Shown: positions 1 through 64,000 of the stretch, one piece after another
Layout: each line of letters starts with the position of its first letter
How positions within the stretch are numbered: position 1 is the stretch's first letter
Origin: Amycolatopsis sp. cg9
Lineage (GTDB): Bacteria > Actinomycetota > Actinomycetes > Mycobacteriales > Pseudonocardiaceae
Reading direction: 5' to 3'
DNA length: 64,000 nucleotides
NCBI RefSeq assembly: GCF_041346945.1
Contig: NZ_CP166850.1
Span: 1,984,001 to 2,048,000, forward strand
Notes under the pieces: model-generated
Databases searched by the model: none
Seen by the model: only the letters and a program-made list of their open reading frames with translations
Told to the model about the DNA's origin: nothing
Translations under genes and position numbers: made by a program

Positions 1-210
1 GCGTGGGAGACCGACATCCGCAACCTCCGCTCGCAACGCGCCATCGAGCGCCTTGGCGCGCTTCGCGAAGGTGTCCTGCGGGCGCACCGGATCCGGCCGG
101 ACGGCTCGTCGCGCGACACCGTCACCTATTCGATGCTGGCGCCGGAGTGGCCCGCGGCCAAGGCCCGGCTGAACGAACGCTTAGTCACCGCGGCTCGCCT
201 GCCTCGGTGA
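1..210 (+). CDS. GNAT acetyltransferase, C-terminal fragment
   Basis: This is the last 69 codons of a gene that begins before the window; it reads from base 1 in frame to a TGA. The visible residues include N-x-x-S-x-x-AIERLGA, then EGVLRAHR, PDGSSRDTV and a final EWP segment. That order is typical of RimJ/RimL-type GNAT acetyltransferases, where the Asn/Ser-AIE-LGF region closes the acetyl-CoA site. The substrate cannot be told. It is transcribed toward acs, with 100 bases between them. Confidence 0.75.
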   Translation, partial: AWETDIRNLRSQRAIERLGALREGVLRAHRIRPDGSSRDTVTYSMLAPEWPAAKARLNERLVTAARLPR

Positions 211-237
211 AACGGCGGGGCAACGTGGGTGCAACCT

Positions 238-266
238 TTTACAAGGCGGACTAACGTCGCTAGCGT
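238..266 (+). promoter_or_regulatory. Candidate sigma-A-type promoter for acs
   Basis: TTTACA at 238-243 and TAGCGT at 261-266 are separated by exactly 17 bases. This resembles the actinobacterial housekeeping promoter, TTGACA and TANNNT. Transcription would begin near 273, leaving a leader of about 38 bases with AGGAGG at 295-300 ahead of the acs start. Called by eye. Confidence 0.45.
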
Positions 267-310
267 GCCGCTAGCCGTCGTTTCGGCGCACTACAGGAGG
301 CCTTGCAACC

Positions 311-2293
<1,983 letters not shown>

Positions 2294-2310
2294 GCTAGCG
2301 TTCTCCCCGT

Positions 2311-2345
2311 CAGAGCCCTTCCGGCTTCGCGCCGGGAGGGCTCTG
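2311..2345 (+). terminator. Rho-independent-type terminator after acs
   Basis: Fifteen-base arms starting CAGAGCCCT are fully paired, with one G-T wobble, around a TTCGC loop. There is no long T-run, as is common in high-GC actinobacteria. It lies 18 bases after the acs stop and before the AT-hook gene. Confidence 0.8.
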
Positions 2346-2436
2346 TCATGGAACCCCCGAGCGGCGCGCGTCGAACGCATGTTCTACACTGTGCCGCGAA
2401 CCACACCCACTTCCCGGGCAAGGAGACGACACGACG

Positions 2437-2910
2437 ATGACCGTGGATGTCCTGACGCACGACGAGGAAACGGCTTCGGCCACCACCGAGGCGCCGGCCG
2501 TTGCCACCGACGAGGCGACCGTCACCGAGTCCGCGTCCCCCTCCGCTTCGGAAGGCTCGCCCGAGCCGGCCGAGGAAGAGGCCCCCAAGCCGAAGCGCGG
2601 CCGCCCCAAGGGCGCGGCGACGGCGTCGACGGCGAAGAAGACCCGCACGGTCGAGCTGATCCTGACGGTCACCGGCACCGCCGACGGCGAGTGGCAGGCC
2701 GAGCTGAAGAACGGCTCCAAGTGGGTCGCGAAGGGCCTGGAGATCCCCGCCGCCGCGGTTTCGCGCGCGGCGAAGGAACTGCACAGCGAGCTTTCCGGCC
2801 CGATCGACGAGGTGATCAACCAGGCCCGCGAAGCGCAGGCCGCGAAGGTCGCCGCGCTGGAGGCCGAACTCGAGAAGGCCAAGCAGGCCCTCGCCGAGCT
2901 CGACGCCTGA
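2437..2910 (+). CDS. AT-hook-bearing small basic/acidic protein, unknown function
   Basis: This 157-residue protein has an acidic, Ser/Thr/Ala/Glu-rich N-terminus (residues 1-50). An AT-hook-like KPKRGRPKG follows at 51-59, then a compact region (about 65-125) with a repeated W/K pattern and a C-terminal Ala/Glu/Lys helix (about 125-157) likely to form a coiled coil. The RGRP core is the classic minor-groove-binding hook, so DNA binding is a fair inference. Small proteins of this layout occur in actinobacteria as an uncharacterised family; I do not know a function. The start has AAGGAG 11 bases upstream. It is monocistronic, with terminators on both sides. Confidence 0.8.
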   Translation: MTVDVLTHDEETASATTEAPAVATDEATVTESASPSASEGSPEPAEEEAPKPKRGRPKGAATASTAKKTRTVELILTVTGTADGEWQAELKNGSKWVAKGLEIPAAAVSRAAKELHSELSGPIDEVINQAREAQAAKVAALEAELEKAKQALAELDA

Positions 2911-2922
2911 GCTTTTTTCCCG

Positions 2923-2963
2923 GGAGACGCCCGGTTCCGCTTCGCGCGGGGCCGGGCGTTTCC
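2923..2963. terminator. Bidirectional terminator between convergent genes
   Basis: Eighteen-base arms (GGAGACGCCCGG... and ...CCGGGCGTTTCC) pair throughout if G-T wobbles are allowed, around TTCGC. A T-run (TTTTTT at 2913-2918) precedes it on the plus strand and would serve the leftward gene. It separates the AT-hook gene from the DinB gene. Confidence 0.7.
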
Positions 2964-2964
2964 G

Positions 2965-3537
2965 CTATCCGGCCGCGGCCCTGGCCGCGCGCTCGATTTC
3001 CGCCCGCCGGTTCTCCCAGAAGGCCGCGTCCCGCCCGGCCGCCTCGACCCGGCCGTCCAGCTGTTCCCGCAGGATGTCGGCGTGCCCGGCGTGCCGGCTG
3101 GTCTCCGTGAGCACGTGGACCAGGACGTTGAACAGCAGCACGTCCGGCCGCGGCCACCACGGCACGTGGCCGGGCGAGTCGACGGCGAGCGCGGCGATGG
3201 TCGCGTCGGAGTGCGCCCAGGCGCGCCGGTAGCGGCTGGTGATCTCCTCGCGTGTTTCGTTCTCGGTCGCCCACATGTCGGTACCGCGCCGGTCGAGGTC
3301 GTCCCACCGGGGCACGGGCTCGGGGGACGGCCGGCCGAAGACCTCGCCGAAGTACCGGGCCTCCGTCACCGACAGGTGCTTGACCAGGCCGAGGAGGTTG
3401 GTTCCGGTCGAGGTCAGGGGACGGCGGACGGCGTACTCGGAAAGCCCGTCGAGCTTCCCGAGCATCGCCTCGCGGATCTCCCGCAGGTCACTGTGCAGGT
3501 ACTGCTTCGCGAACTCGTCGATCACGACGTCCAGCAT
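2965..3537 (-). CDS. DinB/DUF664-family protein
   Basis: This 190-residue protein belongs to the DinB-like four-helix-bundle superfamily, which includes mycothiol- and bacillithiol-dependent transferases. The usual three-histidine metal site can be traced to the His of GLVKHLSVTEARYFG and the His residues of HVLTETSRHAGHADILREQ. The TETSRHAGHADILRE string is a DUF664 hallmark. Family members bind a divalent metal and often act in thiol conjugation, but this protein's reaction is unknown. The cupin gene lies just upstream on the same strand, so the two may be cotranscribed. Confidence 0.85.
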   Translation of the reverse strand: MLDVVIDEFAKQYLHSDLREIREAMLGKLDGLSEYAVRRPLTSTGTNLLGLVKHLSVTEARYFGEVFGRPSPEPVPRWDDLDRRGTDMWATENETREEITSRYRRAWAHSDATIAALAVDSPGHVPWWPRPDVLLFNVLVHVLTETSRHAGHADILREQLDGRVEAAGRDAAFWENRRAEIERAARAAAG

Positions 3538-3544
3538 GCCCGGT

Positions 3545-3886
3545 TCAGGCGATCGGCGGCCGCCCCGGTAGCGGGGACTTGAACTCCACCCACATCGAGT
3601 CCGTCAGTGCCTCCACGTGGTGCTCCACCCCGCGTGGGTGCAGCACCGAATCCCCCGGCTCCAGCTCCGCCTCCTCCCCGGCCACCGCGCCCCGCAGCCG
3701 GCCCGAAAGGACGTAGACGATCGAGTCGTGGTCGTGCGAGTGCGGCGGCGACGCCACACCCGACGGGTAGTGGATCAGGTAGGCCAGGCCGCTCGACGCC
3801 GACTCCAGCAGCCGGAACCGGCCCTCGCCGCCGGTGAGAGGAAGGCCCTCCACCGTGCGCAGCGGCTGCCACACTTGCTCGTCCAT
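3545..3886 (-). CDS. Single-domain cupin protein
   Basis: This is a 113-residue small cupin with a beta-barrel metal-binding fold. Motif 1 is PPHSHDHDSIVYVLSG, giving His-x-His plus Glu/Asp-type ligands; motif 2 is PGDSVLHPRGVEHHVEA. Such proteins may be isomerases, dioxygenases or sugar/sensor-binding proteins; nothing here decides which. I chose the ATG at 3886, where homology-like sequence begins (MDEQVW). In-frame alternatives are ATG 3895 and GTG 3922. An iron-box-like sequence sits at 3932-3950, between this gene and the divergent metal transporter, so both might respond to iron. Confidence 0.8.
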   Translation of the reverse strand: MDEQVWQPLRTVEGLPLTGGEGRFRLLESASSGLAYLIHYPSGVASPPHSHDHDSIVYVLSGRLRGAVAGEEAELEPGDSVLHPRGVEHHVEALTDSMWVEFKSPLPGRPPIA

Positions 3887-3931
3887 GCCGCCCATGATGA
3901 CCCAAAACCCGTGAGTCCACACAGGACCGGC

Positions 3932-3950
3932 TTAGGTTAGGCATGTGTAA
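3932..3950. promoter_or_regulatory. Iron-box-like (DtxR/IdeR/DmdR) site
   Basis: The 19-mer starts TTAGGTTAGGC and ends TAA. It matches the DtxR-family consensus TTAGGTTAGGCTAACCTAA at 14 of 19 positions: the entire first 11 bases and the last three. A weaker second copy starting TTAGG at 3952-3970 (about 12 of 19) follows, as in tandem IdeR operators. It lies upstream of a VIT/CCC1 iron/manganese transporter. No binding can be proven from sequence. Confidence 0.45.
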
Positions 3951-4015
3951 TTTAGGCCTGCCTGACCGGAAAAGCAGCTCTCGCCCCGGTTCCTTTTCCG
4001 TGTTTCACTTGTCCC

Positions 4016-4744
4016 GTGACCGAAACGATCGACGGTGACGCCGTGGAGCACGCGCACGAGCCGCACCAGGACGTGGGCGGGAAGCTGAACTGGCTGCGGG
4101 CCGGGGTGCTCGGGGCGAACGACGGCATCGTGTCGGTCGCCGGGATCGTCGTCGGGGTCGCCGGGGCGACCACCGAAAGCACCGCGATCCTCACGGCCGG
4201 GATCGCCGGGCTCGTCGCCGGGGCCTTTTCCATGGCCGGCGGCGAATACGTCTCCGTCAGCACCCAGCGCGACACCGAACAGGCGTTGCTCCGGCTCGAA
4301 AAGCAAGAGCTCAAGACGATGCCGGAGGCCGAGGAGCGCGAGCTCGCCGAGATCTACGAAGCCAAGGGGCTTTCGCCGGACCTCGCGAGCCGCGTCGCGC
4401 GGGAACTGACCGAAAAGGACGCGCTGCAGGCGCACGCGGAGGCCGAGCTCGGCATCGATCCGGACAACCTGACCAGCCCGTGGCAGGCCGCGTGGGCGTC
4501 GCTGGTCGCGTTCTCGGTCGGCGCGCTGCTGCCGATCCTGTCCATCGCCTGGGCCGGCGTCTCCCTGCGGGTGTGGGCGTGCGCGGCCGCGGTGGTCGTC
4601 GGCCTGACGCTGACCGGGTGGGTCAGCGCGCGGCTCGGGGAAGCCAAGGTGGGGCGCGCGATCCTGCGCAACGTCGGGGTCGGCGCCCTCACCATGGTCG
4701 TGACCTACTTCGTCGGGGTGCTCTTCGGAGTCACCGTCGGCTAG
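4016..4744 (+). CDS. VIT1/CCC1-family iron/manganese transporter
   Basis: This 242-residue membrane protein exports or sequesters Fe2+/Mn2+ in this family. It begins with a cytosolic segment, then LRAGVLGANDGIVSVAGIVVGVAGA, the family-defining first helix with its Asn-Asp pair. A second helix contains AGAFSMAGGEYVSVSTQRD, another family signature. An acidic, Glu-rich cytosolic metal-binding domain follows (about 85-150: LEKQELKTMPEAEERELAEIYEAKG), then three C-terminal helices. GTG start with no clear ribosome site. Its stop TAG abuts the stop of the convergent peptide transporter inside CTAGCTAG. The upstream iron-box-like site fits a role in metal homeostasis. Confidence 0.92.
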   Translation: MTETIDGDAVEHAHEPHQDVGGKLNWLRAGVLGANDGIVSVAGIVVGVAGATTESTAILTAGIAGLVAGAFSMAGGEYVSVSTQRDTEQALLRLEKQELKTMPEAEERELAEIYEAKGLSPDLASRVARELTEKDALQAHAEAELGIDPDNLTSPWQAAWASLVAFSVGALLPILSIAWAGVSLRVWACAAAVVVGLTLTGWVSARLGEAKVGRAILRNVGVGALTMVVTYFVGVLFGVTVG

Positions 4745-6202
4745 CTAGTGGACGCCCTTCATCAGCTTGCGGATGAAGGGGATGCCCAGGAACAGCAGCA
4801 CGCCGACCCCGATGGCGACGCCGCCGACCGTGCTGAAGTACGGCGCTTCGTCGTCGACGGTGTAGTACTCGGCGAGCTTGCCGGACATCGCCGTGCCCAG
4901 GGAGATCGAAAGGAAGTTCAGCGCCACCATCTGCGTGCGGAACGCCTCCGGCGCGAGCTTCGTCGACAGCGACAGCCCGACCGGCGAAAGGCACAGCTCG
5001 GCGATCGTGAAGACGAACAGGATGCCGACCATGGCCAGCATCGGGCTGGCGTTCTTGCCGCTGCCCACCATCGGCAGGAACAGCAGGAACGCGACGCCCA
5101 TCAGCACCGTGCCGAGGACGAACTTCATCGGCGTCGACGGCTGGCGGTCGCCGAGCTTCGTCCACAGCGCCGCCAGGATCGGCGCGAACACGATGATGAA
5201 CACCGGGTTGATCGAGTTGACCCAGGACACCGGCATCTCCCAGCCGAACAGGCTCCGGTTCAGCCGCTGGTCGGTGTAGGCCGCGACGACCGTGAACTGC
5301 TGCTGGTACAGCGAAAAGAACGCGGCGCTGGCGATGAACATCGGGATGAACGAGAACACCCGGCTGCGCTCGACGCCGGTGATCTTGCGGCTGGTCAGGA
5401 TGATGAGGAAGTAGATCACCGAGATCACGGCGACCACCCACACGACGACGTCGGCGAGGTTGCCCGGGTTGACGACGCCGGTCGTCACCAGCACGACGAT
5501 GGCGGCGACCAGCAGCACCGCGGCCGCGATCGCCAGCAGGCGCTGCGACGACGGCAGCGGGTTCGGCACCTCCTTGGCCTTGTCGCCGAGGTTCTTGCGG
5601 CCGAGCGTGTACTGGATCAGGCCGAGCGCCATGCCGATCGCGGCGAGGCCGAAGCCGAGGTGGAAGCCGACCTCGGTCTGCGCGAGCCCGGTCAGCAGCG
5701 GGCCGACGAAGGCGCCGAGGTTGACGCCCATGTAGAAGATCGTGAAGCCGGCGTCGCGGCGCTCGTCGCCTTCGGCGTAGAGCGTGCCGACGATCGCCGT
5801 CGCGTTGGACTTCAGCCCGCCGCTGCCGACCGCCACGCACACCAGGCCGACGCCGATCCCGGTCAGGCCCGGCAGCAGCGCCAGGCTGATGTGGCCGGCC
5901 ATGATCAGGACGGCGCTGTAGAACAGCGTCCGTTCGGAACCGAGCAGCCGGTCGGCCACCCACGCGCCGACGACCGCCGACAGGTAGACCAGGCCGCCGT
6001 ACGCGCCGACGATGCCGAGCGCGGACTCCTGCGCGAGGCCGAGACCACCCTGGTCGACCTGGTAGTAGAGGTAGATGGGGAGGATGCCGAGCATCCCGTA
6101 GTAGGAGAAGCGCTCCCACATCTCGACGCCGAAGAGGTTCGCCAGTCCTCGTGGGTGCCCGAAGAACCTCGTGTCCTGCTGGACCTCGGTGGAGGTGCTC
6201 AC
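4745..6202 (-). CDS. POT/PTR2-family proton-dependent peptide transporter
   Basis: This is a 485-residue, 14-helix-type MFS transporter of the proton-coupled oligopeptide family (DtpT/YdgR-like), which imports di- and tripeptides. The ExxERF-type motif appears as EMWERFSYYGM near residue 27. PTR2 signature 1 is around VGAWVADRLLG, and signature 2 around FTIFYMGVNLGAFVGPLLTG. I chose the GTG at 6202 because AAGGAAG lies eight bases upstream; a longer frame to 6313 lacks a ribosome site and adds a Gly-rich non-homologous lead. It diverges from nhaA. Confidence 0.93.
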   Translation of the reverse strand: MSTSTEVQQDTRFFGHPRGLANLFGVEMWERFSYYGMLGILPIYLYYQVDQGGLGLAQESALGIVGAYGGLVYLSAVVGAWVADRLLGSERTLFYSAVLIMAGHISLALLPGLTGIGVGLVCVAVGSGGLKSNATAIVGTLYAEGDERRDAGFTIFYMGVNLGAFVGPLLTGLAQTEVGFHLGFGLAAIGMALGLIQYTLGRKNLGDKAKEVPNPLPSSQRLLAIAAAVLLVAAIVVLVTTGVVNPGNLADVVVWVVAVISVIYFLIILTSRKITGVERSRVFSFIPMFIASAAFFSLYQQQFTVVAAYTDQRLNRSLFGWEMPVSWVNSINPVFIIVFAPILAALWTKLGDRQPSTPMKFVLGTVLMGVAFLLFLPMVGSGKNASPMLAMVGILFVFTIAELCLSPVGLSLSTKLAPEAFRTQMVALNFLSISLGTAMSGKLAEYYTVDDEAPYFSTVGGVAIGVGVLLFLGIPFIRKLMKGVH

Positions 6203-6392
6203 AACTCTGTCTTCCTTTGTCTCGGACTTCGTTGTCGCTTGGCATGCTATGAGGACACCGTGTGACCCACCACCGCCACCCCGTGTGGCGACGGCCATAA
6301 CGATCCGTGACAAAGAGGCATTAAAATACCGTCAAAGGTGCGCCGGGAAGTCTGGTCGGCAAAGGTGATCAGCGACCCCAGGAGCCGCCCCG

Positions 6393-7580
6393 ATGTCCCG
6401 CCCGTTCAGTGAATTCGCCCGCTACCTGCGCACCGAGACGACCGGCGGGCTGATCCTGCTCGCCGCGACCGCGGTCGCCCTGCTCTGGGCCAATTCGCCG
6501 CTGCGGGACAGCTACCACGCCCTGCGCGACTTCCGGCTCGGCCCGGAGTTCCTGCACCTGAACCTGACGATCGGCGACTGGGCCAAGGACGGCCTCCTCG
6601 CCCTCTTCTTCTTCGTCGCCGGGCTGGAGCTCAAGCGCGAGCTCGTCGTCGGCGAGCTGTCCCGGTTCAAGCAGGCGATCCTGCCGGTCGTCGCCGCCGT
6701 CGGCGGCATGGTCGTGCCCGCGCTCGTCGCGCTGTCCGTCGGCTGGGGGACGCCGGGCATCGACCGCGCCTGGGCCATCCCGGTGGCCACGGACATCGCG
6801 TTCGCGCTCGGCGTGCTCGCGCTGACCGCGTCCAACCTGCCCTCGAGCGCGCGGGTCTTCCTGCTTTCGCTGGCTGTGGTGGACGACCTCGGCGCGATCA
6901 TCGTCATCGCCGTGCTGTTCACGACGGGCTTCGACCTGGTCGCGGTGGCCGTCGCCGTCGCCGCGCTCGCGCTGTACGCGTTTTTCCAGCACCGGCGCGT
7001 CCGGACGCCGTGGCTCTACGTGCCGTTGGCGCTGATCACCTGGGTCGCGGTGCACTCGGCGGGCATCCACGCGACGATCGCCGGCGTCGCGCTCGGCCTG
7101 CTCACCCGCGTCCGCCCCGACGAAGGCGAGGCCGAGGCTCCCGCGCTGCGGCTCGAGCACCGGCTCCAGCCGTGGTCGGCGGCGGTGGCCGTGCCGGTGT
7201 TCGCGCTGTTCGCGGCCGGGATCTCGGTCAGCGGCGACGCACTGGGCGCGGTCTTCACGACGGCGTTGCCACTCGCCGTGCTCGCCGGTCTGCTCGTCGG
7301 CAAGTTCGTCGGCATCCTGGGCGCCAGCTTGCTCGCCGTGAAGCTGCGCGTGGCGGAAAAACCGCGTGGCATGACCTGGCGGGACCTGGCCGCGTTGTCG
7401 GTGCTCGGCGGGGTCGGGTTCACGGTCAGCCTGCTGATCGCGGAGCTGGCGTTGCCCGGCGAGGCGAGCGAGCTGGCCAAGGCCGCGGTGTTGATCGCGT
7501 CCGCGGCGGCGTCCCTGCTGGCGGCGGCGCTGCTACTCCGCCGTAGCAAAGTGCACGCCCGAATCTCCGACACACTGTGA
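6393..7580 (+). CDS. nhaA: Na+/H+ antiporter NhaA
   Basis: This 395-residue inner-membrane antiporter exchanges cytosolic Na+ (or Li+) for H+. Family landmarks: LFFFVAGLELKRELVVGEL (residues about 71-89), the ion-binding pair within VATDIAFALGV (Thr133-Asp134), and the double aspartate in VVDDLGAI (164-165). About 12 hydrophobic segments are visible. AGGAG at 6380-6384 supports the ATG. The Holin-X gene follows 42 bases later and may be in the same transcript. Confidence 0.95.
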   Translation: MSRPFSEFARYLRTETTGGLILLAATAVALLWANSPLRDSYHALRDFRLGPEFLHLNLTIGDWAKDGLLALFFFVAGLELKRELVVGELSRFKQAILPVVAAVGGMVVPALVALSVGWGTPGIDRAWAIPVATDIAFALGVLALTASNLPSSARVFLLSLAVVDDLGAIIVIAVLFTTGFDLVAVAVAVAALALYAFFQHRRVRTPWLYVPLALITWVAVHSAGIHATIAGVALGLLTRVRPDEGEAEAPALRLEHRLQPWSAAVAVPVFALFAAGISVSGDALGAVFTTALPLAVLAGLLVGKFVGILGASLLAVKLRVAEKPRGMTWRDLAALSVLGGVGFTVSLLIAELALPGEASELAKAAVLIASAAASLLAAALLLRRSKVHARISDTL

Positions 7581-7622
7581 CTCCGTCGCGCCCGGTTTCG
7601 GGACACATGGCACGATGACCCG

Positions 7623-8117
7623 GTGAGCAGCCCCAAACACGAACGCACCGGCCCCGACGGCGTGGGGGCCGTGCCTTACCTCCCGCTGTCCTCCGCCTCC
7701 GACGTCCCCGGTGACCAGTCGCTCGGCCGGCTGGTCGGCGACGCGACCCAGCACATCTCGACCCTGGTCAGGGCCGAGATGGAACTCGCGAAGTCCGAGC
7801 TGGTCGGCGAGGTGAAGAAGGGCCTCAAGGGGGCCGTCTACTTCCTGATCGCGCTGACCGTCTTCCTGTACAGCACGTTCTTCCTGTTCTTCTTCGCGGC
7901 CGAAGGCCTGGCCCAGTGGCTGCGCTACCGCTGGATCGCGTTCGGCATCGTGTTCTTCCTGATGCTGGTCGTCGCCGGGGTGGCCGGGTTCCTCGGCTAC
8001 CGCAAGGTGAAGAAGTTCAAGGCACCCGAGCGGACCATCGCCAGCGTCAAGGAGACCGCCGCCGCGCTCAAGCCGCAGAAGGCGCCCGACGCCGACCTGA
8101 CGACCACTCGCGACTGA
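7623..8117 (+). CDS. Actinobacterial Holin-X family (DUF1469) membrane protein
   Basis: This 164-residue protein has a soluble N-terminus, an amphipathic helix around VGDATQHISTLVRAEMELAKSELVGEV, then two transmembrane segments (about 75-97 and 108-130) and a basic tail. It matches the Phage_holin_3_6 / Holin-X family common in actinobacteria; the counterpart in the M. tuberculosis neighbourhood is Rv3669. Despite the name, holin activity is unproven. GTG start. The hydrolase gene starts four bases after the stop, indicating one operon. Confidence 0.88.
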   Translation: MSSPKHERTGPDGVGAVPYLPLSSASDVPGDQSLGRLVGDATQHISTLVRAEMELAKSELVGEVKKGLKGAVYFLIALTVFLYSTFFLFFFAAEGLAQWLRYRWIAFGIVFFLMLVVAGVAGFLGYRKVKKFKAPERTIASVKETAAALKPQKAPDADLTTTRD

Positions 8118-8121
8118 GGCG

Positions 8122-9048
8122 TTGCCCGCTTCCCCCGACCCGTCGAGCGTCCGGCTCGACGGCCCGTGGGCCCACCGCGACGTGTCGGCGAACGGCATCC
8201 GGCTGCACGTCGCCGAGCTCGGCGACGGACCGGTCGTGGTGCTGCTCCACGGGTTCGCCGAGTTCTGGTGGACCTGGCACCACCAGCTGCGCGCGCTCGC
8301 CGACGCCGGGTTCCGCGCGGTCGCCGTCGACCTGCGCGGCTACGGCGACTCGGACAAGCCGCCCCGCGGTTACGACGCCTGGACGCTCGCCGGCGATGTC
8401 GGCGGGCTGATCAAGTCGCTCGGGGCGCGGCGCGCACACCTCGTCGGGCACGCGTGGGGCGGCATGCTCGCGTGGACGGTCGCCGCGCTGCACCCCCGGC
8501 TGGTGTCGTCGGTGACGGCGATCGGCGCCGCCCACCCGCTCGCCCTGCGGTCCGGCGCCGCCCGCCCGTGGGGCGGCCAGGGCCGTGCGGCCGGGCACCT
8601 CTTCCGCTTCCAGGTGCCGATGGCGCCGGAGAAGTGGCTCGTGAAGGACGACGCCCAAGCCGTCGCAGACCTCTTCGGCGGCTGGGCCGGGAGCCGGTGG
8701 CGGTCCACTTCGGACTTCATCGACAGCGTCGAGGAGTTCCGGCACGCCATGCTCGTGCCCGGCGTCGCGCACAGCGCGCTCGAGTACTACCGGTGGGCGT
8801 TCCGCGCGCAGTTCCGCGGCGAAGGCCGCCGGTTCACCGACGCCGTCGGCGCCCGGATCGCGGCGCCGACCCTGCAGCTGCACGGCGCCGACGACACCTG
8901 CATCCTGCCCGAGACGGCGACGTCGTCGGTGCGCTGGGCAGGCCCGCACGCCGAGCCGTCGCTCTGGCCGGGCGTCGGGCACTTCCCCCACCTCGAAGTC
9001 CCGGACCGCACGTCGGCGGCGCTGGTGGACTTCCTCAAGCGAGACTGA
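8122..9048 (+). CDS. EphE-like alpha/beta hydrolase with substituted nucleophile
   Basis: This 308-residue alpha/beta-hydrolase aligns by context with epoxide hydrolase EphE (Rv3670). LLHGFAEFWWTWHHQL forms the oxyanion-hole region, VDLRGYGDSDKPPRGY is typical of epoxide hydrolases, the acid is in LHGADDTCILPE and the His in GVGHFPHLE. The nucleophile elbow reads G-H-A-W-G-G: residue 111 is Ala (codon GCG at 8452) where epoxide hydrolases have Asp and esterases Ser. Classical catalysis would be impossible, so it may be a pseudoenzyme or use another chemistry. TTG start, four bases after the Holin-X stop. Its end overlaps the convergent monooxygenase by 14 bases. Confidence 0.85.
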   Translation: MPASPDPSSVRLDGPWAHRDVSANGIRLHVAELGDGPVVVLLHGFAEFWWTWHHQLRALADAGFRAVAVDLRGYGDSDKPPRGYDAWTLAGDVGGLIKSLGARRAHLVGHAWGGMLAWTVAALHPRLVSSVTAIGAAHPLALRSGAARPWGGQGRAAGHLFRFQVPMAPEKWLVKDDAQAVADLFGGWAGSRWRSTSDFIDSVEEFRHAMLVPGVAHSALEYYRWAFRAQFRGEGRRFTDAVGARIAAPTLQLHGADDTCILPETATSSVRWAGPHAEPSLWPGVGHFPHLEVPDRTSAALVDFLKRD

Positions 9049-10123
9049 TCGCGTTCTTCGCCCGATCGACCGACTCCTCCGAAGGACCACCCTCCGGGTT
9101 CTCCGTCGCCAGTGCCTGGTTGAGCGCGACGAACGGCCGCATCCGCCGTTCGTAGGCCGCGAACGCCTCCTCGTGACCGGCCCGGCCCAGTTCCTGCGCG
9201 AGGACGTACGCGCCGACCAGCGCGAGGCTCGTTCCCTGGCCGGACAACGCCGACGCGCAGTAGCCGGCGTCGCCGACCAGCGCGATCCGGCCCGCCGACC
9301 AGCGGTCCAGCTCGATCCGGGCCATCGCGTCGAAGTAGAACACGTCCGCCGACGCCATCGCTTCGAGCAGCTTCGGCACCTCCCAGCCGACGCCGCCGAG
9401 CCGTTCGGCGATCAGCCGCTTCTGCTCCGGGACGGTCAGCCGGGGCAGCGGCTCCGAGCCGAACCCGAGCGTCACGCGCAGCTCCGTGTTGTCCCGCACC
9501 GGGTACGCGACGCCGCCGGTGTGCTCGTGGCGGAACCAGACCTGCCAGTCCTCGAGCCCGAGGAAGTTGGGCGCCGGGAAGATCGCCAGGTACTGCCCGA
9601 GGTGGCGGACGAATCGCTCCTCCGGCCCGAAGGCGAGCCGCCGCACGGCCGAGTGCAGGCCGTCGGCGCCGACGACGAGGTCGAACGTCCGGAAGCCGCC
9701 GTGTTCGAACTCGACGCGCACGCCGTGCGCCTCTTCGGTCAGCGCCGTGATCGCGTCACCGAAGACGTACTCGACGTCGGTCGCCTCGTGCAGGATCGCG
9801 ACGACGTCGTCGCGCAGGACCTCGAAGTCGTCGTTGTCGAGCCGCCCGCTGCTGTAGGTGAACTCCTCCGACCGGAACAGCTCCTGGCCCTGACCGTCCA
9901 CCATGGACATCCCGCGCATCCGGGTGCGCAGCGCGCGCATCCGGTCGCCGAGGCCCATCTCGTCGACGACGTCGAGCGCGACACCGCGCACGTCGATCGC
10001 CTGGCCGCCGGTGCGCGGGCCGGGCGCGCGCTCGACCACGGTGACCGACCAGCCGTCGCGGGCCAGGAACCAGGCCAGGGTGCCGCCGGCGACGCCGGCG
10101 CCGGAGATCAGGATGTTCCGCAT
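9035..10123 (-). CDS. FAD-dependent monooxygenase (PHBH/RebC type)
   Basis: This 362-residue group A flavoprotein monooxygenase uses FAD and NAD(P)H to hydroxylate or epoxidise small organic substrates. The Rossmann FAD motif GAGVAGGTLAWFLARDGWSV is at residues 7-26. The DG motif lies in VVGADGLHSAVRR, and the second FAD motif in RIALVGDAGYCASALSGQGTS. Related proteins act in antibiotic modification and rifampicin/tetracycline-type inactivation as well as catabolism; the substrate is not evident. I chose ATG 10123, with GGAGGAAAC directly upstream. It is divergent from a GntR-TetR regulator, which probably controls it. Confidence 0.9.
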   Translation of the reverse strand: MRNILISGAGVAGGTLAWFLARDGWSVTVVERAPGPRTGGQAIDVRGVALDVVDEMGLGDRMRALRTRMRGMSMVDGQGQELFRSEEFTYSSGRLDNDDFEVLRDDVVAILHEATDVEYVFGDAITALTEEAHGVRVEFEHGGFRTFDLVVGADGLHSAVRRLAFGPEERFVRHLGQYLAIFPAPNFLGLEDWQVWFRHEHTGGVAYPVRDNTELRVTLGFGSEPLPRLTVPEQKRLIAERLGGVGWEVPKLLEAMASADVFYFDAMARIELDRWSAGRIALVGDAGYCASALSGQGTSLALVGAYVLAQELGRAGHEEAFAAYERRMRPFVALNQALATENPEGGPSEESVDRAKNAISLA

Positions 10124-10137
10124 GTTTCCTCCAGAGT

Positions 10138-10180
10138 CGTACACTGCTGCGCACCACAGTGGAGTTCGCGCAGGTGTACG
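10138..10180. repeat. Imperfect inverted repeat in divergent promoter region
   Basis: CGTACAC at 10138-10144 is repeated in reverse complement, GTGTACG at 10174-10180. The arms are 29 bases apart, between the monooxygenase start and the perfect palindrome at 10186. It may be a second binding site for the GntR-TetR regulator. Confidence 0.3.
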
Positions 10181-10185
10181 GCAAA

Positions 10186-10203
10186 ATCTGTACTAGTACA
10201 GAT
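10186..10203. promoter_or_regulatory. Perfect 18-bp palindrome, candidate GntR-TetR operator
   Basis: ATCTGTACTAGTACAGAT is a perfect palindrome in the 109-base gap between the monooxygenase and the divergent regulator. Its core TGTACTAGTACA, with GTAC half-sites, is like operators of GntR proteins. It would overlap the regulator's own promoter, fitting autoregulation plus control of the monooxygenase. Confidence 0.6.
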
Positions 10204-10232
10204 GGCCCACTGTGCTAGGTCAGGGAGAAGCC

Positions 10233-11114
10233 GTGAAGTACGTGGTCATCGCCGAGGAGCTGCGCGGCCGGATCGCGCGGGGCGAGCTGGCGCCGGGCGT
10301 GCGGGTGCCCTCGACCCGGCGGCTCGCCACCGATCACGGCGTCGCGCCGGCGACCGCGGCGAAGGCGCTCGCCCTGCTGAGCCAGGAGGGCCTGGTGCGT
10401 GCGGAACCGCGGTCCGGCACGGTCGTCGCGGGCCGCGAAAGCCGCGGCAGCCAGCGCGGGCTGACCCGCGACCGGCTCGTGCGCACGGCCATCGACATCG
10501 CCGACGCCGAAGGTCTCGGCGCGCTGTCGATGCGGGGCGTCGCGGCCCGGCTCGGCGTCGCCCCGATGGCGCCGTACCGGTACGTGCGCGGCCGCGATGA
10601 GCTGGTGCTGCTGATGGCCGACGCCGCGTTCGGCGAGCGCGGCTACCCGGCGAAGCCGTCGGGCGACTGGCGCGCCCGGCTGATGCTCGGCAGCCGCACG
10701 CTCTGGTCGCTCTTCAAGCGCCACCCGTGGCTGGCGCAGCTCGGGCCGATCACGCGGCCGCTGCCACTGCGGAACCTCGCCACCCACGGCGAGTGGGCGC
10801 TGTCCGCGCTGTCGGAGCTGGGGGTCGACGCCGCGACCCTCTGCGACCTGCACGTCCTGTTGTTCAGCCACGTCCAGGGCATGGCCGTCCACCTGGAACG
10901 CGAGCAGAGCGCCCTGGCGTCGTCCGGGCTGACCGAGGAGGACTGGATAGACCACCAAGGGGCCGCCGTCATGGCGATGACGGCCGGGCACCCGACGTTC
11001 GCGCGGATGCTCGCCGACCTGACCGAAACCGGCTACGACCTGGTCCTCGACGACATCTTCGAGTCGGGGATGCGGGCGCTGCTGGACGGCCTCGCCCTGC
11101 GGTTCGGGCGTTAG
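10233..11114 (+). CDS. GntR-TetR fusion transcriptional regulator
   Basis: This 293-residue regulator carries two DNA-binding modules. Residues about 1-65 are a GntR winged helix (VPSTRRLATDHGVAPATAAKALALLSQEGLV). Residues about 77-125 are a TetR helix-turn-helix (LVRTAIDIADAEGLGALSMRGVAARLGVAPMAPYRYV), followed by a TetR_C_1-type ligand domain. The fusion occurs in actinobacteria, usually next to oxidoreductase or transporter genes. I chose GTG 10233, which has GGGAG upstream; GTG 10212 is also in frame but lacks one. Its stop shares bases with the marP stop (TTAG). The likely operator is the palindrome at 10186. Confidence 0.88.
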   Translation: MKYVVIAEELRGRIARGELAPGVRVPSTRRLATDHGVAPATAAKALALLSQEGLVRAEPRSGTVVAGRESRGSQRGLTRDRLVRTAIDIADAEGLGALSMRGVAARLGVAPMAPYRYVRGRDELVLLMADAAFGERGYPAKPSGDWRARLMLGSRTLWSLFKRHPWLAQLGPITRPLPLRNLATHGEWALSALSELGVDAATLCDLHVLLFSHVQGMAVHLEREQSALASSGLTEEDWIDHQGAAVMAMTAGHPTFARMLADLTETGYDLVLDDIFESGMRALLDGLALRFGR

Positions 11115-12295
11115 GCGGCGCAGGAGCCGGTCGACACGTTCGACGTCTGCGACGGCGCCGCGTCGACCTCGGCGCGGACCTGCTCGGCCGTCAGCGTGAA
11201 GCCCGTCTCCGGGTCTTCCACCGCCGCGCCGAAGACGACGCCGATGACCTTGCCGTCCGGAGTCACCATCGGACCGCCCGAGTTGCCGCTGCGGATCTCC
11301 GCGCGGACCGTGAAGACGTCCCGCTGGACGGTGTTGGCCTCGTAGATGTCCGGGCCGCGCAGGTTGATCCGGCCGCGCACGCGGGCCGGTGTCGCCCGGT
11401 ACGGGCCGTCGAGCGGGTAGCCGAGCACGATCGCGCTGTCGCCCGCCCGCGCCGTTTCCGGGGCGAACTGCAGCGGCTCGGCGCGCAGCCGCGGCACGGC
11501 CAGCACCGCGATGTCGACCTCCGGGTCGAAGTAGACGACGCGCGCGGGGTAGTCGCCCTGCGTCGTCTCGATGCCGACGGTGTCGGTGCCGGCCACGACG
11601 TGCGCGTTCGTCATCACCCGCTGCGGCGCGATCACGAACCCGCTGCCCTCGAGGGACCGCGAGCACGAGCTGGCGCTGCCGCGGATCTTGACCACGCTGC
11701 CGTGCAGCTGCTGGACGGTGCCGCTGCTCTGCAGGGCGGGGTCCGGCGGCGAGGTGTCCGCCGTCGGCGCCTTCTCGAACGGATCCATGATGGACGGGAA
11801 GCCGGACGCGTCGAGCAGCTTGCGCAGCTGGCTCGGGAAGCCCTGGGCGGCCGCCGGCATGGTGTCGTTGACCTTGCCGAGCACCACCGAGCCGTTGATC
11901 GCCTTGGCCAGCCCCGGCAGGCCGGACACGGTCGTCAGCGGCGTCGCGATCAGCCACGCGACCACGAAGACGACCAGCGCCTGCACGACCGCGCCGAGCG
12001 TTTTGTCGACACCGGAGAGCTTGTCGGGCCGGATCTTCTGCCGGAGCTTGCGCCCCACGTAGACGCCGATCGCCTCGCCGAACGCGACGAGGAACACGAC
12101 GGTCGCGACCGCGAAGGCGACCTTCCACACCGGGTCGTCGAAGAACGAGACCACCACCGGCGCCAGCTTGATGCCGACGATCGCGCCGAGCACGACGCCG
12201 ACCAGCGACGGCAGCGCGATGATCACGCCCTGGTACGCGCCGGACACCGCCGCCAGCAGGGCCAGCAGCAGGACCAGCACATCGACCCAGTTCAC
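11111..12295 (-). CDS. marP: Periplasmic serine protease MarP (acid-resistance protease)
   Basis: This 394-residue membrane-anchored protease has an N-terminal CvpA-like domain with four transmembrane helices (about 1-120), a linker, and a chymotrypsin-like domain outside the cell. The triad is visible: His232 in TNAHVVAG, Asp261 in DIAVLAV and Ser339 in RSGNSGGP. Cys211 and Cys392 match the redox disulfide known in the mycobacterial enzyme. In M. tuberculosis MarP (Rv3671c) is needed for acid survival and cleaves the peptidoglycan hydrolase RipA. It is the last gene of the nth-thioredoxin-NUDIX-marP operon, four bases after the NUDIX stop, as in mycobacteria. Confidence 0.95.
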   Translation of the reverse strand: MNWVDVLVLLLALLAAVSGAYQGVIIALPSLVGVVLGAIVGIKLAPVVVSFFDDPVWKVAFAVATVVFLVAFGEAIGVYVGRKLRQKIRPDKLSGVDKTLGAVVQALVVFVVAWLIATPLTTVSGLPGLAKAINGSVVLGKVNDTMPAAAQGFPSQLRKLLDASGFPSIMDPFEKAPTADTSPPDPALQSSGTVQQLHGSVVKIRGSASSCSRSLEGSGFVIAPQRVMTNAHVVAGTDTVGIETTQGDYPARVVYFDPEVDIAVLAVPRLRAEPLQFAPETARAGDSAIVLGYPLDGPYRATPARVRGRINLRGPDIYEANTVQRDVFTVRAEIRSGNSGGPMVTPDGKVIGVVFGAAVEDPETGFTLTAEQVRAEVDAAPSQTSNVSTGSCAA

Positions 12296-12299
12296 GGCG

Positions 12300-12998
12300 T
12301 CACCCTTCCCCGTCCACCCGCGCCCGGTACGCGGCCAGCGCCTCGTCGAGGTCCCGGACGTCGCCCGGGTCCCATTCGCGCTCCCAGCCTCCCAGGCTCA
12401 GGAGTACCGACAGCAACCCGGCGGTGAACCCCCACACGAACAGGCCGCTGACCTCGAAGGCGGGCCCCTTCCACGGCGCGCCGGCCTTCTTGACCGTGAA
12501 CCGGTTCGCCGGGTCGACCAGGTCGGCGACGGCGACCCGGGCGACGGACGCCGTCTCGGCCGGGTCCACCGCGTGCACCGGCGACGGCTCCGCCCAGTGC
12601 GCCAGCACCGGCGTCACCGCGAAGCCGGACACCGGGACGAACAGCTCCGGCAGCACCGCGACCGGCCGGACGCCGGCCGGGACGACCCCGGTCTCCTCCT
12701 CGGCCTCGCGCAGCGCGGTGCCGATCGGGCCGCCGTCGCCTTCCTCGGCGCCGCCGCCGGGGAACGAGACCTGCCCGGCGTGCGAGCCGAGCGTGTCGGC
12801 GCGGCGCTGGAGCAGGACGTCGGGTTCGCCGTCGGCTTCACGCTCGCCGAAGAGGATGAGGACCGCCGCGGCACGCGTGTACGCGGCTTCGGGCGGGCTG
12901 AACCGCGTGAACGTCTTCGAGTCGACCTCGCCGCTGACCTTGACCAGCGGCCGCAGCCACTCGGGCACCGACTCCGGCTCGACCAGTGGTCCGATCAC
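12300..12998 (-). CDS. CoA pyrophosphatase (NUDIX)
   Basis: This 232-residue NUDIX hydrolase corresponds to Rv3672c in the conserved marP operon. It has the CoA-pyrophosphatase signature just before the Nudix box (LLQRRADTLGSHAGQVSFPGG) and the box itself, GGAEEGDGGPIGTALREAEEETGV. Family members split CoA or acyl-CoA into 4'-phosphopantetheine and 3',5'-ADP. The start overlaps the upstream thioredoxin gene by four bases, which indicates translational coupling. Confidence 0.92.
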   Translation of the reverse strand: MIGPLVEPESVPEWLRPLVKVSGEVDSKTFTRFSPPEAAYTRAAAVLILFGEREADGEPDVLLQRRADTLGSHAGQVSFPGGGAEEGDGGPIGTALREAEEETGVVPAGVRPVAVLPELFVPVSGFAVTPVLAHWAEPSPVHAVDPAETASVARVAVADLVDPANRFTVKKAGAPWKGPAFEVSGLFVWGFTAGLLSVLLSLGGWEREWDPGDVRDLDEALAAYRARVDGEG

Positions 12999-13594
12999 GA
13001 TGCCCCCTCGACTGCCGCGCGCACCTGGTCAGTGTTCCCGAAGGTCCGGGGATTCGCGATGAACCGGACCTCGCCGCCCGCGGTGACCAGGTAGGACGCC
13101 GGGAGCGCCGAGGGCACCTTGAGCGCCGTCCGGACCGGACCGCTGCCGCCTTCCCCGTCGAACACCGACGGAAGGTGCACGCCCAGCCGCGCGAGGAGGT
13201 TCAAGCCGTCCGCCGCCGGGCTCTGCACCTGGACGCCGAGGACGCGCACGGCACCCGGCTGCTTCGCGTACTCCTGGAGCACGGGCAGCTCGGTCCGGCA
13301 CGGCTGGCACCACGACGCCCACACGTTGACCAGCACCGGAGCCCCGGCGAGGGCCTGACCGACGTCGACGCTCGCGCCGTCGCCGAGGCAGTCCGCCTTG
13401 ACGCCTTCGAGCTGCTTCACCGGCGGCCCGGAGCCCGGCGCGGGACACGGCCGGAGCGCCGCCGCCGACCGGGCCGGCGCGAGGTCTTCCGACGGCTTCG
13501 CGGCGGTGTCGTCACCCCCGCGGGGCAGCAGCGCGACGATCAGCGCCACCGCCAGCACCGCGACGGCCAGCGCCCACTTGGTGACTCTCGTCAC
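12995..13594 (-). CDS. Membrane-anchored thioredoxin-like protein (TlpA/ResA type)
   Basis: This 199-residue protein (Rv3673c counterpart) has one N-terminal transmembrane anchor (about 6-24) and an extracytoplasmic thioredoxin fold. Its active site is WASWCQPC, with Cys96 and Cys99. Two further cysteines (50 and 69) precede the fold and may pair. It should reduce or isomerise disulfides outside the membrane. GTG 13594 forms a GTGA overlap with the nth stop; the longer frame to 13786 merely runs through nth. The MarP product of the same operon has a regulatory disulfide, a possible partner (inference). Confidence 0.9.
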
Positions 13595-14352
13595 CGGGGC
13601 GCCGCCAGCGCCAGGATGTGGTCCTTTTCGACACCCTTGACCAGTTTCGCGGCTTCCTCGAAGCCGGTCGGGCCGGTGCCGTACGACGGGCAGTCCCTGG
13701 CCAGCGGGCAGGCGCCGCAGGCGGGCTTCTTGGCGTGGCAGACGCGACGGCCGTGGAAGATCACCCGGTGCGAGAGCATCGTCCACTCCTTGCGGGGGAT
13801 CAGCTCGCCGATCGCGTGCTCGACCTTGACCGGGTCCTCCTCCGCCGTCCAGCCCCAGCGCCGGACCAGCCGGCCGAAGTGCGTGTCGACGGTGATGCCG
13901 GGGATGTCGAAGGCGTTCCCGAGCACGACGTTGGCGGTCTTGCGGCCGACGCCGGGCAGGGTGACGAGGTCGTCGAGCTTGGCGGGCACCTCACCGTCGA
14001 AGCGCTCGACCAGCGCCGCGCCGAGCCCCATCACGGAGTTCGCCTTGGCCCGGTAGAAGCCGGTGCTGCGGAGGTACTCCTCCAGCTCGGTGCGGTCGGC
14101 GCCCGCGTAGTCGGCGGCGGTCCGGTAGCGCTTGAACAGCGCCGGCGTGACCAGGTTCACGCGGACGTCGGTGGTCTGCGCGGACAGCACGACCGCGACC
14201 AGCAGTTCCAGCGGCGTGGTGAAGTCGAGCTCACAGTGGGCGCCGGGATACACGTCGTCCAAGCAACGCTTCATCCGCCTGGCGCGTCTCACCAGAGCCA
14301 ATCGGCTTTCACCAGCGCCCTCACGGGGGGCGTTCGTGGTGGCAGGAGGCAC
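13591..14352 (-). CDS. nth: Endonuclease III (base-excision DNA glycosylase/AP lyase)
   Basis: This 253-residue enzyme removes oxidised pyrimidines and nicks abasic sites. The helix-hairpin-helix is [17 protein letters not shown], with the catalytic Lys. The catalytic Asp is in [10 protein letters not shown]. The 4Fe-4S cluster ligands are arranged C-x6-C-x2-C-x5-C near the C-terminus. The N-terminus resembles that of mycobacterial Nth ([10 protein letters not shown]). The GTG at 14352 has no obvious ribosome site; ATG 14274 is an alternative. It is the first gene of the nth-thioredoxin-NUDIX-marP operon. Confidence 0.95.
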
Positions 14353-14500
14353 CCCGATAGCCTACGGGCGCCGTCGGACGGGCCGGTCAGTGCACCGGTG
14401 GACACCGACACGCCAGAGCACCACCTCGGCGCAGTTTTCCGGCCGCCATGAGCGAGGATCTGGAGTAGATGCTTTTCACTGAGTGTTTCGGGGTCCGGTC

Positions 14501-14752
14501 ATGACTGTCTGGTTCGTCATCCTGGTCCCCCTCGTGATCATGTTCTTCGCGCTCTTCATGGAGCGCGTCGAAAGCAGGCTCAAGCACGTCGCGGTGCAGG
14601 AGAACGAGGTCGAAGAGTTCCTCGAGCAGGCGCAGCCCAACGAGGTCAGGGCGCTCTACGGCCACGGCATCGGCCGGGCCCTCGAGCTGTTCCGGCTGCG
14701 TAGGCTGGGCGGACGGGCAGCCAGGCTACGCGCGCGTCGCGTGCGGAGTTAG
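14501..14752 (+). CDS. Small single-pass membrane protein (Rv3675-like position)
   Basis: This 83-residue protein has one N-terminal transmembrane helix (residues 2-19, VWFVILVPLVIMFFALFM) followed by a charged helix rich in Glu, Val and Gln and a basic, Arg-rich tail. It sits between nth and crp exactly where mycobacteria carry Rv3675. No function is known. ATG 14501 begins just before the membrane helix, so I prefer it to the in-frame start at 14483. Confidence 0.75.
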   Translation: MTVWFVILVPLVIMFFALFMERVESRLKHVAVQENEVEEFLEQAQPNEVRALYGHGIGRALELFRLRRLGGRAARLRARRVRS

Positions 14753-14819
14753 GCTCCACGTTCGAACGAGATCGTTTCGGCGGGCCGCGCGTCCGACGGG
14801 CGATCTCGGGAGTACGCCC

Positions 14820-14825
14820 TAGACT
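14820..14825 (+). promoter_or_regulatory. -10 element upstream of crp
   Basis: TAGACT matches the actinobacterial TANNNT -10 box. Transcription would start near 14832, just before the CRP-type palindrome at 14835. No convincing -35 is seen 17-18 bases upstream. Confidence 0.4.
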
Positions 14826-14833
14826 GACGCGCA

Positions 14834-14849
14834 AGTGATCGGCGTCACG
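14834..14849. promoter_or_regulatory. CRP-type binding site upstream of crp (autoregulation)
   Basis: The sequence contains GTGA-N6-TCAC at 14835-14848, the full core of the CRP consensus TGTGA-N6-TCACA. It lies 54 bases before the crp start and just downstream of the predicted transcription start, a position expected to repress. The crp product carries the same recognition helix as mycobacterial Crp. Confidence 0.65.
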
Positions 14850-14901
14850 CTCTTCCAGCCACGGGAGGGCGTGAACGTTTCTCGACGAGGAGGCACCCGA
14901 G

Positions 14902-15576
14902 GTGGACGAAACCCTGGCCCGTGCGGGCATTTTCCAGGGTGTGGAGCCGGCAGCGGCGGAGGCGCTGGCCCAGACCTTGGAATCCGTGGAGTTCCCCCGC
15001 GGCCATGTCATCTTCAACGAGGGTGAACCCGGCGACAAGCTGTACATCATCCAGTCCGGCAAGGTGAAGATCGGCCGCAAGTCCCCGGACGGCCGCGAGA
15101 ACCTGCTGGGCATCTTCGGTCCGTCCGACATGTTCGGCGAGCTGTCCATCTTCGACCCCGGCCCCCGGACGTCGAGCGCGACCACGGTCACCGAGGTCCG
15201 CGCGGTCACCATGGACCGCCCGGCCCTGCGCCAGTGGATTTCGACCCGCCCGGAGATCGCCGAGCAGCTGCTGCGCGTGGTTGCGCGCCGGCTGCGCCGG
15301 ACGAACAACATGGTCGCGGAACTGATCTTCACCGACGTCCCCGGCCGCGTGGCGCGCGCGCTGCTGCAGCTCGCGCAGCGGTTCGGCAGCCAGGAGGCGG
15401 GCCTGCTGCGGGTCACGCACGACCTGACGCAGGAAGAGATCGCCCAGTACGTCGGCGCGTCCCGCGAGACCGTCAACAAGGCCCTCGCCGACTTCGCCCA
15501 CCGCGGCTGGCTGCGGCTCGAAGGCAAGAGCGTGCTGATCCTGGACCCGGAGCGCCTGGCTCGCCGCGCTCGCTGA
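14902..15576 (+). CDS. crp: cAMP receptor protein, global regulator
   Basis: This 224-residue Crp/Fnr regulator is very close to M. tuberculosis Rv3676. The N-terminal cyclic-nucleotide domain holds the phosphate-binding cassette [15 protein letters not shown], with Glu80, Arg89 and Thr90, the cAMP-contacting residues. A long dimer helix follows, then a winged helix with recognition sequence [20 protein letters not shown] (about 174-193). It controls carbon, respiration and resuscitation genes in mycobacteria. GTG start with GAGGAGG nine bases upstream. A CRP site in its own leader suggests autoregulation, and a perfect terminator follows. Confidence 0.97.
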
Positions 15577-15586
15577 GTCTGTTTTC

Positions 15587-15624
15587 GAAGAAGGCCCCCT
15601 CACCCAGGTGAGGGGGCCTTCTTC
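15587..15624 (+). terminator. Strong terminator after crp
   Basis: Eighteen-base perfectly complementary arms (GAAGAAGGCCCCCTCACC and its reverse complement) are separated by two bases, followed by TTG. It lies 10 bases after the crp stop. Confidence 0.9.
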
Positions 15625-15637
15625 TTGCCTTGGCCGA

Positions 15638-15693
15638 CAACAACAAAGAGCCGGGCGCCACCCCCGACGTGGCGCACCGGCTCTTCGTTGTTG
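15638..15693. repeat. Large imperfect hairpin in the crp-MFS intergenic region
   Basis: Arms CAACAAC-A-AAGAGCCGG-G-CGCCA and TGGCG-CA-CCGGCTCTT-C-GTTGTTG pair over 21 bp, with one mismatch and one small internal loop, around a nine-base CCCCCGACG loop. There is no T-run on either side, so it does not look like an ordinary terminator, and the crp terminator already lies upstream. It could be part of a small RNA, an mRNA 5' structure or a relic. Confidence 0.45.
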
Positions 15694-15927
15694 CGCGGAC
15701 CATCCCCCGACGATCCGCGCTCCCCGCCCTCCGGACCAGGCCCCGACCCATATGCCGGAGGGAGCTGGGTTCTGTGCTGTTGTTCAACCATCACGGCCCA
15801 TACCCACGAATTCAAGGCCATTCACTCTCAAGGACGCCGTCGGGGTCGTTTCGTTGCACGAGTTCACGGAGAATATCGTGACTGTTACCCGATCGAGACC
15901 TGGTGACGCAGCTGACCCGTAAATAAC
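15694..15927. other. Non-coding part of a 388-base gene-free interval
   Basis: The interval 15577-15964 between crp and the MFS gene holds the crp terminator, the large hairpin, this stretch and the operator/promoter ahead of the MFS gene. The stretch is less GC-rich than its surroundings (for example around 15810-15900). I see no convincing short gene: the open frames lack ribosome sites and normal codon use. Confidence 0.5.
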
Positions 15928-15957
15928 TGGTACTCACGTACCACTCTGGGTCATACT
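15928..15957 (+). promoter_or_regulatory. Palindrome and -10 box ahead of the MFS gene
   Basis: TGGTAC-TCAC-GTACCA at 15928-15943 is a perfect 6-4-6 palindrome. CATACT at 15952-15957, seven bases before the GTG start, is a plausible -10 box and would give a leaderless message. The palindrome would lie in the -35/spacer region, where a repressor could block RNA polymerase. Confidence 0.4.
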
Positions 15958-15964
15958 GGCACGC

Positions 15965-17221
15965 GTGTCCCACTCCGAAGGTCGTACGTCTCTGGCCGAC
16001 TACCGCAGCGCGCTGACGACCCGCGCGGCGCGGCGGCCCGCCGTCGCGTCCGTGCTCGCCCGCCTGCCGATCGCGATGATCGGCATCTCGGCCCTGCTCT
16101 ACGTCCAGCGCGAGACCGGGTCCTTCGCCGCCGCCGGACTCGTCTCGGCCGGTTCACTCGTCGGGGTGTCGGTCGGCGCCGTCGTGCAGGGCAGGCTCAT
16201 CGACCGGTTCGGGCCGACGCGGCCGCTGCTCGTCGTCGCACTGCTGTCGGCGCTCTCGATGGCGGCGCTGGTGACGGCGATCGAATCCCACGCGCCGACG
16301 GCCGCGCTCGTCACGCTGGGCGCGGTGACCGGGCTGTCGGAACCGATGGTCGGGTCGGCGTCGCGGGCGCTGTGGACGCGGCTGCTCCCGCCGGGTGGCG
16401 CGCGCAACGCGGCCTTCTCCTACGAGGCCATCAGCATGGAGGTCTTCTTCATCCTCGGCCCCGGTGTCGCCGGGCTGCTGGTGCTGGCGCCGTGGGCGGG
16501 GACCGGCCTGGTGCTGGGCGTCGCGCTGCAGTTCACCGGCGCGGTGCTGTTCGCGCTGAGCCCGGCGGTCCGGGCGTGGGGTCCGGCTTCGACTCCGTCG
16601 GGCTCCCTGCTGGGCGCGCTGGCGAGCCCGGGCATGCGGACGCTGGCGCTGGCCGCGCTCGGCTTCGGCGTGGTGATCGGGTTCGTCGAGGTCGCCGTGC
16701 CGGCGTCGGCCACCGAGGCCGGTTCTCCGTCGTTCGGCGGGTTGCTGCTGTCGGCGTGGTCGTTGAGCTCGGTCGCGTTCGGCGTGGCGTACAGCCTGCG
16801 CCCGTGGCCGCGGAAGCTGGGCCTGCGGCTGCCGGCGCTGCTCGGCGGGTTCGGCGCGCTGGTGGCGCTGCTCGCGTGGCCCTCCTCGCTGTGGGGCCTG
16901 GCCCTGATGATGCTGCTCGCGGGCGCGCTGATCACGCCGCAGTCGACGGCGCACTCGGCGGCGATCGAGCTGGTCGCGCCGTCCGGCACCGCGGCCGAGG
17001 CGTTCGGCTGGGTGTTGACAGCGGTGACGCTCGGGCTGGCCGGCGGCCAGTCGGTGAGCGGCTACATCGTCGAGCACGCGGGCCCGGGCATGGCGTTCCT
17101 GGCGGCGAGCGTGGCGGGACTCGTGCTCGCGGTGGCCGTCTGGCTGCTGCGCGGGACGGTCCGGCCGGTTTCGCAGCCTTCGGCCGTCTCTTCTCCGGCG
17201 TTGGCCGGCGCCGCCCAGTAG
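15965..17221 (+). CDS. MFS transporter (12 TM), probable exporter
   Basis: This 418-residue polytopic protein has about 12 hydrophobic segments. MFS motif A is visible as GAVVQGRLIDRFGPTRPLL (residues about 73-91). It resembles the MFS gene at 55745: both share the N-terminal ARLP-M-G-LY region and a central S-E-F--GP segment. The substrate is unknown; such proteins often export drugs or metabolites. GTG start without a leader or ribosome site. A sliding-clamp paralogue follows 66 bases later on the same strand with its own -10 box. Confidence 0.88.
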   Translation: MSHSEGRTSLADYRSALTTRAARRPAVASVLARLPIAMIGISALLYVQRETGSFAAAGLVSAGSLVGVSVGAVVQGRLIDRFGPTRPLLVVALLSALSMAALVTAIESHAPTAALVTLGAVTGLSEPMVGSASRALWTRLLPPGGARNAAFSYEAISMEVFFILGPGVAGLLVLAPWAGTGLVLGVALQFTGAVLFALSPAVRAWGPASTPSGSLLGALASPGMRTLALAALGFGVVIGFVEVAVPASATEAGSPSFGGLLLSAWSLSSVAFGVAYSLRPWPRKLGLRLPALLGGFGALVALLAWPSSLWGLALMMLLAGALITPQSTAHSAAIELVAPSGTAAEAFGWVLTAVTLGLAGGQSVSGYIVEHAGPGMAFLAASVAGLVLAVAVWLLRGTVRPVSQPSAVSSPALAGAAQ

Positions 17222-17274
17222 GTCGTTTTCGCAGCTCAGCGGCTTGCTACACGGTTTTTGTCGGTGCTCGGGGC

Positions 17275-17280
17275 TAGCTT
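17275..17280 (+). promoter_or_regulatory. -10 box for a leaderless sliding-clamp gene
   Basis: TAGCTT lies seven bases before the ATG at 17288, so transcription would begin at or next to the start codon. The same geometry recurs at several genes in this window. Confidence 0.35.
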
Positions 17281-17287
17281 GGCGGGC

Positions 17288-18349
17288 ATGGACGTCACCG
17301 CGCCTGCCCACCGCCTCTCGGCGGCCGTCGCCGCCGCGTCGCGCCTGTTGCCCGCCCGCGCCGGGCTGCGGCTGCGGGCCGGCGCGGCGGGGCTGACGGT
17401 CGCCGGCAGCGACCCGGATCTCACCGTCCGGTTCGACTGCCCGGCGACCACGCACACCGACGGCTCCGTCGTCGTCCCGGCGGCGCCGCTGGTGGAGACG
17501 CTGAAGGTGCTCGACGCCGAACTGGTGCGCCTGGTCGTCGAAGGCAGCCGCCTGGCCCTGCGGCTGGACAACGCCCGCTTCGCGCTCCCGCTCCTCCCGG
17601 ACACCGAGGCGGCCGACGGCCCGCCCGCCCAGGTGTCCGAAGTGGACGGTGCGGCGTTCGCCTCGGCGTTGCGGATCGTCGCGGGAACGGCGGCGAAGGA
17701 CGACCCCCTCCCGCTGTTCACCGGCGTCCGCCTCCAAGCGGACGGCGACCGCCTGACGCTGACGGCGTCCGACCGCTACCGGATGGCGGTGGCCCGCCTC
17801 CCCCTGCGCTCGCCGGGCACGCTGGACGTCCTGGTCCCGGCGGCCCTGCTGACGGAGGCGGCCCGCCAGGCCCGCGGCCGGGTCGGACTGCACGTCGGCC
17901 CGGGCCGCTTCGGCGTGAGCTGGCCCGGCGGCCTGGTCGCCACGGCGGTCCTGGACGCGGGCTTCCTCTCCGAGGACTCGATCCACTCGGGCGCGGTCGA
18001 CACGACGGTGTCACTACCGGCGGACGCCCTGGCGGCGGCCGTCCGCCGCGTCGGGGTGTACGCGGAGGACCGCCGGGTCCTGACCCTCGAGGTGGGCGAC
18101 GCCCAGATCCGCCTGGCGAGCGCCCGCCAGGACACGGGCGAAGCGGAGGAGACCTTGAAGGCGGAGGTCACCGGCGGCCGGACGTCACCGTCGTTCCAGG
18201 CCCGCTACCTGCTCGACGCACTGCAGGCGTTCGACGGGGAACGGGTGGAGCTGTCGATCCAGCCGGGGATGCGGGCATGCATCCTGCGGGCGGCGGAGCC
18301 CGGGGAGGTGGAACTGACGTACTACCTGATGCCGATGCTCAGCCGATGA
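17288..18349 (+). CDS. DnaN-type sliding clamp paralogue
   Basis: This 353-residue protein has the three-domain beta-clamp layout of DNA polymerase III. The middle domain contains the clamp hallmark LFTGVRL..DGDRLTLTASDRYRMAVARLPL. The third domain has FQARYLLDAL and a C-terminal YYLMPMLSR, equivalent to the Y-x-MP-R end of the partner-binding pocket. It is shorter than typical actinobacterial DnaN and sits far from the dnaA-gyrB context expected of the replicative clamp, so I take it as a second, specialised clamp. Its 3' end overlaps the convergent nuclease-like gene by 11 bases. Partners such as repair polymerases or nucleases are inference. Confidence 0.85.
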   Translation: MDVTAPAHRLSAAVAAASRLLPARAGLRLRAGAAGLTVAGSDPDLTVRFDCPATTHTDGSVVVPAAPLVETLKVLDAELVRLVVEGSRLALRLDNARFALPLLPDTEAADGPPAQVSEVDGAAFASALRIVAGTAAKDDPLPLFTGVRLQADGDRLTLTASDRYRMAVARLPLRSPGTLDVLVPAALLTEAARQARGRVGLHVGPGRFGVSWPGGLVATAVLDAGFLSEDSIHSGAVDTTVSLPADALAAAVRRVGVYAEDRRVLTLEVGDAQIRLASARQDTGEAEETLKAEVTGGRTSPSFQARYLLDALQAFDGERVELSIQPGMRACILRAAEPGEVELTYYLMPMLSR

Positions 18350-19346
18350 TCTCGGCGAGGTCCCGTAGGACGACGTCGGCCGCCGGCCCGGCGGTGAACT
18401 CGCTGACGGTCAGCTCGGCGCTCCCGAAGCGCTGCTTGTAGGCCGCGCGGAGGTTCGGCGACGAGCGGCCGAGGGCCCACTCCATGGTCGAGTTGCTCTT
18501 CCGCAGGAAGTCGATCGGCAGGCTGCCGAGCACATAAAGCTCCGCGCGGCGGTCGCCACGTTCGAGGACCAAGCCGACCAGGTCGGCCACGAGGGTGCGC
18601 TTGCGCATCGCGTCGCGGCCTTTCCACTCGGCGGCCTTGAACTCGGCCACCCGGCGATCGGTCTCGAGGTCGAACTTCCGGCTCGGATCGTTCCCGGCGG
18701 CCAGCGACGGGCGCCGGACGATCCGCTCGCCCGGTTCGAGGATCGATGGCAACGCGCGGACGATCATGGTGGCGTGGATGAGGTCGTTGACGCGGCCGGC
18801 GTGCTGTCGCACCAGCAGCGCGCCCTTGAGCAGTTCATCGGTCAGGCCTTCGGGCGCCAGACGAGTGTCGACGGTGTCGCTGTCGGCACCCTCGAGGAGA
18901 GCTTCGAGCCGCCCGACGCGGCTGGACAAGGCCTCCTGCCCGAAGAACTCGTGCAGGTCGATGAAGGACTTGACCGCGGCACCGAGGTCGCTCACGGGTG
19001 CCGGCGTCTCGGCAGGCTGATCCGCGCCTTCCGGCTCGTGGGGTAGCGGGCTGGTCGGAAAACCGAGCCGCCGGAACTGGCGGATCGCGGCGTGCGAGAT
19101 GAACTCCGTCCGCGACACACCCAGAACGCGCTCGAAGAGCTGCCTCGGCGGCCACCGCTGATCTCCGATGGCGACCCAGTGTGTGCGAATCGCTTCCGGC
19201 CCGCCCCGCGCCGCCGCGCTCAGCACATCGCCGCGGCTCAAGCGGTGCTGCTCGCCGTTCAGTACGAAATCGATCTCGCGCTCGTCGTCCACAGGCTGGG
19301 AGTCGCCCTGGCACCGGCAATTGCTACACCGGCGCCGCGGCGCCAT
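18339..19346 (-). CDS. ScoMcrA-like head protein with possible PD-(D/E)XK nuclease domain
   Basis: This 335-residue protein is unfamiliar as a whole. Residues 1-15 hold three Cys (7, 10, 12). Residues about 40-96 (THWVAIGDQRWPPRQL ... GVSRTEFISHAAIRQFRRLGF) resemble the N-terminal head domain of ScoMcrA-like restriction proteins. A helical middle follows. Residues 204-237 then show E204/E208, a D226 in KFDLETD, and E235-F-K237 in RRVAEFKAAEWKG, compatible with a PD-(D/E)XK nuclease core. The C-terminus has ELYVLGSLPIDFLRKS. The start ATG overlaps the mycoredoxin stop as TGATG, so the two are coupled. Nuclease activity and a defence role are inference. Confidence 0.6.
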   Translation of the reverse strand: MAPRRRCSNCRCQGDSQPVDDEREIDFVLNGEQHRLSRGDVLSAAARGGPEAIRTHWVAIGDQRWPPRQLFERVLGVSRTEFISHAAIRQFRRLGFPTSPLPHEPEGADQPAETPAPVSDLGAAVKSFIDLHEFFGQEALSSRVGRLEALLEGADSDTVDTRLAPEGLTDELLKGALLVRQHAGRVNDLIHATMIVRALPSILEPGERIVRRPSLAAGNDPSRKFDLETDRRVAEFKAAEWKGRDAMRKRTLVADLVGLVLERGDRRAELYVLGSLPIDFLRKSNSTMEWALGRSSPNLRAAYKQRFGSAELTVSEFTAGPAADVVLRDLAEIIG

Positions 19347-19600
19347 CAGCTCGCCGAAGCTGCCTTGACGGCGGCCTCAACCTCGGCGAAGGACGGGTTC
19401 ACCATGGCCGTCGACCCGACGATCACGGTCGGCACCGTCTCGTTGCCGTTCGCGACCTCGCGCACGCGTGCGGCCGCCGACGGGTCCTCCCAGATGTTGA
19501 TCTTCCGGACGGTGAAGCCGCTCTTCGACAGCGGGCGGTCCAGTGCGGCGCAGAAGCCGCAGCCCGGGCGCCAGTAGAACTCGACCTCGACGTTGCTCAT
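19346..19600 (-). CDS. Mycoredoxin/glutaredoxin-like protein
   Basis: This 84-residue thioredoxin-fold protein has an early CxxC active site, C14-G-F-C17, in the first loop (YWRPGCGFC). The cis-Pro segment ETVPTVIVG is followed by NPSFAEV, as in mycoredoxin-1 of mycobacteria and corynebacteria. Such proteins reduce mycothiol mixed disulfides. The ATG at 19600 overlaps the stop of the MBL hydrolase gene (ATGA), with GGAGGAACAGGG as ribosome site. Its own stop overlaps the next start. It belongs to a leftward operon running from the second NUDIX gene through MBL and mycoredoxin to the nuclease-like gene. Confidence 0.85.
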   Translation of the reverse strand: MSNVEVEFYWRPGCGFCAALDRPLSKSGFTVRKINIWEDPSAAARVREVANGNETVPTVIVGSTAMVNPSFAEVEAAVKAASAS

Positions 19601-20367
19601 CCCTGTTCCTCCGACCGCAAGTAGTCCAGCTGCGCCTGCACGCTCAGTTCGGCGGGCGCCCACAGCGCCCGGTCGACGTCGGCGTACACGACCTCGACGA
19701 CCTGGCGTGGGGTGGCGTCCGGCCCCAGCTCCTGCAGAGCCGAACGCACCTGGTCGAGCCGCTGTTCCCGATGCGCCAGGTACTCACGGGCGGTGGCCGG
19801 CAGGTCGGGGAGCTCCGGGCCGTGGCCGGGCAGCCCGGTCGTGCCCGCCGGCAGCTCGATGAGCTTGCGCAGCGAGCGCAGGTAGTCGCCGAGGTCGTGC
19901 AGCACCGTGGTGCCGCGGCCGAGGATCGTGTCGCCGGTCAGCACCTGGCCGTCGAGCACCAGCGAGACGGAGTCGTCGGTGTGCCCCGGCGTGTGCAGCA
20001 CGCGGATCGACAGGCCGCCGGCCGTGATCACCTCGCCGTCCACAAAGGACGATGCGCCGAGGCACAGCGCGGGGTCGAACGCCCGCACCGGTGCTCCGAC
20101 GCGCTCGGCGAACCACGGTGCGCCTTCGGCGTGGTCGGGGTGGAAGTGCGTGAGGAGCACCAGCTCCACCGCACCGGCCCCGGCCAGCAGCTCGAGGTGG
20201 TCGAGGTCGCGGTACCCCGGGTCGACGACGACGGCCGGGGTGTCCGGGGCCGCCCGCAGCACCCAGCTGTTGGTGCCTTCGAGCGTCATCGACGACGGGT
20301 TGTTCTCCAGCAGCACCGAAGCCGTCTCGGTGACCTGGCGCAGCACGCCGTACGCGGGGGCGCTCAT
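19597..20367 (-). CDS. MBL-fold metallo-hydrolase (Rv3677c-like)
   Basis: This 256-residue metallo-beta-lactamase-fold hydrolase carries the metal motif THFHPDHAEG, a later LHTPGHTDDS and a DTILG aspartate, all ligands of the two-metal site. It is of the glyoxalase-II/LACTB2-like type, whose members include RNA endonucleases as well as thioesterases; the substrate is unknown. It occupies the Rv3677c position downstream of crp on the opposite strand, as in mycobacteria. Start ATG 20367 overlaps the NUDIX stop (ATGA); the longer frame to 20685 only runs into that gene. Confidence 0.9.
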   Translation of the reverse strand: MSAPAYGVLRQVTETASVLLENNPSSMTLEGTNSWVLRAAPDTPAVVVDPGYRDLDHLELLAGAGAVELVLLTHFHPDHAEGAPWFAERVGAPVRAFDPALCLGASSFVDGEVITAGGLSIRVLHTPGHTDDSVSLVLDGQVLTGDTILGRGTTVLHDLGDYLRSLRKLIELPAGTTGLPGHGPELPDLPATAREYLAHREQRLDQVRSALQELGPDATPRQVVEVVYADVDRALWAPAELSVQAQLDYLRSEEQG

Positions 20368-21182
20368 CGCTTCTCCAGCACGACTCGGACCTGGTCGTTC
20401 TCGCGGATCAGCGTCGGCGCGATCCGGACGATCTCGCGCGGCGCGGCCAGCACGTCGTCGGCGGTCGCGAACTGCGCGAGTTCGCTCAGCGTCAGCCACG
20501 TCGGCGGCATCAGCATCCGCCGGCCTTCGCGCGCGTCGGCGATCGCGTCCTCGGGGCGCTGCCAGCCGGAGCTCGACGCCTCCGACGTCGCGCCGTCGGC
20601 CTGCTGGCCCTCCGGCAGCTTCGCGACGTAGAACCGGGTGTCGTAGCGGCGCGGCTCCTGCTCCGGCGTGATCCAGTGCGCCCACGGGCGCAGCAGGTCG
20701 GCGCGCAGCGTCAGGCCCGCGTCGGCGAGGAACCCGGCCAGCGACACCTCCCGCGTCTCCAGCGCCTGGCGGGCGGCGGCGTACGGCACGACGTCGGTCA
20801 GCACGGTTTCCGAGCTGCCCGCGAGCAGCACCCCGGACTCCTCGAACGTCTCGCGCACCGCCGCGCAGGTCAGCGCCCGCGCGAGAGCCTCGTCACAGCC
20901 GAACCTCGCGGCCCACCAGGACGGCTCCGGGCCGGCCCACGCCACCGACGCGTCGGCGTCGCGCTGGTCCACCCCGCCGCCGGGGAACACGGTCATCCCG
21001 CCCGCGAACGGCATGCCCTTGACCCGGTGCTGCAGGAAGATCTCGACGCCGTCGGCGCCGTCCCGGACCAGGATCACGGTCGCCGCGTCCTTCGGCGTCG
21101 CCGGCGGGCCGTCGGCGTTGGCGCGGGTGGCTACCCCGGCACCGACGGGGATGTCGAAGACAAACTCCTTTGGCTGCTCCAC
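20364..21182 (-). CDS. NUDIX hydrolase with long insert
   Basis: This 272-residue protein resembles eukaryotic NUDT19-type enzymes. VFPGGGVDQRDAD begins the Nudix region. An insertion of roughly 25 residues precedes the RETFEESGVLLAG helix that holds the metal-binding Glu residues. NUDT19-like enzymes often act on CoA derivatives, but that is only a hint. GTG start. It heads a coupled operon with the MBL hydrolase. A large palindromic terminator lies 64 bases upstream and isolates it from the preceding gene. Confidence 0.88.
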   Translation of the reverse strand: MEQPKEFVFDIPVGAGVATRANADGPPATPKDAATVILVRDGADGVEIFLQHRVKGMPFAGGMTVFPGGGVDQRDADASVAWAGPEPSWWAARFGCDEALARALTCAAVRETFEESGVLLAGSSETVLTDVVPYAAARQALETREVSLAGFLADAGLTLRADLLRPWAHWITPEQEPRRYDTRFYVAKLPEGQQADGATSEASSSGWQRPEDAIADAREGRRMLMPPTWLTLSELAQFATADDVLAAPREIVRIAPTLIRENDQVRVVLEKR

Positions 21183-21245
21183 CCCGGCAACATACCTCCG
21201 GCACCCGACGTTCCGTCGCGCAGTTGTGGCATCCCAGACACGGCA

Positions 21246-21277
21246 AAAGCCGCACTTTCACGTGAAAGTGCGGCTTT
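21246..21277. terminator. Perfect 32-bp palindrome with CTTTCACGTGAAAG core
   Basis: AAAGCCGCACTTTCAC and its exact reverse complement meet without a spacer. As RNA this forms a long hairpin ending in a T-run on both strands. It lies 12 bases after the stop of the leftward gene at 21290 and is one of four copies of the CTTTCACGTGAAAG element in the window, all at gene 3' ends. Confidence 0.8.
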
Positions 21278-21289
21278 GTGCCGCAGAGC

Positions 21290-22432
21290 TTAGGGGGCGG
21301 TCCAGCCGCGCTGGTCGCCGCCGGAGCGGGAAGCGCCGTTGAGCCGCATCTTCGCCGCCTCGGCCCGCTCGCGCTCGGCCAGCTCGGCGTGCAGTTCGCG
21401 CAGCAGCGCCCGGTCGCGCTCGCTCAGGCTCGGGTCGTCGAGGTCCAGTGCCGGCAGCTCGACGACTTCGTGCATCGACGGCTTGCCCGCGGCGATCTCG
21501 CGGCCCTTCTCCGGGTCTTCGGCCAGCGCCTGCCGCAGCTGCGCGACCTCCGCCGGCGTCAGGTCGGCGGTGCGCTCCGCGCGCGTCTCGGACCGCTCGG
21601 ACCGCACCTTGCGGGACGGTTCCGGGGCCGGCGACGGCGGCGACACGATCGGCACCACCGGCGCGACCGGCTCGGGCGGCGCCGTCGTGGTGCTGCTCGA
21701 CCGGATGCTGTGCCTGCTGCCCGACTCCGCGACCGGCTCCGGCGTCACCGGGGCCGGCGGCTTGACGACCGGCTCCGGCCGAAAGGAAGACGCGCTCGAC
21801 GTCGTGCTCCCGGTCACCCAGGCCGGCGACGCGGCGGCCGACGCGGCCTGGTGGTACTCGGAGTGCGCCACCCCCGGACCGCTGACCTCGACGACCGAGT
21901 GGATCCCGGCCCGGCGCAGCGCCGTGTCGACGCGGAACGCGACGGCGGGCGGGTTGCCCTCCGGTCCCAGCTCGACCAGCACCACGCGCTGCGGCAGCGC
22001 GCCCGGCACGCTGCCGGCCGGCGTGTTGCGCCACACTGCGTGCACCGACCGGACGTCCGGCAGCACCTGCAGCGTCCGGTCGAGCGCCTCGGCGATGCCG
22101 AACTCCGGGGAGTTCTCGCCGCTGAACCGGTGCGTGTTGACCGGGTCGGCCTCGTCGACCAGCAGGTCGTTCGCCAGCGTCGCGTCCGAGCGGCTCATCT
22201 CGAGCACCAGCGCGAGCTCGCGCTGTTCGGCGGAGCTGACCGGGATCCGGCCCGCGATGAGCGTGCCGGTGGTCAGCTCGACCGCCTCGTCGATGTGGGC
22301 CCGGGCGATCAGCTCACGCGCTTCGGTGAGCGCGCTGTCGTCGATCCGGCCCGCCAGGGCCAGCAACAGGTTGTGCAGGCGCAGGGGCACCGAAAACCCG
22401 TCCATGGGCGGGCCGTCGTGGACCTCCACCAT
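21290..22432 (-). CDS. Unknown protein, larger member of a tandem paralogue pair
   Basis: This 380-residue protein is of unknown function. The N-terminal 175 residues look folded: a helical LRLHNLLLALAGRIDDSALTEARELIARAH segment, then an alpha/beta part with VNTHRFSGENSPE and a later QRVVLVELGPEG. A Pro/Ser/Thr-rich linker (about 195-285) follows, then a charged helical tail (PAEVAQLRQALAEDPEKG..., ALLRELHAELAERERAE). The same three N-terminal elements recur in the upstream gene, so the two are probably diverged duplicates. No membrane segment is seen. GTG start. Confidence 0.7.
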   Translation of the reverse strand: MVEVHDGPPMDGFSVPLRLHNLLLALAGRIDDSALTEARELIARAHIDEAVELTTGTLIAGRIPVSSAEQRELALVLEMSRSDATLANDLLVDEADPVNTHRFSGENSPEFGIAEALDRTLQVLPDVRSVHAVWRNTPAGSVPGALPQRVVLVELGPEGNPPAVAFRVDTALRRAGIHSVVEVSGPGVAHSEYHQAASAAASPAWVTGSTTSSASSFRPEPVVKPPAPVTPEPVAESGSRHSIRSSSTTTAPPEPVAPVVPIVSPPSPAPEPSRKVRSERSETRAERTADLTPAEVAQLRQALAEDPEKGREIAAGKPSMHEVVELPALDLDDPSLSERDRALLRELHAELAERERAEAAKMRLNGASRSGGDQRGWTAP

Positions 22433-22468
22433 TGCCTTGCTCCCTCCCAGCTCGCTGGCGGGCGAGCG

Positions 22469-23098
22469 TTATGCGGCTACTAGCCGGTTCCCCGCCACCG
22501 CGCCCACGCAGACCAGCTCTGAGTCGGCCAGCGCGGCCCGGTGGTACCCCGGCAGGTCGAAACGCGGCGGGATGACTTCGACGCTGGGCTCTTCATCGCC
22601 CAGGACCCGCAGCACCCGCTGCAGCTCGCCGGTCAACCTCGGCAGCCCCGCCTGCGCGGTGATGAGCAGGACGCGCTTGGCGGTTCCCTGCCCGACCACA
22701 CCGACGTGTCGCCAGCTCTGCCGCACTTCCCCCACGTCCGGGCGTCCCCGCAACGTTGCGTGGATCAACACGGACACGGAGTCGACCGAGTTAACCCATT
22801 CGGGCGCACTCGACGTGAATGTGTACCGGTTCTCGGTGACGTCGTCTACCCCCAGCGTCGAACTGACCTGGTGCCAGTCCGCGCCGTGCGGGATGAGACC
22901 GGCCACGAGCAGCCGGTACTCCGTCTGGTCGAGGTCGATCCTGTGCTTAAGCAAAGACCTCGGCAGGGTCCGGGCGAGGGTGCCCATCGCGCCCTCGCCG
23001 AGCCAGTCGCGGAACCGCCACAGCAGCTGGTCGGGCAGCCGCCCGGCCAGCCGGAGCAGCAGTTCGTGCGTGGACTGCTCGATGTCCGGGTCCATCAC
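22469..23098 (-). CDS. Unknown protein, smaller member of a tandem paralogue pair
   Basis: This 209-residue protein is of unknown function and shares its layout with the downstream gene product. It starts with helices around LLLRLAGRLPDQLLWRFRDW, then a YRLLVAGLIPHG turn corresponding to TGTLIAGRIPV, then NRYTFTSSAPEW corresponding to NTHRFSGENSPE, and a strand KRVLLITAQAG. It lacks the Pro-rich linker and tail. The start is GTG 23098 or ATG 23095; either overlaps the RidA stop. It is cotranscribed with ridA and the DUF4177 gene. Confidence 0.7.
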   Translation of the reverse strand: MMDPDIEQSTHELLLRLAGRLPDQLLWRFRDWLGEGAMGTLARTLPRSLLKHRIDLDQTEYRLLVAGLIPHGADWHQVSSTLGVDDVTENRYTFTSSAPEWVNSVDSVSVLIHATLRGRPDVGEVRQSWRHVGVVGQGTAKRVLLITAQAGLPRLTGELQRVLRVLGDEEPSVEVIPPRFDLPGYHRAALADSELVCVGAVAGNRLVAA

Positions 23099-23550
23099 TG
23101 CACCTCCACGATCAGTTCGACCTCCACCGGCGAGCCGATGGGCAGCTCCGCGACGCCGACGGCCGAGCGGGCGTGCACGCCCGCGTCACCGAAGACCTCG
23201 CCGAGCAGCTCGGACGCGCCGTTGACGACCGCGGGCTGACCGGTGAAGCCCTCCGCGGAAGCCACGAAGCCGACAACCTTGACGATCCTCGCGACGTTGT
23301 CAATGCCGACCAGTGCGTGCACGGCCGCGAGCGCGTTGAGCGCCGACGTGCGGGCGTGGCCCTTCGCCTCTTCGGGGCTGATCTCCGCGCCGACCTTGCC
23401 GGTCGCGGCGAGCACGCCGTCGACGAAGGGCAGCTGACCCGAGGTGTAGACGTGCTTCCCGCTCTGGACGGCGGGCACGTAGGCGGCCAGCGGAGCGGCC
23501 ACGCCGGGCAGCTCGATGCCGAGTTCCTTCAGCCGTTCGCTCCAGCTCAC
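23095..23550 (-). CDS. RidA-family protein (Rv3678c-like)
   Basis: This 151-residue member of the RidA/YjgF family (reactive-intermediate deaminase, normally a trimer that hydrolyses 2-aminoacrylate or other imines) has VYTSGQLPFVDG near residue 41 and a C-terminal strand ELPIGSPVEVELIVEV. The Arg that binds the substrate carboxylate in classical RidA is not obvious here, so this may be one of the RidA subfamilies of unknown activity. GTG 23550 lies five bases from the DUF4177 stop. Confidence 0.88.
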   Translation of the reverse strand: MSWSERLKELGIELPGVAAPLAAYVPAVQSGKHVYTSGQLPFVDGVLAATGKVGAEISPEEAKGHARTSALNALAAVHALVGIDNVARIVKVVGFVASAEGFTGQPAVVNGASELLGEVFGDAGVHARSAVGVAELPIGSPVEVELIVEVQ

Positions 23551-23555
23551 GCGGA

Positions 23556-23717
23556 TCAGCCCTTCGGACGCTTGAGGTACGCGACGTGCTGCTCGCCCGT
23601 CGGGTTCGGCAGCACGGTGACCAGTTCCCAGCCGTCCTCGCCCCACTGGTCGAGGATCTGCTTCGTCGCGTGGATCAGCAGAGGGACGGTCGCGTACTCC
23701 CACTTGGTGGCGCTCAT
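23556..23717 (-). CDS. DUF4177 small protein (Rv3678A-like)
   Basis: This 53-residue protein reads W-E-Y-A-T-V-P near the start, then DQWGEDGWELVTVLPNP, the typical DUF4177 pattern. A conserved small gene of this kind sits directly upstream of the RidA gene in mycobacteria. No function is known. I chose ATG 23717 because the family begins with this MSATKWEYATV segment; an in-frame start exists at 23744. Confidence 0.85.
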   Translation of the reverse strand: MSATKWEYATVPLLIHATKQILDQWGEDGWELVTVLPNPTGEQHVAYLKRPKG

Positions 23718-23810
23718 GAACCGGGAGCGTAGCCAAGCGGGCAAGTGCGCCGGGGGCCGCCGCCGGAAAACGGCGCGCGACGCGCCGCCGTGTGGTTCAT
23801 CTCACGCCGC

Positions 23811-23816
23811 TAGCGT
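23811..23816 (+). promoter_or_regulatory. -10 box of a leaderless gene
   Basis: TAGCGT ends six bases before the GTG at 23823, the distance expected if transcription starts on the first base of the start codon. No good -35 is visible. Confidence 0.4.
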
Positions 23817-23822
23817 TGGCCC

Positions 23823-24071
23823 GTGGATACCTGGCGCGTGATCGCGACGGCGCTGCTCGCGGCGGCCGGACTGCCCCTGGTCCTCGTCGTGATGGCGAAG
23901 GTGCGCGACCGGACGCAGAACTCCGGCCAGGTCGCCGTCGGCGGCGTGATCACCTTCACGCTGCTGGTCGTGGTGGGCGTTCTCACCCTCACCGTGCTGC
24001 CCGGCGCTGTGGCCTGGGCACTGGTCGCGGCGGTCGCCGCTGCGGTCAGCGTCATGCTGCTGGCCAGCTGA
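23823..24071 (+). CDS. Small two-helix membrane protein
   Basis: This 82-residue protein has two or three hydrophobic segments (about 6-24, 38-58 and 60-80) and a short basic loop, KVRDRTQNSGQ. It looks like a small integral membrane protein of unknown function, common upstream of the ArsA-like pair in Pseudonocardiaceae as far as I can judge. The probably leaderless GTG and the hydrophobic pattern support it. It is followed 21 bases later by the first ATPase gene, which has its own -10 box. Confidence 0.65.
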   Translation: MDTWRVIATALLAAAGLPLVLVVMAKVRDRTQNSGQVAVGGVITFTLLVVVGVLTLTVLPGAVAWALVAAVAAAVSVMLLAS

Positions 24072-24080
24072 GAGCTGATT

Positions 24081-24086
24081 TAGGGT
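24081..24086 (+). promoter_or_regulatory. -10 box ahead of the first ArsA-like gene
   Basis: TAGGGT lies six bases before the GTG at 24093, again the leaderless arrangement. It would allow the ATPase pair to be transcribed independently of the small membrane gene. Confidence 0.35.
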
Positions 24087-24092
24087 GAAGAA

Positions 24093-25100
24093 GTGACCAC
24101 TCCCCATGCCGGCTGGACCGACGAGCTTGCCCGCGCCCGGCTGCACTTCGTCACCGGCAAGGGCGGGACCGGCAAGACGACGCTGGCCGCCGCGCTCGGC
24201 CTCGCGCTCGCCCGCGAAGGCCGCCGCGTGCTGCTCATCGAGGTGGAGGGCCGCCAGGGCATCGCCCAGCTCTTCGACACCGAGCCGCTGCCCTACGCCG
24301 AGCAGCGCATCGCCGCCGTGCCCGGCGGGGGCGAGCTGCGCGCGCTGCACGTCGACGTCGAAGCCGCGCTCCTCGAGTACTTCGAGATGTTCTACAACCT
24401 GGGCTTCGCCGGCCGGACGCTGCGGCGGATGGGCGCGATCGAGTTCGCGACCACGCTCGCGCCCGGTCTCCGGGACGTCCTGCTCACCGGGAAGATCAAG
24501 GAGTGCGTCGGCCGCACCGAGTCCGACGGGCGGCACACCTACGACGCCGTCGTCGTCGACTCGCCGCCGACCGGCCGGGTCGTCAAGTTCCTCGACGTCA
24601 CCAAGGCGCTGACCGACCTCGCGAAGACCGGCCCGATCCGCGGCCAGGCCGAGGGCGTCGTGCGGCTGCTGCACTCCGGCGAGACCGTGGTCCACCTGGC
24701 CACGCTGCTGGAGGAGATGCCGGTCCGCGAGACCGTCGAGGCCGTCGCCGAGCTGGACGGCGCCGACCTGCGCCCGGGCGCGGTGCTGGTCAACCGGGTC
24801 AGACCGCCGCGGCTGCCCGCCCGCTCGGTGACCGCCGCCGCGGACGGCCGCGTCGACGCCTCCCGCGTCCGCGACGGGCTCGCGTCGGCCGGGCTGAAGC
24901 TGCCGCAGGAGACGCTCGAAGCGCTGGTCGACGAGACCGTCGAGCACGCCGTGCGGGTCGCCGCCGAGCAGCGGGCGCGCGAGCAGCTCGCCGAGGCCGA
25001 CCTGCCCACCCTCGAACTGCCGGACCTGACCGACGGCGTCGACGTCGCGGCCCTCTACGACCTGGCCGAGGCCTTGACCGACCAGGGGGTGCGGTTGTGA
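24093..25100 (+). CDS. ArsA/Get3-like ATPase, first of pair (Rv3679-like)
   Basis: This 335-residue deviant-Walker-A ATPase of the ArsA/Get3 family has P-loop GKGGTGKTT at about residues 24-32. A switch region [15 protein letters not shown] follows. The M. tuberculosis pair Rv3679-Rv3680 forms a hetero-complex described as Get3 homologues (BagA/BagB). Arsenite-type cysteine ligands are not evident, so arsenic efflux is unlikely. The stop overlaps the second gene's GTG by four bases, consistent with stoichiometric production. Confidence 0.92.
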
Positions 25101-26206
25101 CCGACATCGACATCGACGCGATGCTGGACGACCAGGAAAGCCGCGTGATCGTCTGCTGCGGCTCCGGTGGCGTCGGCAAGACCACGACGGCCGCGGCGCT
25201 GGCGCTGCGGGCGGCCGAGCGCGGCCGGCAGACGGTGGTGCTGACCATCGACCCCGCGCGCCGGCTGGCGCAGGCGCTCGGGCTGCGCGAACTCGGCAAC
25301 CACCCCAAGCAGGTGCAGGTCGAAGGGTTCGAGCCCAAGGGCGAGCTGTGGGCGATGATGCTCGACATGCGCCGCACGTTCGACGACATGGTGCGCGTGC
25401 ACGCCGGCCCGGAACGCGCCGAAGCGCTGTTGAAGAACCCCTTCTACCAGACCATTTCCACGTCGTTCTCCGGCACGCAGGAGTACATGGCGATGGAGAA
25501 GCTCGGCCAGCTCGCGGCGACCGGCGACTGGGACCTGATCATCGTGGACACCCCGCCGAGCCGGTCCGCTTTGGACTTCCTGGACGCGCCGACCCGGCTG
25601 TCGTCCGCTTTGGACGGCCGGATGATCCGCCTGCTGACCGGCCCGGCGAAGGCCGGCGGCTGGGGCCTGCGCAAGGTCGTCAACGCCGGGTTCTCGATGT
25701 TCGCGAAAGCGGTGTCGACGATCATCGGCGGCCAGCTGCTGACCGACGCGTCGGCGTTCATGCAGGCCTTCGACAGCATGTTCGGCGGCTTCCGCGAGCG
25801 CGCCCGCAAGACGGCGGAGCTGCTGCGCTCGTCCGGGACGTCGTTCCTCGTGGTGGCCGCCCCGGAGCCGGACGCGCTGCGCGAGGCGTCCTACTTCGTC
25901 GAGCGGCTGTCGGCGGAGTCGATGCCGCTGGCCGGGCTGATCGCGAACCGGACGCACCCGGTGCTGGCCCGGCTGTCGGGCGCGGAAGCGCTCGCGGCGG
26001 CCGAGAACCTGCAGAACGCCCCGCTGGCCGAGGCGGTGCTGCGGCTGCACGCGGACCGCGTCGACCTGGCGGCCCGCGAAGAGCGGCTGCTCGCGCGGTT
26101 CACCCGGGCGCACCCCGAGGTGGCGCTGGCGCGGGTGCCCGCGCTGGCCGGTGACGTGCACGACCTGGCAGGTCTGCGCGACATCGGCGTGAAGCTCGCC
26201 GGCTGA
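25097..26206 (+). CDS. ArsA/Get3-like ATPase, second of pair (Rv3680-like)
   Basis: This 369-residue partner of the upstream ATPase has P-loop [15 protein letters not shown] near residue 19 and the nucleotide-hydrolysis segment [16 protein letters not shown] methionine-containing hydrophobic middle ([18 protein letters not shown]) may bind a hydrophobic client helix or membrane. The annotated start is the GTG that forms a GTGA overlap; longer readings upstream are out of context. After the stop comes a CTTTCACGTGAAAG palindrome and then the paired AATGAGTCATT element. Confidence 0.92.
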
Positions 26207-26213
26207 CGCGTCA

Positions 26214-26227
26214 CTTTCACGTGAAAG
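26214..26227. repeat. CTTTCACGTGAAAG palindrome after the ATPase operon
   Basis: This 14-base perfect palindrome begins seven bases after the stop of the second ATPase gene. Flanking complementarity extends only slightly (T-CA/C-GC), so its hairpin is shorter than the copies at 21246 and 35044. Confidence 0.7.
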
Positions 26228-26240
26228 CTGCGCCGGCGGC

Positions 26241-26301
26241 GGAGGTCGCGAATGACTCATTCGGGACGCCGGAGGTCGCGAATGAGTCATTCGCGACCTC
26301 C
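26241..26301. repeat. Tandem AATGAGTCATT palindromes between convergent genes
   Basis: Unit 1 (26241-26270) reads GGAGGTCGCGAATGACTCATT then GGGACGCC. Unit 2 (26271-26301) is a 15-base-arm palindrome GGAGGTCGCGAATGA-G-TCATTCGCGACCTCC. The same two-unit arrangement recurs at 57009-57067. Both sites lie between the 3' ends of convergent genes, suggesting a terminator or a lineage-specific repetitive palindrome. Confidence 0.8.
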
Positions 26302-26361
26302 GGCGAACCGGGCTGAGCGGTGTGGGCGGCGCGGCAGCAGGTCCGCACCGCCCGCACCCGC

Positions 26362-26658
26362 TCAGCCGACCTGGACCCGCTCTTCCGCGTCGCGCTTGGC
26401 CGCATCCAGCAGGTCCGCCCAGCTCTCCACGTCGGGGCGGCGGCGGAGCAACGCCCGCCGTTCCCGTTCGGTCATGCCGCCCCAGACCCCGAAGTTGATC
26501 CGGCCGTCGAGTGCTTCGGCGAGGCATTCCGTGCGGACCGGGCAGCCGAGGCACACGGCCTTGGCCCGGTTCTGCTCGGCACCCCGGACGAACAGGCCGT
26601 CCGGATCGGCGTCCCGGCAGGACGCGTTGATTCGCCAGCTCGACTGGTTGGTTTCCAT
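26362..26658 (-). CDS. whiB4: WhiB-family iron-sulfur regulator, WhiB4-like
   Basis: This 98-residue Wbl protein has four cluster ligands at Cys14, Cys36, Cys39 and Cys45 (the last three as CxxC-x5-C). The turn GVWGG follows at 57-61, then a basic DNA-binding tail RERRALLRRR. Its place next to the ponA2-type gene matches M. tuberculosis whiB4 (Rv3681c), an oxygen- and nitric-oxide-sensitive regulator of redox homeostasis. It is transcribed divergently from ponA2 across 344 bases, and a GGGAG ribosome site is present. Confidence 0.92.
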   Translation of the reverse strand: METNQSSWRINASCRDADPDGLFVRGAEQNRAKAVCLGCPVRTECLAEALDGRINFGVWGGMTERERRALLRRRPDVESWADLLDAAKRDAEERVQVG

Positions 26659-27002
26659 ACCCCCAGCTCCCTACCCTGGTGATCGACGCACCAGCGGGGA
26701 AAGGCACTGCGCTCCCTGCCCCCGCGAGCGTGTCTCCCTCAGCTCACGTCGGTTACCCGGGCACCTCCCCGGTGCCGGTGCCGCCGTTCGGACCAGGCGA
26801 GCTCCCACTCGCGTTGATCCATCCGTCGGCTTTTCTTCGTGAGACGTTGACGGACTGTAGGGGCCCTCGGTTCCCCCCGTCGAGACCTAGAATGCCTTCC
26901 GTTACCAGATGTCACCGAAGGGGGTCGGTTTTGTCACTGAATTCACACTTGCGGAGACAGGGCGTCACCGTCGCCTGACTCGTTCCGGGTAGCCTGGCCC
27001 TC
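26659..27002. other. 344-base divergent regulatory region between whiB4 and the PBP gene
   Basis: No gene is visible. A 6-5-6 hairpin GGCACC-TCCCC-GGTGCC occurs at 26760-26776, a TAGAAT -10-like box at 26888-26893 and TAGCCT at 26990-26995, seven bases before the PBP start. The length leaves room for long leaders or multiple promoters for both genes. Confidence 0.5.
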
Positions 27003-29171
27003 GTGCGAAAAGCGGATGGTTTGTTCAAGCTCATCGGCCTCTGCCTGCTCGCGGGGGTGCTCGTCGCCGGCATGCTCTTCCCGGTCGTGGGGGCGGCCGG
27101 TGTCATGTCAAACCAGGCCAGCGAGACGGTGGAGAAGACCTCCTCCGACCTCGCCGACATCCCGCCGCCGCTGGTGACGACGGTCACCGACAGCACCGGC
27201 AAGCCGATCGCGACCCTGTACGACCAGTACCGGCTGCCGATCACGCCGGACCAGATCAACGAGGCCATGAAGTGGGCGCTGGTCTCGGTCGAGGACAAGC
27301 GGTTCTACGACCACCACGGCGTCGACTGGCAGGGCACGCTGCGCGCGGCCGTCAGCAACAGCACCGGCGCCGACACCCAGGGCGCCTCCACGCTGACCCA
27401 GCAGTACGTCAAGAACTACCTGATCAACGTCGTCTACCGGACCGATCAGGTCGGCCAGAAGAAGGCCCAGGAGCAGTCGATCGCCCGCAAGCTCAAGGAA
27501 GCGCGGATCGCGATCCAGCTCGAGACGAAGCTGACCAAGCAGCAGATCCTCGCCGGTTACCTCAACATCGTCGAGTTCTCCCGGCAGATCTACGGCATCG
27601 GCGCCGCCGCGCACGCGTACTTCAACACCACGCCGGAGAAGCTGACCGTGCCGCAGGCCGCGCTGCTGGCCGGCCTGGTGAACAACCCGATCAACAACGA
27701 CCCGTGGAAGCACGCGGACAAGGCGACCGCGCGCCGCAACCTGGTCCTCGACCGGATGGTCGAGAACAAGAAGCTGGCGAAGGCCGACGCCGACCGCTTC
27801 AAGGGCGAGCCGCTGGGCGTCGTGCCGGACTTCCCGGCGAAGCCGCCGGCCAACTGCATCGGCGCGGGCCCGGAGTCCGGGTTCTTCTGCCAGTACGTCG
27901 AGGACTACCTGCTCAAGTCCGGGATGACGAAGGACCAGCTCTACACCGGCGGCTACACGATCAAGAGCACGCTGGACGAGCGCGCGAACCACGAGGCGAA
28001 GGCCTCGGCCGAAGCGCAGGTCGACAAGACCCAGAAGTACGTCGCGAACACGCTGTCGCTGATCAGACCGGGCAAGAACCGGCACGAGGTGGTCGCACTG
28101 GCCGCCAACCGGGACTACGGACAGGACCAGGACGCCGGGCAAACGACGTACGCGCTGCCCGCGGGCGTCTACAACACCGGTGGCGCGGGGTCGACGTTCA
28201 AGATCTTCACCTCGGCGGCCGTCCTCGACAAGGGCATCGCGGGGATCTACTCGCCGGTCGACATGCCCGACTCCTACACCTCGCACGTGTTCTCGACCGG
28301 CAAGGGCGGGTGCAGCACCACGCCGACCGGGAAACCCGCCACGTACTGGTACTGCGTCGGCAACGCGGGCGACTACAGCCGGGTGGGTGCCAACGCGACG
28401 CTCCAGACGGCGCTGGCGACGTCGCCGAACACCACGTTCGTGGCGCTGGAGGACCAGCTCGGCAGCACCGGACCCGCCATCGACATGGCGAAGCGGCTCG
28501 GCCTGCGCGACACGATGGCGAGCAACACCGGCGGTGGCCCGGTCGACCCGAACGTCAAGAGCAAGAGCCAGAGCCAGGCGGAGGCCTACGGTCCCAACGG
28601 GAACAGCCCGGGCTTCGGCGCGTTCACGCTCGGGTTCAGCCCGGTGAGCGGGCTGGAGATGGGCAACGTCGCCGCGACGATCCTCTCCGGCGGGGTCTGG
28701 TGCCCGCCGACCCCGATCGCCGGGGTGACCGACCGCAACGGCCAGCCGGTGCCGGTCAAGGAAGCGCCGTGCGAGCAGGCCGTGCCCGAGGGCCTGGCGA
28801 ACACCCTCGCCGTCGGCATGAGCAAGGACGACCAGCCCGGCGGCACGTCCTACGCCGCGGCCAACGGCGTCGGCTGGGACCGCCCGATCATCGGCAAGAC
28901 CGGCACGACCCAGGGCAACGTCTCGGCGGCGTTCGTCGGCGGCACCCCGCAGCTGGCGGGCGCGGCGATGACGTTCAAGTTCGGCGGCGGGCAGGGCGGT
29001 ATCTGCGACGCCGGCCCGGGCAACGTCCGCGTCTGCGGCGGCGGGGGCAACATCTTCGGTGGCAAGGCCCCGGCGCGGACGTGGTTCGGCGCGATGAAGA
29101 ACATCCTGGACGCGAGCCAGCCGAGAATGGAACTACCGCAACCGGACCCGCAGTACATGGGCGGCCGGTAG
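27003..29171 (+). CDS. ponA2: Bifunctional penicillin-binding protein (class A, PonA2-like)
   Basis: This 722-residue membrane-anchored enzyme polymerises and crosslinks peptidoglycan. It has an N-terminal TM anchor (about 8-32). The glycosyltransferase catalytic Glu97 is in SVEDKRFYDHHG, with QGASTLTQQYVKN nearby. The transpeptidase motifs are S397-x-x-K400, S474-P-N476 and K632-T-G. M. tuberculosis PonA2 (Rv3682) ends with a PASTA domain; here the protein stops soon after the catalytic domain, with no PASTA-like repeat. GTG start, apparently leaderless (TAGCCT seven bases upstream). A strong terminator follows. Confidence 0.94.
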   Translation: MRKADGLFKLIGLCLLAGVLVAGMLFPVVGAAGVMSNQASETVEKTSSDLADIPPPLVTTVTDSTGKPIATLYDQYRLPITPDQINEAMKWALVSVEDKRFYDHHGVDWQGTLRAAVSNSTGADTQGASTLTQQYVKNYLINVVYRTDQVGQKKAQEQSIARKLKEARIAIQLETKLTKQQILAGYLNIVEFSRQIYGIGAAAHAYFNTTPEKLTVPQAALLAGLVNNPINNDPWKHADKATARRNLVLDRMVENKKLAKADADRFKGEPLGVVPDFPAKPPANCIGAGPESGFFCQYVEDYLLKSGMTKDQLYTGGYTIKSTLDERANHEAKASAEAQVDKTQKYVANTLSLIRPGKNRHEVVALAANRDYGQDQDAGQTTYALPAGVYNTGGAGSTFKIFTSAAVLDKGIAGIYSPVDMPDSYTSHVFSTGKGGCSTTPTGKPATYWYCVGNAGDYSRVGANATLQTALATSPNTTFVALEDQLGSTGPAIDMAKRLGLRDTMASNTGGGPVDPNVKSKSQSQAEAYGPNGNSPGFGAFTLGFSPVSGLEMGNVAATILSGGVWCPPTPIAGVTDRNGQPVPVKEAPCEQAVPEGLANTLAVGMSKDDQPGGTSYAAANGVGWDRPIIGKTGTTQGNVSAAFVGGTPQLAGAAMTFKFGGGQGGICDAGPGNVRVCGGGGNIFGGKAPARTWFGAMKNILDASQPRMELPQPDPQYMGGR

Positions 29172-29178
29172 CCGGAAG

Positions 29179-29208
29179 GGGGCCCGCGGGAAACCGCGGG
29201 CCCCTTTT
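29179..29208. terminator. Bidirectional terminator after the PBP gene
   Basis: GGGGCCCGCGG, a GAAA tetraloop, and CCGCGGGCCCC are followed by TTTT. The right side reaches the stop codon of the convergent kinase gene at 29208. Confidence 0.9.
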
Positions 29209-31076
29209 CAGTTCCGCGGCATCTCCGAGAGGACCTCGGTGTTCCACCACTGGTAGAGCTTGTCCAGCTCGTCGTTGTTCGTCACCTTGGTGGAGAGCAG
29301 GATGCCGGCCACGAGGTTCTTCTTCTCCGTCCACACCAGCTGGGCCGGGTCGCCGAGGAAGCAGGTGAGGTACTCGCCGGGCACCGGGTTCGGGACCTCC
29401 GCGCGGTAGTACGTCCCCCAGATCTTCGGGTACTTGTCCGGCCGGCACGCGCCTTGGGCGTCGTTGCGGGTCAACCCCTGGGTCTTCACGACGTCCTGGA
29501 AGAACGCGTCCATCGCCGCCGCGTCCGGGAAGCGCAGGAACTTCGCGCCGGTCGGCTGCGGGAACATCACGTTGCCGATCCTGACGTCGCCGACGTTCGA
29601 GTCCGTGCACTCGGCCGCCGCGGCCGTTCCGGGCGGTGCGGCCGCGGGCACGCACGTGTACTGCCGGTAGACGGCGGGGAGCGCGTCGAACAGCTTCTGG
29701 TCGGCGGGGGCCTTCGATTCCGAAGTGGACGGTGTCGGCTCCGGGCTCTTCTCCGGCGACGTCGAGAGCGGCGGCGTCGAGACGACGGTCCTCGGCGTGA
29801 TCGGGCCGGGGCCCGCCGTCTGCCCCTTGTCGCCGTTGGTCACGACGTAGGTGATCACCAGCGCGACCACGACGACGCCCGCCAGCGCGGCGCACAACGC
29901 GATCCAGCGGTTCCGCTGCGCCTTCGGCGGCCGGGGCGCGGCCGGGCCGACCTTGCCCGACGGGCCGGTGAACCGGGCGGGCTGCGGACCCGTCGGCGGT
30001 CCCGGGTACGCGCCCGTCGGCGGCCCCGGGTAGGGCCCGGTCGGGGACGGCGGAGTCATCGGCGCGGCCATCGCGGGCTGGCCGGGCGGGGTCATCGGCG
30101 CGGCCATCGCGGGCTGGCCGGTCGGGGTCATCGGCGCGGCCATCGCGGGCTGGCCGGTCGGGGTCGGCGGGCCGGAGAACGTCGGCGGTGGCGCGGTCAG
30201 CGTCGGCCGCGGTGGGGCGACCGGGCCCGGCAGGGTCTTCTGCCACGTCGGGATCGCCGGCGCCGGCGCGGTCACCGCCGCGCGGACGGCGTCGGCGAAC
30301 GCCTTCGCCGTCGGGTAGCGGTCGGCCGGGTTCTTCGCCATCCCGTGCGCCACCACGGCGTCCAGCGCCGCCGGGAGGCCCGGCCGCACCTGCGACGGCA
30401 CCGGCGGCGGCGCGGTCAGGTGCGCGCCCATCTGCGCGGCCGCGCCCTCGGCCGGGTACGGGCGGCGGCCGGTGACGCACTCGAAGAACACGCACGCGAG
30501 CGCGTAGACGTCGACCAGGCCGGTGATCGGGGCCTCGCCGAAGCGTTCCGGCGCCATGTAGTCGAGCGTGCCGATCACGTTGCCGGTGCCGGTGATCGAC
30601 GTCCCCTCCGCCGTCATCGACCGCGCGATGCCGAAGTCCACGAGGTACACGAAGTCGGCGCTCGTCACGAGCACGTTGGACGGCTTGACGTCCCGGTGCA
30701 CCAGGCCGTCCTCGTGGGCGGCGTCGAGCGCGCCCGCGACCTGCTCGACGATCCCGGCGGCCCGCTCGGGTGTCAGCGGCCCGTCCTCGAGCAGTTCCTT
30801 GAGGTCCTTGCCTTCGACCAGGCGCATGTCGAGGTAGAGGCGGCCGTCGATCTCGCCGTAGGCGTGGATCGGGATGACGTGCGGCTCCCGCAGCCGCGCC
30901 ACGATCTGCGACTCGCGCCGGAACCGCGCGCGAAAGGCTTCGTCGCCCGCGTTCGGACCGGACAGCAGCTTCAGCGCGACCACGCGGTCGTGCGCGGTGT
31001 CGTAGGCGCGGTGGACCTCGCCCATTCCCCCTCGGCCGAGCAGGCCTTCGATCTTGTACGGCCCGAACTGCTCCAT
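29208..31076 (-). CDS. Membrane Ser/Thr protein kinase with extracellular sensor domain
   Basis: This 622-residue PknB-type kinase has glycine loop GRGGMGEV (14-21), Lys36 in VALK, catalytic Asp129 in [11 protein letters not shown] at 147-149 and an APE segment. A Pro-rich juxtamembrane region follows, containing three copies of a 12-residue [16 protein letters not shown] repeat. Then come a TM helix ([22 protein letters not shown], about 393-414) and an extracellular part of about 190 residues with several Cys, not of PASTA type. It lies convergent to a PBP gene and divergent from a phosphoesterase, which suggests cell-envelope signalling. ATG 31076 has GGGGAG just upstream. Confidence 0.93.
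30055..30162. repeat. Three tandem 36-bp repeats in the kinase linker
   Basis: Copies at 30055-30090, 30091-30126 and 30127-30162 differ by one base and encode a 12-residue Pro/Ala/Met-rich unit on the minus strand. Copy number may vary between strains by slippage. Confidence 0.85.
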
Positions 31077-31245
31077 CGTTCTCCCCAACCCCCCGGTTGG
31101 TCACGCTGCAACTGGCCGGGCCTTCGCCCCGGGCCGGGGGCTTCGCCACCCGGAACCCCCGAAAAACATCTGTCTACGGGCCGACGCAAATGCTAATCGG
31201 CAGGTTCCCCACAACGGCGGCGAGTTCATCCAACCGTTGAGCACG

Positions 31246-31251
31246 TATCCT
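31246..31251 (+). promoter_or_regulatory. -10 box of a leaderless phosphoesterase gene
   Basis: TATCCT lies seven bases before the GTG at 31259, so the first transcribed base is probably the start codon. Confidence 0.35.
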
Positions 31252-31258
31252 GGAGTCC

Positions 31259-32239
31259 GTGAGCACGCTCAGTAACACAAGCACGTCGGGGGCGACCGCG
31301 AAGCGCCTCGCCGCGGGGACGGTGGCGCTCGGCGTCGCGACCCTCGGTTACGCCGTCGGCATCGAACGGCGCCACTGGACCCTGCGCACCGCCGAACTCC
31401 CGGTGCTCGCGCCGGGCTCGCGGCCGTTCACCGTCCTGCACGTATCGGACCTGCACATGCTGCCGGGCCACCGCAGCAAGCAGCGCTGGGTCGCCGCGCT
31501 CGACGAGCTGAACCCGGACCTCGTCGTCAACACCGGCGACAACCTGTCGCACCGGACGGCCGTCCCGTCCGTGCTGCGCGCGCTGGGCCCGCTGCTCGAC
31601 CGGCCGGGGGTGTTCGTCTTCGGCAGCAACGACTACTACGCGCCCAAGCCGAAGAACCCGGCCCGGTACCTGATGCCGAAGGGCAAGAAGAAGCGCATCC
31701 ACGGCGTCCAGCTGCCCTGGCGCGACCTGCGCGCGGCGTTCGTCGAGCACGGCTGGACCGACCTGACGCACGTCCGCCGCACGATCGACGTCGGCGGCCA
31801 GGCGGTGTTCGCGGCCGGCGTCGACGACCCGCACCTGCGCCGCGACCGCTACCCCGACATCGCGGGCCCGGCCGACAGCGGCGCGGCCGTCCGCATCGGC
31901 GTGACGCACTCGCCGGAGCCGCGGGTCCTCGACACGTTCGCCACGGACGGTTACGACCTGGTGCTGGCGGGCCACACGCACGGCGGCCAGCTGCGAGTCC
32001 CGGGCTACGGCGCCTTGGTCACCAACTGTGACCTGGATCGCAGCCGCGCGCGGGGCGCTTCGCGCTGGGGCGCGCACATGTGGCTGCACGTCTCGGCCGG
32101 GCTCGGGACGTCGCCGTGGGCGCCGGCCCGGTTCGCCTGCCCGCCGGAAGCCAGTCTGTTGACGCTGGTCCCGCGCGGTTCGGAGCCCGCGAAGCCCCGA
32201 AAGCTGGCCCCGCGGAAAGCGCGAAACACCGTCCGCTAG
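31259..32239 (+). CDS. Calcineurin-like metallophosphoesterase (Rv3683-like)
   Basis: This 326-residue protein has a hydrophobic N-terminal segment (about 17-35), probably a membrane anchor. The metallophosphoesterase motifs follow in order: LHVSDLH, VNTGDN, VFGSNDYY and GHTHGGQ. These supply the two-metal site of UDP-diacylglucosamine hydrolase/YkuE-type enzymes; the substrate may be a lipid-linked phosphate, but this is inference. GTG start without a ribosome site. In mycobacteria the same gene follows ponA2. The tRNA-Pro gene lies 29 bases downstream. Confidence 0.9.
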   Translation: MSTLSNTSTSGATAKRLAAGTVALGVATLGYAVGIERRHWTLRTAELPVLAPGSRPFTVLHVSDLHMLPGHRSKQRWVAALDELNPDLVVNTGDNLSHRTAVPSVLRALGPLLDRPGVFVFGSNDYYAPKPKNPARYLMPKGKKKRIHGVQLPWRDLRAAFVEHGWTDLTHVRRTIDVGGQAVFAAGVDDPHLRRDRYPDIAGPADSGAAVRIGVTHSPEPRVLDTFATDGYDLVLAGHTHGGQLRVPGYGALVTNCDLDRSRARGASRWGAHMWLHVSAGLGTSPWAPARFACPPEASLLTLVPRGSEPAKPRKLAPRKARNTVR

Positions 32240-32268
32240 ACTTCTCCACGACCCGTTAAGCAGTACCT

Positions 32269-32342
32269 CGGGGTGTGGCGCAGCTTGGTAGCGTGCCTCG
32301 TTCGGGTCGAGGAGGTCGTGGGTTCGAATCCCGCCACCCCGA
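32269..32342 (+). tRNA. tRNA-Pro (anticodon CGG)
   Basis: A 74-base cloverleaf with a seven-base acceptor stem CGGGGTG/CACCCCG and discriminator A. The D arm is around GGCGCAGCTTGGTAGC, and the anticodon arm is CCTCG-TTCGGGT-CGAGG with CGG at the anticodon positions. The T arm is GTGGG-TTCGAAT-CCCGC. CCA is not encoded. It reads CCG proline codons, common in this GC-rich genome. Confidence 0.95.
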
Positions 32343-32347
32343 CGAGT

Positions 32348-32377
32348 AAGAGCCGGTGTCTTCGGACACCGGCTCTT
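32348..32377. terminator. Terminator between tRNA-Pro and the methyltransferase gene
   Basis: AAGAGCCGGTGTC, a TTCG tetraloop and GACACCGGCTCTT form 13 perfect pairs. It closes the tRNA transcript and also lies just after the leftward methyltransferase stop (32384), so it may serve both. Confidence 0.85.
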
Positions 32378-32383
32378 CTGGTT

Positions 32384-33157
32384 TCAGCGGGTCGCCGTGA
32401 CTTCGACCCAGCACTGGCTGAAATCGCCGTCCCCGCCGCGGGTCCACATCCACGCCGAGCGGGCCGCGCTCGCCAATTGGTCGCGGTCGCGGCCTTCCTC
32501 CTTGAGCGCCGCGTCCAACCGCGCCTCCACGTACTTCGCCAGGTCGCGGTAGCTCATGTCCGAGCGGTAGCGGGCTCTCGACACGATCTCCGTGAAGCCC
32601 GCCGCCGCGCACTGCTCGGCGATCACCCGGCCCGCGAACGGGTTGCCGCCCGACTGGCGGCGCAGCAGGTAATGACCCCGGAGAGCCGCGTCGACGTTCG
32701 CCGTCTTGGGTCGCAGGCGTGCCTTGCTCCAGTCCGAAGTGGACAGCGCCAGCCTGCCACCGGGGCGAAGCACGCGACGCAGTTCCGCCAGCGCGTCCAG
32801 GGGAGCCGACAGGTGCTCGAACAGCGCGTGGGAGAACGCCACGTCCACGCTGCCGGAAGCGAACGGCAGGTCGTACGCCGACGCCACCAGGTAGTCCACT
32901 GTGGACCGCCCGGCGCGGCGGGCGGCCGCGCGGGCGAGCTCGACCTGACCGGCGTCGCGATCCACCCCCACCAGCCGGGACTCCGGCGCCAGGCCCAGCG
33001 TGATCGAGCCGGGGCCGCAGCCGAGGTCGACCACCCACGCGCCCGGCCGGAACAGGGGCTGGGCGAACGCCGCGCGCTCGGCAGCCGTGCGCGCGGACAT
33101 CATCGAAACCGCGTCTCGCCCGTAGCCCGGCGCGTAACCCTCCAGCACCCCGCACAC
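32384..33157 (-). CDS. SAM-dependent class I methyltransferase
   Basis: This 257-residue protein has motif I VVDLGCGPGSITLGLA, an acidic loop GVDRDAGQVELAR, motif II-like SVDVAFSHALFEHL and motif III LRRVLRPGGRLALS, all of a UbiE/type-11 methyltransferase fold. The substrate is unknown. The annotated GTG is 30 bases from the start codon of the divergent peptidase; a GTG at 33148 is an alternative. Confidence 0.9.
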   Translation of the reverse strand: MCGVLEGYAPGYGRDAVSMMSARTAAERAAFAQPLFRPGAWVVDLGCGPGSITLGLAPESRLVGVDRDAGQVELARAAARRAGRSTVDYLVASAYDLPFASGSVDVAFSHALFEHLSAPLDALAELRRVLRPGGRLALSTSDWSKARLRPKTANVDAALRGHYLLRRQSGGNPFAGRVIAEQCAAAGFTEIVSRARYRSDMSYRDLAKYVEARLDAALKEEGRDRDQLASAARSAWMWTRGGDGDFSQCWVEVTATR

Positions 33158-33187
33158 AGTACGGCCAGAAGGTGGCAGGATCGAGGG

Positions 33188-35038
33188 GTGAGCACGCAGT
33201 CAGCCAACCAATTCCCGCCCGCGGTGGTCCCGGACCGGCTGTTCGACGACGCCGAAGCCGAAGCCCGCTGGCGCGCCCGCTTCCACGCCCCGCGCATCTC
33301 CGTGCCCGAGTGGGCCCGCGACGCACCCGACGCCAACGTCTACATCTCCAACGCCAGCGGTGTCTGGGAGGTGTACGCCTGGAACCGCGCGACGGACGAG
33401 CACCGCCGCGTCACCGATCGGCCCAACGGCACCATGCACTCGACGCCGTCCCCGGACGGCGAGTGGATCTGGTGGTTCGACGACACCGACGGCGACGAGT
33501 TCGGCTCGTGGGTGCGCGAGCCGTTCGCCGCGACGGAGGGCAGCGAGCCGGAGAAGGCCGTCCCGGACGTCCACGACGGCTACCCGGCCGGGCTCGAGAT
33601 CGGCGCGAAGCTCGTCGCGGTCGGCGTCTCCACCGACGACGGCAGCGAGCTGTTCGCCCGCATCGGCGGTGAGACGCACCGCTTCTACAGCCACGCGGAC
33701 GACGCCGGTATCGCGTCGCTTTCCCGCGACGAGAGCCTGATCGCGATCTCGCACTCCGAGCACGGCGATTCGCGGCACCCGGCGCTGCGGGTGCTCGCCA
33801 CCGACGGCTTCGGCACCGTCGCCGAGAAGTGGGACGGCGAGGGCAAGGGCCTGTCCGCGCTCGAGTTCTCGCCGCTGCCCGGCGACCAGCGGCTGCTCGT
33901 CCTGCACGAACGGCGCGGCCGCGAAGAGCTGCTCGTCTGGGACGTCCGCGAGGACACGGAGACCGAGCTCGAGCTGGACCTGCCCGGCGAGGTCGTCGCC
34001 GGCTGGTACCCGGACGCACGCGCCCTGCTGGTGGTCCACTTCCACGAGGGCCGCAATTCCCTGTACCGCTACGACCTCGACACGGCCGAGCTGTCCTCTG
34101 TGGACACTCCGGCCGGCCGGATCGGCGGCGCGGGCGTCCGCCCGGACGGCACGGTCGAGTACTCGTGGTCGAGCGCGGCCGAGCCCACCGCCGTGCGCTC
34201 GCGGACCACCGACGGCACCGACGCGATCCTGCTGGAGCCGCCGGGTGACCGGGCACCGGGATCCGAGCCGGTGACCGACGCGTTCGTCGAAGGCGTCGGC
34301 GGGCGGATCCACGCGCTGGTCTCCCGGCCGTCCGGCGCGCCCGAGGGTCCGCTGCCCACGGTGTTCTCCCTGCACGGCGGCCCGCACGCGGCCGACGAGG
34401 ACCGCTTCTCGGCCTACCGCGCGACCTGGCTCGACGCCGGGTTCGCCGTGGTCGAGGTCAACTACCGCGGCTCGACCGGCTACGGCTCGGCCTGGCGCGA
34501 CGCCATCGAAGGCCGGCCGGGGCTGACCGAGCTGGAAGACGTCGCCGCGGTGCACGACTGGGCGATCCAAAGTGGACTCAGCGACCCGGCGAAGTGCGTC
34601 GTCAACGGGGCTTCCTGGGGCGGCTACCTGTCCCTGCTCGCGCTCGGCACGCAGCCGACGCGGTGGGCGGCGGGCGTCGCCGGGGTGCCGGTGGCGGACT
34701 ACGTCGCCGCGTACGAGGACGAGATGGAGCAGCTGCGCTCGTTCGACCGCGCGCTCTTCGGCGGCTCGCCGGAGGACGTGCCCGCGGTGTACCGGGAGTG
34801 CTCGCCGCTCACCTACGTCGACGCCGTCACGGCGCCGGTGCTCGTGCTGGCCGGCGACAACGATCCGCGCTGCCCGATCCGCCAGATCGAGAACTACCTG
34901 AACCGGCTCGGCGGCCGCGACCTGCACCACGAGTTCTACCGCTACGACGCGGGCCACGGCTCGCTGGTGATCGCGGAGACGATCAAGCAGACGTCGATCG
35001 AGGTCCACTTCGCCCTACGCGCCCTCCACCTCCACTGA
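33188..35038 (+). CDS. S9-family prolyl oligopeptidase-type serine peptidase
   Basis: This 616-residue two-domain peptidase has an N-terminal beta-propeller (about 1-350, with repeats such as STPSPDGEWIWWFDD) and a C-terminal alpha/beta-hydrolase domain. Catalytic residues are Ser476 in NGASWGGY, Asp559 in DNDPRCP and His590 in DAGHGS. HGGPHA and NYRGSTGYG are typical of acylaminoacyl/dipeptidyl peptidases. It has no signal peptide, so it should cleave short peptides in the cytosol. GTG 33188 has AGGA seven bases upstream; a longer frame runs into the tRNA. The 3' end is followed by two CTTTCACGTGAAAG palindromes. Confidence 0.93.
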   Translation: MSTQSANQFPPAVVPDRLFDDAEAEARWRARFHAPRISVPEWARDAPDANVYISNASGVWEVYAWNRATDEHRRVTDRPNGTMHSTPSPDGEWIWWFDDTDGDEFGSWVREPFAATEGSEPEKAVPDVHDGYPAGLEIGAKLVAVGVSTDDGSELFARIGGETHRFYSHADDAGIASLSRDESLIAISHSEHGDSRHPALRVLATDGFGTVAEKWDGEGKGLSALEFSPLPGDQRLLVLHERRGREELLVWDVREDTETELELDLPGEVVAGWYPDARALLVVHFHEGRNSLYRYDLDTAELSSVDTPAGRIGGAGVRPDGTVEYSWSSAAEPTAVRSRTTDGTDAILLEPPGDRAPGSEPVTDAFVEGVGGRIHALVSRPSGAPEGPLPTVFSLHGGPHAADEDRFSAYRATWLDAGFAVVEVNYRGSTGYGSAWRDAIEGRPGLTELEDVAAVHDWAIQSGLSDPAKCVVNGASWGGYLSLLALGTQPTRWAAGVAGVPVADYVAAYEDEMEQLRSFDRALFGGSPEDVPAVYRECSPLTYVDAVTAPVLVLAGDNDPRCPIRQIENYLNRLGGRDLHHEFYRYDAGHGSLVIAETIKQTSIEVHFALRALHLH

Positions 35039-35043
35039 CCCAC

Positions 35044-35067
35044 CCGCACTTTCACGTGAAAGTGCGG
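35044..35067. terminator. CTTTCACGTGAAAG hairpin, copy 1 of a pair
   Basis: CCGCACTTTCAC joined to its exact reverse complement gives a 24-base perfect palindrome six bases after the peptidase stop. It lies between convergent genes and can serve either strand. Confidence 0.75.
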
Positions 35068-35078
35068 CCTCCAGGTCG

Positions 35079-35098
35079 GCACTTTCACGTGAAAGTGC
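35079..35098. terminator. CTTTCACGTGAAAG hairpin, copy 2 of a pair
   Basis: A second perfect palindrome (GCACTTTCAC and complement, 20 bases), 11 bases after the first and five bases from the stop of the leftward tautomerase gene. Confidence 0.75.
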
Positions 35099-35102
35099 GG
35101 CG

Positions 35103-35288
35103 TCAGCGTTCGGAGTGCAGGACGCCGCCGGTGGCCCAGTGGTCCGCGCCGATCTCGACGAGCGTGACCTGGACGCCTTCGGGCTTGCCGCCGCAGGTGC
35201 GGACGAAGGCGTCGGTCAGCTCGCGGACCAGTGCGCTCTTCTGGGCGGGGGTGCGGCCGGGGAACATGGCAACGCTGATCATCGGCAT
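35103..35288 (-). CDS. 4-oxalocrotonate tautomerase-family protein
   Basis: This 61-residue tautomerase is a single beta-alpha-beta unit that oligomerises. Removal of Met would expose Pro1 (M-P-M-I-S-V), the catalytic base of the family. Arg12 (GRTPAQK) sits near the position used for substrate binding. The activity could be on 2-hydroxymuconate-like enols or be promiscuous. It is a short lone gene just after the acyltransferase operon on the same strand. Confidence 0.88.
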   Translation of the reverse strand: MPMISVAMFPGRTPAQKSALVRELTDAFVRTCGGKPEGVQVTLVEIGADHWATGGVLHSER

Positions 35289-35297
35289 AGCGGGAAG

Positions 35298-36317
35298 CTA
35301 ACACCACACCGGGACGGCCGCCGCGAACTGCGGGACGAGCCGCGCGCCGAGGGTCGCCTTCATCTCCGTCATCTTCTTGCCGAACAGCACCGACGCCCGC
35401 CCGTTCGCGATCGCCCAGCGCACCGCCTCGCCGTAGAAGTGGAAGTACAGGTTGGGCCGGCCGCCGTCTTCCGGCGGCAGGGCGCCCCAGTGCCGGGCGA
35501 TCGGCAGGTCCGGGTGGTCGAGCAGGGTGGCCAGCGCGATCAGCCGCCCGGTGCCGGTGTCGCGGTACTCGATCACCGAGACGTCCGGCTGCCGCAGCAG
35601 CGCCGCCAGGTAGCCGGTGAAGTGCGGCAACGGCACGATCGGCACGTCGTGGTGCTTGCGCTCGTTGTACCGCAGCACCTCGGCGACGGCGACCGGGTCG
35701 GCGTCCGCCCCCGGCACGAACCGCACCTCGACCGACGGGTCGGCGTCGAAGGTCCGGAAGATCTTGCGCAGGTTCTGCTTCCGCTTACGAGCCAGCGAGT
35801 TCATCCAGTCGTCGCGGGAGCCGAACGCGGCGACGTCGAGCACCGCGATGTCCTCGGTCCGCCGCACCAGCCGGAACCGGCCGTCGACGGCGGGTACGCC
35901 CGGCTCGCCGACCTGCCGCACCAGCAGCCCGCGGAAACCGCGGCCGAGCTCGGCCCGCATGGCCGGGACGTACGCCTCGAGCAGCTGCGTGACACCGCCG
36001 TCGCCGCCCGCGTCGGCGAACCACCAGCCCGGCTGCGAACCCGCACCGGGGCCGCGGACGTCGAGACCGCCGAACCGGCCGCGGCCCGGGCCGGCGAACC
36101 GGTTCCGCCGCGTCCGGCCGGTGACCCACGCGGCGCTGACCACCCCGCGCGGTTCGGCGCCCTCGCGCAGCACGGTCACCGGTTGCGGGGTCCGCGCGGC
36201 CCAGGCCTGGGTGGCGAGCACCGGCCAGCTCCAGTCGGCGCGGAGCCCGGCCCGCGCGCGCAACGCCGTCCAGTACGCCGGTTCCGCGTCGTGGCGCGGG
36301 TCGAGCACGTCGATCAC
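35298..36317 (-). CDS. GNAT-fold acyltransferase paralogue A (Acetyltransf_6/FemAB-like)
   Basis: This 339-residue protein is the last gene of a five-gene coupled operon and one of four paralogues. It has the shared DPRHDAEPAYW opening. A central helix, RDDWMNSLARKRKQNLRKIFRTF, resembles the basic segment of Acetyltransf_6/BioF2-like GNAT proteins. The closing half reads LRQPDVSVIEYRDTGTGRLIA, LLDHPDLPIARHWGALPP and LYFHFYGEAVRWAIANGR. It differs most from the others at the C-terminus, which lacks the PRPVLGR ending. Related enzymes add amino-acyl or fatty acyl groups to envelope precursors; the true substrate is unknown. GTG overlaps the previous stop by four bases. Confidence 0.8.
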   Translation of the reverse strand: MIDVLDPRHDAEPAYWTALRARAGLRADWSWPVLATQAWAARTPQPVTVLREGAEPRGVVSAAWVTGRTRRNRFAGPGRGRFGGLDVRGPGAGSQPGWWFADAGGDGGVTQLLEAYVPAMRAELGRGFRGLLVRQVGEPGVPAVDGRFRLVRRTEDIAVLDVAAFGSRDDWMNSLARKRKQNLRKIFRTFDADPSVEVRFVPGADADPVAVAEVLRYNERKHHDVPIVPLPHFTGYLAALLRQPDVSVIEYRDTGTGRLIALATLLDHPDLPIARHWGALPPEDGGRPNLYFHFYGEAVRWAIANGRASVLFGKKMTEMKATLGARLVPQFAAAVPVWC

Positions 36318-37357
36318 CACCGCGTCACCGGCCTCGGCACGACCACGCCGGTCATCGGGCTCGGGCTGAACCCCAGCGACGCCTTGAGGTCGGTGACCCC
36401 GCGGCCCAGCGACAGGAACTTCCGGTGGTTCTCGATCATGTGCCGCACTCCCCGCACGACGACGTCGAAGTAGAGGTGTTTCGGCCGGCCGCCGTCCGGC
36501 GGCAGCGCGGCCCAGTGCTGGTGCAGCGGCATCACCGGGTGGTCGAGCAGGTCGGTGAAGGCGAGCAGGCGGCCCTCGGCGTCGTGGTAGGTCGTGGTGA
36601 CGACGTCGGGGCGGCGGACCAGCTCGCCGAGGTACTCGGCGGTGACCGGCCCGCGCTGGTCGAACTTCACCGGCCCCTTGGTCGCGCGGTGGGCCCGCAG
36701 CATCGCCGCCAGCTCTTCGGGGTCGAGGTCGTCCCGCGCGGTGCCCTCGCGGACGACCACCCCGGGGTCGGCGGCGATCTTGCGGATCTGGCCGCGCAGG
36801 CTCGAGCGCCGGTTGCGGCTCAGCGACGCGAGCCAGTCGTCGAGGTCGCCGAAGGTGTTCTCCAGCACCAAAGCGGGCTGGATGGGACGGACGAGCCGGC
36901 CGCGCCCGGCCACCAGCCCGGCGGTGTCCGGGGTGGCCGCGCGGTAGACCACGCCGAGGCAGCCCGGGCCGGTGCGCCGGCAGGCGGCCCGTTCGAACCG
37001 GCGCAGGATCTCGCGGCGCGCGGCGGCGTCGAGCGCTTCGGCGAACAGCCACGCCGGGTAGCACGACAGCCAGGCGTGCTGGACCTCCAGCCAGCGCGGC
37101 GTCCACCGCGCGACGCCGCCGACCGCGCCGGACTCGGCCGAGCCGCCGGGGTGGCACACCATCGCGAGCACGGCGGCGACCAGCTCTTCGCCGTCGCTGA
37201 CGACGGTGAGCAGGTACGGGCTGCGCGAGTACCGCGACTCCGTGCACAACAGGCCGTAGTCCCAGGTCAGCGGCGCCTGCTGGGCCTCGAGGAAGGCGGC
37301 CCAGCCGGCGGGTTCGGGATCGGTGCGCGGGTCGAGCACCCGGACGGTCCAGGTCAT
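36314..37357 (-). CDS. GNAT-fold acyltransferase paralogue B
   Basis: This 347-residue protein shares the operon's conserved pattern: DPRTDPEPAGWAAF at the start, LTWDYGLL, SCYPAWLF, GPGCLGVVYRA, DDWLASLSRNRRSSLRGQIRKI in the middle, LDPEELAAML, LVRRPDVVTTTYHDAEGRLLA, LLDHPVMPLHQHWAALPPDGG and a PRPV ending. The duplicated alpha/beta layout suggests two GNAT lobes, as in FemX. ATG overlaps the previous stop as ATGA. No signal peptide or membrane helix is seen, so it acts in the cytosol, probably on a lipid- or carrier-bound precursor at the membrane face (inference). Confidence 0.8.
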   Translation of the reverse strand: MTWTVRVLDPRTDPEPAGWAAFLEAQQAPLTWDYGLLCTESRYSRSPYLLTVVSDGEELVAAVLAMVCHPGGSAESGAVGGVARWTPRWLEVQHAWLSCYPAWLFAEALDAAARREILRRFERAACRRTGPGCLGVVYRAATPDTAGLVAGRGRLVRPIQPALVLENTFGDLDDWLASLSRNRRSSLRGQIRKIAADPGVVVREGTARDDLDPEELAAMLRAHRATKGPVKFDQRGPVTAEYLGELVRRPDVVTTTYHDAEGRLLAFTDLLDHPVMPLHQHWAALPPDGGRPKHLYFDVVVRGVRHMIENHRKFLSLGRGVTDLKASLGFSPSPMTGVVVPRPVTRW

Positions 37358-38412
37358 CGGCCCAGCACCGGCCTCGGCGCGGCCACCGAGAACAGGCTTC
37401 GCGTGCCGAAGCCCAGCGCCTGCTTCTCGGGCAGCATCGCGCGGCCCGCGGTCAGCTCCGGCCGTCCAGCGGCGATCATGTGGGCCACGCACCGGGCGTA
37501 GCAGTCGACATAGAGACCCTTCCGGCCACCGTCGGCGCTCGGGAGCGCGGCCCAGTGGTGCACCGCCGCGCCGTCCGGGTGGTCGATCATCGTGTTGAAG
37601 CCGAGCAGCCGGCCGTCGCCGGCGCGGTAGGTGCGGGTGACGACGTCCGGCCGCCGGACGAGCGCGTCGAGGTAGGCCGGCGCGATCGGGCTGCGGGTGT
37701 CCAGGTGCAGCCCGCCGACGCGCGACCGCTGGCCGCCGGCCCACGCGCGGTCGTCCTGCCGCGCGCGGTGGGCGTTGAGCAGCACGGCCAGCTCGTGCGG
37801 ATCGAGGTCGGTGCGCCCGGCCGCCGCTTCCGTGGCGACGTCCGGGTTCAGGTACCGGCGGACGTCCGGCGCGAGCGCCGCCGCCCATTCGTCCACAGTG
37901 GAATAGCGGTTGACCAGCACGGCGGCCGGGTCGATCTCGCGGCTGACCCGCGCCCGGCCTTCCAGTGCCGGGACCAGCTCGGGGTTCATCGCCCGGTAGA
38001 TCACGCCGAGCAGGCCGGGGCCGACGTACTCGCGCAGCGCGCGTTCGAACTGGCGGATCGCCGTGCGCCGGTCAGCGAAATCGTCGTCGAACACGCACGC
38101 CGGATAGCCGCTCAGCAGCGGGAGGTAGACCTCCGCCCAGCGCGGCCGGAACCGGCCACCCGACACCGGCCCGAACGTGCCCGCGCCCCAGCCCCGGCAC
38201 ACCATCACCGACAACGCACCGACGACCAGCGAGCCCTGCCGGACCACGGCGAGCACCGGCGGGTTCTTCGCCAGCCACGCCTCGCGGCGCAGCAGCTCGT
38301 AGTCCCACACCGGCGGCAGGCACCGCGCCCGGAACGCCGCCCAGCCTTCCGGCGGCGGGTCGACGCGGGGGTCGTGGACGTCCACTTGCGACACGGCGAC
38401 GACGGTCTTCAC
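37354..38412 (-). CDS. GNAT-fold acyltransferase paralogue C
   Basis: This 352-residue paralogue has DPRVDPPPEGWAAF, WDYELLRREAW, LSGYPACVF, GPGLLGVIYRAMNPEL, DEWAAALAPDVRRYL, DLDPHELAVLL, LVRRPDVVTRTYRAGDGRLLG and DHPDGAAVHHWAALPSADGG. The central basic RNRR helix seen in B and D is replaced by a much less basic APDVRRYLNPDVAT, so catalysis or substrate choice may differ. GTG start overlaps the stop of D (GTGA) and its stop overlaps the start of B (ATGA). Confidence 0.78.
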   Translation of the reverse strand: MKTVVAVSQVDVHDPRVDPPPEGWAAFRARCLPPVWDYELLRREAWLAKNPPVLAVVRQGSLVVGALSVMVCRGWGAGTFGPVSGGRFRPRWAEVYLPLLSGYPACVFDDDFADRRTAIRQFERALREYVGPGLLGVIYRAMNPELVPALEGRARVSREIDPAAVLVNRYSTVDEWAAALAPDVRRYLNPDVATEAAAGRTDLDPHELAVLLNAHRARQDDRAWAGGQRSRVGGLHLDTRSPIAPAYLDALVRRPDVVTRTYRAGDGRLLGFNTMIDHPDGAAVHHWAALPSADGGRKGLYVDCYARCVAHMIAAGRPELTAGRAMLPEKQALGFGTRSLFSVAAPRPVLGR

Positions 38413-39440
38413 CGGCCCAGCACCGGCCTCGGCACGGCGGCCGTGTAGACCGGCCGGGGCCGGAACCCCAGCTCCTGCTTCAGCTCGATCATGCCGCGGC
38501 CGGCGGACAGCTCCCGGGCTCCGCGCTTCGCGGTGAAGCGCACCGCCCGCACGTACGAGTCGAAGTACAGCCACTTCTTGCCGCCCGCGGCCGGCGGCAA
38601 CGCCGCCCAGTGCTGCAGGACGGGGGTGTCCGGGTGGTCGAGCATGGTCTGCACGGCGATCAGCTTCCCGCCGGTGTCGGCGTAGGTCAGGGTGTGCACG
38701 TCCGGCCGCCGGACGAACCGGTCGAGGAAGCCCGCCGACGGCATCGTGCGGGTGTCGAGCGCCAGCCGCCCGTACCGCTCGCGGTGCGCCTGGATCAGCC
38801 CGGCCAGTGCGGCGCCGTCGAGGTCGGTGCGGCCCGGTCCGCCGCGGATCACCAGGGAGGGGTCTTCGGCGAGCCGGCGCCGCTGCCGCCGCAACCCGGC
38901 CCGCCGCGACTTCGACAGCGACGCGATCCAGTCCTCTTCGGACTCGAACCGGTTTTCCAGCACCGCCACCGGGTCCACGCGCTTGACGAGCCGGCCGCGC
39001 CCGCCGAGGCCGGTGGCGAGGTCCTCGCCGAGCGCGCGGTGGACCACGCCGAGCAGGCCGGGGCCGAGGCGGCGGCCCAGTTCCCGCTCGAACCGCCGCA
39101 CCAGCGCCGCGCGGTCGGGCACCCCCGGGGCGAACGCGATGCCCGGGTAGCCGCTGAGCCACGGCTGGCAGACCTCGGCCCAGAACGGCCGCAGCAGTCG
39201 CTTCCCCGGCCGCGGCGCGAACCGCGGGGCCAGCCGGGGCCGGCAGACCAGCACGGACGCCGCGGCGACGAGGTCGTCCCCGTCGGCCGCGACGACCAGC
39301 AGCTGCGGGTTGCGGGCGCCCCAGGCTTCGAGGCCCATCACCCCGTAGTCCCACACCGGGTGCAGCCGCGCGGCCCGGGAGAACTCCGCCCAGCCCGCGG
39401 GCGCCGGGTCGGCGCGGGGATCGTGGAACGCGAACCTCAT
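38409..39440 (-). CDS. GNAT-fold acyltransferase paralogue D
   Basis: This 343-residue protein, first of the four paralogues, has DPRADPAPAGWAEF, WDYGVMGLEAW, LSGYPGIAF, GPGLLGVVHRAL, EDWIASLSKSRRAGLRRQRRRL, DLDGAALAGLI, FVRRPDVHTLTYADTGGKLIA, LDHPDTPVLQHWAALPP and a PRPVLGR ending shared with C. The strongly basic central helix fits the Acetyltransf_6 core. ATG overlaps the stop of the unknown upstream gene by four bases. Confidence 0.8.
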   Translation of the reverse strand: MRFAFHDPRADPAPAGWAEFSRAARLHPVWDYGVMGLEAWGARNPQLLVVAADGDDLVAAASVLVCRPRLAPRFAPRPGKRLLRPFWAEVCQPWLSGYPGIAFAPGVPDRAALVRRFERELGRRLGPGLLGVVHRALGEDLATGLGGRGRLVKRVDPVAVLENRFESEEDWIASLSKSRRAGLRRQRRRLAEDPSLVIRGGPGRTDLDGAALAGLIQAHRERYGRLALDTRTMPSAGFLDRFVRRPDVHTLTYADTGGKLIAVQTMLDHPDTPVLQHWAALPPAAGGKKWLYFDSYVRAVRFTAKRGARELSAGRGMIELKQELGFRPRPVYTAAVPRPVLGR

Positions 39441-40195
39441 GCCAGGACGACCGGGGTGCCGTGGCGCGGGCAGAACGCGATCTCGCCGGGTACCCCGCCG
39501 GCCGGGACGACGTCCACGAACCGCGGGGAAGCCTGGCGCAGCAACGTGAACGCGAGGCCGCCGGCCGTCTGCCGCGCGTAGACGTGCGGCCAGTCGAGGT
39601 GCCACCGCCCGCAGTCGCCCAGCGCGCCGAGGTACCCGAGCACCGGGTCGTGCAGCACGCCGTACGGACCGGCGTCCAGCGAGTCGAGTTCGCGGTGCGG
39701 CACGGCCTCGACGCGGTGGTCCTCGGTGAACGCCGCGATCGCCTTGTCGTCACCGACGGCGAGCACGCGCCGACCCCGGTTCAGCACGGCCGCGACCTCA
39801 CGCAGCACCGACGTGCTCGGCGCGTCCGGATCGGCGACGCAGCCCCGCACCCCCTTCGGCAGGTCGGCCGGCGGGCGCAGGTCGTCGGGTCCCAGCAGGA
39901 CGACCAAGCTGCCGGGACCGGGACGGCGGGCCGTCCGCAGGACCCGCCCGAGCCCGCGCGCCGGCTCGGGCCGCCGGGCGCCACCGGCGAGCGGCACGAG
40001 GTCGACCAGTTTGCGCACGGCTTCCGCGAGGGGTACCGCGCCGCCGTTCGTCCCGGTGCGCCCCGGCACCACGACCGGGTCCTCCCGGCCGTCGAGCGCC
40101 CAGTGTTCGCGGTAGAACGGCACCGTCGCGAACGCCGAGCGCACCGCCCGGACGTAGGCGGCACGCCACACGACCCCCGCCCCCAGATTCCACAT
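39437..40195 (-). CDS. Unknown 252-residue protein, first gene of the acyltransferase operon
   Basis: I do not recognise this gene with confidence. Its N-terminus, WRAAYVRAVRSAFATVPFYREHW, looks like the opening helix of PaaK-type CoA ligases. The end, RFVDVVPAGGVPGEIAFCPRHGTPVVLA, is reminiscent of the strand before their hinge. The ATP-binding Ser/Gly-rich motif of an adenylating enzyme is absent and the length is about half, so it may be a degenerate adenylate-forming relative or something unrelated. It has no membrane segment. It is coupled to paralogue D by ATGA and faces the divergent glycosyltransferase operon. Confidence 0.6.
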   Translation of the reverse strand: MWNLGAGVVWRAAYVRAVRSAFATVPFYREHWALDGREDPVVVPGRTGTNGGAVPLAEAVRKLVDLVPLAGGARRPEPARGLGRVLRTARRPGPGSLVVLLGPDDLRPPADLPKGVRGCVADPDAPSTSVLREVAAVLNRGRRVLAVGDDKAIAAFTEDHRVEAVPHRELDSLDAGPYGVLHDPVLGYLGALGDCGRWHLDWPHVYARQTAGGLAFTLLRQASPRFVDVVPAGGVPGEIAFCPRHGTPVVLA

Positions 40196-40468
40196 GGCCG
40201 GGGAGTCTGCGCCACCGACCGGCCCGCGGGGAAGGACTTGGCCGTCAGGTCACCCCAAATGCCGGATAGGTTACTACTTTGGTCTGGGTCTGAACGGTGG
40301 AATTCGTAGAACTACCGTCGCCGTTCCCCGATCCGTCTGCTTATAACTCCCGCCACACCGCAATCGGCAAGCGGTCTTACCGGATCCGGCTGGGGGATTC
40401 ATGATCACAATTCACACTGTCGGTGACCGCGCGGACACGAATTCGACACACCGACCTGAGCAGCACAG
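40196..40468. promoter_or_regulatory. 273-base divergent promoter region of the two envelope-cluster operons
   Basis: This region is clearly richer in A/T than its neighbours (for example 40250-40340 and 40390-40450) and contains no gene. Visible elements are a CCGGATCCGG palindrome at 40380-40389, GTAG-AA-CTAC around 40306, and several TA-rich -10-like boxes such as TATAAC. One shared regulatory region for both operons suggests joint control. Confidence 0.5.
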
Positions 40469-41479
40469 ATGACCACCCCTTTCCCGGGGCCGGCCCACAG
40501 TGGACTCACCGTAGTCATTCCGTGCTTCAACGAAGTCGAGAACGTCGAACCGTCCTATCGGGAAATAACCAACGAACTAGGCCACTATTCACTGGAACTG
40601 TTTTACGTCGATGACGGGAGCGTCGACGGAACGCTGGACAAGATCCGCGCGCTCGCGGCCGCGGACCCGCGCGTGCGGTACTTGTCCTTTTCCCGGAACT
40701 TCGGTTTCGAAGCGGCTTTCTCGGCCGGCTACCGCTACGCGTCGCAGCCGTGGGTCCTGCACGTCGACGCCGACCAGCAGTTCCCCGCCGCCGAGGCGGA
40801 GAAGCTCGTCGCGGCGGCCGAGCTGGGCAACGACGCGGTGTTCGGCGTCCGCACCAACCGCCAGGACCCGCGGCTGCGGCGGTGGGGCACGGCCGCGTTC
40901 CACTTCCTCGGCCGGCGCGTGCTGCGCATCGAGATCCCGCCGGGCGCCACGGCGTTCCGGCTGGTCCGCGCGGAACTGGCCCGCAAGATCGTCGACCTGC
41001 GGCTCGGCACGCCGTACTTCCTGGCCACGGTCCCCCGGCTGACCAGCCGGTACACCTGCGTCCAGGTCGCGCACCGGGCCCGCGAGCGCGGTGAGTCCAA
41101 AGTGGGCTTCGGGTTCCTGGCTTCGCACGCCATCGAACTCTTCGTCGGGTTCACCCGGCGGCTCACGACAGCGGCGTCCGCGACGGCGTTGCTGGCCGCG
41201 GGGATCGCGGTGCTCGCCGGCGGCGCGGCGGCGTTCGGCCTGCTCGGTGCCGGCGTCACGGCGACGCTGCTGTTCGCGCTGCTCGCGGTGCTCCTGCTGG
41301 TGGCGTCGCTGACCGTGCGCTACCTCGTCGTGGTCGGCGCGGGTCAGCCGCGACCGCGGCAGTTCTACGTCCGGGAAGCGAACGTCGTCGTCGACGCCGA
41401 GGACCGGCTCTTCACCCCGGCGGACCCGGCGGGTCCCCGGCTCATCGATGTGCAACTGGGGAAAGGCGTTTCGGCGTGA
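40469..41479 (+). CDS. GT2 glycosyltransferase, polyprenyl-phosphate type (DPM1/ArnC/GtrB-like)
   Basis: This 336-residue GT-A enzyme uses a nucleotide sugar and probably undecaprenyl or decaprenyl phosphate. Motifs: VVIPCFNEVENV, VDDGSVDGT, SFSRNFGFEAAFSAGYRYA, the metal-binding DADQQFP and an acceptor-side GATAFRLVRAEL. Two C-terminal TM helices (about 234-257 and 261-285) anchor it, as in GtrB. It would make a lipid-phosphate sugar on the cytosolic face. The first part (about 40540-40620) uses A/T-ending codons unlike the rest. It starts a five-gene operon; its stop overlaps the ATP-grasp start (GTGA). Confidence 0.88.
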   Translation: MTTPFPGPAHSGLTVVIPCFNEVENVEPSYREITNELGHYSLELFYVDDGSVDGTLDKIRALAAADPRVRYLSFSRNFGFEAAFSAGYRYASQPWVLHVDADQQFPAAEAEKLVAAAELGNDAVFGVRTNRQDPRLRRWGTAAFHFLGRRVLRIEIPPGATAFRLVRAELARKIVDLRLGTPYFLATVPRLTSRYTCVQVAHRARERGESKVGFGFLASHAIELFVGFTRRLTTAASATALLAAGIAVLAGGAAAFGLLGAGVTATLLFALLAVLLLVASLTVRYLVVVGAGQPRPRQFYVREANVVVDAEDRLFTPADPAGPRLIDVQLGKGVSA

Positions 41480-42717
41480 CGAGTTCGAAGAAGGACCCCG
41501 CGAGAACCCTGGTGATCCTGGGGGGCGCGGACGGTTCGGTCAGCACCTACGAGCGGGCGCGGGAGCTGGGGTTCCGCACGATCTGCGTCGACGTCCGGCC
41601 GGGCGCACCGGCGGTGGCGTACGCGGACGAGTTCCTGCAGGTCAGCGTGCGCGCACCGGAGCAGATCGCGGCGGCGCTGGAGGGCCGCCGCGACCTCGCG
41701 GGCGTGCTCTGCCCGGCCAGCGACGTCGGTCTGCCGGCCCTGGCGTGGCTGACCCGCCACTGGGACCTGCCCGATCCCCTGCCGCAGTACGCGGTGCAGG
41801 CGTCGACGGACAAGTCGGTGTTCCGCGCGCTGTGCGACCACCTGGGCCTGCCGAGCTACCGCAGCGTCGACGGCCGCCCGGGTCCGGAGCTGATCCACGC
41901 GGCCCAGCAGCTGCGCTTCCCCACGCTGGTCAAGCCGGTCGACTCCTCGGGCAGCCGCGGGGTCGTCTCCTGCCCGGGTCCGGGCCGGCTGACCCGGGCG
42001 TTCACCGAGTCGCTCGCGTTCTCGCCGTCCGGCCGCCTGGTCGTGGAGGAGCACCTCGACGGCTCGCACTTCACCATCGAGGCGCTCGTCGTCGACGGCC
42101 GGATCGTCTTCCACGCCGTGACCGAGCGGGTGCTCACGCCGCCGCCGTTCTTCGTGACGTCGTCGCACCTGCTGCCCGCCGAGCTGCCCGCCGACGTCGA
42201 GCTGAGCCTGATCGAAGCCCTCGACCAGATCTGCACCGAGCTCGGCTACCGGACCGGGCCGCTGACGCTCGACGCCGTGCTCGGCCGGGACGGACGGCTC
42301 TACCTCATCGAGATGGGCGCGCGGATGGGCGGCAACGGGCTCGCCGAAGCGATCGCGCACTGCCACGGCGCCGACCTGATCGCGGCCGGGATCGCCGCCG
42401 CCACCGGCGACGAGGTGCGGCTGGACCTGCACGAGCCGAAGCCGACGCTGGTGCACATCCTGGCGTCCGACCGCGGCGGTCACCTGTCGCGAGTGGACGG
42501 TGCCGACGACGTGCGCGCGATGCCGGGCCTGGTCGGGCTGCACCTGTTCGCCGACGAGGGCTCGTTCGTCCGGCCCTACGAGCAGGCGGGGCACAAGCTC
42601 GGGTACGTCGTGCTCACCGCCGGCTCGGTGCCGGAGCTGCTCACCGCGGAGAACGCCGTGCGCGGCACGCTGAAGTTCCTGCTGCACGACCAGGACATGG
42701 CGGTACCCCTGCCGTGA
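41476..42717 (+). CDS. ATP-grasp ligase
   Basis: This 413-residue enzyme has an N-terminal alpha/beta domain (VILGGADGSVSTYERARELG). The ATP-grasp core follows: TLVKPVDSSGSRGV binds ATP, VVEEHLDGSHFTIEALV holds the lid, and LYLIEMGARMGGNGLAEAIA holds the Mg2+-binding Glu and Asn. It resembles L-amino-acid ligase and PurK/biotin-carboxylase-like members that join a carboxylate to an amine through an acyl phosphate. In this operon it most likely forms an amide or dipeptide that decorates the glycoconjugate. It is coupled by GTGA overlaps at both ends. Confidence 0.88.
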   Translation: MTSSKKDPARTLVILGGADGSVSTYERARELGFRTICVDVRPGAPAVAYADEFLQVSVRAPEQIAAALEGRRDLAGVLCPASDVGLPALAWLTRHWDLPDPLPQYAVQASTDKSVFRALCDHLGLPSYRSVDGRPGPELIHAAQQLRFPTLVKPVDSSGSRGVVSCPGPGRLTRAFTESLAFSPSGRLVVEEHLDGSHFTIEALVVDGRIVFHAVTERVLTPPPFFVTSSHLLPAELPADVELSLIEALDQICTELGYRTGPLTLDAVLGRDGRLYLIEMGARMGGNGLAEAIAHCHGADLIAAGIAAATGDEVRLDLHEPKPTLVHILASDRGGHLSRVDGADDVRAMPGLVGLHLFADEGSFVRPYEQAGHKLGYVVLTAGSVPELLTAENAVRGTLKFLLHDQDMAVPLP

Positions 42718-43964
42718 CGGGCTCCTCGGTCACCACCGCACCGGCCGTGGCGGCGCCGCGGCCGGCGGTGGTGCTGCGCCTGCTCGCCGGCCGGGGCGTG
42801 TTCCGGCTGGCGGTCCAGGTGATGGGGCTGGTCCTGATCACGGCGTGGGGCGCCCGCGACTACGGGCGCTTCGCGAACGCACTCGGCTTGATGACCTGGC
42901 TCAACTTCGTGCCGGCCGCGGCGGAGAAATCCGCGTTGAAGAGCCTGCCGCGGCTGCACCGGACCCGGGACGCCGTCGCGGCGCTCGCGGTCCGGCTCGC
43001 CGCGGTGCCGGTGCTGGCGGTGCTGGCCGCGACGGCCGTCGCGCTGGTGGTGGCGCCGCGTTCCGACGCGGCGCTCTACCTGACGGCGGCGGCCTGGTCG
43101 ATCTCCGGCGGGCTGCTGATGACCGTGTCCGGGCTGCACCGGCTGCGCGACAAGTCCGCTTTGGACGCGCTGGCGTTCGCCGCGGGCTCGGTCGTGGTCG
43201 GCGTCGTGACGTGCGTGACGTGGGCGGTGCGCTGGCCTCCCGAGACGCACCTGGCGGTGCTGCTGGGCGGGCTCCTCGTCATCCTCGGCACTTCGGCCGC
43301 CCTGCTGCCGCGTCCGTGGCTGCGCGGGGGCGGGGTGCCGGGCCACCGGTTGCTGCCCGCGTTCGGCCGCAGCACCGTGCTGCTCGGCTTGACCGAGCTG
43401 CTCGACGTCATCTCGACGTCGGTCGTGTTCGCGGTGCTCGCGCTGTCCGGCCGGACCACCGACAGCGGCCCGTTCTACCTGGCGCTGCTGGTGTCCAGCG
43501 CGTTCTGCTCGCTGCTGTACTACCAGCTCAAGCTGCACCAGCCGGCGGCCTCGCGGCGAATGCGCGGCACGGGCGCGGCGGCCGGGCGGGCGCGGGCGGT
43601 TTCCCTGCTGCGGCTGGTCGAGCGAGCCGGGATCGCGGTGGTCGTCCTGCTCGGCGCGGGTCTCGCCATCCCCGGGACCCGCGCCTTGCTCACCGCCGAG
43701 GACGCGTACGTCGTCCTCGGGGTGCTCGTGCTGGTCGAGACGGCGCTGTACGCGACCGGGCTGTACGCGGGCTTCCTCATCGAAAACACCAACAGCAAGG
43801 TGCTGACGCTGACGTCCGGCACCGCCGTCGTCTCGCTCGTCGCCACCGCCGTCGGCGCGGCGCTGCTCGTCCCCGTCCTCGGACCGGTCGGCGGGTTCGC
43901 CGCGCTCGTCCTCGCGCTCGCGGTGAAGGCGGCCGTCCTGCGGCGCCTGGTCCGCCGGCACTGA
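42714..43964 (+). CDS. Wzx/MATE-like flippase (polysaccharide export family)
   Basis: This 416-residue polytopic protein has about 12 hydrophobic helices, starting with LAGRGVFRLAVQVMGLVLITAWGARDYGRFANALGLM, the typical opening of Wzx/MOP-superfamily flippases. A charged loop in the middle is followed by LFLIENTNSKVLTLTSGT-like C-terminal helices. It should move a lipid-linked sugar product from the inner to the outer leaflet. The start is GTG 42714 in a GTGA overlap; the longer frame to 41448 is a shadow of the ATP-grasp gene. Confidence 0.85.
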   Translation: MTGSSVTTAPAVAAPRPAVVLRLLAGRGVFRLAVQVMGLVLITAWGARDYGRFANALGLMTWLNFVPAAAEKSALKSLPRLHRTRDAVAALAVRLAAVPVLAVLAATAVALVVAPRSDAALYLTAAAWSISGGLLMTVSGLHRLRDKSALDALAFAAGSVVVGVVTCVTWAVRWPPETHLAVLLGGLLVILGTSAALLPRPWLRGGGVPGHRLLPAFGRSTVLLGLTELLDVISTSVVFAVLALSGRTTDSGPFYLALLVSSAFCSLLYYQLKLHQPAASRRMRGTGAAAGRARAVSLLRLVERAGIAVVVLLGAGLAIPGTRALLTAEDAYVVLGVLVLVETALYATGLYAGFLIENTNSKVLTLTSGTAVVSLVATAVGAALLVPVLGPVGGFAALVLALAVKAAVLRRLVRRH

Positions 43965-43980
43965 ACCACTGGGAGGAATC

Positions 43981-45780
43981 ATGTACGTACTGGGCATCAG
44001 CCGGGTGCACGACTCGGCGGCGGCACTCGTGCGCGACGGCGAGATCATCGCGTTCGCCGAGGAGGAGCGCTTCACCCGGGTCAAGCACGACGGCGGCTTC
44101 CCCGCCGAGGCCATCAAGTTCTGCCTGGAGCGCGCCGAGATCACCCTGGCCGACGTCGACCACGTCGCCTACTACTGGCAGCGCTGGAAGGAGGGCATCC
44201 ACGCGGCCAAGGTGTTCGCGCGGTACTTTCCCGGCACCCTCGACGTCTTCCGCAACGCCAACGGCGACGAAGGCGGCAAGTCGGCGGGCATGGTCGACAC
44301 CTTCCTCACCGGCGGCGGCCAGGGCCACGACGACTACCACGTGGGCGGCGCGGTCCTGGCGCACATCAAGCGGTCCTACACGCTGGCGAACGACGTCAAA
44401 GCGGCCGTCGGCTGGACCGGGCCGACGAAGTTCAAGACCCACCTGGTCGACCACCACCGCGCGCACGCGGCCAGCGGCTACTTCATCTCGCCGTGGGACG
44501 AGTCGGCCGTGCTCACCTTCGACGGCATCGGCAGCGACGGCACGGCGACCTACCTCGCGCACGGGAGCGGCAACCGGATCGTCGACCTGCGCCGGATCAA
44601 GTTCCCGCACTCGCTCGGCGCGATGTACGCGGGCGTCACGGGCTACCTCGGCTTCTACCCGACCCGCGACGAAGGCAAGATCATGGGACTCGCGCCGCTG
44701 GGCGAGGACACCTACGTCGACGCGTTCAAGCAGCTCATCCACCTCGACGACGACGGCGGCTTCGAGCTGGACCTGAGCTGGTTCGGCCACCACCGCACCG
44801 GCAAGCACGTGATGGCGAAGAAGTTCACCGACGCGTTCGGCCCGGCGCGGCCGAAAACCCGGGTCACGGCTTCGAACCCGGTGCCCCAGCACTATTGCGA
44901 CATCGCGTACGCCCTGCAGGTGACGCTCGAGGAAGCGGGCCTGCACCTGGCGCGGTGGCTGCAGCGCGAGACCGGTTCGAAGCGCTTGTGCGTCGCCGGC
45001 GGGGTGGCTTTGAACAGCGTCATGAACGGGCGGATCCTGCTGGAAACGCCGTTCGAGGACTTCTTCGCCCAGCCCGCGGCGGCCGACGACGGCTGCGCGC
45101 TCGGCGCCGCGCTCGACGTGTCGGTCGCCAAGTACGGCAAACCGCGCCCGCGCGACGGCTACACCTACACCGGCCCGGACTACACCGAGGCCGAGATGGA
45201 ACTGGCCTTGCAGGACGCCGGCGTCGAGTACACCCGCGTCGACGACATCGCAGCGCACACCGCCGCCAAGATCGCCGACGGCAAGATCGTCGGCTGGGTG
45301 CAGGGCCGGATGGAGTGCGGGCCGCGCGCGCTCGGCAACCGGTCGCTCGTCGCCGACCCGCGCGACCCGGAGTCGAAGACGCGGATGAACGAGAAGGTGA
45401 AGCACCGCGAGGCGTTCCGGCCGTTCGCGCCGTCGTGCCTGGCGGAGCGGGCGGGCGAGTACTTCGTCAGCGACTACCCGTCGCCGGTGATGCTGCTGGT
45501 GTTCGACGTCCTGCCGGACAAGCGCGCCGAGGTTCCGGCGATCACGCACGTCGACGGCACCGCGCGGGTGCAGACTGTCAGCCGTGCGGACAACCCGCTG
45601 TACTACCGGATGATCAGCGAGTTCGAGAAGCTGACCGGGGTGCCGATGGTCGTCAACACCTCGTTCAACGACAACAACGAGCCGATCGTGGCCAGCCCGG
45701 CCGACGCGATCGCGTGCTACCTGAAGACCGACGTCGACGCGCTGGCCCTCGGACCGTTCTGGGTGGAGAAGGAACTGTGA
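43981..45780 (+). CDS. O-carbamoyltransferase (NodU/CmcH/TobZ family)
   Basis: This 599-residue two-domain enzyme transfers a carbamoyl group from carbamoyl phosphate, through carbamoyl-AMP, to a hydroxyl group, usually on a sugar. The Kae1-like N-terminal domain has ISRVHDSAAALVRDGEIIAFAEEERFTRVKHD, the metal-binding VDHHRAHAASGYF and LTFDGIGSDG. The YrdC-like C-terminal part has GRMECGPRALGNRSLVADPRD and FRPFAPSCLAER. The length matches TobZ/NodU. GGAGGA precedes the ATG. The sugar acceptor is probably the product of the operon's GT2. Confidence 0.93.
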   Translation: MYVLGISRVHDSAAALVRDGEIIAFAEEERFTRVKHDGGFPAEAIKFCLERAEITLADVDHVAYYWQRWKEGIHAAKVFARYFPGTLDVFRNANGDEGGKSAGMVDTFLTGGGQGHDDYHVGGAVLAHIKRSYTLANDVKAAVGWTGPTKFKTHLVDHHRAHAASGYFISPWDESAVLTFDGIGSDGTATYLAHGSGNRIVDLRRIKFPHSLGAMYAGVTGYLGFYPTRDEGKIMGLAPLGEDTYVDAFKQLIHLDDDGGFELDLSWFGHHRTGKHVMAKKFTDAFGPARPKTRVTASNPVPQHYCDIAYALQVTLEEAGLHLARWLQRETGSKRLCVAGGVALNSVMNGRILLETPFEDFFAQPAAADDGCALGAALDVSVAKYGKPRPRDGYTYTGPDYTEAEMELALQDAGVEYTRVDDIAAHTAAKIADGKIVGWVQGRMECGPRALGNRSLVADPRDPESKTRMNEKVKHREAFRPFAPSCLAERAGEYFVSDYPSPVMLLVFDVLPDKRAEVPAITHVDGTARVQTVSRADNPLYYRMISEFEKLTGVPMVVNTSFNDNNEPIVASPADAIACYLKTDVDALALGPFWVEKEL

Positions 45781-46469
45781 CGCTCTTGGAATCACCCGGC
45801 CTGGTCGCCGCCCTGTACCGGCGGCGGCAGTGGCTGTGGCTGGTCGCCGCCGTCCCGGCGGTGGTCACCACACTGCTGATCATGGTGGTGCTGCCGCCGG
45901 ACCAGACCCTGGACAACGTCGGTGACTGGGCGTTCAAGCTGTGCCCGTTCGTCTTCGCGGTGCTGACGGTGTCGCTGTTCCCGCGCGGGCGCTTCGGACC
46001 GGCGCTGATCGTGTTCGCCGTCTTCGTGTACATGTCCTATTTGGACACCGAGCTGGTGATGCGGGTGCAGGACTTCGCGCGCTCACCCGACCAGGACTTC
46101 CAGCCGGTGTACCAGTTCGAGCTGTTCGTGACGACGTTCATCGTGTTGTTCGCGCTGCTGGCCTACCGCCTCGGCGGCGGCCGGACGGCGAACGTGCTGA
46201 AGGTCGGGATCGCGTCGATCCTGGTGGTCATCTCGGGCGTGAACGACCTGACGTTCTGGGCGCTCAACGACGTCTGGGCGGCGGGTTCGAAGCCGACCGA
46301 GCTGAAGTGGGCGTCGCACATGATCGTGTTCCTCGGCGGGCCGCCGAGCGTGCCGGCCGCGGTGGCGTTCATGGCCGTGCACCTGGTGCTGGCCGCGATC
46401 GTGGTCTGGCTGCCGGTGGGCCGGTGGGTCTCGGTCAGAGTCCGCGGTTCACGGCCTGGAGCTTCGTGA
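45777..46469 (+). CDS. Polytopic membrane protein of unknown function
   Basis: This 230-residue protein has about six TM segments (near 19-41, 51-66, 72-87, 112-131, 140-157 and 185-212). Loops carry conserved-looking DNVGDWAFK, FARSPDQDFQPVY and NDLTFWALNDVWAAGSKPTELKWAS. It resembles no family I can name; the acidic and aromatic loop residues could form an external binding or transfer site. GTG 45777 overlaps the carbamoyltransferase stop by four bases, so it is the fifth gene of the operon. Its end overlaps the convergent TIGR03085 gene by 35 bases. Confidence 0.8.
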   Translation: MTLLESPGLVAALYRRRQWLWLVAAVPAVVTTLLIMVVLPPDQTLDNVGDWAFKLCPFVFAVLTVSLFPRGRFGPALIVFAVFVYMSYLDTELVMRVQDFARSPDQDFQPVYQFELFVTTFIVLFALLAYRLGGGRTANVLKVGIASILVVISGVNDLTFWALNDVWAAGSKPTELKWASHMIVFLGGPPSVPAAVAFMAVHLVLAAIVVWLPVGRWVSVRVRGSRPGAS

Positions 46470-47061
46470 CGGCGGCCGCGTCGCCCTCGAAGTCGAGCCG
46501 CACGGCGTCGCGGCCGAACACGAACAGCAGCAGGTCGATCGGGTCGCCGACGACGGTGACGGGATCGGGCCCGGTCTTGACGGCGGCTTCCTGCCCGGTG
46601 CGGGTCCGGAGGGTGACGCCGACGGGCGCCTTGCGGAGGTTGAGCTTGGCGGCTTGCTTCGCCGACTTCCAGGCGGCGGCGTCCCGGGTGCCGTCGGCGG
46701 GCCGCGGCTCCCAGCCGGGCTGGGCCCGCCGGACGTCCTCGTGGTGGACGAGGAACTCGGCGGTGTTGGTGAGCTCGTCGAGCGGGCCGATGGCGGTGGG
46801 CCAGAACTTCGCCGGACCCTTGCGCACCTGCTCGACGAGGGTGCCCCAGGGCTTGGCGGCGTAGCGGTCCTGCACCTTCTGCGTGTACCCGGCGAGCGCG
46901 GGCACCACGATCCCCGGCGCGGCGTCCGGCCGGTGCTCGCGCACGACGAGGTGCGCGGCGAGATCGCGCGTCGTCCACCCTTCGCACAACGTCGGCGCGT
47001 CGGGCCCGAGGTCGTGGAGGAGGGAGCTCAAGGCCTGGCGTTCGTCAGCAGCGACACCCAT
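46435..47061 (-). CDS. TIGR03085-family metal-binding protein (mycothiol-transferase fold)
   Basis: This 208-residue protein of the DinB/MDMPI superfamily starts with ADERQALSSLLHDLGPDAPTLCEGWTTRDLAAHLVVREHRPD, which supplies the first metal His. EFLVHHEDVRRAQPGW carries the other histidines. This is the actinobacterial TIGR03085 pattern. Related members use mycothiol to isomerise maleylpyruvate or conjugate toxins; this one's substrate is not known. I start at ATG 47061 because the family begins with this helix. Confidence 0.88.
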   Translation of the reverse strand: MGVAADERQALSSLLHDLGPDAPTLCEGWTTRDLAAHLVVREHRPDAAPGIVVPALAGYTQKVQDRYAAKPWGTLVEQVRKGPAKFWPTAIGPLDELTNTAEFLVHHEDVRRAQPGWEPRPADGTRDAAAWKSAKQAAKLNLRKAPVGVTLRTRTGQEAAVKTGPDPVTVVGDPIDLLLFVFGRDAVRLDFEGDAAAVTKLQAVNRGL

Positions 47062-47134
47062 GTGGTCGACGTTACTCGCCGGTACGCGCGCTGGCGACGG
47101 GAAGAGACGGCGGGCACGTGTCGTTGATCCAACC

Positions 47135-48196
47135 GTGAGCCGACTCTTCAGCCCGATCACCGTCCGCGGCCTGACCCTGCCGAACCGCGCCTGGGTGTCG
47201 CCGATGTGCCAGTACTCCGCCGCCGACGGCGTCCCGGACGACTGGCACCTCGTGCACCTCGGCCAGTTCGCCACCGGCGGGGCCGGGCTCGTCATGACCG
47301 AAGCGACCGCCGTCACCCCCGAAGGCCGGATCAGTCCGCAGGACACCGGCATCTGGAGCGACGAGCACGCCCGCGCCTGGCGCCGGATCGTCGACTTCGT
47401 GCACAGCCAGGACACCGCGATCGGCATGCAGCTCGCCCACGCCGGCCGCAAGGGCTCCACGCACCGGCCGTGGGAAGGACCCGGCAGCGTCCCGCCCGAA
47501 GCGGGCGGCTGGCAGAGCGTCGGTCCGTCCGCGACGGCGTTCGGCGAGTACGCCACCCCGCGCGAGCTGACCACCGACGAGGTCGCCGCGCTCCCCGAAG
47601 CCTTCGCCGAGGCGGCCCAGCGGGCGGAAACCGCCGGCTTCGACGTCCTCGAGCTGCACTTCGCCCACGGCTACCTGGTGCACCAGTTCCTGTCCCCGCT
47701 GTCCAACTCCCGCACCGACCGCTACGGCGGCGACTTCGAGGGCCGTACCCGGCTGGCGCTGGAGATCGCCGACGCGGTGCGGGCGCGGACCGGCCTCCCC
47801 CTCTTCGCGCGGCTCTCGGCGACCGACTGGACCGACGGCGGCTGGACCGTCGACGAGTCCGTCCGGCTCGCGAAGCTGCTGGCCGAGCGCGGTGTCGACC
47901 TCATCGACACGTCGAGCGGCGGCAACACCCCGAACCCGGACATCCCCGTCGGCCCCGGCTACCAGGTGCCCTTCGCCGAGCGGATCCGCACCGAAGCCGG
48001 CCTCCCGACCGGCGCGGTCGGCATGATCACCAACCCGCAGCAGGCCGAGGACATCATCGCCGGCGGCGAAGCGGACGTGGTCTTCCTCGCCCGCGCGCTG
48101 CTGCGCGACCCGCACTGGCCGCTCCGCGCGGCGAACGTCCTCGGCGCCGACGTGCGCTGGCCCGACCAGTACGCCCGCGCCAAGTCCTGGCACTAG
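47135..48196 (+). CDS. Old yellow enzyme-family NADH:flavin oxidoreductase (YqjM-like)
   Basis: This 353-residue FMN-dependent ene-reductase of the thermophilic-like class has the early SPMCQYSA motif, with Cys25 tuning FMN and Tyr27 at the substrate. The middle contains QLAHAGRKGST, ELHFAHGYLVHQFLSP and NSRTDRYGGDFEGR. These enzymes reduce activated C=C bonds of enones and electrophiles, mostly with NAD(P)H. GTG 47135 begins the typical SRLFSPITVRGLTLPNR leader. It ends in a CTAG shared with the stop codon of the convergent decarboxylase. Confidence 0.92.
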   Translation: MSRLFSPITVRGLTLPNRAWVSPMCQYSAADGVPDDWHLVHLGQFATGGAGLVMTEATAVTPEGRISPQDTGIWSDEHARAWRRIVDFVHSQDTAIGMQLAHAGRKGSTHRPWEGPGSVPPEAGGWQSVGPSATAFGEYATPRELTTDEVAALPEAFAEAAQRAETAGFDVLELHFAHGYLVHQFLSPLSNSRTDRYGGDFEGRTRLALEIADAVRARTGLPLFARLSATDWTDGGWTVDESVRLAKLLAERGVDLIDTSSGGNTPNPDIPVGPGYQVPFAERIRTEAGLPTGAVGMITNPQQAEDIIAGGEADVVFLARALLRDPHWPLRAANVLGADVRWPDQYARAKSWH

Positions 48197-49578
48197 TGGT
48201 GGAACGCGGTCGCCTTCGCAGGGTCCTTCGGGTGGCCGCCCTCCTTCGCCAGGTCCGGCACGACGCGGGCGAGGTCCGCCAGCAGCAGGTCCGCGAGGTC
48301 GTGCGTGAAGCCGTTGCGGACGACGATCCGCAGCACCGCCAGGTCCGTCCGGTGCTCCGGGAAGGTGTACGCGGGCACCAGCCAGCCCCGCTCGCGCAGG
48401 CGGCGTGACACGTCGAAGACGTCGAACCCCGCGTCCGGGCGGGTCGTGAACGCGAACACCGGCAGCTGGTCACCGCGGGTCAGCAGTTCGAAGGGACCCA
48501 GCGCGGCGATCCCCGACGACAGGTGCGTCGCGACGTCGCGCGAGGCCTGCTGGACCGCGCGGAAGCCGTCCCGGCCGAGCCGGACGAACGTGTAGTACTG
48601 CGCCGCGACCTCCGCGCCAGGGCGCGAGAAGTTCAGCGCGAACGTCGGCATGTCTCCGCCCAGGTAGTTGACGTTGAACACCAGCTCCGACGGCAGCGCG
48701 GCCCGCTCGCGCCAGAGCACCCAGCCGACACCCGGGTACACCAGGCCGTACTTGTGGCCGGAGGTGTTGATCGACGCCACGCGCGGCAGCCGGAAGTCCC
48801 ACTCCAGCTCGGGGTCGAGGAATGGCGCGATCATCGCGCCCGAAGCGCCGTCGACGTGCATCGGGACGTCCCAGCCGGTGCGCTCCTGCAGGGCGTCCAG
48901 CGCCGCGGCGATCTCGGCGACCGGCTCGTAGCTGCCGTCGAACGTCGAGCCGAGGATGGCCACCACGCCGATCGTGTTCTCGTCGCAGCGCGCGACGGCT
49001 TCCTCGGCCGAGAGGTGGTACCGGTCGCCATCCATCGGCACCAGCCGCGGCTCGACTTCCCAGTACTCGCAGAACTTCTCCCAGCAGACCTGGACGTTGA
49101 CGCCCATCACCAGGTTCGGCTTGCCGGTGCGGCCGAGCTTCGCCCAGCGCCGCTTCAACGCCATCCCGGCGAGCATGCACGCTTCCGACGAACCGGTCGT
49201 CGAGCAGCCCATGACGTCCGTGGGGTCGGGCGCGTGCCACAGGTCGGCGAGGATGTTCACGCAGCGCCGCTCCAGCTCGGCCGTCTGCGGGTACTCGTCC
49301 TTGTCGATCATGTTCTTGTCGACGCATTCGGCCATCAGCTCGCGCGCCTGCGGCTCCATCCACGTCGTGACGAACGTGGCGAGGTTGAGCCGAGCGTTGC
49401 CGTCGAGCATCAGCTCGTCGCGCACGAGCTGCAGCGCCGTGTCCGGCGGCAGCGAGTCGTCGCGCAGCTTGTCGTGCGGCATGACGAAGTCCGCCGCGAG
49501 CGCCGGGTTCGCCCCGGCGTAGAGCGGGTTCGTCCCGGCCGTGCGGTCGCGATCGGCTTTTCCCTGATGCAGGACCAT
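48193..49578 (-). CDS. gadB: Glutamate decarboxylase
   Basis: This 461-residue PLP enzyme converts glutamate to GABA and CO2, consuming a proton. HVDGASGA (241-248) holds the Asp that pairs with the pyridine nitrogen, and SGHKYG places the PLP lysine at 276, the same number as in E. coli GadB. The TGSSEACMLAG segment binds phosphate. The C-terminus has HH at the end, as in acid-responsive Gad proteins. ATG 49578 lacks a strong ribosome site; longer reading to 49674 is not homologous. Confidence 0.94.
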   Translation of the reverse strand: MVLHQGKADRDRTAGTNPLYAGANPALAADFVMPHDKLRDDSLPPDTALQLVRDELMLDGNARLNLATFVTTWMEPQARELMAECVDKNMIDKDEYPQTAELERRCVNILADLWHAPDPTDVMGCSTTGSSEACMLAGMALKRRWAKLGRTGKPNLVMGVNVQVCWEKFCEYWEVEPRLVPMDGDRYHLSAEEAVARCDENTIGVVAILGSTFDGSYEPVAEIAAALDALQERTGWDVPMHVDGASGAMIAPFLDPELEWDFRLPRVASINTSGHKYGLVYPGVGWVLWRERAALPSELVFNVNYLGGDMPTFALNFSRPGAEVAAQYYTFVRLGRDGFRAVQQASRDVATHLSSGIAALGPFELLTRGDQLPVFAFTTRPDAGFDVFDVSRRLRERGWLVPAYTFPEHRTDLAVLRIVVRNGFTHDLADLLLADLARVVPDLAKEGGHPKDPAKATAFHH

Positions 49579-49605
49579 GGCACCGAACGTACTTGCCCCC
49601 ACCGA

Positions 49606-49642
49606 CGAAAAAGGGCCGCTCCGCCGGAGAACGGCCCTTTCG
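49606..49642 (-). terminator. Terminator after dps
   Basis: Read leftward, AAAGGGCCG and CGGCCCTTT pair around a 13-base loop and are followed by TTTTT (plus-strand AAAAA at 49608-49612). It lies 11 bases beyond the dps stop and ahead of gadB. Confidence 0.75.
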
Positions 49643-49652
49643 TGGCGAAAAA

Positions 49653-50129
49653 TCAGGCCTGCTGGGCCTGCCACATCCAGTGCGCCTCTTCCAGCGCGCG
49701 GGTGATCTCGATCAGCAAGTCCTGCGTCACGAGGTCGCTCTTGTCGGTCTCGTCGATGCGCTTGCGCAGCCGCTCGATGAGCGCGGCGAGGATGTCCACG
49801 ATCGCCGCGACCGTCGACTCCACCGACTGCCAGTTGTCGGGGTACTCGGGCACGCCCGAGCTCTCGACGACGGTCTTCGCCTTGCCGTTCGGCGAAACAC
49901 CGATGGCGTTGGCGCGCTCGGCGACCTCGTCGACGTACTGGCGTGCGGTGCTGACCAGCTCGTCGAGCTGCAGGTGCGCGCTGCGGAAGTTCGACCCGAC
50001 GACGTTCCAGTGCGCCTGCTTCGCGATCAGGGAGAGGTCGACCAGGTCGACCAGCGTCGCCTGCAGGGCGTTGCCGGTGATCTCCTTGTCGGCCTCGGAA
50101 AGCGGGCTCTTGATCGGAGAGGTGCTCAT
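49653..50129 (-). CDS. dps: Dps-family DNA-binding ferritin-like protein
   Basis: This 158-residue four-helix protein forms a 12-mer that oxidises and stores iron and protects DNA. The inter-subunit ferroxidase ligands are visible in KQAHWNVVGSNFRSAHLQLDELV: first His at 40, then His, Asp and Glu on the next helix. The N-terminal tail is short and moderately basic. It follows ohr by 46 bases on the same strand, so both peroxide defences are likely cotranscribed. Confidence 0.93.
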   Translation of the reverse strand: MSTSPIKSPLSEADKEITGNALQATLVDLVDLSLIAKQAHWNVVGSNFRSAHLQLDELVSTARQYVDEVAERANAIGVSPNGKAKTVVESSGVPEYPDNWQSVESTVAAIVDILAALIERLRKRIDETDKSDLVTQDLLIEITRALEEAHWMWQAQQA

Positions 50130-50175
50130 CTGACGTGATCCTTTCCTCTGACTGGTTCGACGGCTGCGTTCGGGT

Positions 50176-50598
50176 TCAGACGGTGGCGGAGAGCGCGACC
50201 TCGATGTTGCCGCGGGTCGCGTTGGAGTAGGGGCAGACCTGGTGGGCCTGCTCGACCAGCTGGTCGGCCTGCGCCTGCTCGAGACCCGGCAGGGAGACGT
50301 TGAGCGCGACGCCGAGGCCGAAGCCGACCTCCTGCTTGAGCACGCTCACCTCCGCGGTCACCGTCGAGTCGTGGAGCTGGACCTTGGCCTGGCGGGCGAC
50401 CAGCTGCAGGGCGCTGTGGAAGCAGGCCGAGTAGCCGGCGGCGAAGAGCTGCTCGGGGTTGGTCTTGTCCCCGCCGGGGCCACCCATCTCCTTCGGGATG
50501 GCCAGCGACTCGTCGATGACGCCGTCCGACGAAGTGACCTCGCCGTTGCGGCCGTCGCCGCGCGCCGTCGCCACCGCCGTGTAGATCGCCTGACTCAT
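50176..50598 (-). CDS. ohr: Organic hydroperoxide resistance protein (Ohr/OsmC family)
   Basis: This 140-residue thiol peroxidase reduces organic hydroperoxides, usually with lipoylated partners. The peroxidatic Cys59 is in GYSACFHSAL and the resolving Cys122 in QVCPYSNATRGN, the standard Ohr pair. TSSDGVIDESLAIPKEMGGPGGDKTNPEQLFAAGY is family-typical. I start at ATG 50598, with AAGG upstream, because Ohr proteins begin at this point; an in-frame start lies at 50625. No OhrR gene is seen nearby. Confidence 0.94.
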   Translation of the reverse strand: MSQAIYTAVATARGDGRNGEVTSSDGVIDESLAIPKEMGGPGGDKTNPEQLFAAGYSACFHSALQLVARQAKVQLHDSTVTAEVSVLKQEVGFGLGVALNVSLPGLEQAQADQLVEQAHQVCPYSNATRGNIEVALSATV

Positions 50599-50732
50599 GC
50601 TCAGCCCGCCTTCTGTCCTGGACACTCCTCGACGAGCGTCTCACTGGGCACAACATCCCGCACCCGCGGAACGGTGCCCGCACATGGCAGGCGTCACGTA
50701 CATCGATTACCCGGGCGCACCCGGGCGAAACG

Positions 50733-51305
50733 TCATGCGGTGCGCGTCACCGCGAATTCGGCGACCTGGCGCCCGATCAGGCGAAGCGTCCGGACACTCT
50801 TCTCGTCCGAAGCGCCGCCGCCTTCGTCGAACTTGGTCTCGGCCGAGTTGATCGAACCACCCAGTGGGGTGGCCCAGCCGCGCAGCGCGTGCGTGATCGT
50901 GCGCAGCTGTTCGAGCGTGGTCACCGCGGCCTGCCAGCCGTACGCGACCGCGGCGAGGCCGACCGCGCGGCCGTCGAGGTAGGGGCGGCGGTCGTCACGC
51001 AGGTCCTCGACGTAGTCCAGCGCGTTCTTGACCAGGCCGGAGAGCGCGCCGTGGTAGCCGGGCGAGACGACGATGATCCCGTCCGCCTCGCGGATGGCTT
51101 CGACGAGCCGCGTGGCGCGTTCGTCGCGCTCCGGCACGCCCGCGTCGTAGAACGGGAGGACCAGGTCCGGGCCGGTCAGCAGCCGGGTCCGGACGCCGAC
51201 TTCGGCCGCGCCGCCGAGCGCGATCTGCAGCGCGCGTTCGGACTGGGAGCCCTCGCGGAGAGAGCCGCCGATCCCGAGCACGTTGAGCGTCCTGGCTGAA
51301 GTCAC
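50733..51305 (-). CDS. NADPH-dependent FMN reductase (flavodoxin fold)
   Basis: This 190-residue NAD(P)H:FMN or quinone reductase has GIGGSLREGSQSERAL (FMN phosphate loop), a VVSPGYHGALSGLVKNALDYV segment that contacts the isoalloxazine ring, and GWQAAVTTLEQLR later. It may supply reduced flavin to a monooxygenase or reduce quinones. GTG start. It is divergent from the esterase gene, with short palindromes between them. Confidence 0.92.
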   Translation of the reverse strand: MTSARTLNVLGIGGSLREGSQSERALQIALGGAAEVGVRTRLLTGPDLVLPFYDAGVPERDERATRLVEAIREADGIIVVSPGYHGALSGLVKNALDYVEDLRDDRRPYLDGRAVGLAAVAYGWQAAVTTLEQLRTITHALRGWATPLGGSINSAETKFDEGGGASDEKSVRTLRLIGRQVAEFAVTRTA

Positions 51306-51369
51306 GTTTTCCAGGCTAACCCCTCCACTTAACTGGAGGACCAGACTCTGGGACGGAGGTCCTGGTCAC

Positions 51370-51382
51370 AACTGGACCAGTT
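51370..51382. promoter_or_regulatory. AACTGGACCAGTT palindrome, candidate operator
   Basis: This is a perfect 6-1-6 palindrome 49 bases ahead of the esterase start. A related AACTGG-AGG-ACCAG half-repeat lies at 51331-51344. Both are in the divergent promoter region between the FMN reductase and esterase genes. Confidence 0.35.
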
Positions 51383-51431
51383 ACCTACTGACAAGTAACG
51401 TCCTGGGCGGCACCGACGCTCAGGAGGAACC

Positions 51432-52484
51432 ATGGCGATCCCGCTCCCGATCCGCGCCCAGGCGGCCGCGTCCCAGCTGGCGTTCTGGCTGCCCACGCCG
51501 GTCCGGCGCGCGGCGGCGGGCCGGACCGTCCGCATCGACGGCCAGGACCTGGCGCTCGACGCCCAGCTGCTGCTCCGGCTGCAGAAGATCGCCCGCGCGG
51601 AACTGGTGCGCGGCTCGGTCGAGCAGTCGCGGGCCCTGCTCGACGTCGGGCGGCACCTGGTCAGCGGCAAGCCGGTCGAGCCGGTCTCGGTGCGCGAGAT
51701 CGCCGTGCCGACCCCCGACGGCGACCTCCCTTCGACGCTCTACACGCCGGTCGGGCTGCCCGAGAAGTCCCCGCTGCTGGTGTTCTTCCACGGCGGCGGC
51801 TGGGTGATCGGCACCCGCGCGAGCCACGACAACGCCTGCCGCTTCCTGGCCAAGCACGCCGGCGTGCGGGTGCTGTCGATCGAGTACCGGCTGGCCCCGG
51901 AGTTCCCGTTCCCGGCGGCGGCGGACGACGCGCTGGCGGCGTTCGACTACGCGGTGGCGAAGGCGGGCGACCTCGGCGCCGACCCGGCGCGCATCGCCGT
52001 CGGCGGGGACAGCGCGGGCGGCAACCTCGCCGCCGTGACCGCGCAGCAGGCGGTCAAGCGCGGCGGCCCGGCGCCCGCGTTCCAGCTGCTGATCTACCCC
52101 GCGACGGACTTCGCGCACCGGTACCGCTCGCAGGACCTGTTCGCCGAGGACCTGTTCCTGACCGACGTGCACATGAAGTGGTTCGAAGGCCACTACGTGC
52201 CGGCGGGCACCGACCTGACCGACCCGCGGCTCTCCCCGCTGCGCGCGGACGACCTGAGCGGCCTGCCGCCGGCCCTGGTCGTCACCGCCGGGTTCGACCC
52301 GCTGCGCGACGAGGGGGAGGCGTACGCGAAGAAGCTCGCGGACGCCGGGGTCGAGGTCGCGCTGCGGCGGCACGAGGACCTGATCCACGGGTTCATCAAC
52401 TTCACCGGCGTCGGCACGCGGTTCCGCGAGGCGCTCGCCGAAACGGCGGGCGCGCTGCGGCAGGGGTTGTCGAAACAGGGGTGA
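51432..52484 (+). CDS. HSL-type alpha/beta hydrolase (esterase/lipase)
   Basis: This 350-residue esterase of the hormone-sensitive lipase family has the oxyanion HGGGW motif (VFFHGGGWV), nucleophile Ser in GGDSAGGN, acid in GFDPLRDEG and His in DLIHGFINF. It should hydrolyse short-chain esters; the N-terminal 100 residues form a cap. GGAGGAAC precedes the ATG. The convergent secreted-protein gene follows beyond a strong hairpin. Confidence 0.92.
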   Translation: MAIPLPIRAQAAASQLAFWLPTPVRRAAAGRTVRIDGQDLALDAQLLLRLQKIARAELVRGSVEQSRALLDVGRHLVSGKPVEPVSVREIAVPTPDGDLPSTLYTPVGLPEKSPLLVFFHGGGWVIGTRASHDNACRFLAKHAGVRVLSIEYRLAPEFPFPAAADDALAAFDYAVAKAGDLGADPARIAVGGDSAGGNLAAVTAQQAVKRGGPAPAFQLLIYPATDFAHRYRSQDLFAEDLFLTDVHMKWFEGHYVPAGTDLTDPRLSPLRADDLSGLPPALVVTAGFDPLRDEGEAYAKKLADAGVEVALRRHEDLIHGFINFTGVGTRFREALAETAGALRQGLSKQG

Positions 52485-52547
52485 GGCCCGACCGGCCCGG
52501 TTCCCGCCCGCGGGCCGTCGGCTGAAACGCGGAAAAGCTGAAACGAA

Positions 52548-52590
52548 TCCGGAGCCCGGCGCGGAGAAATGTCCGCGGCCGGGCTCCGGA
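52548..52590. terminator. Bidirectional terminator between convergent genes
   Basis: TCCGGAGCCCGGC-GCGGA pairs with TCCGC-GGCCGGGCTCCGGA around GAAATG, with one bulged base. It lies between the esterase stop and the stop of the leftward secreted-protein gene. Confidence 0.85.
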
Positions 52591-52614
52591 TCCCCCTGTT
52601 TCCCGTGGCCGGAG

Positions 52615-53145
52615 TCAGCCCGCCGGTGCGGGCAGCGGTGGCACCGGCAGCGGCGGCACCGGCAGGCCGCCGAGCAGCCCGCCCAGGATGCCGGTGACGG
52701 CCGCCAGCAGCGCCTTCACCAGGTCGCTGACGATCTTCAGCAGGCCGGGCAGGTCGGGCAGCGACGGGATCGGCAGCGGCAGCGGCGGCAGCTGCCGCGC
52801 CTTGGCTGTCGGGTCGGCCAGCAGCCGGCTGGACTCGTCGGCCCGGCCCTTGGCCAGGCCGGCCAGCTGCTCGGTGTCGGTCTGGACCGTGTAGCGCTTG
52901 CCCGCCGCGATGTCCGCGAGCACCGGGCTGAACTGCCCGAGGTCGCCGCGCGTGGCGCCGACGTTGCCCGCGTAGGCCACCTTGGTCAGGTCGTCACGCA
53001 TCTGGAGCACCTGTGCGGCGAGGGCCTGGGTGCTGGAGGAACCCTTGCCCCCGTCCGGGCTCGCCGAAGCGATCCCCGCCATTCCGACCGCCAGCAGACT
53101 GCTCGCGGCTACGAGGGCGATGGACCGCCCGAACTTGCCTTTCAT
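52615..53145 (-). CDS. Secreted protein with Pro/Leu-rich C-terminus, unknown function
   Basis: This 176-residue protein has a clear Sec signal peptide (MKGKFGRS, then a hydrophobic core, with cleavage likely after ASA at 28). The mature part has a helical region (about 36-115) and a C-terminus in which short Pro/Leu-rich stretches (PPLPLPIPSLPDLPG and PVPPLPVPPLPAPAG) flank a hydrophobic Leu/Gly segment. It may associate with the wall or membrane. No known domain. AGGAGGTAGGAA precedes the ATG. Confidence 0.8.
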   Translation of the reverse strand: MKGKFGRSIALVAASSLLAVGMAGIASASPDGGKGSSSTQALAAQVLQMRDDLTKVAYAGNVGATRGDLGQFSPVLADIAAGKRYTVQTDTEQLAGLAKGRADESSRLLADPTAKARQLPPLPLPIPSLPDLPGLLKIVSDLVKALLAAVTGILGGLLGGLPVPPLPVPPLPAPAG

Positions 53146-53525
53146 TTCCTACCTCCTGGCCTCGGGAGACCTGACGGGTTAAATCGATACCCGCCGTATC
53201 GGAGATAAGCCACCCGATCACCGGTTGGAGACGTTTTCTAACCCTTACGTGCCGGATCCGGAATTCGCGAACTGACCCGCATCTGATTAACGTCGAAAGC
53301 TTGCCCGTCCCCCTGAAGATCATCATGACCGATCACGTTCGTCACCCTGCGGTCATCACTGTCCACTATGGAACATATGGGGCACCCACACGGGTGTAAC
53401 CGGTGATCTTTTGGCTTCATCACTCCGTCGGACCGCGTGTCGCGACTGCTCCAGAAGGGGCGTCCCCCACGCTCGCACCGCCACCCACACAGGTCAGCGC
53501 GAAGATGCGAATCCCATTCGCCGGA
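53146..53525. other. 380-base non-coding interval upstream of the secreted-protein gene
   Basis: It contains a 6-5-6 palindrome CGATAC-CCGCC-GTATCG at 53185-53201, close to the secreted-protein start and suitable as an operator. It also has a CACCC-ACAC-GGGTG repeat near 53380 and an A/T-richer stretch around 53280-53380 likely to hold promoters. A possible 61-residue frame at 53238-53423 is not convincing. The TetR gene ends at 53526, so its 3' end is here too. Confidence 0.45.
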
Positions 53526-54125
53526 TCAGAGCGGCAAACCCGCTTCCAGGTGGGCCACGGCCTCGTCGAGGACCGCCAGGGTGTCGGCCTCGGGATCCGC
53601 CGCCGACCCCAGGAACGCGGCCAGCACCACCCCGACCACCGCGCCCGCCCAGTTGCGGACCTCGAAGCCGCCCGGCGCACGGCCGGTGCGCTGCGCCGCG
53701 AACCCGGCCAGCAGGTCGATCCCCTCGGCGAACTTGTCCATGGCCGCGGTGCGCAGCTCGGGTTCGCGGAGCACCAGCCGCTGCCGCTGGCGTTCGCGCT
53801 CCCACTCGTCGGCGGGGAGCACCTCGCGGATGGTGGTCACGGTCGCCCGCAGCGCGCCGATCGGGCTGAGCTCGGCCGGCTGCGCCAGCGCCGCGGCGAT
53901 GAGCAGCGGGTCGAAGGGGTCGTACAGCACCGTCGCCTCCTTGGTCGGGAAGTACCGGAAGAAGGTGCTGGGCGAGATCTCCGCCGCGGCCGCGATCTGG
54001 TCGACCGTCGTCGCGCTGTAGCCCTGCTCCTGGAACAGCCGCAACGCGTGCCGCTGGATCGCGGCGCGCGTCCTGGCCTTCTTCCGTTCGCGCAGTCCCT
54101 GCGGCTCAGATGGCGACGACGTCAT
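53526..54125 (-). CDS. TetR-family repressor of the adjacent MFS pump
   Basis: This 199-residue TetR regulator has an N-terminal HTH, RAAIQRHALRLFQEQGYSATTVDQIAAAAEISPSTFFRYFPTKEA (about 20-64), and a variable ligand domain. It is cotranscribed after the 14-TM pump (genes overlap by 20 bases) and probably represses the operon at the TGAGAG-TAG-CTCTCA palindrome upstream of the pump. The inducer is unknown. Confidence 0.9.
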   Translation of the reverse strand: MTSSPSEPQGLRERKKARTRAAIQRHALRLFQEQGYSATTVDQIAAAAEISPSTFFRYFPTKEATVLYDPFDPLLIAAALAQPAELSPIGALRATVTTIREVLPADEWERERQRQRLVLREPELRTAAMDKFAEGIDLLAGFAAQRTGRAPGGFEVRNWAGAVVGVVLAAFLGSAADPEADTLAVLDEAVAHLEAGLPL

Positions 54126-55632
54126 GCCCCGATTCTCGCGGCTGCGCCCCGGCGACCGCCCGCCCGGGCAGGAACAGCGCCGCCAGCAGGGCTCCGGCCA
54201 CGCCGAGCCCGGCGCAGACCCACAGCGTCACCGCCATGCCGCCGGTGAACGCCGTCCGCGCGGACTCGGCGAGCCCCGGCAGGTGGAGCTCCCCCGCGAC
54301 GGCGACCGCGGCGGACGCGCTGCCCCGCGCCGCGTCGGCCACCGGCGCGGGCAGGCCCGCCACCCCGACGCCGTCGCGGTAGGCGCCGTTGAGCACCGTG
54401 CCCAGCACCGCGACGCCGATGGTGCCGCCGACCTGGCGCAGCACCTGGATCAGCGCCGAGCCGGCCCCCGACCGGCCCTCGGTGAGCGCGCCCATCGCCA
54501 TCGACATCAGCGGCGGCAGCGTGCACCCGGTGCCGAGGCCGATGACGACCTCCCAGCCGACCGTGCCGCCGTAGCCGTCCGACGGCGAGGTCGCCGAACC
54601 CCACGCCAGGCCGGCCGCGAGCAGCAGGAACCCGCCGGTGACGACCACGCGCACGCCCAGCGCGGCGACCAGCCGCTCGGCGATCTTGGCCGAGACCAGC
54701 ATCCCGCCGATCAGCGGCAGGAGCCGCAGCCCGGTCTGCAGCGCGTCGGCGCCCTGCACCGCCTGGAACAGCTGCGGGAGCACGAACATCAGGCCCATCA
54801 GGGCGAAGGACGCCATCGTGGCGAGCACCGCGCCCCAGACGAACCGCGGTTCGCGGAACAGCGCGAGGTCGGTGAGCGGCGCGGCCACCCGCGTCTGGAT
54901 CCGGCAGAACACCGCGACGAGCGCGACGCCCAGCGCGATCAGGCCGTACGTCACCGGGTCGGTCCAGCCGTGCTCGCCGGCGTGGACGAAGCCGTAGGTG
55001 AGCGCGACCAGCCCGGCGGCCGAGAGGGCGATGCCCGCGAGGTCGACGCGGCCCTCGCCCGACCCCGGCGTGAGCGGCACGAGGAACAGCACCGCCGCCA
55101 CGCCGACCGCGGCCAGCGGGACGTTGATGAGGAACACCGAGCCCCACGCGAAGTGGTCTAGCAGCCAGCCGCCGAGCAGCGGCCCGAGCGGGATGCCGGC
55201 GAACGTCGCCATCACCCACGTCGTGAGCGCCTTCGCGCGCTCTTCCGGCGGGAAGAGGGTGTTCAGCAGCGAGAGCGACAGCGGGATGAGGAACGCGGCA
55301 CCGACGCCGAGCACGACCCGCGCGGCGACCAGCGTGCCCGGCGAACCGGCGTAGGCGCACCCCAGCGAAGCCAAGCCGAACAGGGTGAGCGCGCCGAGCA
55401 GGAGCTTCTTCGGGCCGAAGCGGTCGCCGAGCAGGCCGGCCGGGAGCAGGAGCGCGGCGAGCGCCAGCGTGTAGGCGTTGCCGAACCACTGCAGCTGCGT
55501 CGTCGTGGCGCCGAGGTCCACGGCCAGGGTCGGCACGGCGACGTTGAGCACGGTCAGGTCGAGGCCGACGGTCAGCAGGCTCACCGCGAGCGCGCCGAGC
55601 GCCCACCACCTGCGTGGATAGAGCTGAGTCAT
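54106..55632 (-). CDS. DHA2-family (EmrB/QacA, 14-TM) MFS drug exporter
   Basis: This 508-residue pump has about 14 hydrophobic helices. The DHA2 hallmarks are LDLTVLNVAVPTLAVDL (helix 1, with the acidic residue), GDRFGPKKLLL (motif A) and GPLLGGWLLDHFAWGSVFLINVPLA (motif C region). It should export hydrophobic or cationic compounds using the proton gradient. ATG 55632 has GGGGGTC upstream. It is first in an operon with its TetR repressor. Confidence 0.92.
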   Translation of the reverse strand: MTQLYPRRWWALGALAVSLLTVGLDLTVLNVAVPTLAVDLGATTTQLQWFGNAYTLALAALLLPAGLLGDRFGPKKLLLGALTLFGLASLGCAYAGSPGTLVAARVVLGVGAAFLIPLSLSLLNTLFPPEERAKALTTWVMATFAGIPLGPLLGGWLLDHFAWGSVFLINVPLAAVGVAAVLFLVPLTPGSGEGRVDLAGIALSAAGLVALTYGFVHAGEHGWTDPVTYGLIALGVALVAVFCRIQTRVAAPLTDLALFREPRFVWGAVLATMASFALMGLMFVLPQLFQAVQGADALQTGLRLLPLIGGMLVSAKIAERLVAALGVRVVVTGGFLLLAAGLAWGSATSPSDGYGGTVGWEVVIGLGTGCTLPPLMSMAMGALTEGRSGAGSALIQVLRQVGGTIGVAVLGTVLNGAYRDGVGVAGLPAPVADAARGSASAAVAVAGELHLPGLAESARTAFTGGMAVTLWVCAGLGVAGALLAALFLPGRAVAGAQPRESGHDVVAI

Positions 55633-55662
55633 AGCGACCCCCAATTGATAGTTACTACCAAG

Positions 55663-55677
55663 TGAGAGTAGCTCTCA
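55663..55677. promoter_or_regulatory. TGAGAG-TAG-CTCTCA palindrome, candidate TetR operator
   Basis: This is a perfect 6-3-6 palindrome 31 bases upstream of the pump's ATG, in a small A/T-rich promoter region shared with the divergent MFS gene at 55745. The direct neighbourhood of a TetR-regulated pump makes it the best operator candidate. Confidence 0.55.
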
Positions 55678-55744
55678 AATTTATCGAGCACCAGGGGCGA
55701 AATTTTGTTGCACGCGCGTACCAGGTTGGGTTCTCATCGAGGAC

Positions 55745-56950
55745 GTGCCACTGCAGCCCTACCGCCGGGTCCTCGCCGTTCCCCACGTCCGCTCGACCAT
55801 GGCCCTGATGTTCCTGGCGCGGCTGCCGATGACCATGAACGGCGTGATGATGACGCTGTACATCGTCACCGGGCTCGGCCGCGGCTACGGTGCCGCCGGG
55901 CTGGTCGGCGCCGGCGTGACCCTCGGGATGGCCCTCGGCGCGCCGCTGCTCGGCCGGTTCCTCGACCGGTACGGGCTGCGCCCGGTCGTCGCGGTCTGCG
56001 GGATCGCCACGACGGCGTTCTGGGTCGCCGCGCCGCACCTGCCCTACGCGGCGCTCGCCGCGGTCGCGGTCCCGGCCGGCGCGCTCTCGGTGCCGGCCGG
56101 CTCGCTGGCCCGGCAGGTCCTGGCGGCGCTCGTCCCGGTGTCGGAGCGGCGGGCGGCGTACTCGCTGGACACGATCTCGATCGAAGTGACGTTCATGATC
56201 GGCCCGGCGGCCGGGATCGCGGCGATGACGTCGCTCGCGCCGACGTTCACGCTCAGCGCGCTCGGCGTGCTGTTCGGCGGCACGGCGTTCCTGATCTGGC
56301 TGGTCGACCCGCCGATCCGCGACGACCGCGAGCCGATCGTCGACGGCGTCCGGCCGAAGCTGCGCACCTGGCTGTCCTGGCAGCTGGTGGCCACCCTGAT
56401 GATCGCCGGCGGCGCGTTGTTCGTGCTGGTCGGCACCGAGCTGGCGACCCTGGCGGCACTGCGCGCGAACGGCGACATCGGCGTGACCGGCCTGGTCATC
56501 GCGGTGATGTGCGCGGCGTCGATCCTCGGCGGCGTCGTCCACGGCGCGGTCAAGCGGTCGCTGCCGCAGGGCGTGCTGATGCTCCTGATGGCGCTGCTGG
56601 TGGTGCCGGTCGGGCTGGCCGACCAGCCGTGGTGGCTGCTGATGCTGGTGCTGATCCCGACGAACCTGCTGTGCGCCCCGACCCTGGCGGCGACCACGGA
56701 GACGGTCAGCAAGATCGCCCCGCCCCGGGTGCGCGGCGAGGCGATGGGGCTGCAGGACGCGTCGACCCGGCTCGGCCTGGCACTGGGCAGCCCGTTCGTC
56801 GGCTTCGCGATCGACCACTCGAGCCCGGCGTGGGGCTTCGCGGCGGCCGGTCTGGGCGGCCTGGTGATCGCGGCGGCGGGCCTGTTCCACCGCCACTCCC
56901 GCACCCACGAACCGGCGGCCGACCCGGTCCCGGCGATGGCGGAGAGCTAG
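55745..56950 (+). CDS. MFS transporter (12 TM)
   Basis: This 401-residue transporter has about 12 helices and motif A as APLLGRFLDRYGLRPVV (near 73-89). It is paralogous to the MFS gene at 15965. It could export a metabolite or drug. GTG start without a ribosome site. It is divergent from the DHA2 pump, so the shared region and its palindrome may control both. Confidence 0.88.
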   Translation: MPLQPYRRVLAVPHVRSTMALMFLARLPMTMNGVMMTLYIVTGLGRGYGAAGLVGAGVTLGMALGAPLLGRFLDRYGLRPVVAVCGIATTAFWVAAPHLPYAALAAVAVPAGALSVPAGSLARQVLAALVPVSERRAAYSLDTISIEVTFMIGPAAGIAAMTSLAPTFTLSALGVLFGGTAFLIWLVDPPIRDDREPIVDGVRPKLRTWLSWQLVATLMIAGGALFVLVGTELATLAALRANGDIGVTGLVIAVMCAASILGGVVHGAVKRSLPQGVLMLLMALLVVPVGLADQPWWLLMLVLIPTNLLCAPTLAATTETVSKIAPPRVRGEAMGLQDASTRLGLALGSPFVGFAIDHSSPAWGFAAAGLGGLVIAAAGLFHRHSRTHEPAADPVPAMAES

Positions 56951-57008
56951 CCGCGCCGCTGCCGGCGATCAGCCGCAGGCCGCGAGCTCCTGTCCGCGCG
57001 CCGGTTCC

Positions 57009-57067
57009 GAGGTCGCGAATGACTCATTCGGGACACCAGAGGTCGCGAATGAGTCATTCGCGACCTC
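57009..57067. repeat. Second tandem AATGAGTCATT palindrome pair
   Basis: Unit 1 (57009-57038) has GAGGTCGCGAATGACTCATT and then GGGACACCA. Unit 2 (57039-57067) is the palindrome GAGGTCGCGAATGA-G-TCATTCGCGACCTC. Order, spacing and the unit-1 deviation (CGGGAC rather than CGCGAC) match the copy at 26241. It again lies between convergent gene ends. Confidence 0.8.
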
Positions 57068-57129
57068 CGGACCGAGCCACAAGCGGAGCCCCGGCCACCG
57101 CGGCGGCCCTGGCAATGGCCGAAAGCCGG

Positions 57130-57510
57130 TCAGCCGCAGGCCGCGCGGAGGGCGTCGAGCTTCGTGACGTTGCGCTGGACCCACTGGGCCACGACCCCGG
57201 CGTCCTCGATGCGTTCCTTCTGCACCTCGACGTACGAGCCGGCCATGCCGAGCAGCGCGTTCTTCACGTCCTGGTCCTGGACGTTCGCCGCCAGCTCGCG
57301 AAGCCGCTTCTCCTTGTCCGCGGCACGCGCCTTGAGCTTGTCCGGGTCGACCAGCGGGTTCAGGTCCGCGAGCCCGAGCGCCTCCGTGCACGCGCTCACC
57401 TTGTCCGCGGTCTTCGAACCCTGGTCGACCGCGTCGCTGACCTCGGCACAGCCGCTCAGCAGCAGCGCACTCGCGGCCAGCAGCGCGGCCGTCGTTCCAC
57501 CCCTCGTCAT
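57130..57510 (-). CDS. Small lipoprotein, unknown function
   Basis: This 126-residue protein has a lipoprotein signal with lipobox LLSG-C21. The mature part is helical, with DPDKLKARAADKEKRLRELA and a later VQKERIEDAGVVAQWVQRNVTKL, and two Cys (41 and the penultimate residue) that may pair. No known domain. It lies 16 bases downstream of rtcB on the same strand and may be its operon partner. Confidence 0.82.
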   Translation of the reverse strand: MTRGGTTAALLAASALLLSGCAEVSDAVDQGSKTADKVSACTEALGLADLNPLVDPDKLKARAADKEKRLRELAANVQDQDVKNALLGMAGSYVEVQKERIEDAGVVAQWVQRNVTKLDALRAACG

Positions 57511-57526
57511 GGCGCCAAGGTACCGG

Positions 57527-58705
57527 TCAGCCCTTGACGCAGACCACCTGCTTGAGGTGCGCGACCACCTCGACCAGGTCCGTCTGCGCCCGGATCACCG
57601 AATCGATGTCCTTGTACGCCGCCGGGATCTCGTCGACCACGCCGGAGTCCTTGCGGCACTCGACGCCGGCCGTCTGGGTCGCGAGGTCGTCGGCGGTGAA
57701 CAGCTTCTTGGCCTTGGTGCGGGACATCCGGCGGCCGGCGCCGTGCGACGCCGACTGGAACGACGAGTCGTTCCCGAGCCCGCGGACGATGTACGAACCG
57801 GTCCCCATGCTGCCCGGGATGATCCCGAGGTCACCCGAGCCGGCGCGGATCGCGCCCTTGTGGGTGACGAGCAGCTCGACACCGTCGTACGTCTCCTCCG
57901 AGACGTAGTTGTGGTGGCAGGAGATGGCGTCGTCGAACGTCGTCTGCGGCACGACGTCCTTCAGCGCCTGCTTCACCAACGCGACCATCGTGGCGCGGTT
58001 GCGCGCCGCGTAGTCCTGCGCCCAGAACAGGTCGCGCCGGTACGCCCGCATCTCCGGCGTGCCCGCGACGAACACGGCGAGGTCGCGGTCCGGCAGGTCG
58101 GCGTTGTGCGGCAGCTTGCGCGCGACCGCCATGTGCCGCTCGGCCAGCTCCTTGCCGATGTTGCGCGAACCCGAGTGCAGCATCAGCCAGACCCGGCCGT
58201 CGTCGTCGAGGCAGACCTCGATGAAGTGGTTCCCGCCCCCGAGGCTCCCGATCTGCCGCGCGGCCCGGTCGTGCAGCTCCTGGACGCCCTCGTGCAGCTC
58301 GCCGAAGCCCGTCCAGAACGAGTCCCAGCCGCCGACGCCGTGCACCTTCGCGGGGTTAACGGGCGTCTGGTGCAGCCCGAACCCCACCGGCACGGCGCTT
58401 TCGATGCGACGGCGCAGCTTCCCGAGGTCGTCGGGCAGGTCGGCGGCGGTCAGCGACGTCCGCACGGCGCTCATCCCGCACCCGATGTCCACCCCGACGG
58501 CGGCGGGCGAGACGGCGTCGCGCATGGCGATGACGCTGCCGACGGTCGCCTCCTTGCCGTAGTGCACGTCCGGCATCACGGCGACCCCGTGCACCCACGG
58601 CAGGTTGGCGACGTTGTGCAGCTGCCGCATGGCCTGCTCTTCGACCGACGCGGGGTCGGCCCACATCCGGATCGGGACGCGGGCGCCGTCGACAGCGGTG
58701 TACAT
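57527..58705 (-). CDS. rtcB: RtcB RNA-splicing ligase
   Basis: This 392-residue GTP- and Mn2+-dependent RNA ligase joins 2',3'-cyclic phosphate or 3'-phosphate ends to 5'-OH ends. Metal ligands lie in VGVDIGCGMSAVR, SLGGGNHFIEV and CHHNYVSEE. The His that becomes guanylylated is in SHGAGRRMSR. It is slightly shorter than E. coli RtcB. ATG 58705 has GGGGAGGAAATC directly upstream. There is no RtcR or RtcA gene beside it. It is divergent from an M48 peptidase. Confidence 0.94.
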   Translation of the reverse strand: MYTAVDGARVPIRMWADPASVEEQAMRQLHNVANLPWVHGVAVMPDVHYGKEATVGSVIAMRDAVSPAAVGVDIGCGMSAVRTSLTAADLPDDLGKLRRRIESAVPVGFGLHQTPVNPAKVHGVGGWDSFWTGFGELHEGVQELHDRAARQIGSLGGGNHFIEVCLDDDGRVWLMLHSGSRNIGKELAERHMAVARKLPHNADLPDRDLAVFVAGTPEMRAYRRDLFWAQDYAARNRATMVALVKQALKDVVPQTTFDDAISCHHNYVSEETYDGVELLVTHKGAIRAGSGDLGIIPGSMGTGSYIVRGLGNDSSFQSASHGAGRRMSRTKAKKLFTADDLATQTAGVECRKDSGVVDEIPAAYKDIDSVIRAQTDLVEVVAHLKQVVCVKG

Positions 58706-58770
58706 GATTTCCTCCCCTTGACTTGCTTGCGGTGCACAGGATCCCCCGGCCACCGGCAAAACACCAACGC

Positions 58771-58796
58771 GATTTCTTCGTGAGCAAAAAGAAATC
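58771..58796. promoter_or_regulatory. A/T-rich inverted repeat between rtcB and the M48 gene
   Basis: GATTTCTT and AAGAAATC form eight-base perfect arms 10 bases apart, standing out in a GC-rich region. It lies 66 bases upstream of rtcB and 67 before the M48 gene, so it could be an operator for either. Confidence 0.45.
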
Positions 58797-58862
58797 CGGC
58801 CGACGCGATCGGTCCGGCAGAATGAGCCGACCGTCCGGAAGGGACGGTGTGGGGGAGGAATC

Positions 58863-60341
58863 GTGAAGACGTCGTGGCGTGCGCTCGTCGCCGTCCTGTT
58901 GCTGGCCGGGTTCCCGGTTCTCGTGCTGCTGGTCGTCGGCGGCTTCGCCGCTGCCGAGTACTACGCCTTCCAGCACTCCGGGCTGCTGGCGATCAAGCTC
59001 GGCATCGTCGCGGTCCCGGTGTCGTTCGCACTGCTCAAGGCTCTGTTCGCGATCGAGCGGACCCGCGGTGACGACCTGCCGGGCCTGCCGGTGACGCCGG
59101 CGGACCAGCCCGGGCTGTGGGCGCTCGTGCGGGAGCTCGCCGACACCGTCGGCACCCGGCCGCCGGACGCGATCTCGCTGATCGCCGACGTCAACGCCGG
59201 GGTTCGCGAACGGACCGGCTGGCTCGGGCTGCGGGTGCGCCGCCGCGAGATGTTCATCGGAGCGCAGCTGCTCGCGGGCCTGCGCCACGACCAGCTGCGC
59301 GCCCTGCTCGGGCACGAGCTGGCGCACTACACCAACCGCGACACCCGGCTGGCCGGGCTGACCTACCGCGGCCGCCGGTCGATCGAGAAAGCGCTGACCG
59401 GGCTCGACGGCGACGGCTGGTTCGCGGGACTGGTCCGGAAGCTGTTCGTGCTCTACGCGAAGCTCTACTTCGCGGTCTCCGCCTCGGTTTGCCGCCGTCA
59501 GGAGCTCGCCGCCGACGCCGCCGCGGCCCGGATCGCCGGGACCGAAGCCGCCACCAGCGCGCTGCGCGAGGTCGACGCGCTCGACGTCGCCTGGAAGTTC
59601 TACGTCGACCACTACCTGCTGGTCGGCTGGCACGCGGGCTACCTGCCGGACCGGCCCGCCGCCGGGTTCCGCGCGCTGCTCGCCGACGCCGAGCGCGCCG
59701 AGCAGATCGACCGGCTCCGGCGGGAGCTGCCGGAAGAGGAGACCTCCCGCTACGACACGCACCCGGCGACGCCGGAGCGGGTCGCCGCGCTGGAAGCCCT
59801 GCCTGCGGTACCGGGGTCACCGGGCGGCGAGCGCCCCGCGAGCGACGTCCTGCGAGACGCCGACGCGACGCTGGACTCGGCCCTGTTCGCCGACCTGAAC
59901 GCCGAAGCGGCGGCCAAGCGGCGCACGGACTGGGACAGCCTGGTGGACCTCGGCTTCCGGCACGCCGCGACCAAGGTGGCGACGGCGTTCCTGAAGGGGC
60001 GCACACTCGAGGACGCGCTCACGCGCATCGACGAGGGGCACGCGAGCGAGTTCGCCGACCCGGAGTGCCGTCCCCCGGCGACCGCCGGGCCGCGAGCCCG
60101 GCGGGAGTTCGTCGTCGCCTCGGTCCGCGAAACCCTGTCCACCATGGTCTCCGCCGCACTGGCGGAAGCCGGGGTGGCGCGCTGGCAGCTGTCCTGGTCG
60201 GGCCCGGCCGATCTGGTCGTCGACGAGCCGTACGGCACCGAGCTGTCCGCCGCCCTCGACGCCGCCGCGGCGGCCGACCCCGACACCGTCCCCCTGCGCC
60301 GCCTGCTCACCGCGGCCGGCGCGCTTCCCGTCCCCTCCTGA
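58863..60341 (+). CDS. M48-family membrane zinc metallopeptidase
   Basis: This 492-residue peptidase has two N-terminal TM helices (about 8-27 and 44-63). The zinc motif is HELAH at 151-155 (GHELAHYTNRD), with a third ligand Glu in RRQELAADAAAA, and a later TM-like stretch lies between them. The C-terminal half is soluble and unassigned. M48 members such as HtpX remove damaged membrane proteins. GGAGG precedes the GTG. The next gene starts 10 bases later and should be cotranscribed. Confidence 0.9.
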   Translation: MKTSWRALVAVLLLAGFPVLVLLVVGGFAAAEYYAFQHSGLLAIKLGIVAVPVSFALLKALFAIERTRGDDLPGLPVTPADQPGLWALVRELADTVGTRPPDAISLIADVNAGVRERTGWLGLRVRRREMFIGAQLLAGLRHDQLRALLGHELAHYTNRDTRLAGLTYRGRRSIEKALTGLDGDGWFAGLVRKLFVLYAKLYFAVSASVCRRQELAADAAAARIAGTEAATSALREVDALDVAWKFYVDHYLLVGWHAGYLPDRPAAGFRALLADAERAEQIDRLRRELPEEETSRYDTHPATPERVAALEALPAVPGSPGGERPASDVLRDADATLDSALFADLNAEAAAKRRTDWDSLVDLGFRHAATKVATAFLKGRTLEDALTRIDEGHASEFADPECRPPATAGPRARREFVVASVRETLSTMVSAALAEAGVARWQLSWSGPADLVVDEPYGTELSAALDAAAAADPDTVPLRRLLTAAGALPVPS

Positions 60342-60351
60342 GGAGAACCCG

Positions 60352-61449
60352 TTGCTGTCCCTGTTCAACTCCAAGCGCCGCAAGGCCGCCGTCGCTCTGG
60401 TGAAGGCCGCGCGTGCCCGCGGTATGGACGTCGAGGACTACGTGAAGACGCTCTCCCCGGCCGAACTCGCGCAGTACGTGCCCCAGGACCCCAAGCCGAA
60501 GGTCGAGATGCCGGACGTCGCGCTGTGGGGTCTCCCGCCGGACGACGCCGTGACGGCGGCGAAGTTCGTCGCCGACGCCCGCCTCGCCGAAGCCGTCGCG
60601 GCCTACCGCGCCGGCGACTGGCAGCCGGGTGCCGCGTTGCTGGATGACCTCGGCACCGACTGGGACCGCCGGGCCGCCGCCGTGCAGCAGCTCGGGGACG
60701 CCGCGGCGGACGACGACACCCCGCTGAAGGCCTGGCGGACGGCCGGGAGCGCGGCCGCCGAAGCCGTCCACGCCCAGGGCCTGGTCGCGCTGGCCTGGCA
60801 GATCCGCACGTCGTTCACCGCCGAACACGTTTCCCAGGACCAGTGGGCCGGGTTCTTCCGCGTGCTCGAGGAGGCCGAAGCGGCCGCCCGCGCCGCGGCC
60901 GAAGCGGCACCGGACGACCCGACCCCGTGGTCCACCCTGCTCACCGTCGGCCGCGGGCGGCAGTACGGGAACGACGAGTTCCGCGCGGTGTGGGCGGAAC
61001 TCGTCGCCCGCGACCCGCTCCACCGGCAGGGCCACGAGCAGGCGCTGCAGTACTGGTGCGCGAAGTGGTTCGGCTCGCACGAGCAGATGTTCGCCTTCGC
61101 CGACGAAGCCGTCGCGAAGGCGCCGAAGCTCGCGGGTCTGGCCCTCGTCGCCGCGCACGAGGCGGAAGCGAAGGAGGTCGAGGCGTGGAAGAGCGACCGG
61201 ACCGGGCGCGCGCTCGACGTCGTCCTGCCCTGGCTGGCCGGTGACGGCCGGGACCACCCGTCGAACCTCCGTGACCGCGCGTACGCGGCCAAGGTGCTGG
61301 TGGTGAACGGCCGCTGCGACGAAGCCGTCGAGCAGTTCAAGGTGCTCGGCGAGCACGCGGACGCGGCCGTCTGGGCCTACGGCGGCAAGCCGGTGTTCGA
61401 GTTCGTCAAGACGCGCTACCTGGCCTGCCACGGCGCGACCCGGCCGTGA
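60352..61449 (+). CDS. Helical-repeat protein of unknown function, M48 operon partner
   Basis: This 365-residue protein has no signal or membrane segment. It consists of Ala-rich paired helices with a TPR-like rhythm, for example around AVAAYRAGDWQPGAALLDDL, AAARAAAEAAPDDPTPWSTLLTVGR and KVLVVNGRCDEAVEQFKVLG. Short sequences such as ARDPLHRQGHEQALQYWCAKWFGSHEQMFAFADEAV are seen in uncharacterised actinobacterial proteins. It may be a scaffold or adaptor for the M48 protease. TTG start with GAGGAG six bases upstream. Confidence 0.75.
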   Translation: MLSLFNSKRRKAAVALVKAARARGMDVEDYVKTLSPAELAQYVPQDPKPKVEMPDVALWGLPPDDAVTAAKFVADARLAEAVAAYRAGDWQPGAALLDDLGTDWDRRAAAVQQLGDAAADDDTPLKAWRTAGSAAAEAVHAQGLVALAWQIRTSFTAEHVSQDQWAGFFRVLEEAEAAARAAAEAAPDDPTPWSTLLTVGRGRQYGNDEFRAVWAELVARDPLHRQGHEQALQYWCAKWFGSHEQMFAFADEAVAKAPKLAGLALVAAHEAEAKEVEAWKSDRTGRALDVVLPWLAGDGRDHPSNLRDRAYAAKVLVVNGRCDEAVEQFKVLGEHADAAVWAYGGKPVFEFVKTRYLACHGATRP

Positions 61450-61454
61450 CACGC

Positions 61455-61492
61455 GTGGAGGCCCCGCACCGGATCCGGTACGGGGCCTCCAC
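61455..61492. terminator. Bidirectional terminator between convergent genes
   Basis: GTGGAGGCCCCG and CGGGGCCTCCAC are perfect arms that enclose a second small stem, ACCGG-AT-CCGGT. It lies between the helical-repeat gene and asd. Confidence 0.9.
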
Positions 61493-61500
61493 CGTGGACG

Positions 61501-63803
<2,303 letters not shown>

Positions 63804-63944
63804 GCCCGAACCTCCTCGCGGGCCGGGCGGCTCCCTGGTGGGCACCGGAGAGCCCCCGCGTCCCATGATTTGAAGTGGAGCCTACCGGGGGTTGGACGGC
63901 CCGCCACCCTCTTGACGTGGGGCGGACCCCGGCCGGCGGCGGCG

Positions 63945-63961
63945 CGGAAGTAAATCTTCCG
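63945..63961. promoter_or_regulatory. CGGAAG-TAAAT-CTTCCG palindrome upstream of ask
   Basis: A 6-5-6 perfect palindrome with an A/T-rich centre lies 142 bases upstream of the ask start. On the leftward strand a TAGGCT -10-like box lies between them near 63885. It might be an operator for the operon or for a gene beyond the window edge. Confidence 0.3.
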
Positions 63962-64000
63962 TAACACCAACGAAATGCGCGGAGCCCTTCCTCCCGAGTG

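Follow-up and report, generated by a model that had tools for sequence, protein, structure and literature searches.

The window, a stretch of 64,000 nucleotides from Amycolatopsis sp. cg9 (Pseudonocardiaceae), carries at positions 35298-46469 ten genes in two divergent operons of five, at the place that an earlier note on this DNA had given (Table 1). Four-base overlaps make up seven of the eight within-operon junctions (that of g4 and g5 is counted as one if g5 starts at the GTG at 36317), the eighth being a 16-base gap between r3 and r4; every one of the ten genes therefore has a close neighbour, rather than nine of the ten as first counted. The starts of g1 and r1 have 273 bases between them. 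Values of dN/dS from 0.04 to 0.31 across all ten genes, in comparison with two relatives, argue that these are real genes under constraint.

Table 1. Genes and intergenic region of the divergent locus (positions in the window).
Feature	Positions	Strand	Description
g1	39437-40195	-	252 aa; predicted shrunken PaaK (AMP-ligase) fold
g2	38409-39440	-	Acetyltransf_6/FemAB_like GNAT, 343 aa
g3	37354-38412	-	GNAT paralogue, 352 aa
g4	36314-37357	-	GNAT paralogue, 347 aa
g5	35298-36317	-	GNAT paralogue, most divergent of the four, 339 aa
Shared divergent intergenic region	40196-40468	no strand	TATAACTC at 40342-40349 and CTGGGGGATTCATGA block
r1	40469-41479	+	GtrB/ArnC-type GT2, predicted polyprenyl-phosphate sugar synthase, 336 aa
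r2	41476-42717	+	ATP-grasp amide ligase with LAL_C2 domain, 413 aa
r3	42714-43964	+	predicted MOP-superfamily (Wzx-like) flippase, 416 aa
r4	43981-45780	+	NodU/TobZ-type O-carbamoyltransferase, 599 aa
r5	45777-46469	+	membrane protein, 230 aa, 7 hydrophobic segments, function not assigned

Seven of the ten proteins have no match in NCBIfam, and its listed matches to r1, r2 and r4 all lie below the curated cut-off; PADLOC gave no match for the five proteins tried, and nothing believable came from PDB sequences when they were searched with profiles of the GNATs, g1, r3 and r5. The part names in the earlier note stand, by sequence or by fold, for the GT2, the ATP-grasp ligase, the carbamoyltransferase and the flippase, and in part for the GNATs.

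In the region between the operons, both elements listed in Table 1 were seen in an alignment of the window with six close relatives, and the palindrome TTATAA is restricted, among 29 sequences (the window and 28 loci), to these same seven. A more widely kept element is TATAAC (pattern TATAAC[TA]C), whose position hardly shifts among the 22 of the 29 sequences that have it and which was not found in the other seven, so that conservation of the region is seen in most, not all, of the set; TATAACWC occurs once in the window, against 0.10 occurrences expected. The shared region, with this conserved element, may be a candidate promoter region for both operons.

At the head of the rightward operon, r1 is a predicted polyprenyl-phosphate glycosyltransferase: it matches PF00535 at 102 bits, its nearest solved relatives are GtrB sll0501 (5ekp) and ArnC, and hydropathy gives it two hydrophobic segments. 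Its neighbour r2 matches PF13535 (46.4 bits, cut-off 27) and PF18603 (LAL_C2; 55.5 bits, cut-off 29.4), with the L-amino acid ligase BL00235 (3vot) as a solved relative. It resembles the ATP-grasp ligases of that type in joining an ATP-grasp to an LAL_C2 domain, but differs from them in being fused head to tail with the GtrB-type GT2 in several lineages. In L009 the fused protein has 744 aa. At least four changes between fused and separate states are forced on a tree that leaves 10 forks open, has three long end branches and carries a warning about long branches meeting; it holds six of the eight fused loci of a first fusion set, L079, 12 out of 14 proteins from a second fusion set, and 23 of the 24 separate entries offered (only part of the separate loci; L022 was dropped for a stop inside the stretch).

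The third gene, r3, encodes a predicted MOP-superfamily flippase that folds like WzxE. Its model (pLDDT 89.9) is of the Wzx/MATE/MurJ type, with WzxE at all of Foldseek ranks 1-5 (rank 1: E 4.1e-07, TM 0.69/0.70). The Wzx/MATE name given to it earlier is upheld by this fold match and finds no believable counterpart in Pfam, none of 18 r3 members matching a Wzx/MATE family at E 1; that “flippase” was a mere guess is rejected, since the fold test supports it.

With r4 the assignment comes from sequence: like the NodU/TobZ/GdmN O-carbamoyltransferases it has both domains over cut-off (PF02543, 203 bits against 24; PF16861, 241.5 bits against 27) and the HHxxH motif, which has a metal-binding role and here reads HHRAH at residue 158, aligned with HHLAH in the decarbamoylnovobiocin enzyme 9s2t. 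Its solved relatives include 9s2t, GdmN and TobZ, and of 13 solved matches 12 belong to this kind of carbamoyltransferase and one is a tRNA threonylcarbamoyl enzyme. What sets r4 apart from these enzymes is that it sits with a GT2, a ligase and a flippase.

The leftward operon is dominated by g2-g5, which do align as the four paralogues described earlier (35-48% identity to g2) and carry the GNAT label unevenly. PF13480 exceeds its cut-off of 22 in g2 (24.4 bits) and in g4 (23.8 bits; 46% to g2) and falls below it in g5 (17.9 bits; 35% to g2), while g3 (48% to g2, in alignment A4) has no Pfam match; g2 also matches PF04339 at 19.7 bits, under a cut-off of 27. Fem enzymes are about 340 aa long, and g2-g5 resemble the FemAB/FemX peptidyltransferases in this length, in a GNAT match in the C-terminal half and in weak PF04339 matches, but not in PF02388 (FemAB), which is matched by none of g2-g5, by none of 27 members and nowhere in the organism's own genome; a Fem-type reaction would therefore rest on PF13480 and the weak PF04339 matches. 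In 35 named loci, GNAT number (matches of at least 450 bases, the fourth GNAT of L010 being cut by a contig end) is four in 17, three in 11, two in six and one in one; g5 is present in 33, the exceptions being L031 and L010, whose contig ends inside g5.

The remaining gene of this operon, g1, is apparently non-catalytic. Its model has a shrunken PaaK-like fold, with the fold of the N-terminal domain present and CxxWH...CxxH as conserved residues. SGTTG and YGxSE, the ATP-binding motifs of PaaK-type adenylate-forming ligases, occur in none of 57 g1 relatives, whereas the PaaK of the same genome carries SSGTTG and YGLSE. The modelled chain ends at the equivalent of residue 323 of PaaK1 (426 residues), so that the C-terminal lid is missing as well; with motifs and lid absent, the reading of g1 as an active adenylase is rejected. 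Comparing its profile with that of the PaaK from the same genome gave no significant relation (P 0.32), and the proposed relation of g1 to PaaK therefore rests on fold. In all these respects g1 departs from the PaaK-family ligases PaaK1, NatL2, AjiA1 and ClxA.

Are the two operons one system? When three weak matches of 26 are dropped for g1 (G136, G093, G147) and one of 24 for the r1/r2 (GT2/ATP-grasp) pair (G063, ATP-grasp part only, E 1e-61), g1, the flippase r3 and the r1/r2 pair are found in an identical 23 of 150 Pseudonocardiaceae genomes. A close r4 (at least 76% identical) is present in 20 of the 23, two of 22 matches being left out at 45-47% identity (G008 and G092), and co-occurrence of g1 with r4 over the 150 genomes has a hypergeometric P of 5e-22, kinship ignored. 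The layout with the carbamoyltransferase is kept in 28 of the 35 named loci, and gene order is retained in most of these 28 while flanks vary: tracked flanking genes adjoin the layout in six, several loci (e.g. L010, L020, L022, L025, L027) being truncated by contig ends so that one flank cannot be judged there. A related layout, with no carbamoyltransferase and with an epimerase beside the GT2 (Pfam check on one such gene), also joins members of both operons, in a different arrangement. It is thus well supported that the two operons are a single co-inherited module in part of the family, and the co-conservation implied by the earlier note is borne out. The reading as two unrelated operons is rejected because of this co-inheritance; that they are independent and merely share a divergent promoter region is very improbable on the same 23 genomes, the order kept despite changing flanks and the related layout, even with L031, which has g1 and a GNAT but no other part of the module.

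The module is patchily distributed. It was found in seven of 46 sampled genera, and the core is absent from 127 of the 150 family genomes, including G015, one of seven of the same genus (the organism's own among the seven). A widely shared actinobacterial pathway is rejected: at E 1e-80 the GT2/ATP-grasp profile matched one of 396 genomes sampled phylum-wide, namely the organism's own. Individual loci vary too: L027 is a canonical locus without r3, and among the canonical loci L016, L025, L027 and L035 an epimerase stands beside the GT2 in one (L035). Carbamoylation is not tied to the core, as in three of the 23 genomes that carry it the carbamoyltransferase search gave no match at E 1e-100, a threshold that sets weaker matches aside.

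Gene content, co-inheritance, a family or fold assignment for nine proteins out of ten and the recurrent r1-r2 fusion are computed; from them we infer every chemical step that follows, the order of the steps, the sugar, its substituents, the acceptor and the role of r5. On balance, the two operons probably work as a single module, inherited together, for making a modified lipid-linked sugar and exporting it; the epimerase beside the GT2 in the related layout speaks for this. In such a pathway r1 would load polyprenyl phosphate, on the inner side of the membrane, with a sugar taken from a nucleotide donor (no sugar-nucleotide gene is among the ten), and r2 would form an amide on the polyprenyl-linked sugar, or make an amide building block beside it. 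The FemAB-like GNATs g2-g5, with the apparently non-catalytic g1, would add further acyl or amino-acyl groups, and r4 would carbamoylate a hydroxyl. The finished lipid-linked unit would then be flipped outward by r3, with r5 either handing it to an envelope acceptor or assisting r1 or r3. Several observations weigh against this reading: neither an outward transferase nor a sugar-nucleotide gene was recognised in the module, most family genomes lack the core, L027 lacks r3, three core genomes are without a close carbamoyltransferase, seven of 29 sequences are without TATAAC, GNAT number varies between loci, and PF02388 finds no match.

Another possibility, which we consider rather unlikely, is that the module yields a small metabolite for secretion, an aminosugar or glycolipid natural product bearing amide and carbamoyl groups, with r3 as a MATE-type exporter of the free compound. 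GdmN, TobZ and the novobiocin enzyme, the solved relatives of r4, act in antibiotic pathways; r2 is of L-amino acid ligase type, the fold search with r3 also matched MATE transporters, and in L031 the g1-GNAT pair lies downstream of an NRPS-like gene. Yet r1 is of the membrane GtrB/ArnC type, the WzxE that fills the five best r3 matches is a lipid III flippase, Pfam pointed to neither a regulator nor a resistance gene in the set of ten, and the module recurs across its genera with its genes constrained.

The nearest known systems are those of three-component extracytoplasmic glycosylation, comprising a polyprenyl-phosphate sugar synthase, a MATE flippase and a GT-C, as in the pentofuranose systems (as set out in the accessible part of PMC11127046). 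They share with this locus the pairing, within an operon, of a synthase-type GT2 with a flippase of the MOP superfamily, and these two form the core of such systems. In a plain version one decorated sugar would be placed on a wall glycan or protein already present, by a GT-C encoded at another site in the genome and with help from r5. This would also accommodate r5: the window's copy has no Pfam match, and distant relatives lie beside a GT2 in six of six loci of another actinomycete family. This version is nevertheless improbable, as neither Pfam nor NCBIfam pointed to a GT-C or any other outward transferase in the ten genes, and the locus has in addition the ATP-grasp ligase (one protein with the GT2 in several lineages), the carbamoyltransferase, four GNATs and the dead PaaK; the accessible part of PMC11127046 mentions no ATP-grasp, GNAT or g1.

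No description of this gene set was found in the literature searched (on the set itself, the wall chemistry of these organisms and PaaK relatives), and the statement of the earlier note that no described cluster has it agrees with the lack of a characterised match there. New are the shrunken PaaK-like fold modelled for g1, lacking ATP motifs; the WzxE-like r3 outside Pfam; and the repeated fusion of GT2 and ATP-grasp. More tentatively, the favoured lipid-linked pathway might represent a new glycoconjugate class, restricted on present sampling to the Pseudonocardiaceae, in which amide formation takes place on or beside the carrier lipid, r1 and r2 act as one machine and repeatedly as a single protein, a dead AMP-ligase partners FemAB-like transferases, and the product is a carbamoylated, aminoacylated envelope sugar. 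If the favoured reading is right, part of an antibiotic-producing actinomycete family would possess an undescribed, constrained lipid-linked sugar pathway; the loading of polyprenyl phosphate with sugar and ATP-grasp amide formation would be joined in one enzyme; and three families without a Pfam name (g1, r3 and r5) would gain a role. Four GNATs and a dead adenylase exceed the needs of a simple sugar donor, an observation that counts against the favoured reading.

The ten genes form two divergent operons in a 10.6-Mb genome, as the earlier note had read them. The leftward genes join by a 4-base overlap at every junction (at g4/g5 if g5 starts at the GTG at 36317), and the rightward junctions are also 4-base overlaps, save for a 16-base gap preceding r4. 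The g1 protein is 96% identical to an Amycolatopsis lexingtonensis protein, and dN/dS is 0.04-0.31 in all ten genes (comparison with L008 and L003, loci in related genomes).

Features of the two operons and their flanks (window positions; flank names by eye)
Feature	Placement	Position	Length
g1	leftward operon	beginning at 40195	252 aa
g2, g3, g4, g5	leftward operon, after g1		339-352 aa
r1 (GT2), r2 (ATP-grasp), r3 (membrane), r4 (carbamoyltransferase), r5 (membrane)	rightward operon	from 40469	
prolyl-oligopeptidase-like, methyltransferase-like genes	upstream flank		
isomerase-like, decarboxylase-like genes	downstream flank		
overlap of convergent isomerase-like gene with r5 3' end (gene call)	downstream	46435-46469	35 bases

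The claim that the operons are one unit now has stronger backing than one window could reveal. A g1 profile search collected 35 named loci, 28 of them with the carbamoyltransferase-bearing (canonical) layout, in Amycolatopsis, Goodfellowiella, Prauserella, Saccharomonospora, Actinophytocola, Actinokineospora spheciospongiae and one MAG. In tblastn searches the full set of ten has relatives in 18 of the 35 loci (including L010, where g5 is cut at a contig end, and L025, where g2 and g3 are relocated to the opposite side); a further 8 loci have relatives of nine genes, and 2 of eight. Because the window's flanking genes adjoin the cluster only in L003-L008 (one flank is hidden by a contig end in some loci), the cluster is kept together while its flanks vary.

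Co-inheritance was followed in 150 evenly drawn Pseudonocardiaceae genomes, the same set serving all four family searches. Matches to g1 occur in 26 (E <1e-80 in 23), to r3 in 23 and to an r1/r2 profile in 24, one weakly; the strong matches mark the identical 23 genomes, in 7 of 46 genera. Carbamoyltransferases reach E 1e-100 in 22 genomes, and those at least 76% identical lie in 20, all within the 23 (g1 vs r4 co-occurrence, P = 5e-22 with kinship ignored). A same-genus genome, G015, has matches to none of the four, and among 396 genomes across the phylum the r1/r2 profile at E 1e-80 matched only the module's own.

The operons also share a putative control region. TATAAC[TA]C occurs in 22 of 29 sequences at a near-constant position, about 140-155 bases before g1 begins; TATAACWC is found once in the 64-kb window, against 0.10 expected. 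Among the window and its six close relatives TGCTTATAACTC does not vary, the block CTGGGGGATTCATGA hardly does, and the element includes TTATAA, elsewhere reduced in symmetry to TATA. Because TTATAA is its own reverse complement, a single element could, judging from sequence, serve both directions in these seven.

The proteins point to a lipid-linked sugar pathway. r1 matches GtrB sll0501 (E 1.6e-21) and also ArnC, and two hydrophobic segments follow its GT2 domain, as is usual in polyprenyl-phosphate sugar synthases of its type. r2 combines ATP-grasp_4 and LAL_C2 domains, its closest solved relatives being 4dim, whose deposited name is phosphoribosylglycinamide synthetase, and BL00235, an L-amino acid ligase; r4 has both NodU/TobZ domains and is closest to the decarbamoylnovobiocin enzyme, GdmN and TobZ. 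In Pfam none of 18 r3 relatives matches a Wzx or MATE family, but in Foldseek the r3 structure model (pLDDT 89.9) has WzxE, the lipid III flippase, at ranks 1-5, followed by MATE and MurJ proteins. g2-g5 are paralogues, and 11 of 27 GNAT members match PF13480 and 6 of 27 FemAB_like (E 0.01). r5 has seven hydrophobic segments and no assigned family (weak UPF0542 match in 6 of 18 members, best E 4e-4).

As a strong prediction rather than a result, r1 would load a sugar onto polyprenyl phosphate, r2 would place an amide on it, the GNATs with g1 would add further groups, r4 would carbamoylate, r3 would flip the product, and r5 would be a transferase or helper. The nearest described scheme, in PMC11127046, joins a polyprenyl-phosphate sugar synthase, a MATE flippase and an outward GT-C; the module has two of these components, with the third not recognised.

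The module's most unusual element is the recurrent fusion of r1 and r2. All eight loci of the A. orientalis group (L009-L015, L033) encode both in a single uninterrupted frame of 744 aa, and L079, of the related layout, has a 760-aa fusion (GT2, ATP-grasp, LAL_C2); a database search gave 14 proteins bearing both parts (741-767 aa). A tree built from 42 GT2 domains, with 10 open forks, three long end branches and a warning of long branches meeting, requires 5 changes of the fused state; well-supported branches force at least 4 of them. This recurrence of fusion or fission argues that the two predicted steps, loading the sugar and forming the amide, directly follow one another or are physically coupled.

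Six loci in Actinokineospora and Labedaea (L029, L030, L032, L034, L036, L037) have a related layout, in which no carbamoyltransferase relative was seen. They retain g1, g5, r3, r5, GT2 and ATP-grasp in a different arrangement (the L032 ATP-grasp falls past the locus end and is visible in L073), with a close g2 in two. By eye, an NAD-dependent epimerase-like gene immediately precedes GT2 in all six (the one checked, in L075 on the contig of L037, was confirmed by Pfam) and a SnoaL-like gene is present in five (one checked); in five there is another g1-like stretch as well as a divergent GNAT. Decorating enzymes thus vary while core parts of both operons co-occur: r1, r2, r3, r5, g1 and the GNATs look like the core, and carbamoylation like a lineage-specific decoration.

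Actinokineospora spheciospongiae apparently has both layouts (L027:5043-9800; L079, G045:C165). Its canonical locus is without r3, and because the sole r3 match in that genome belongs to the related layout, one flippase may serve both. In Actinophytocola xinjiangensis (L031:10001-11835) a lone g1-GNAT pair, with an NRPS-like gene, ABC-like genes and a distant ATP-grasp upstream, stands without other module genes, so the pair seems portable. Elsewhere in Actinophytocola a second ATP-grasp, 43-46% to r2, adjoins r5 (L025:2079-3317, L035:1741-2952). The window's own genome has a second carbamoyltransferase N domain match, remote from the window (G000:C1:6100412-6101368). In another actinomycete family, distant r5 relatives adjoin GT2 (L090:5669-13691; also L091, L092, L093; both found by search) among CofD-like, HAD-like, nucleotidyltransferase-like, GT4-like and flippase-like genes (by eye), another glycan-like locus.
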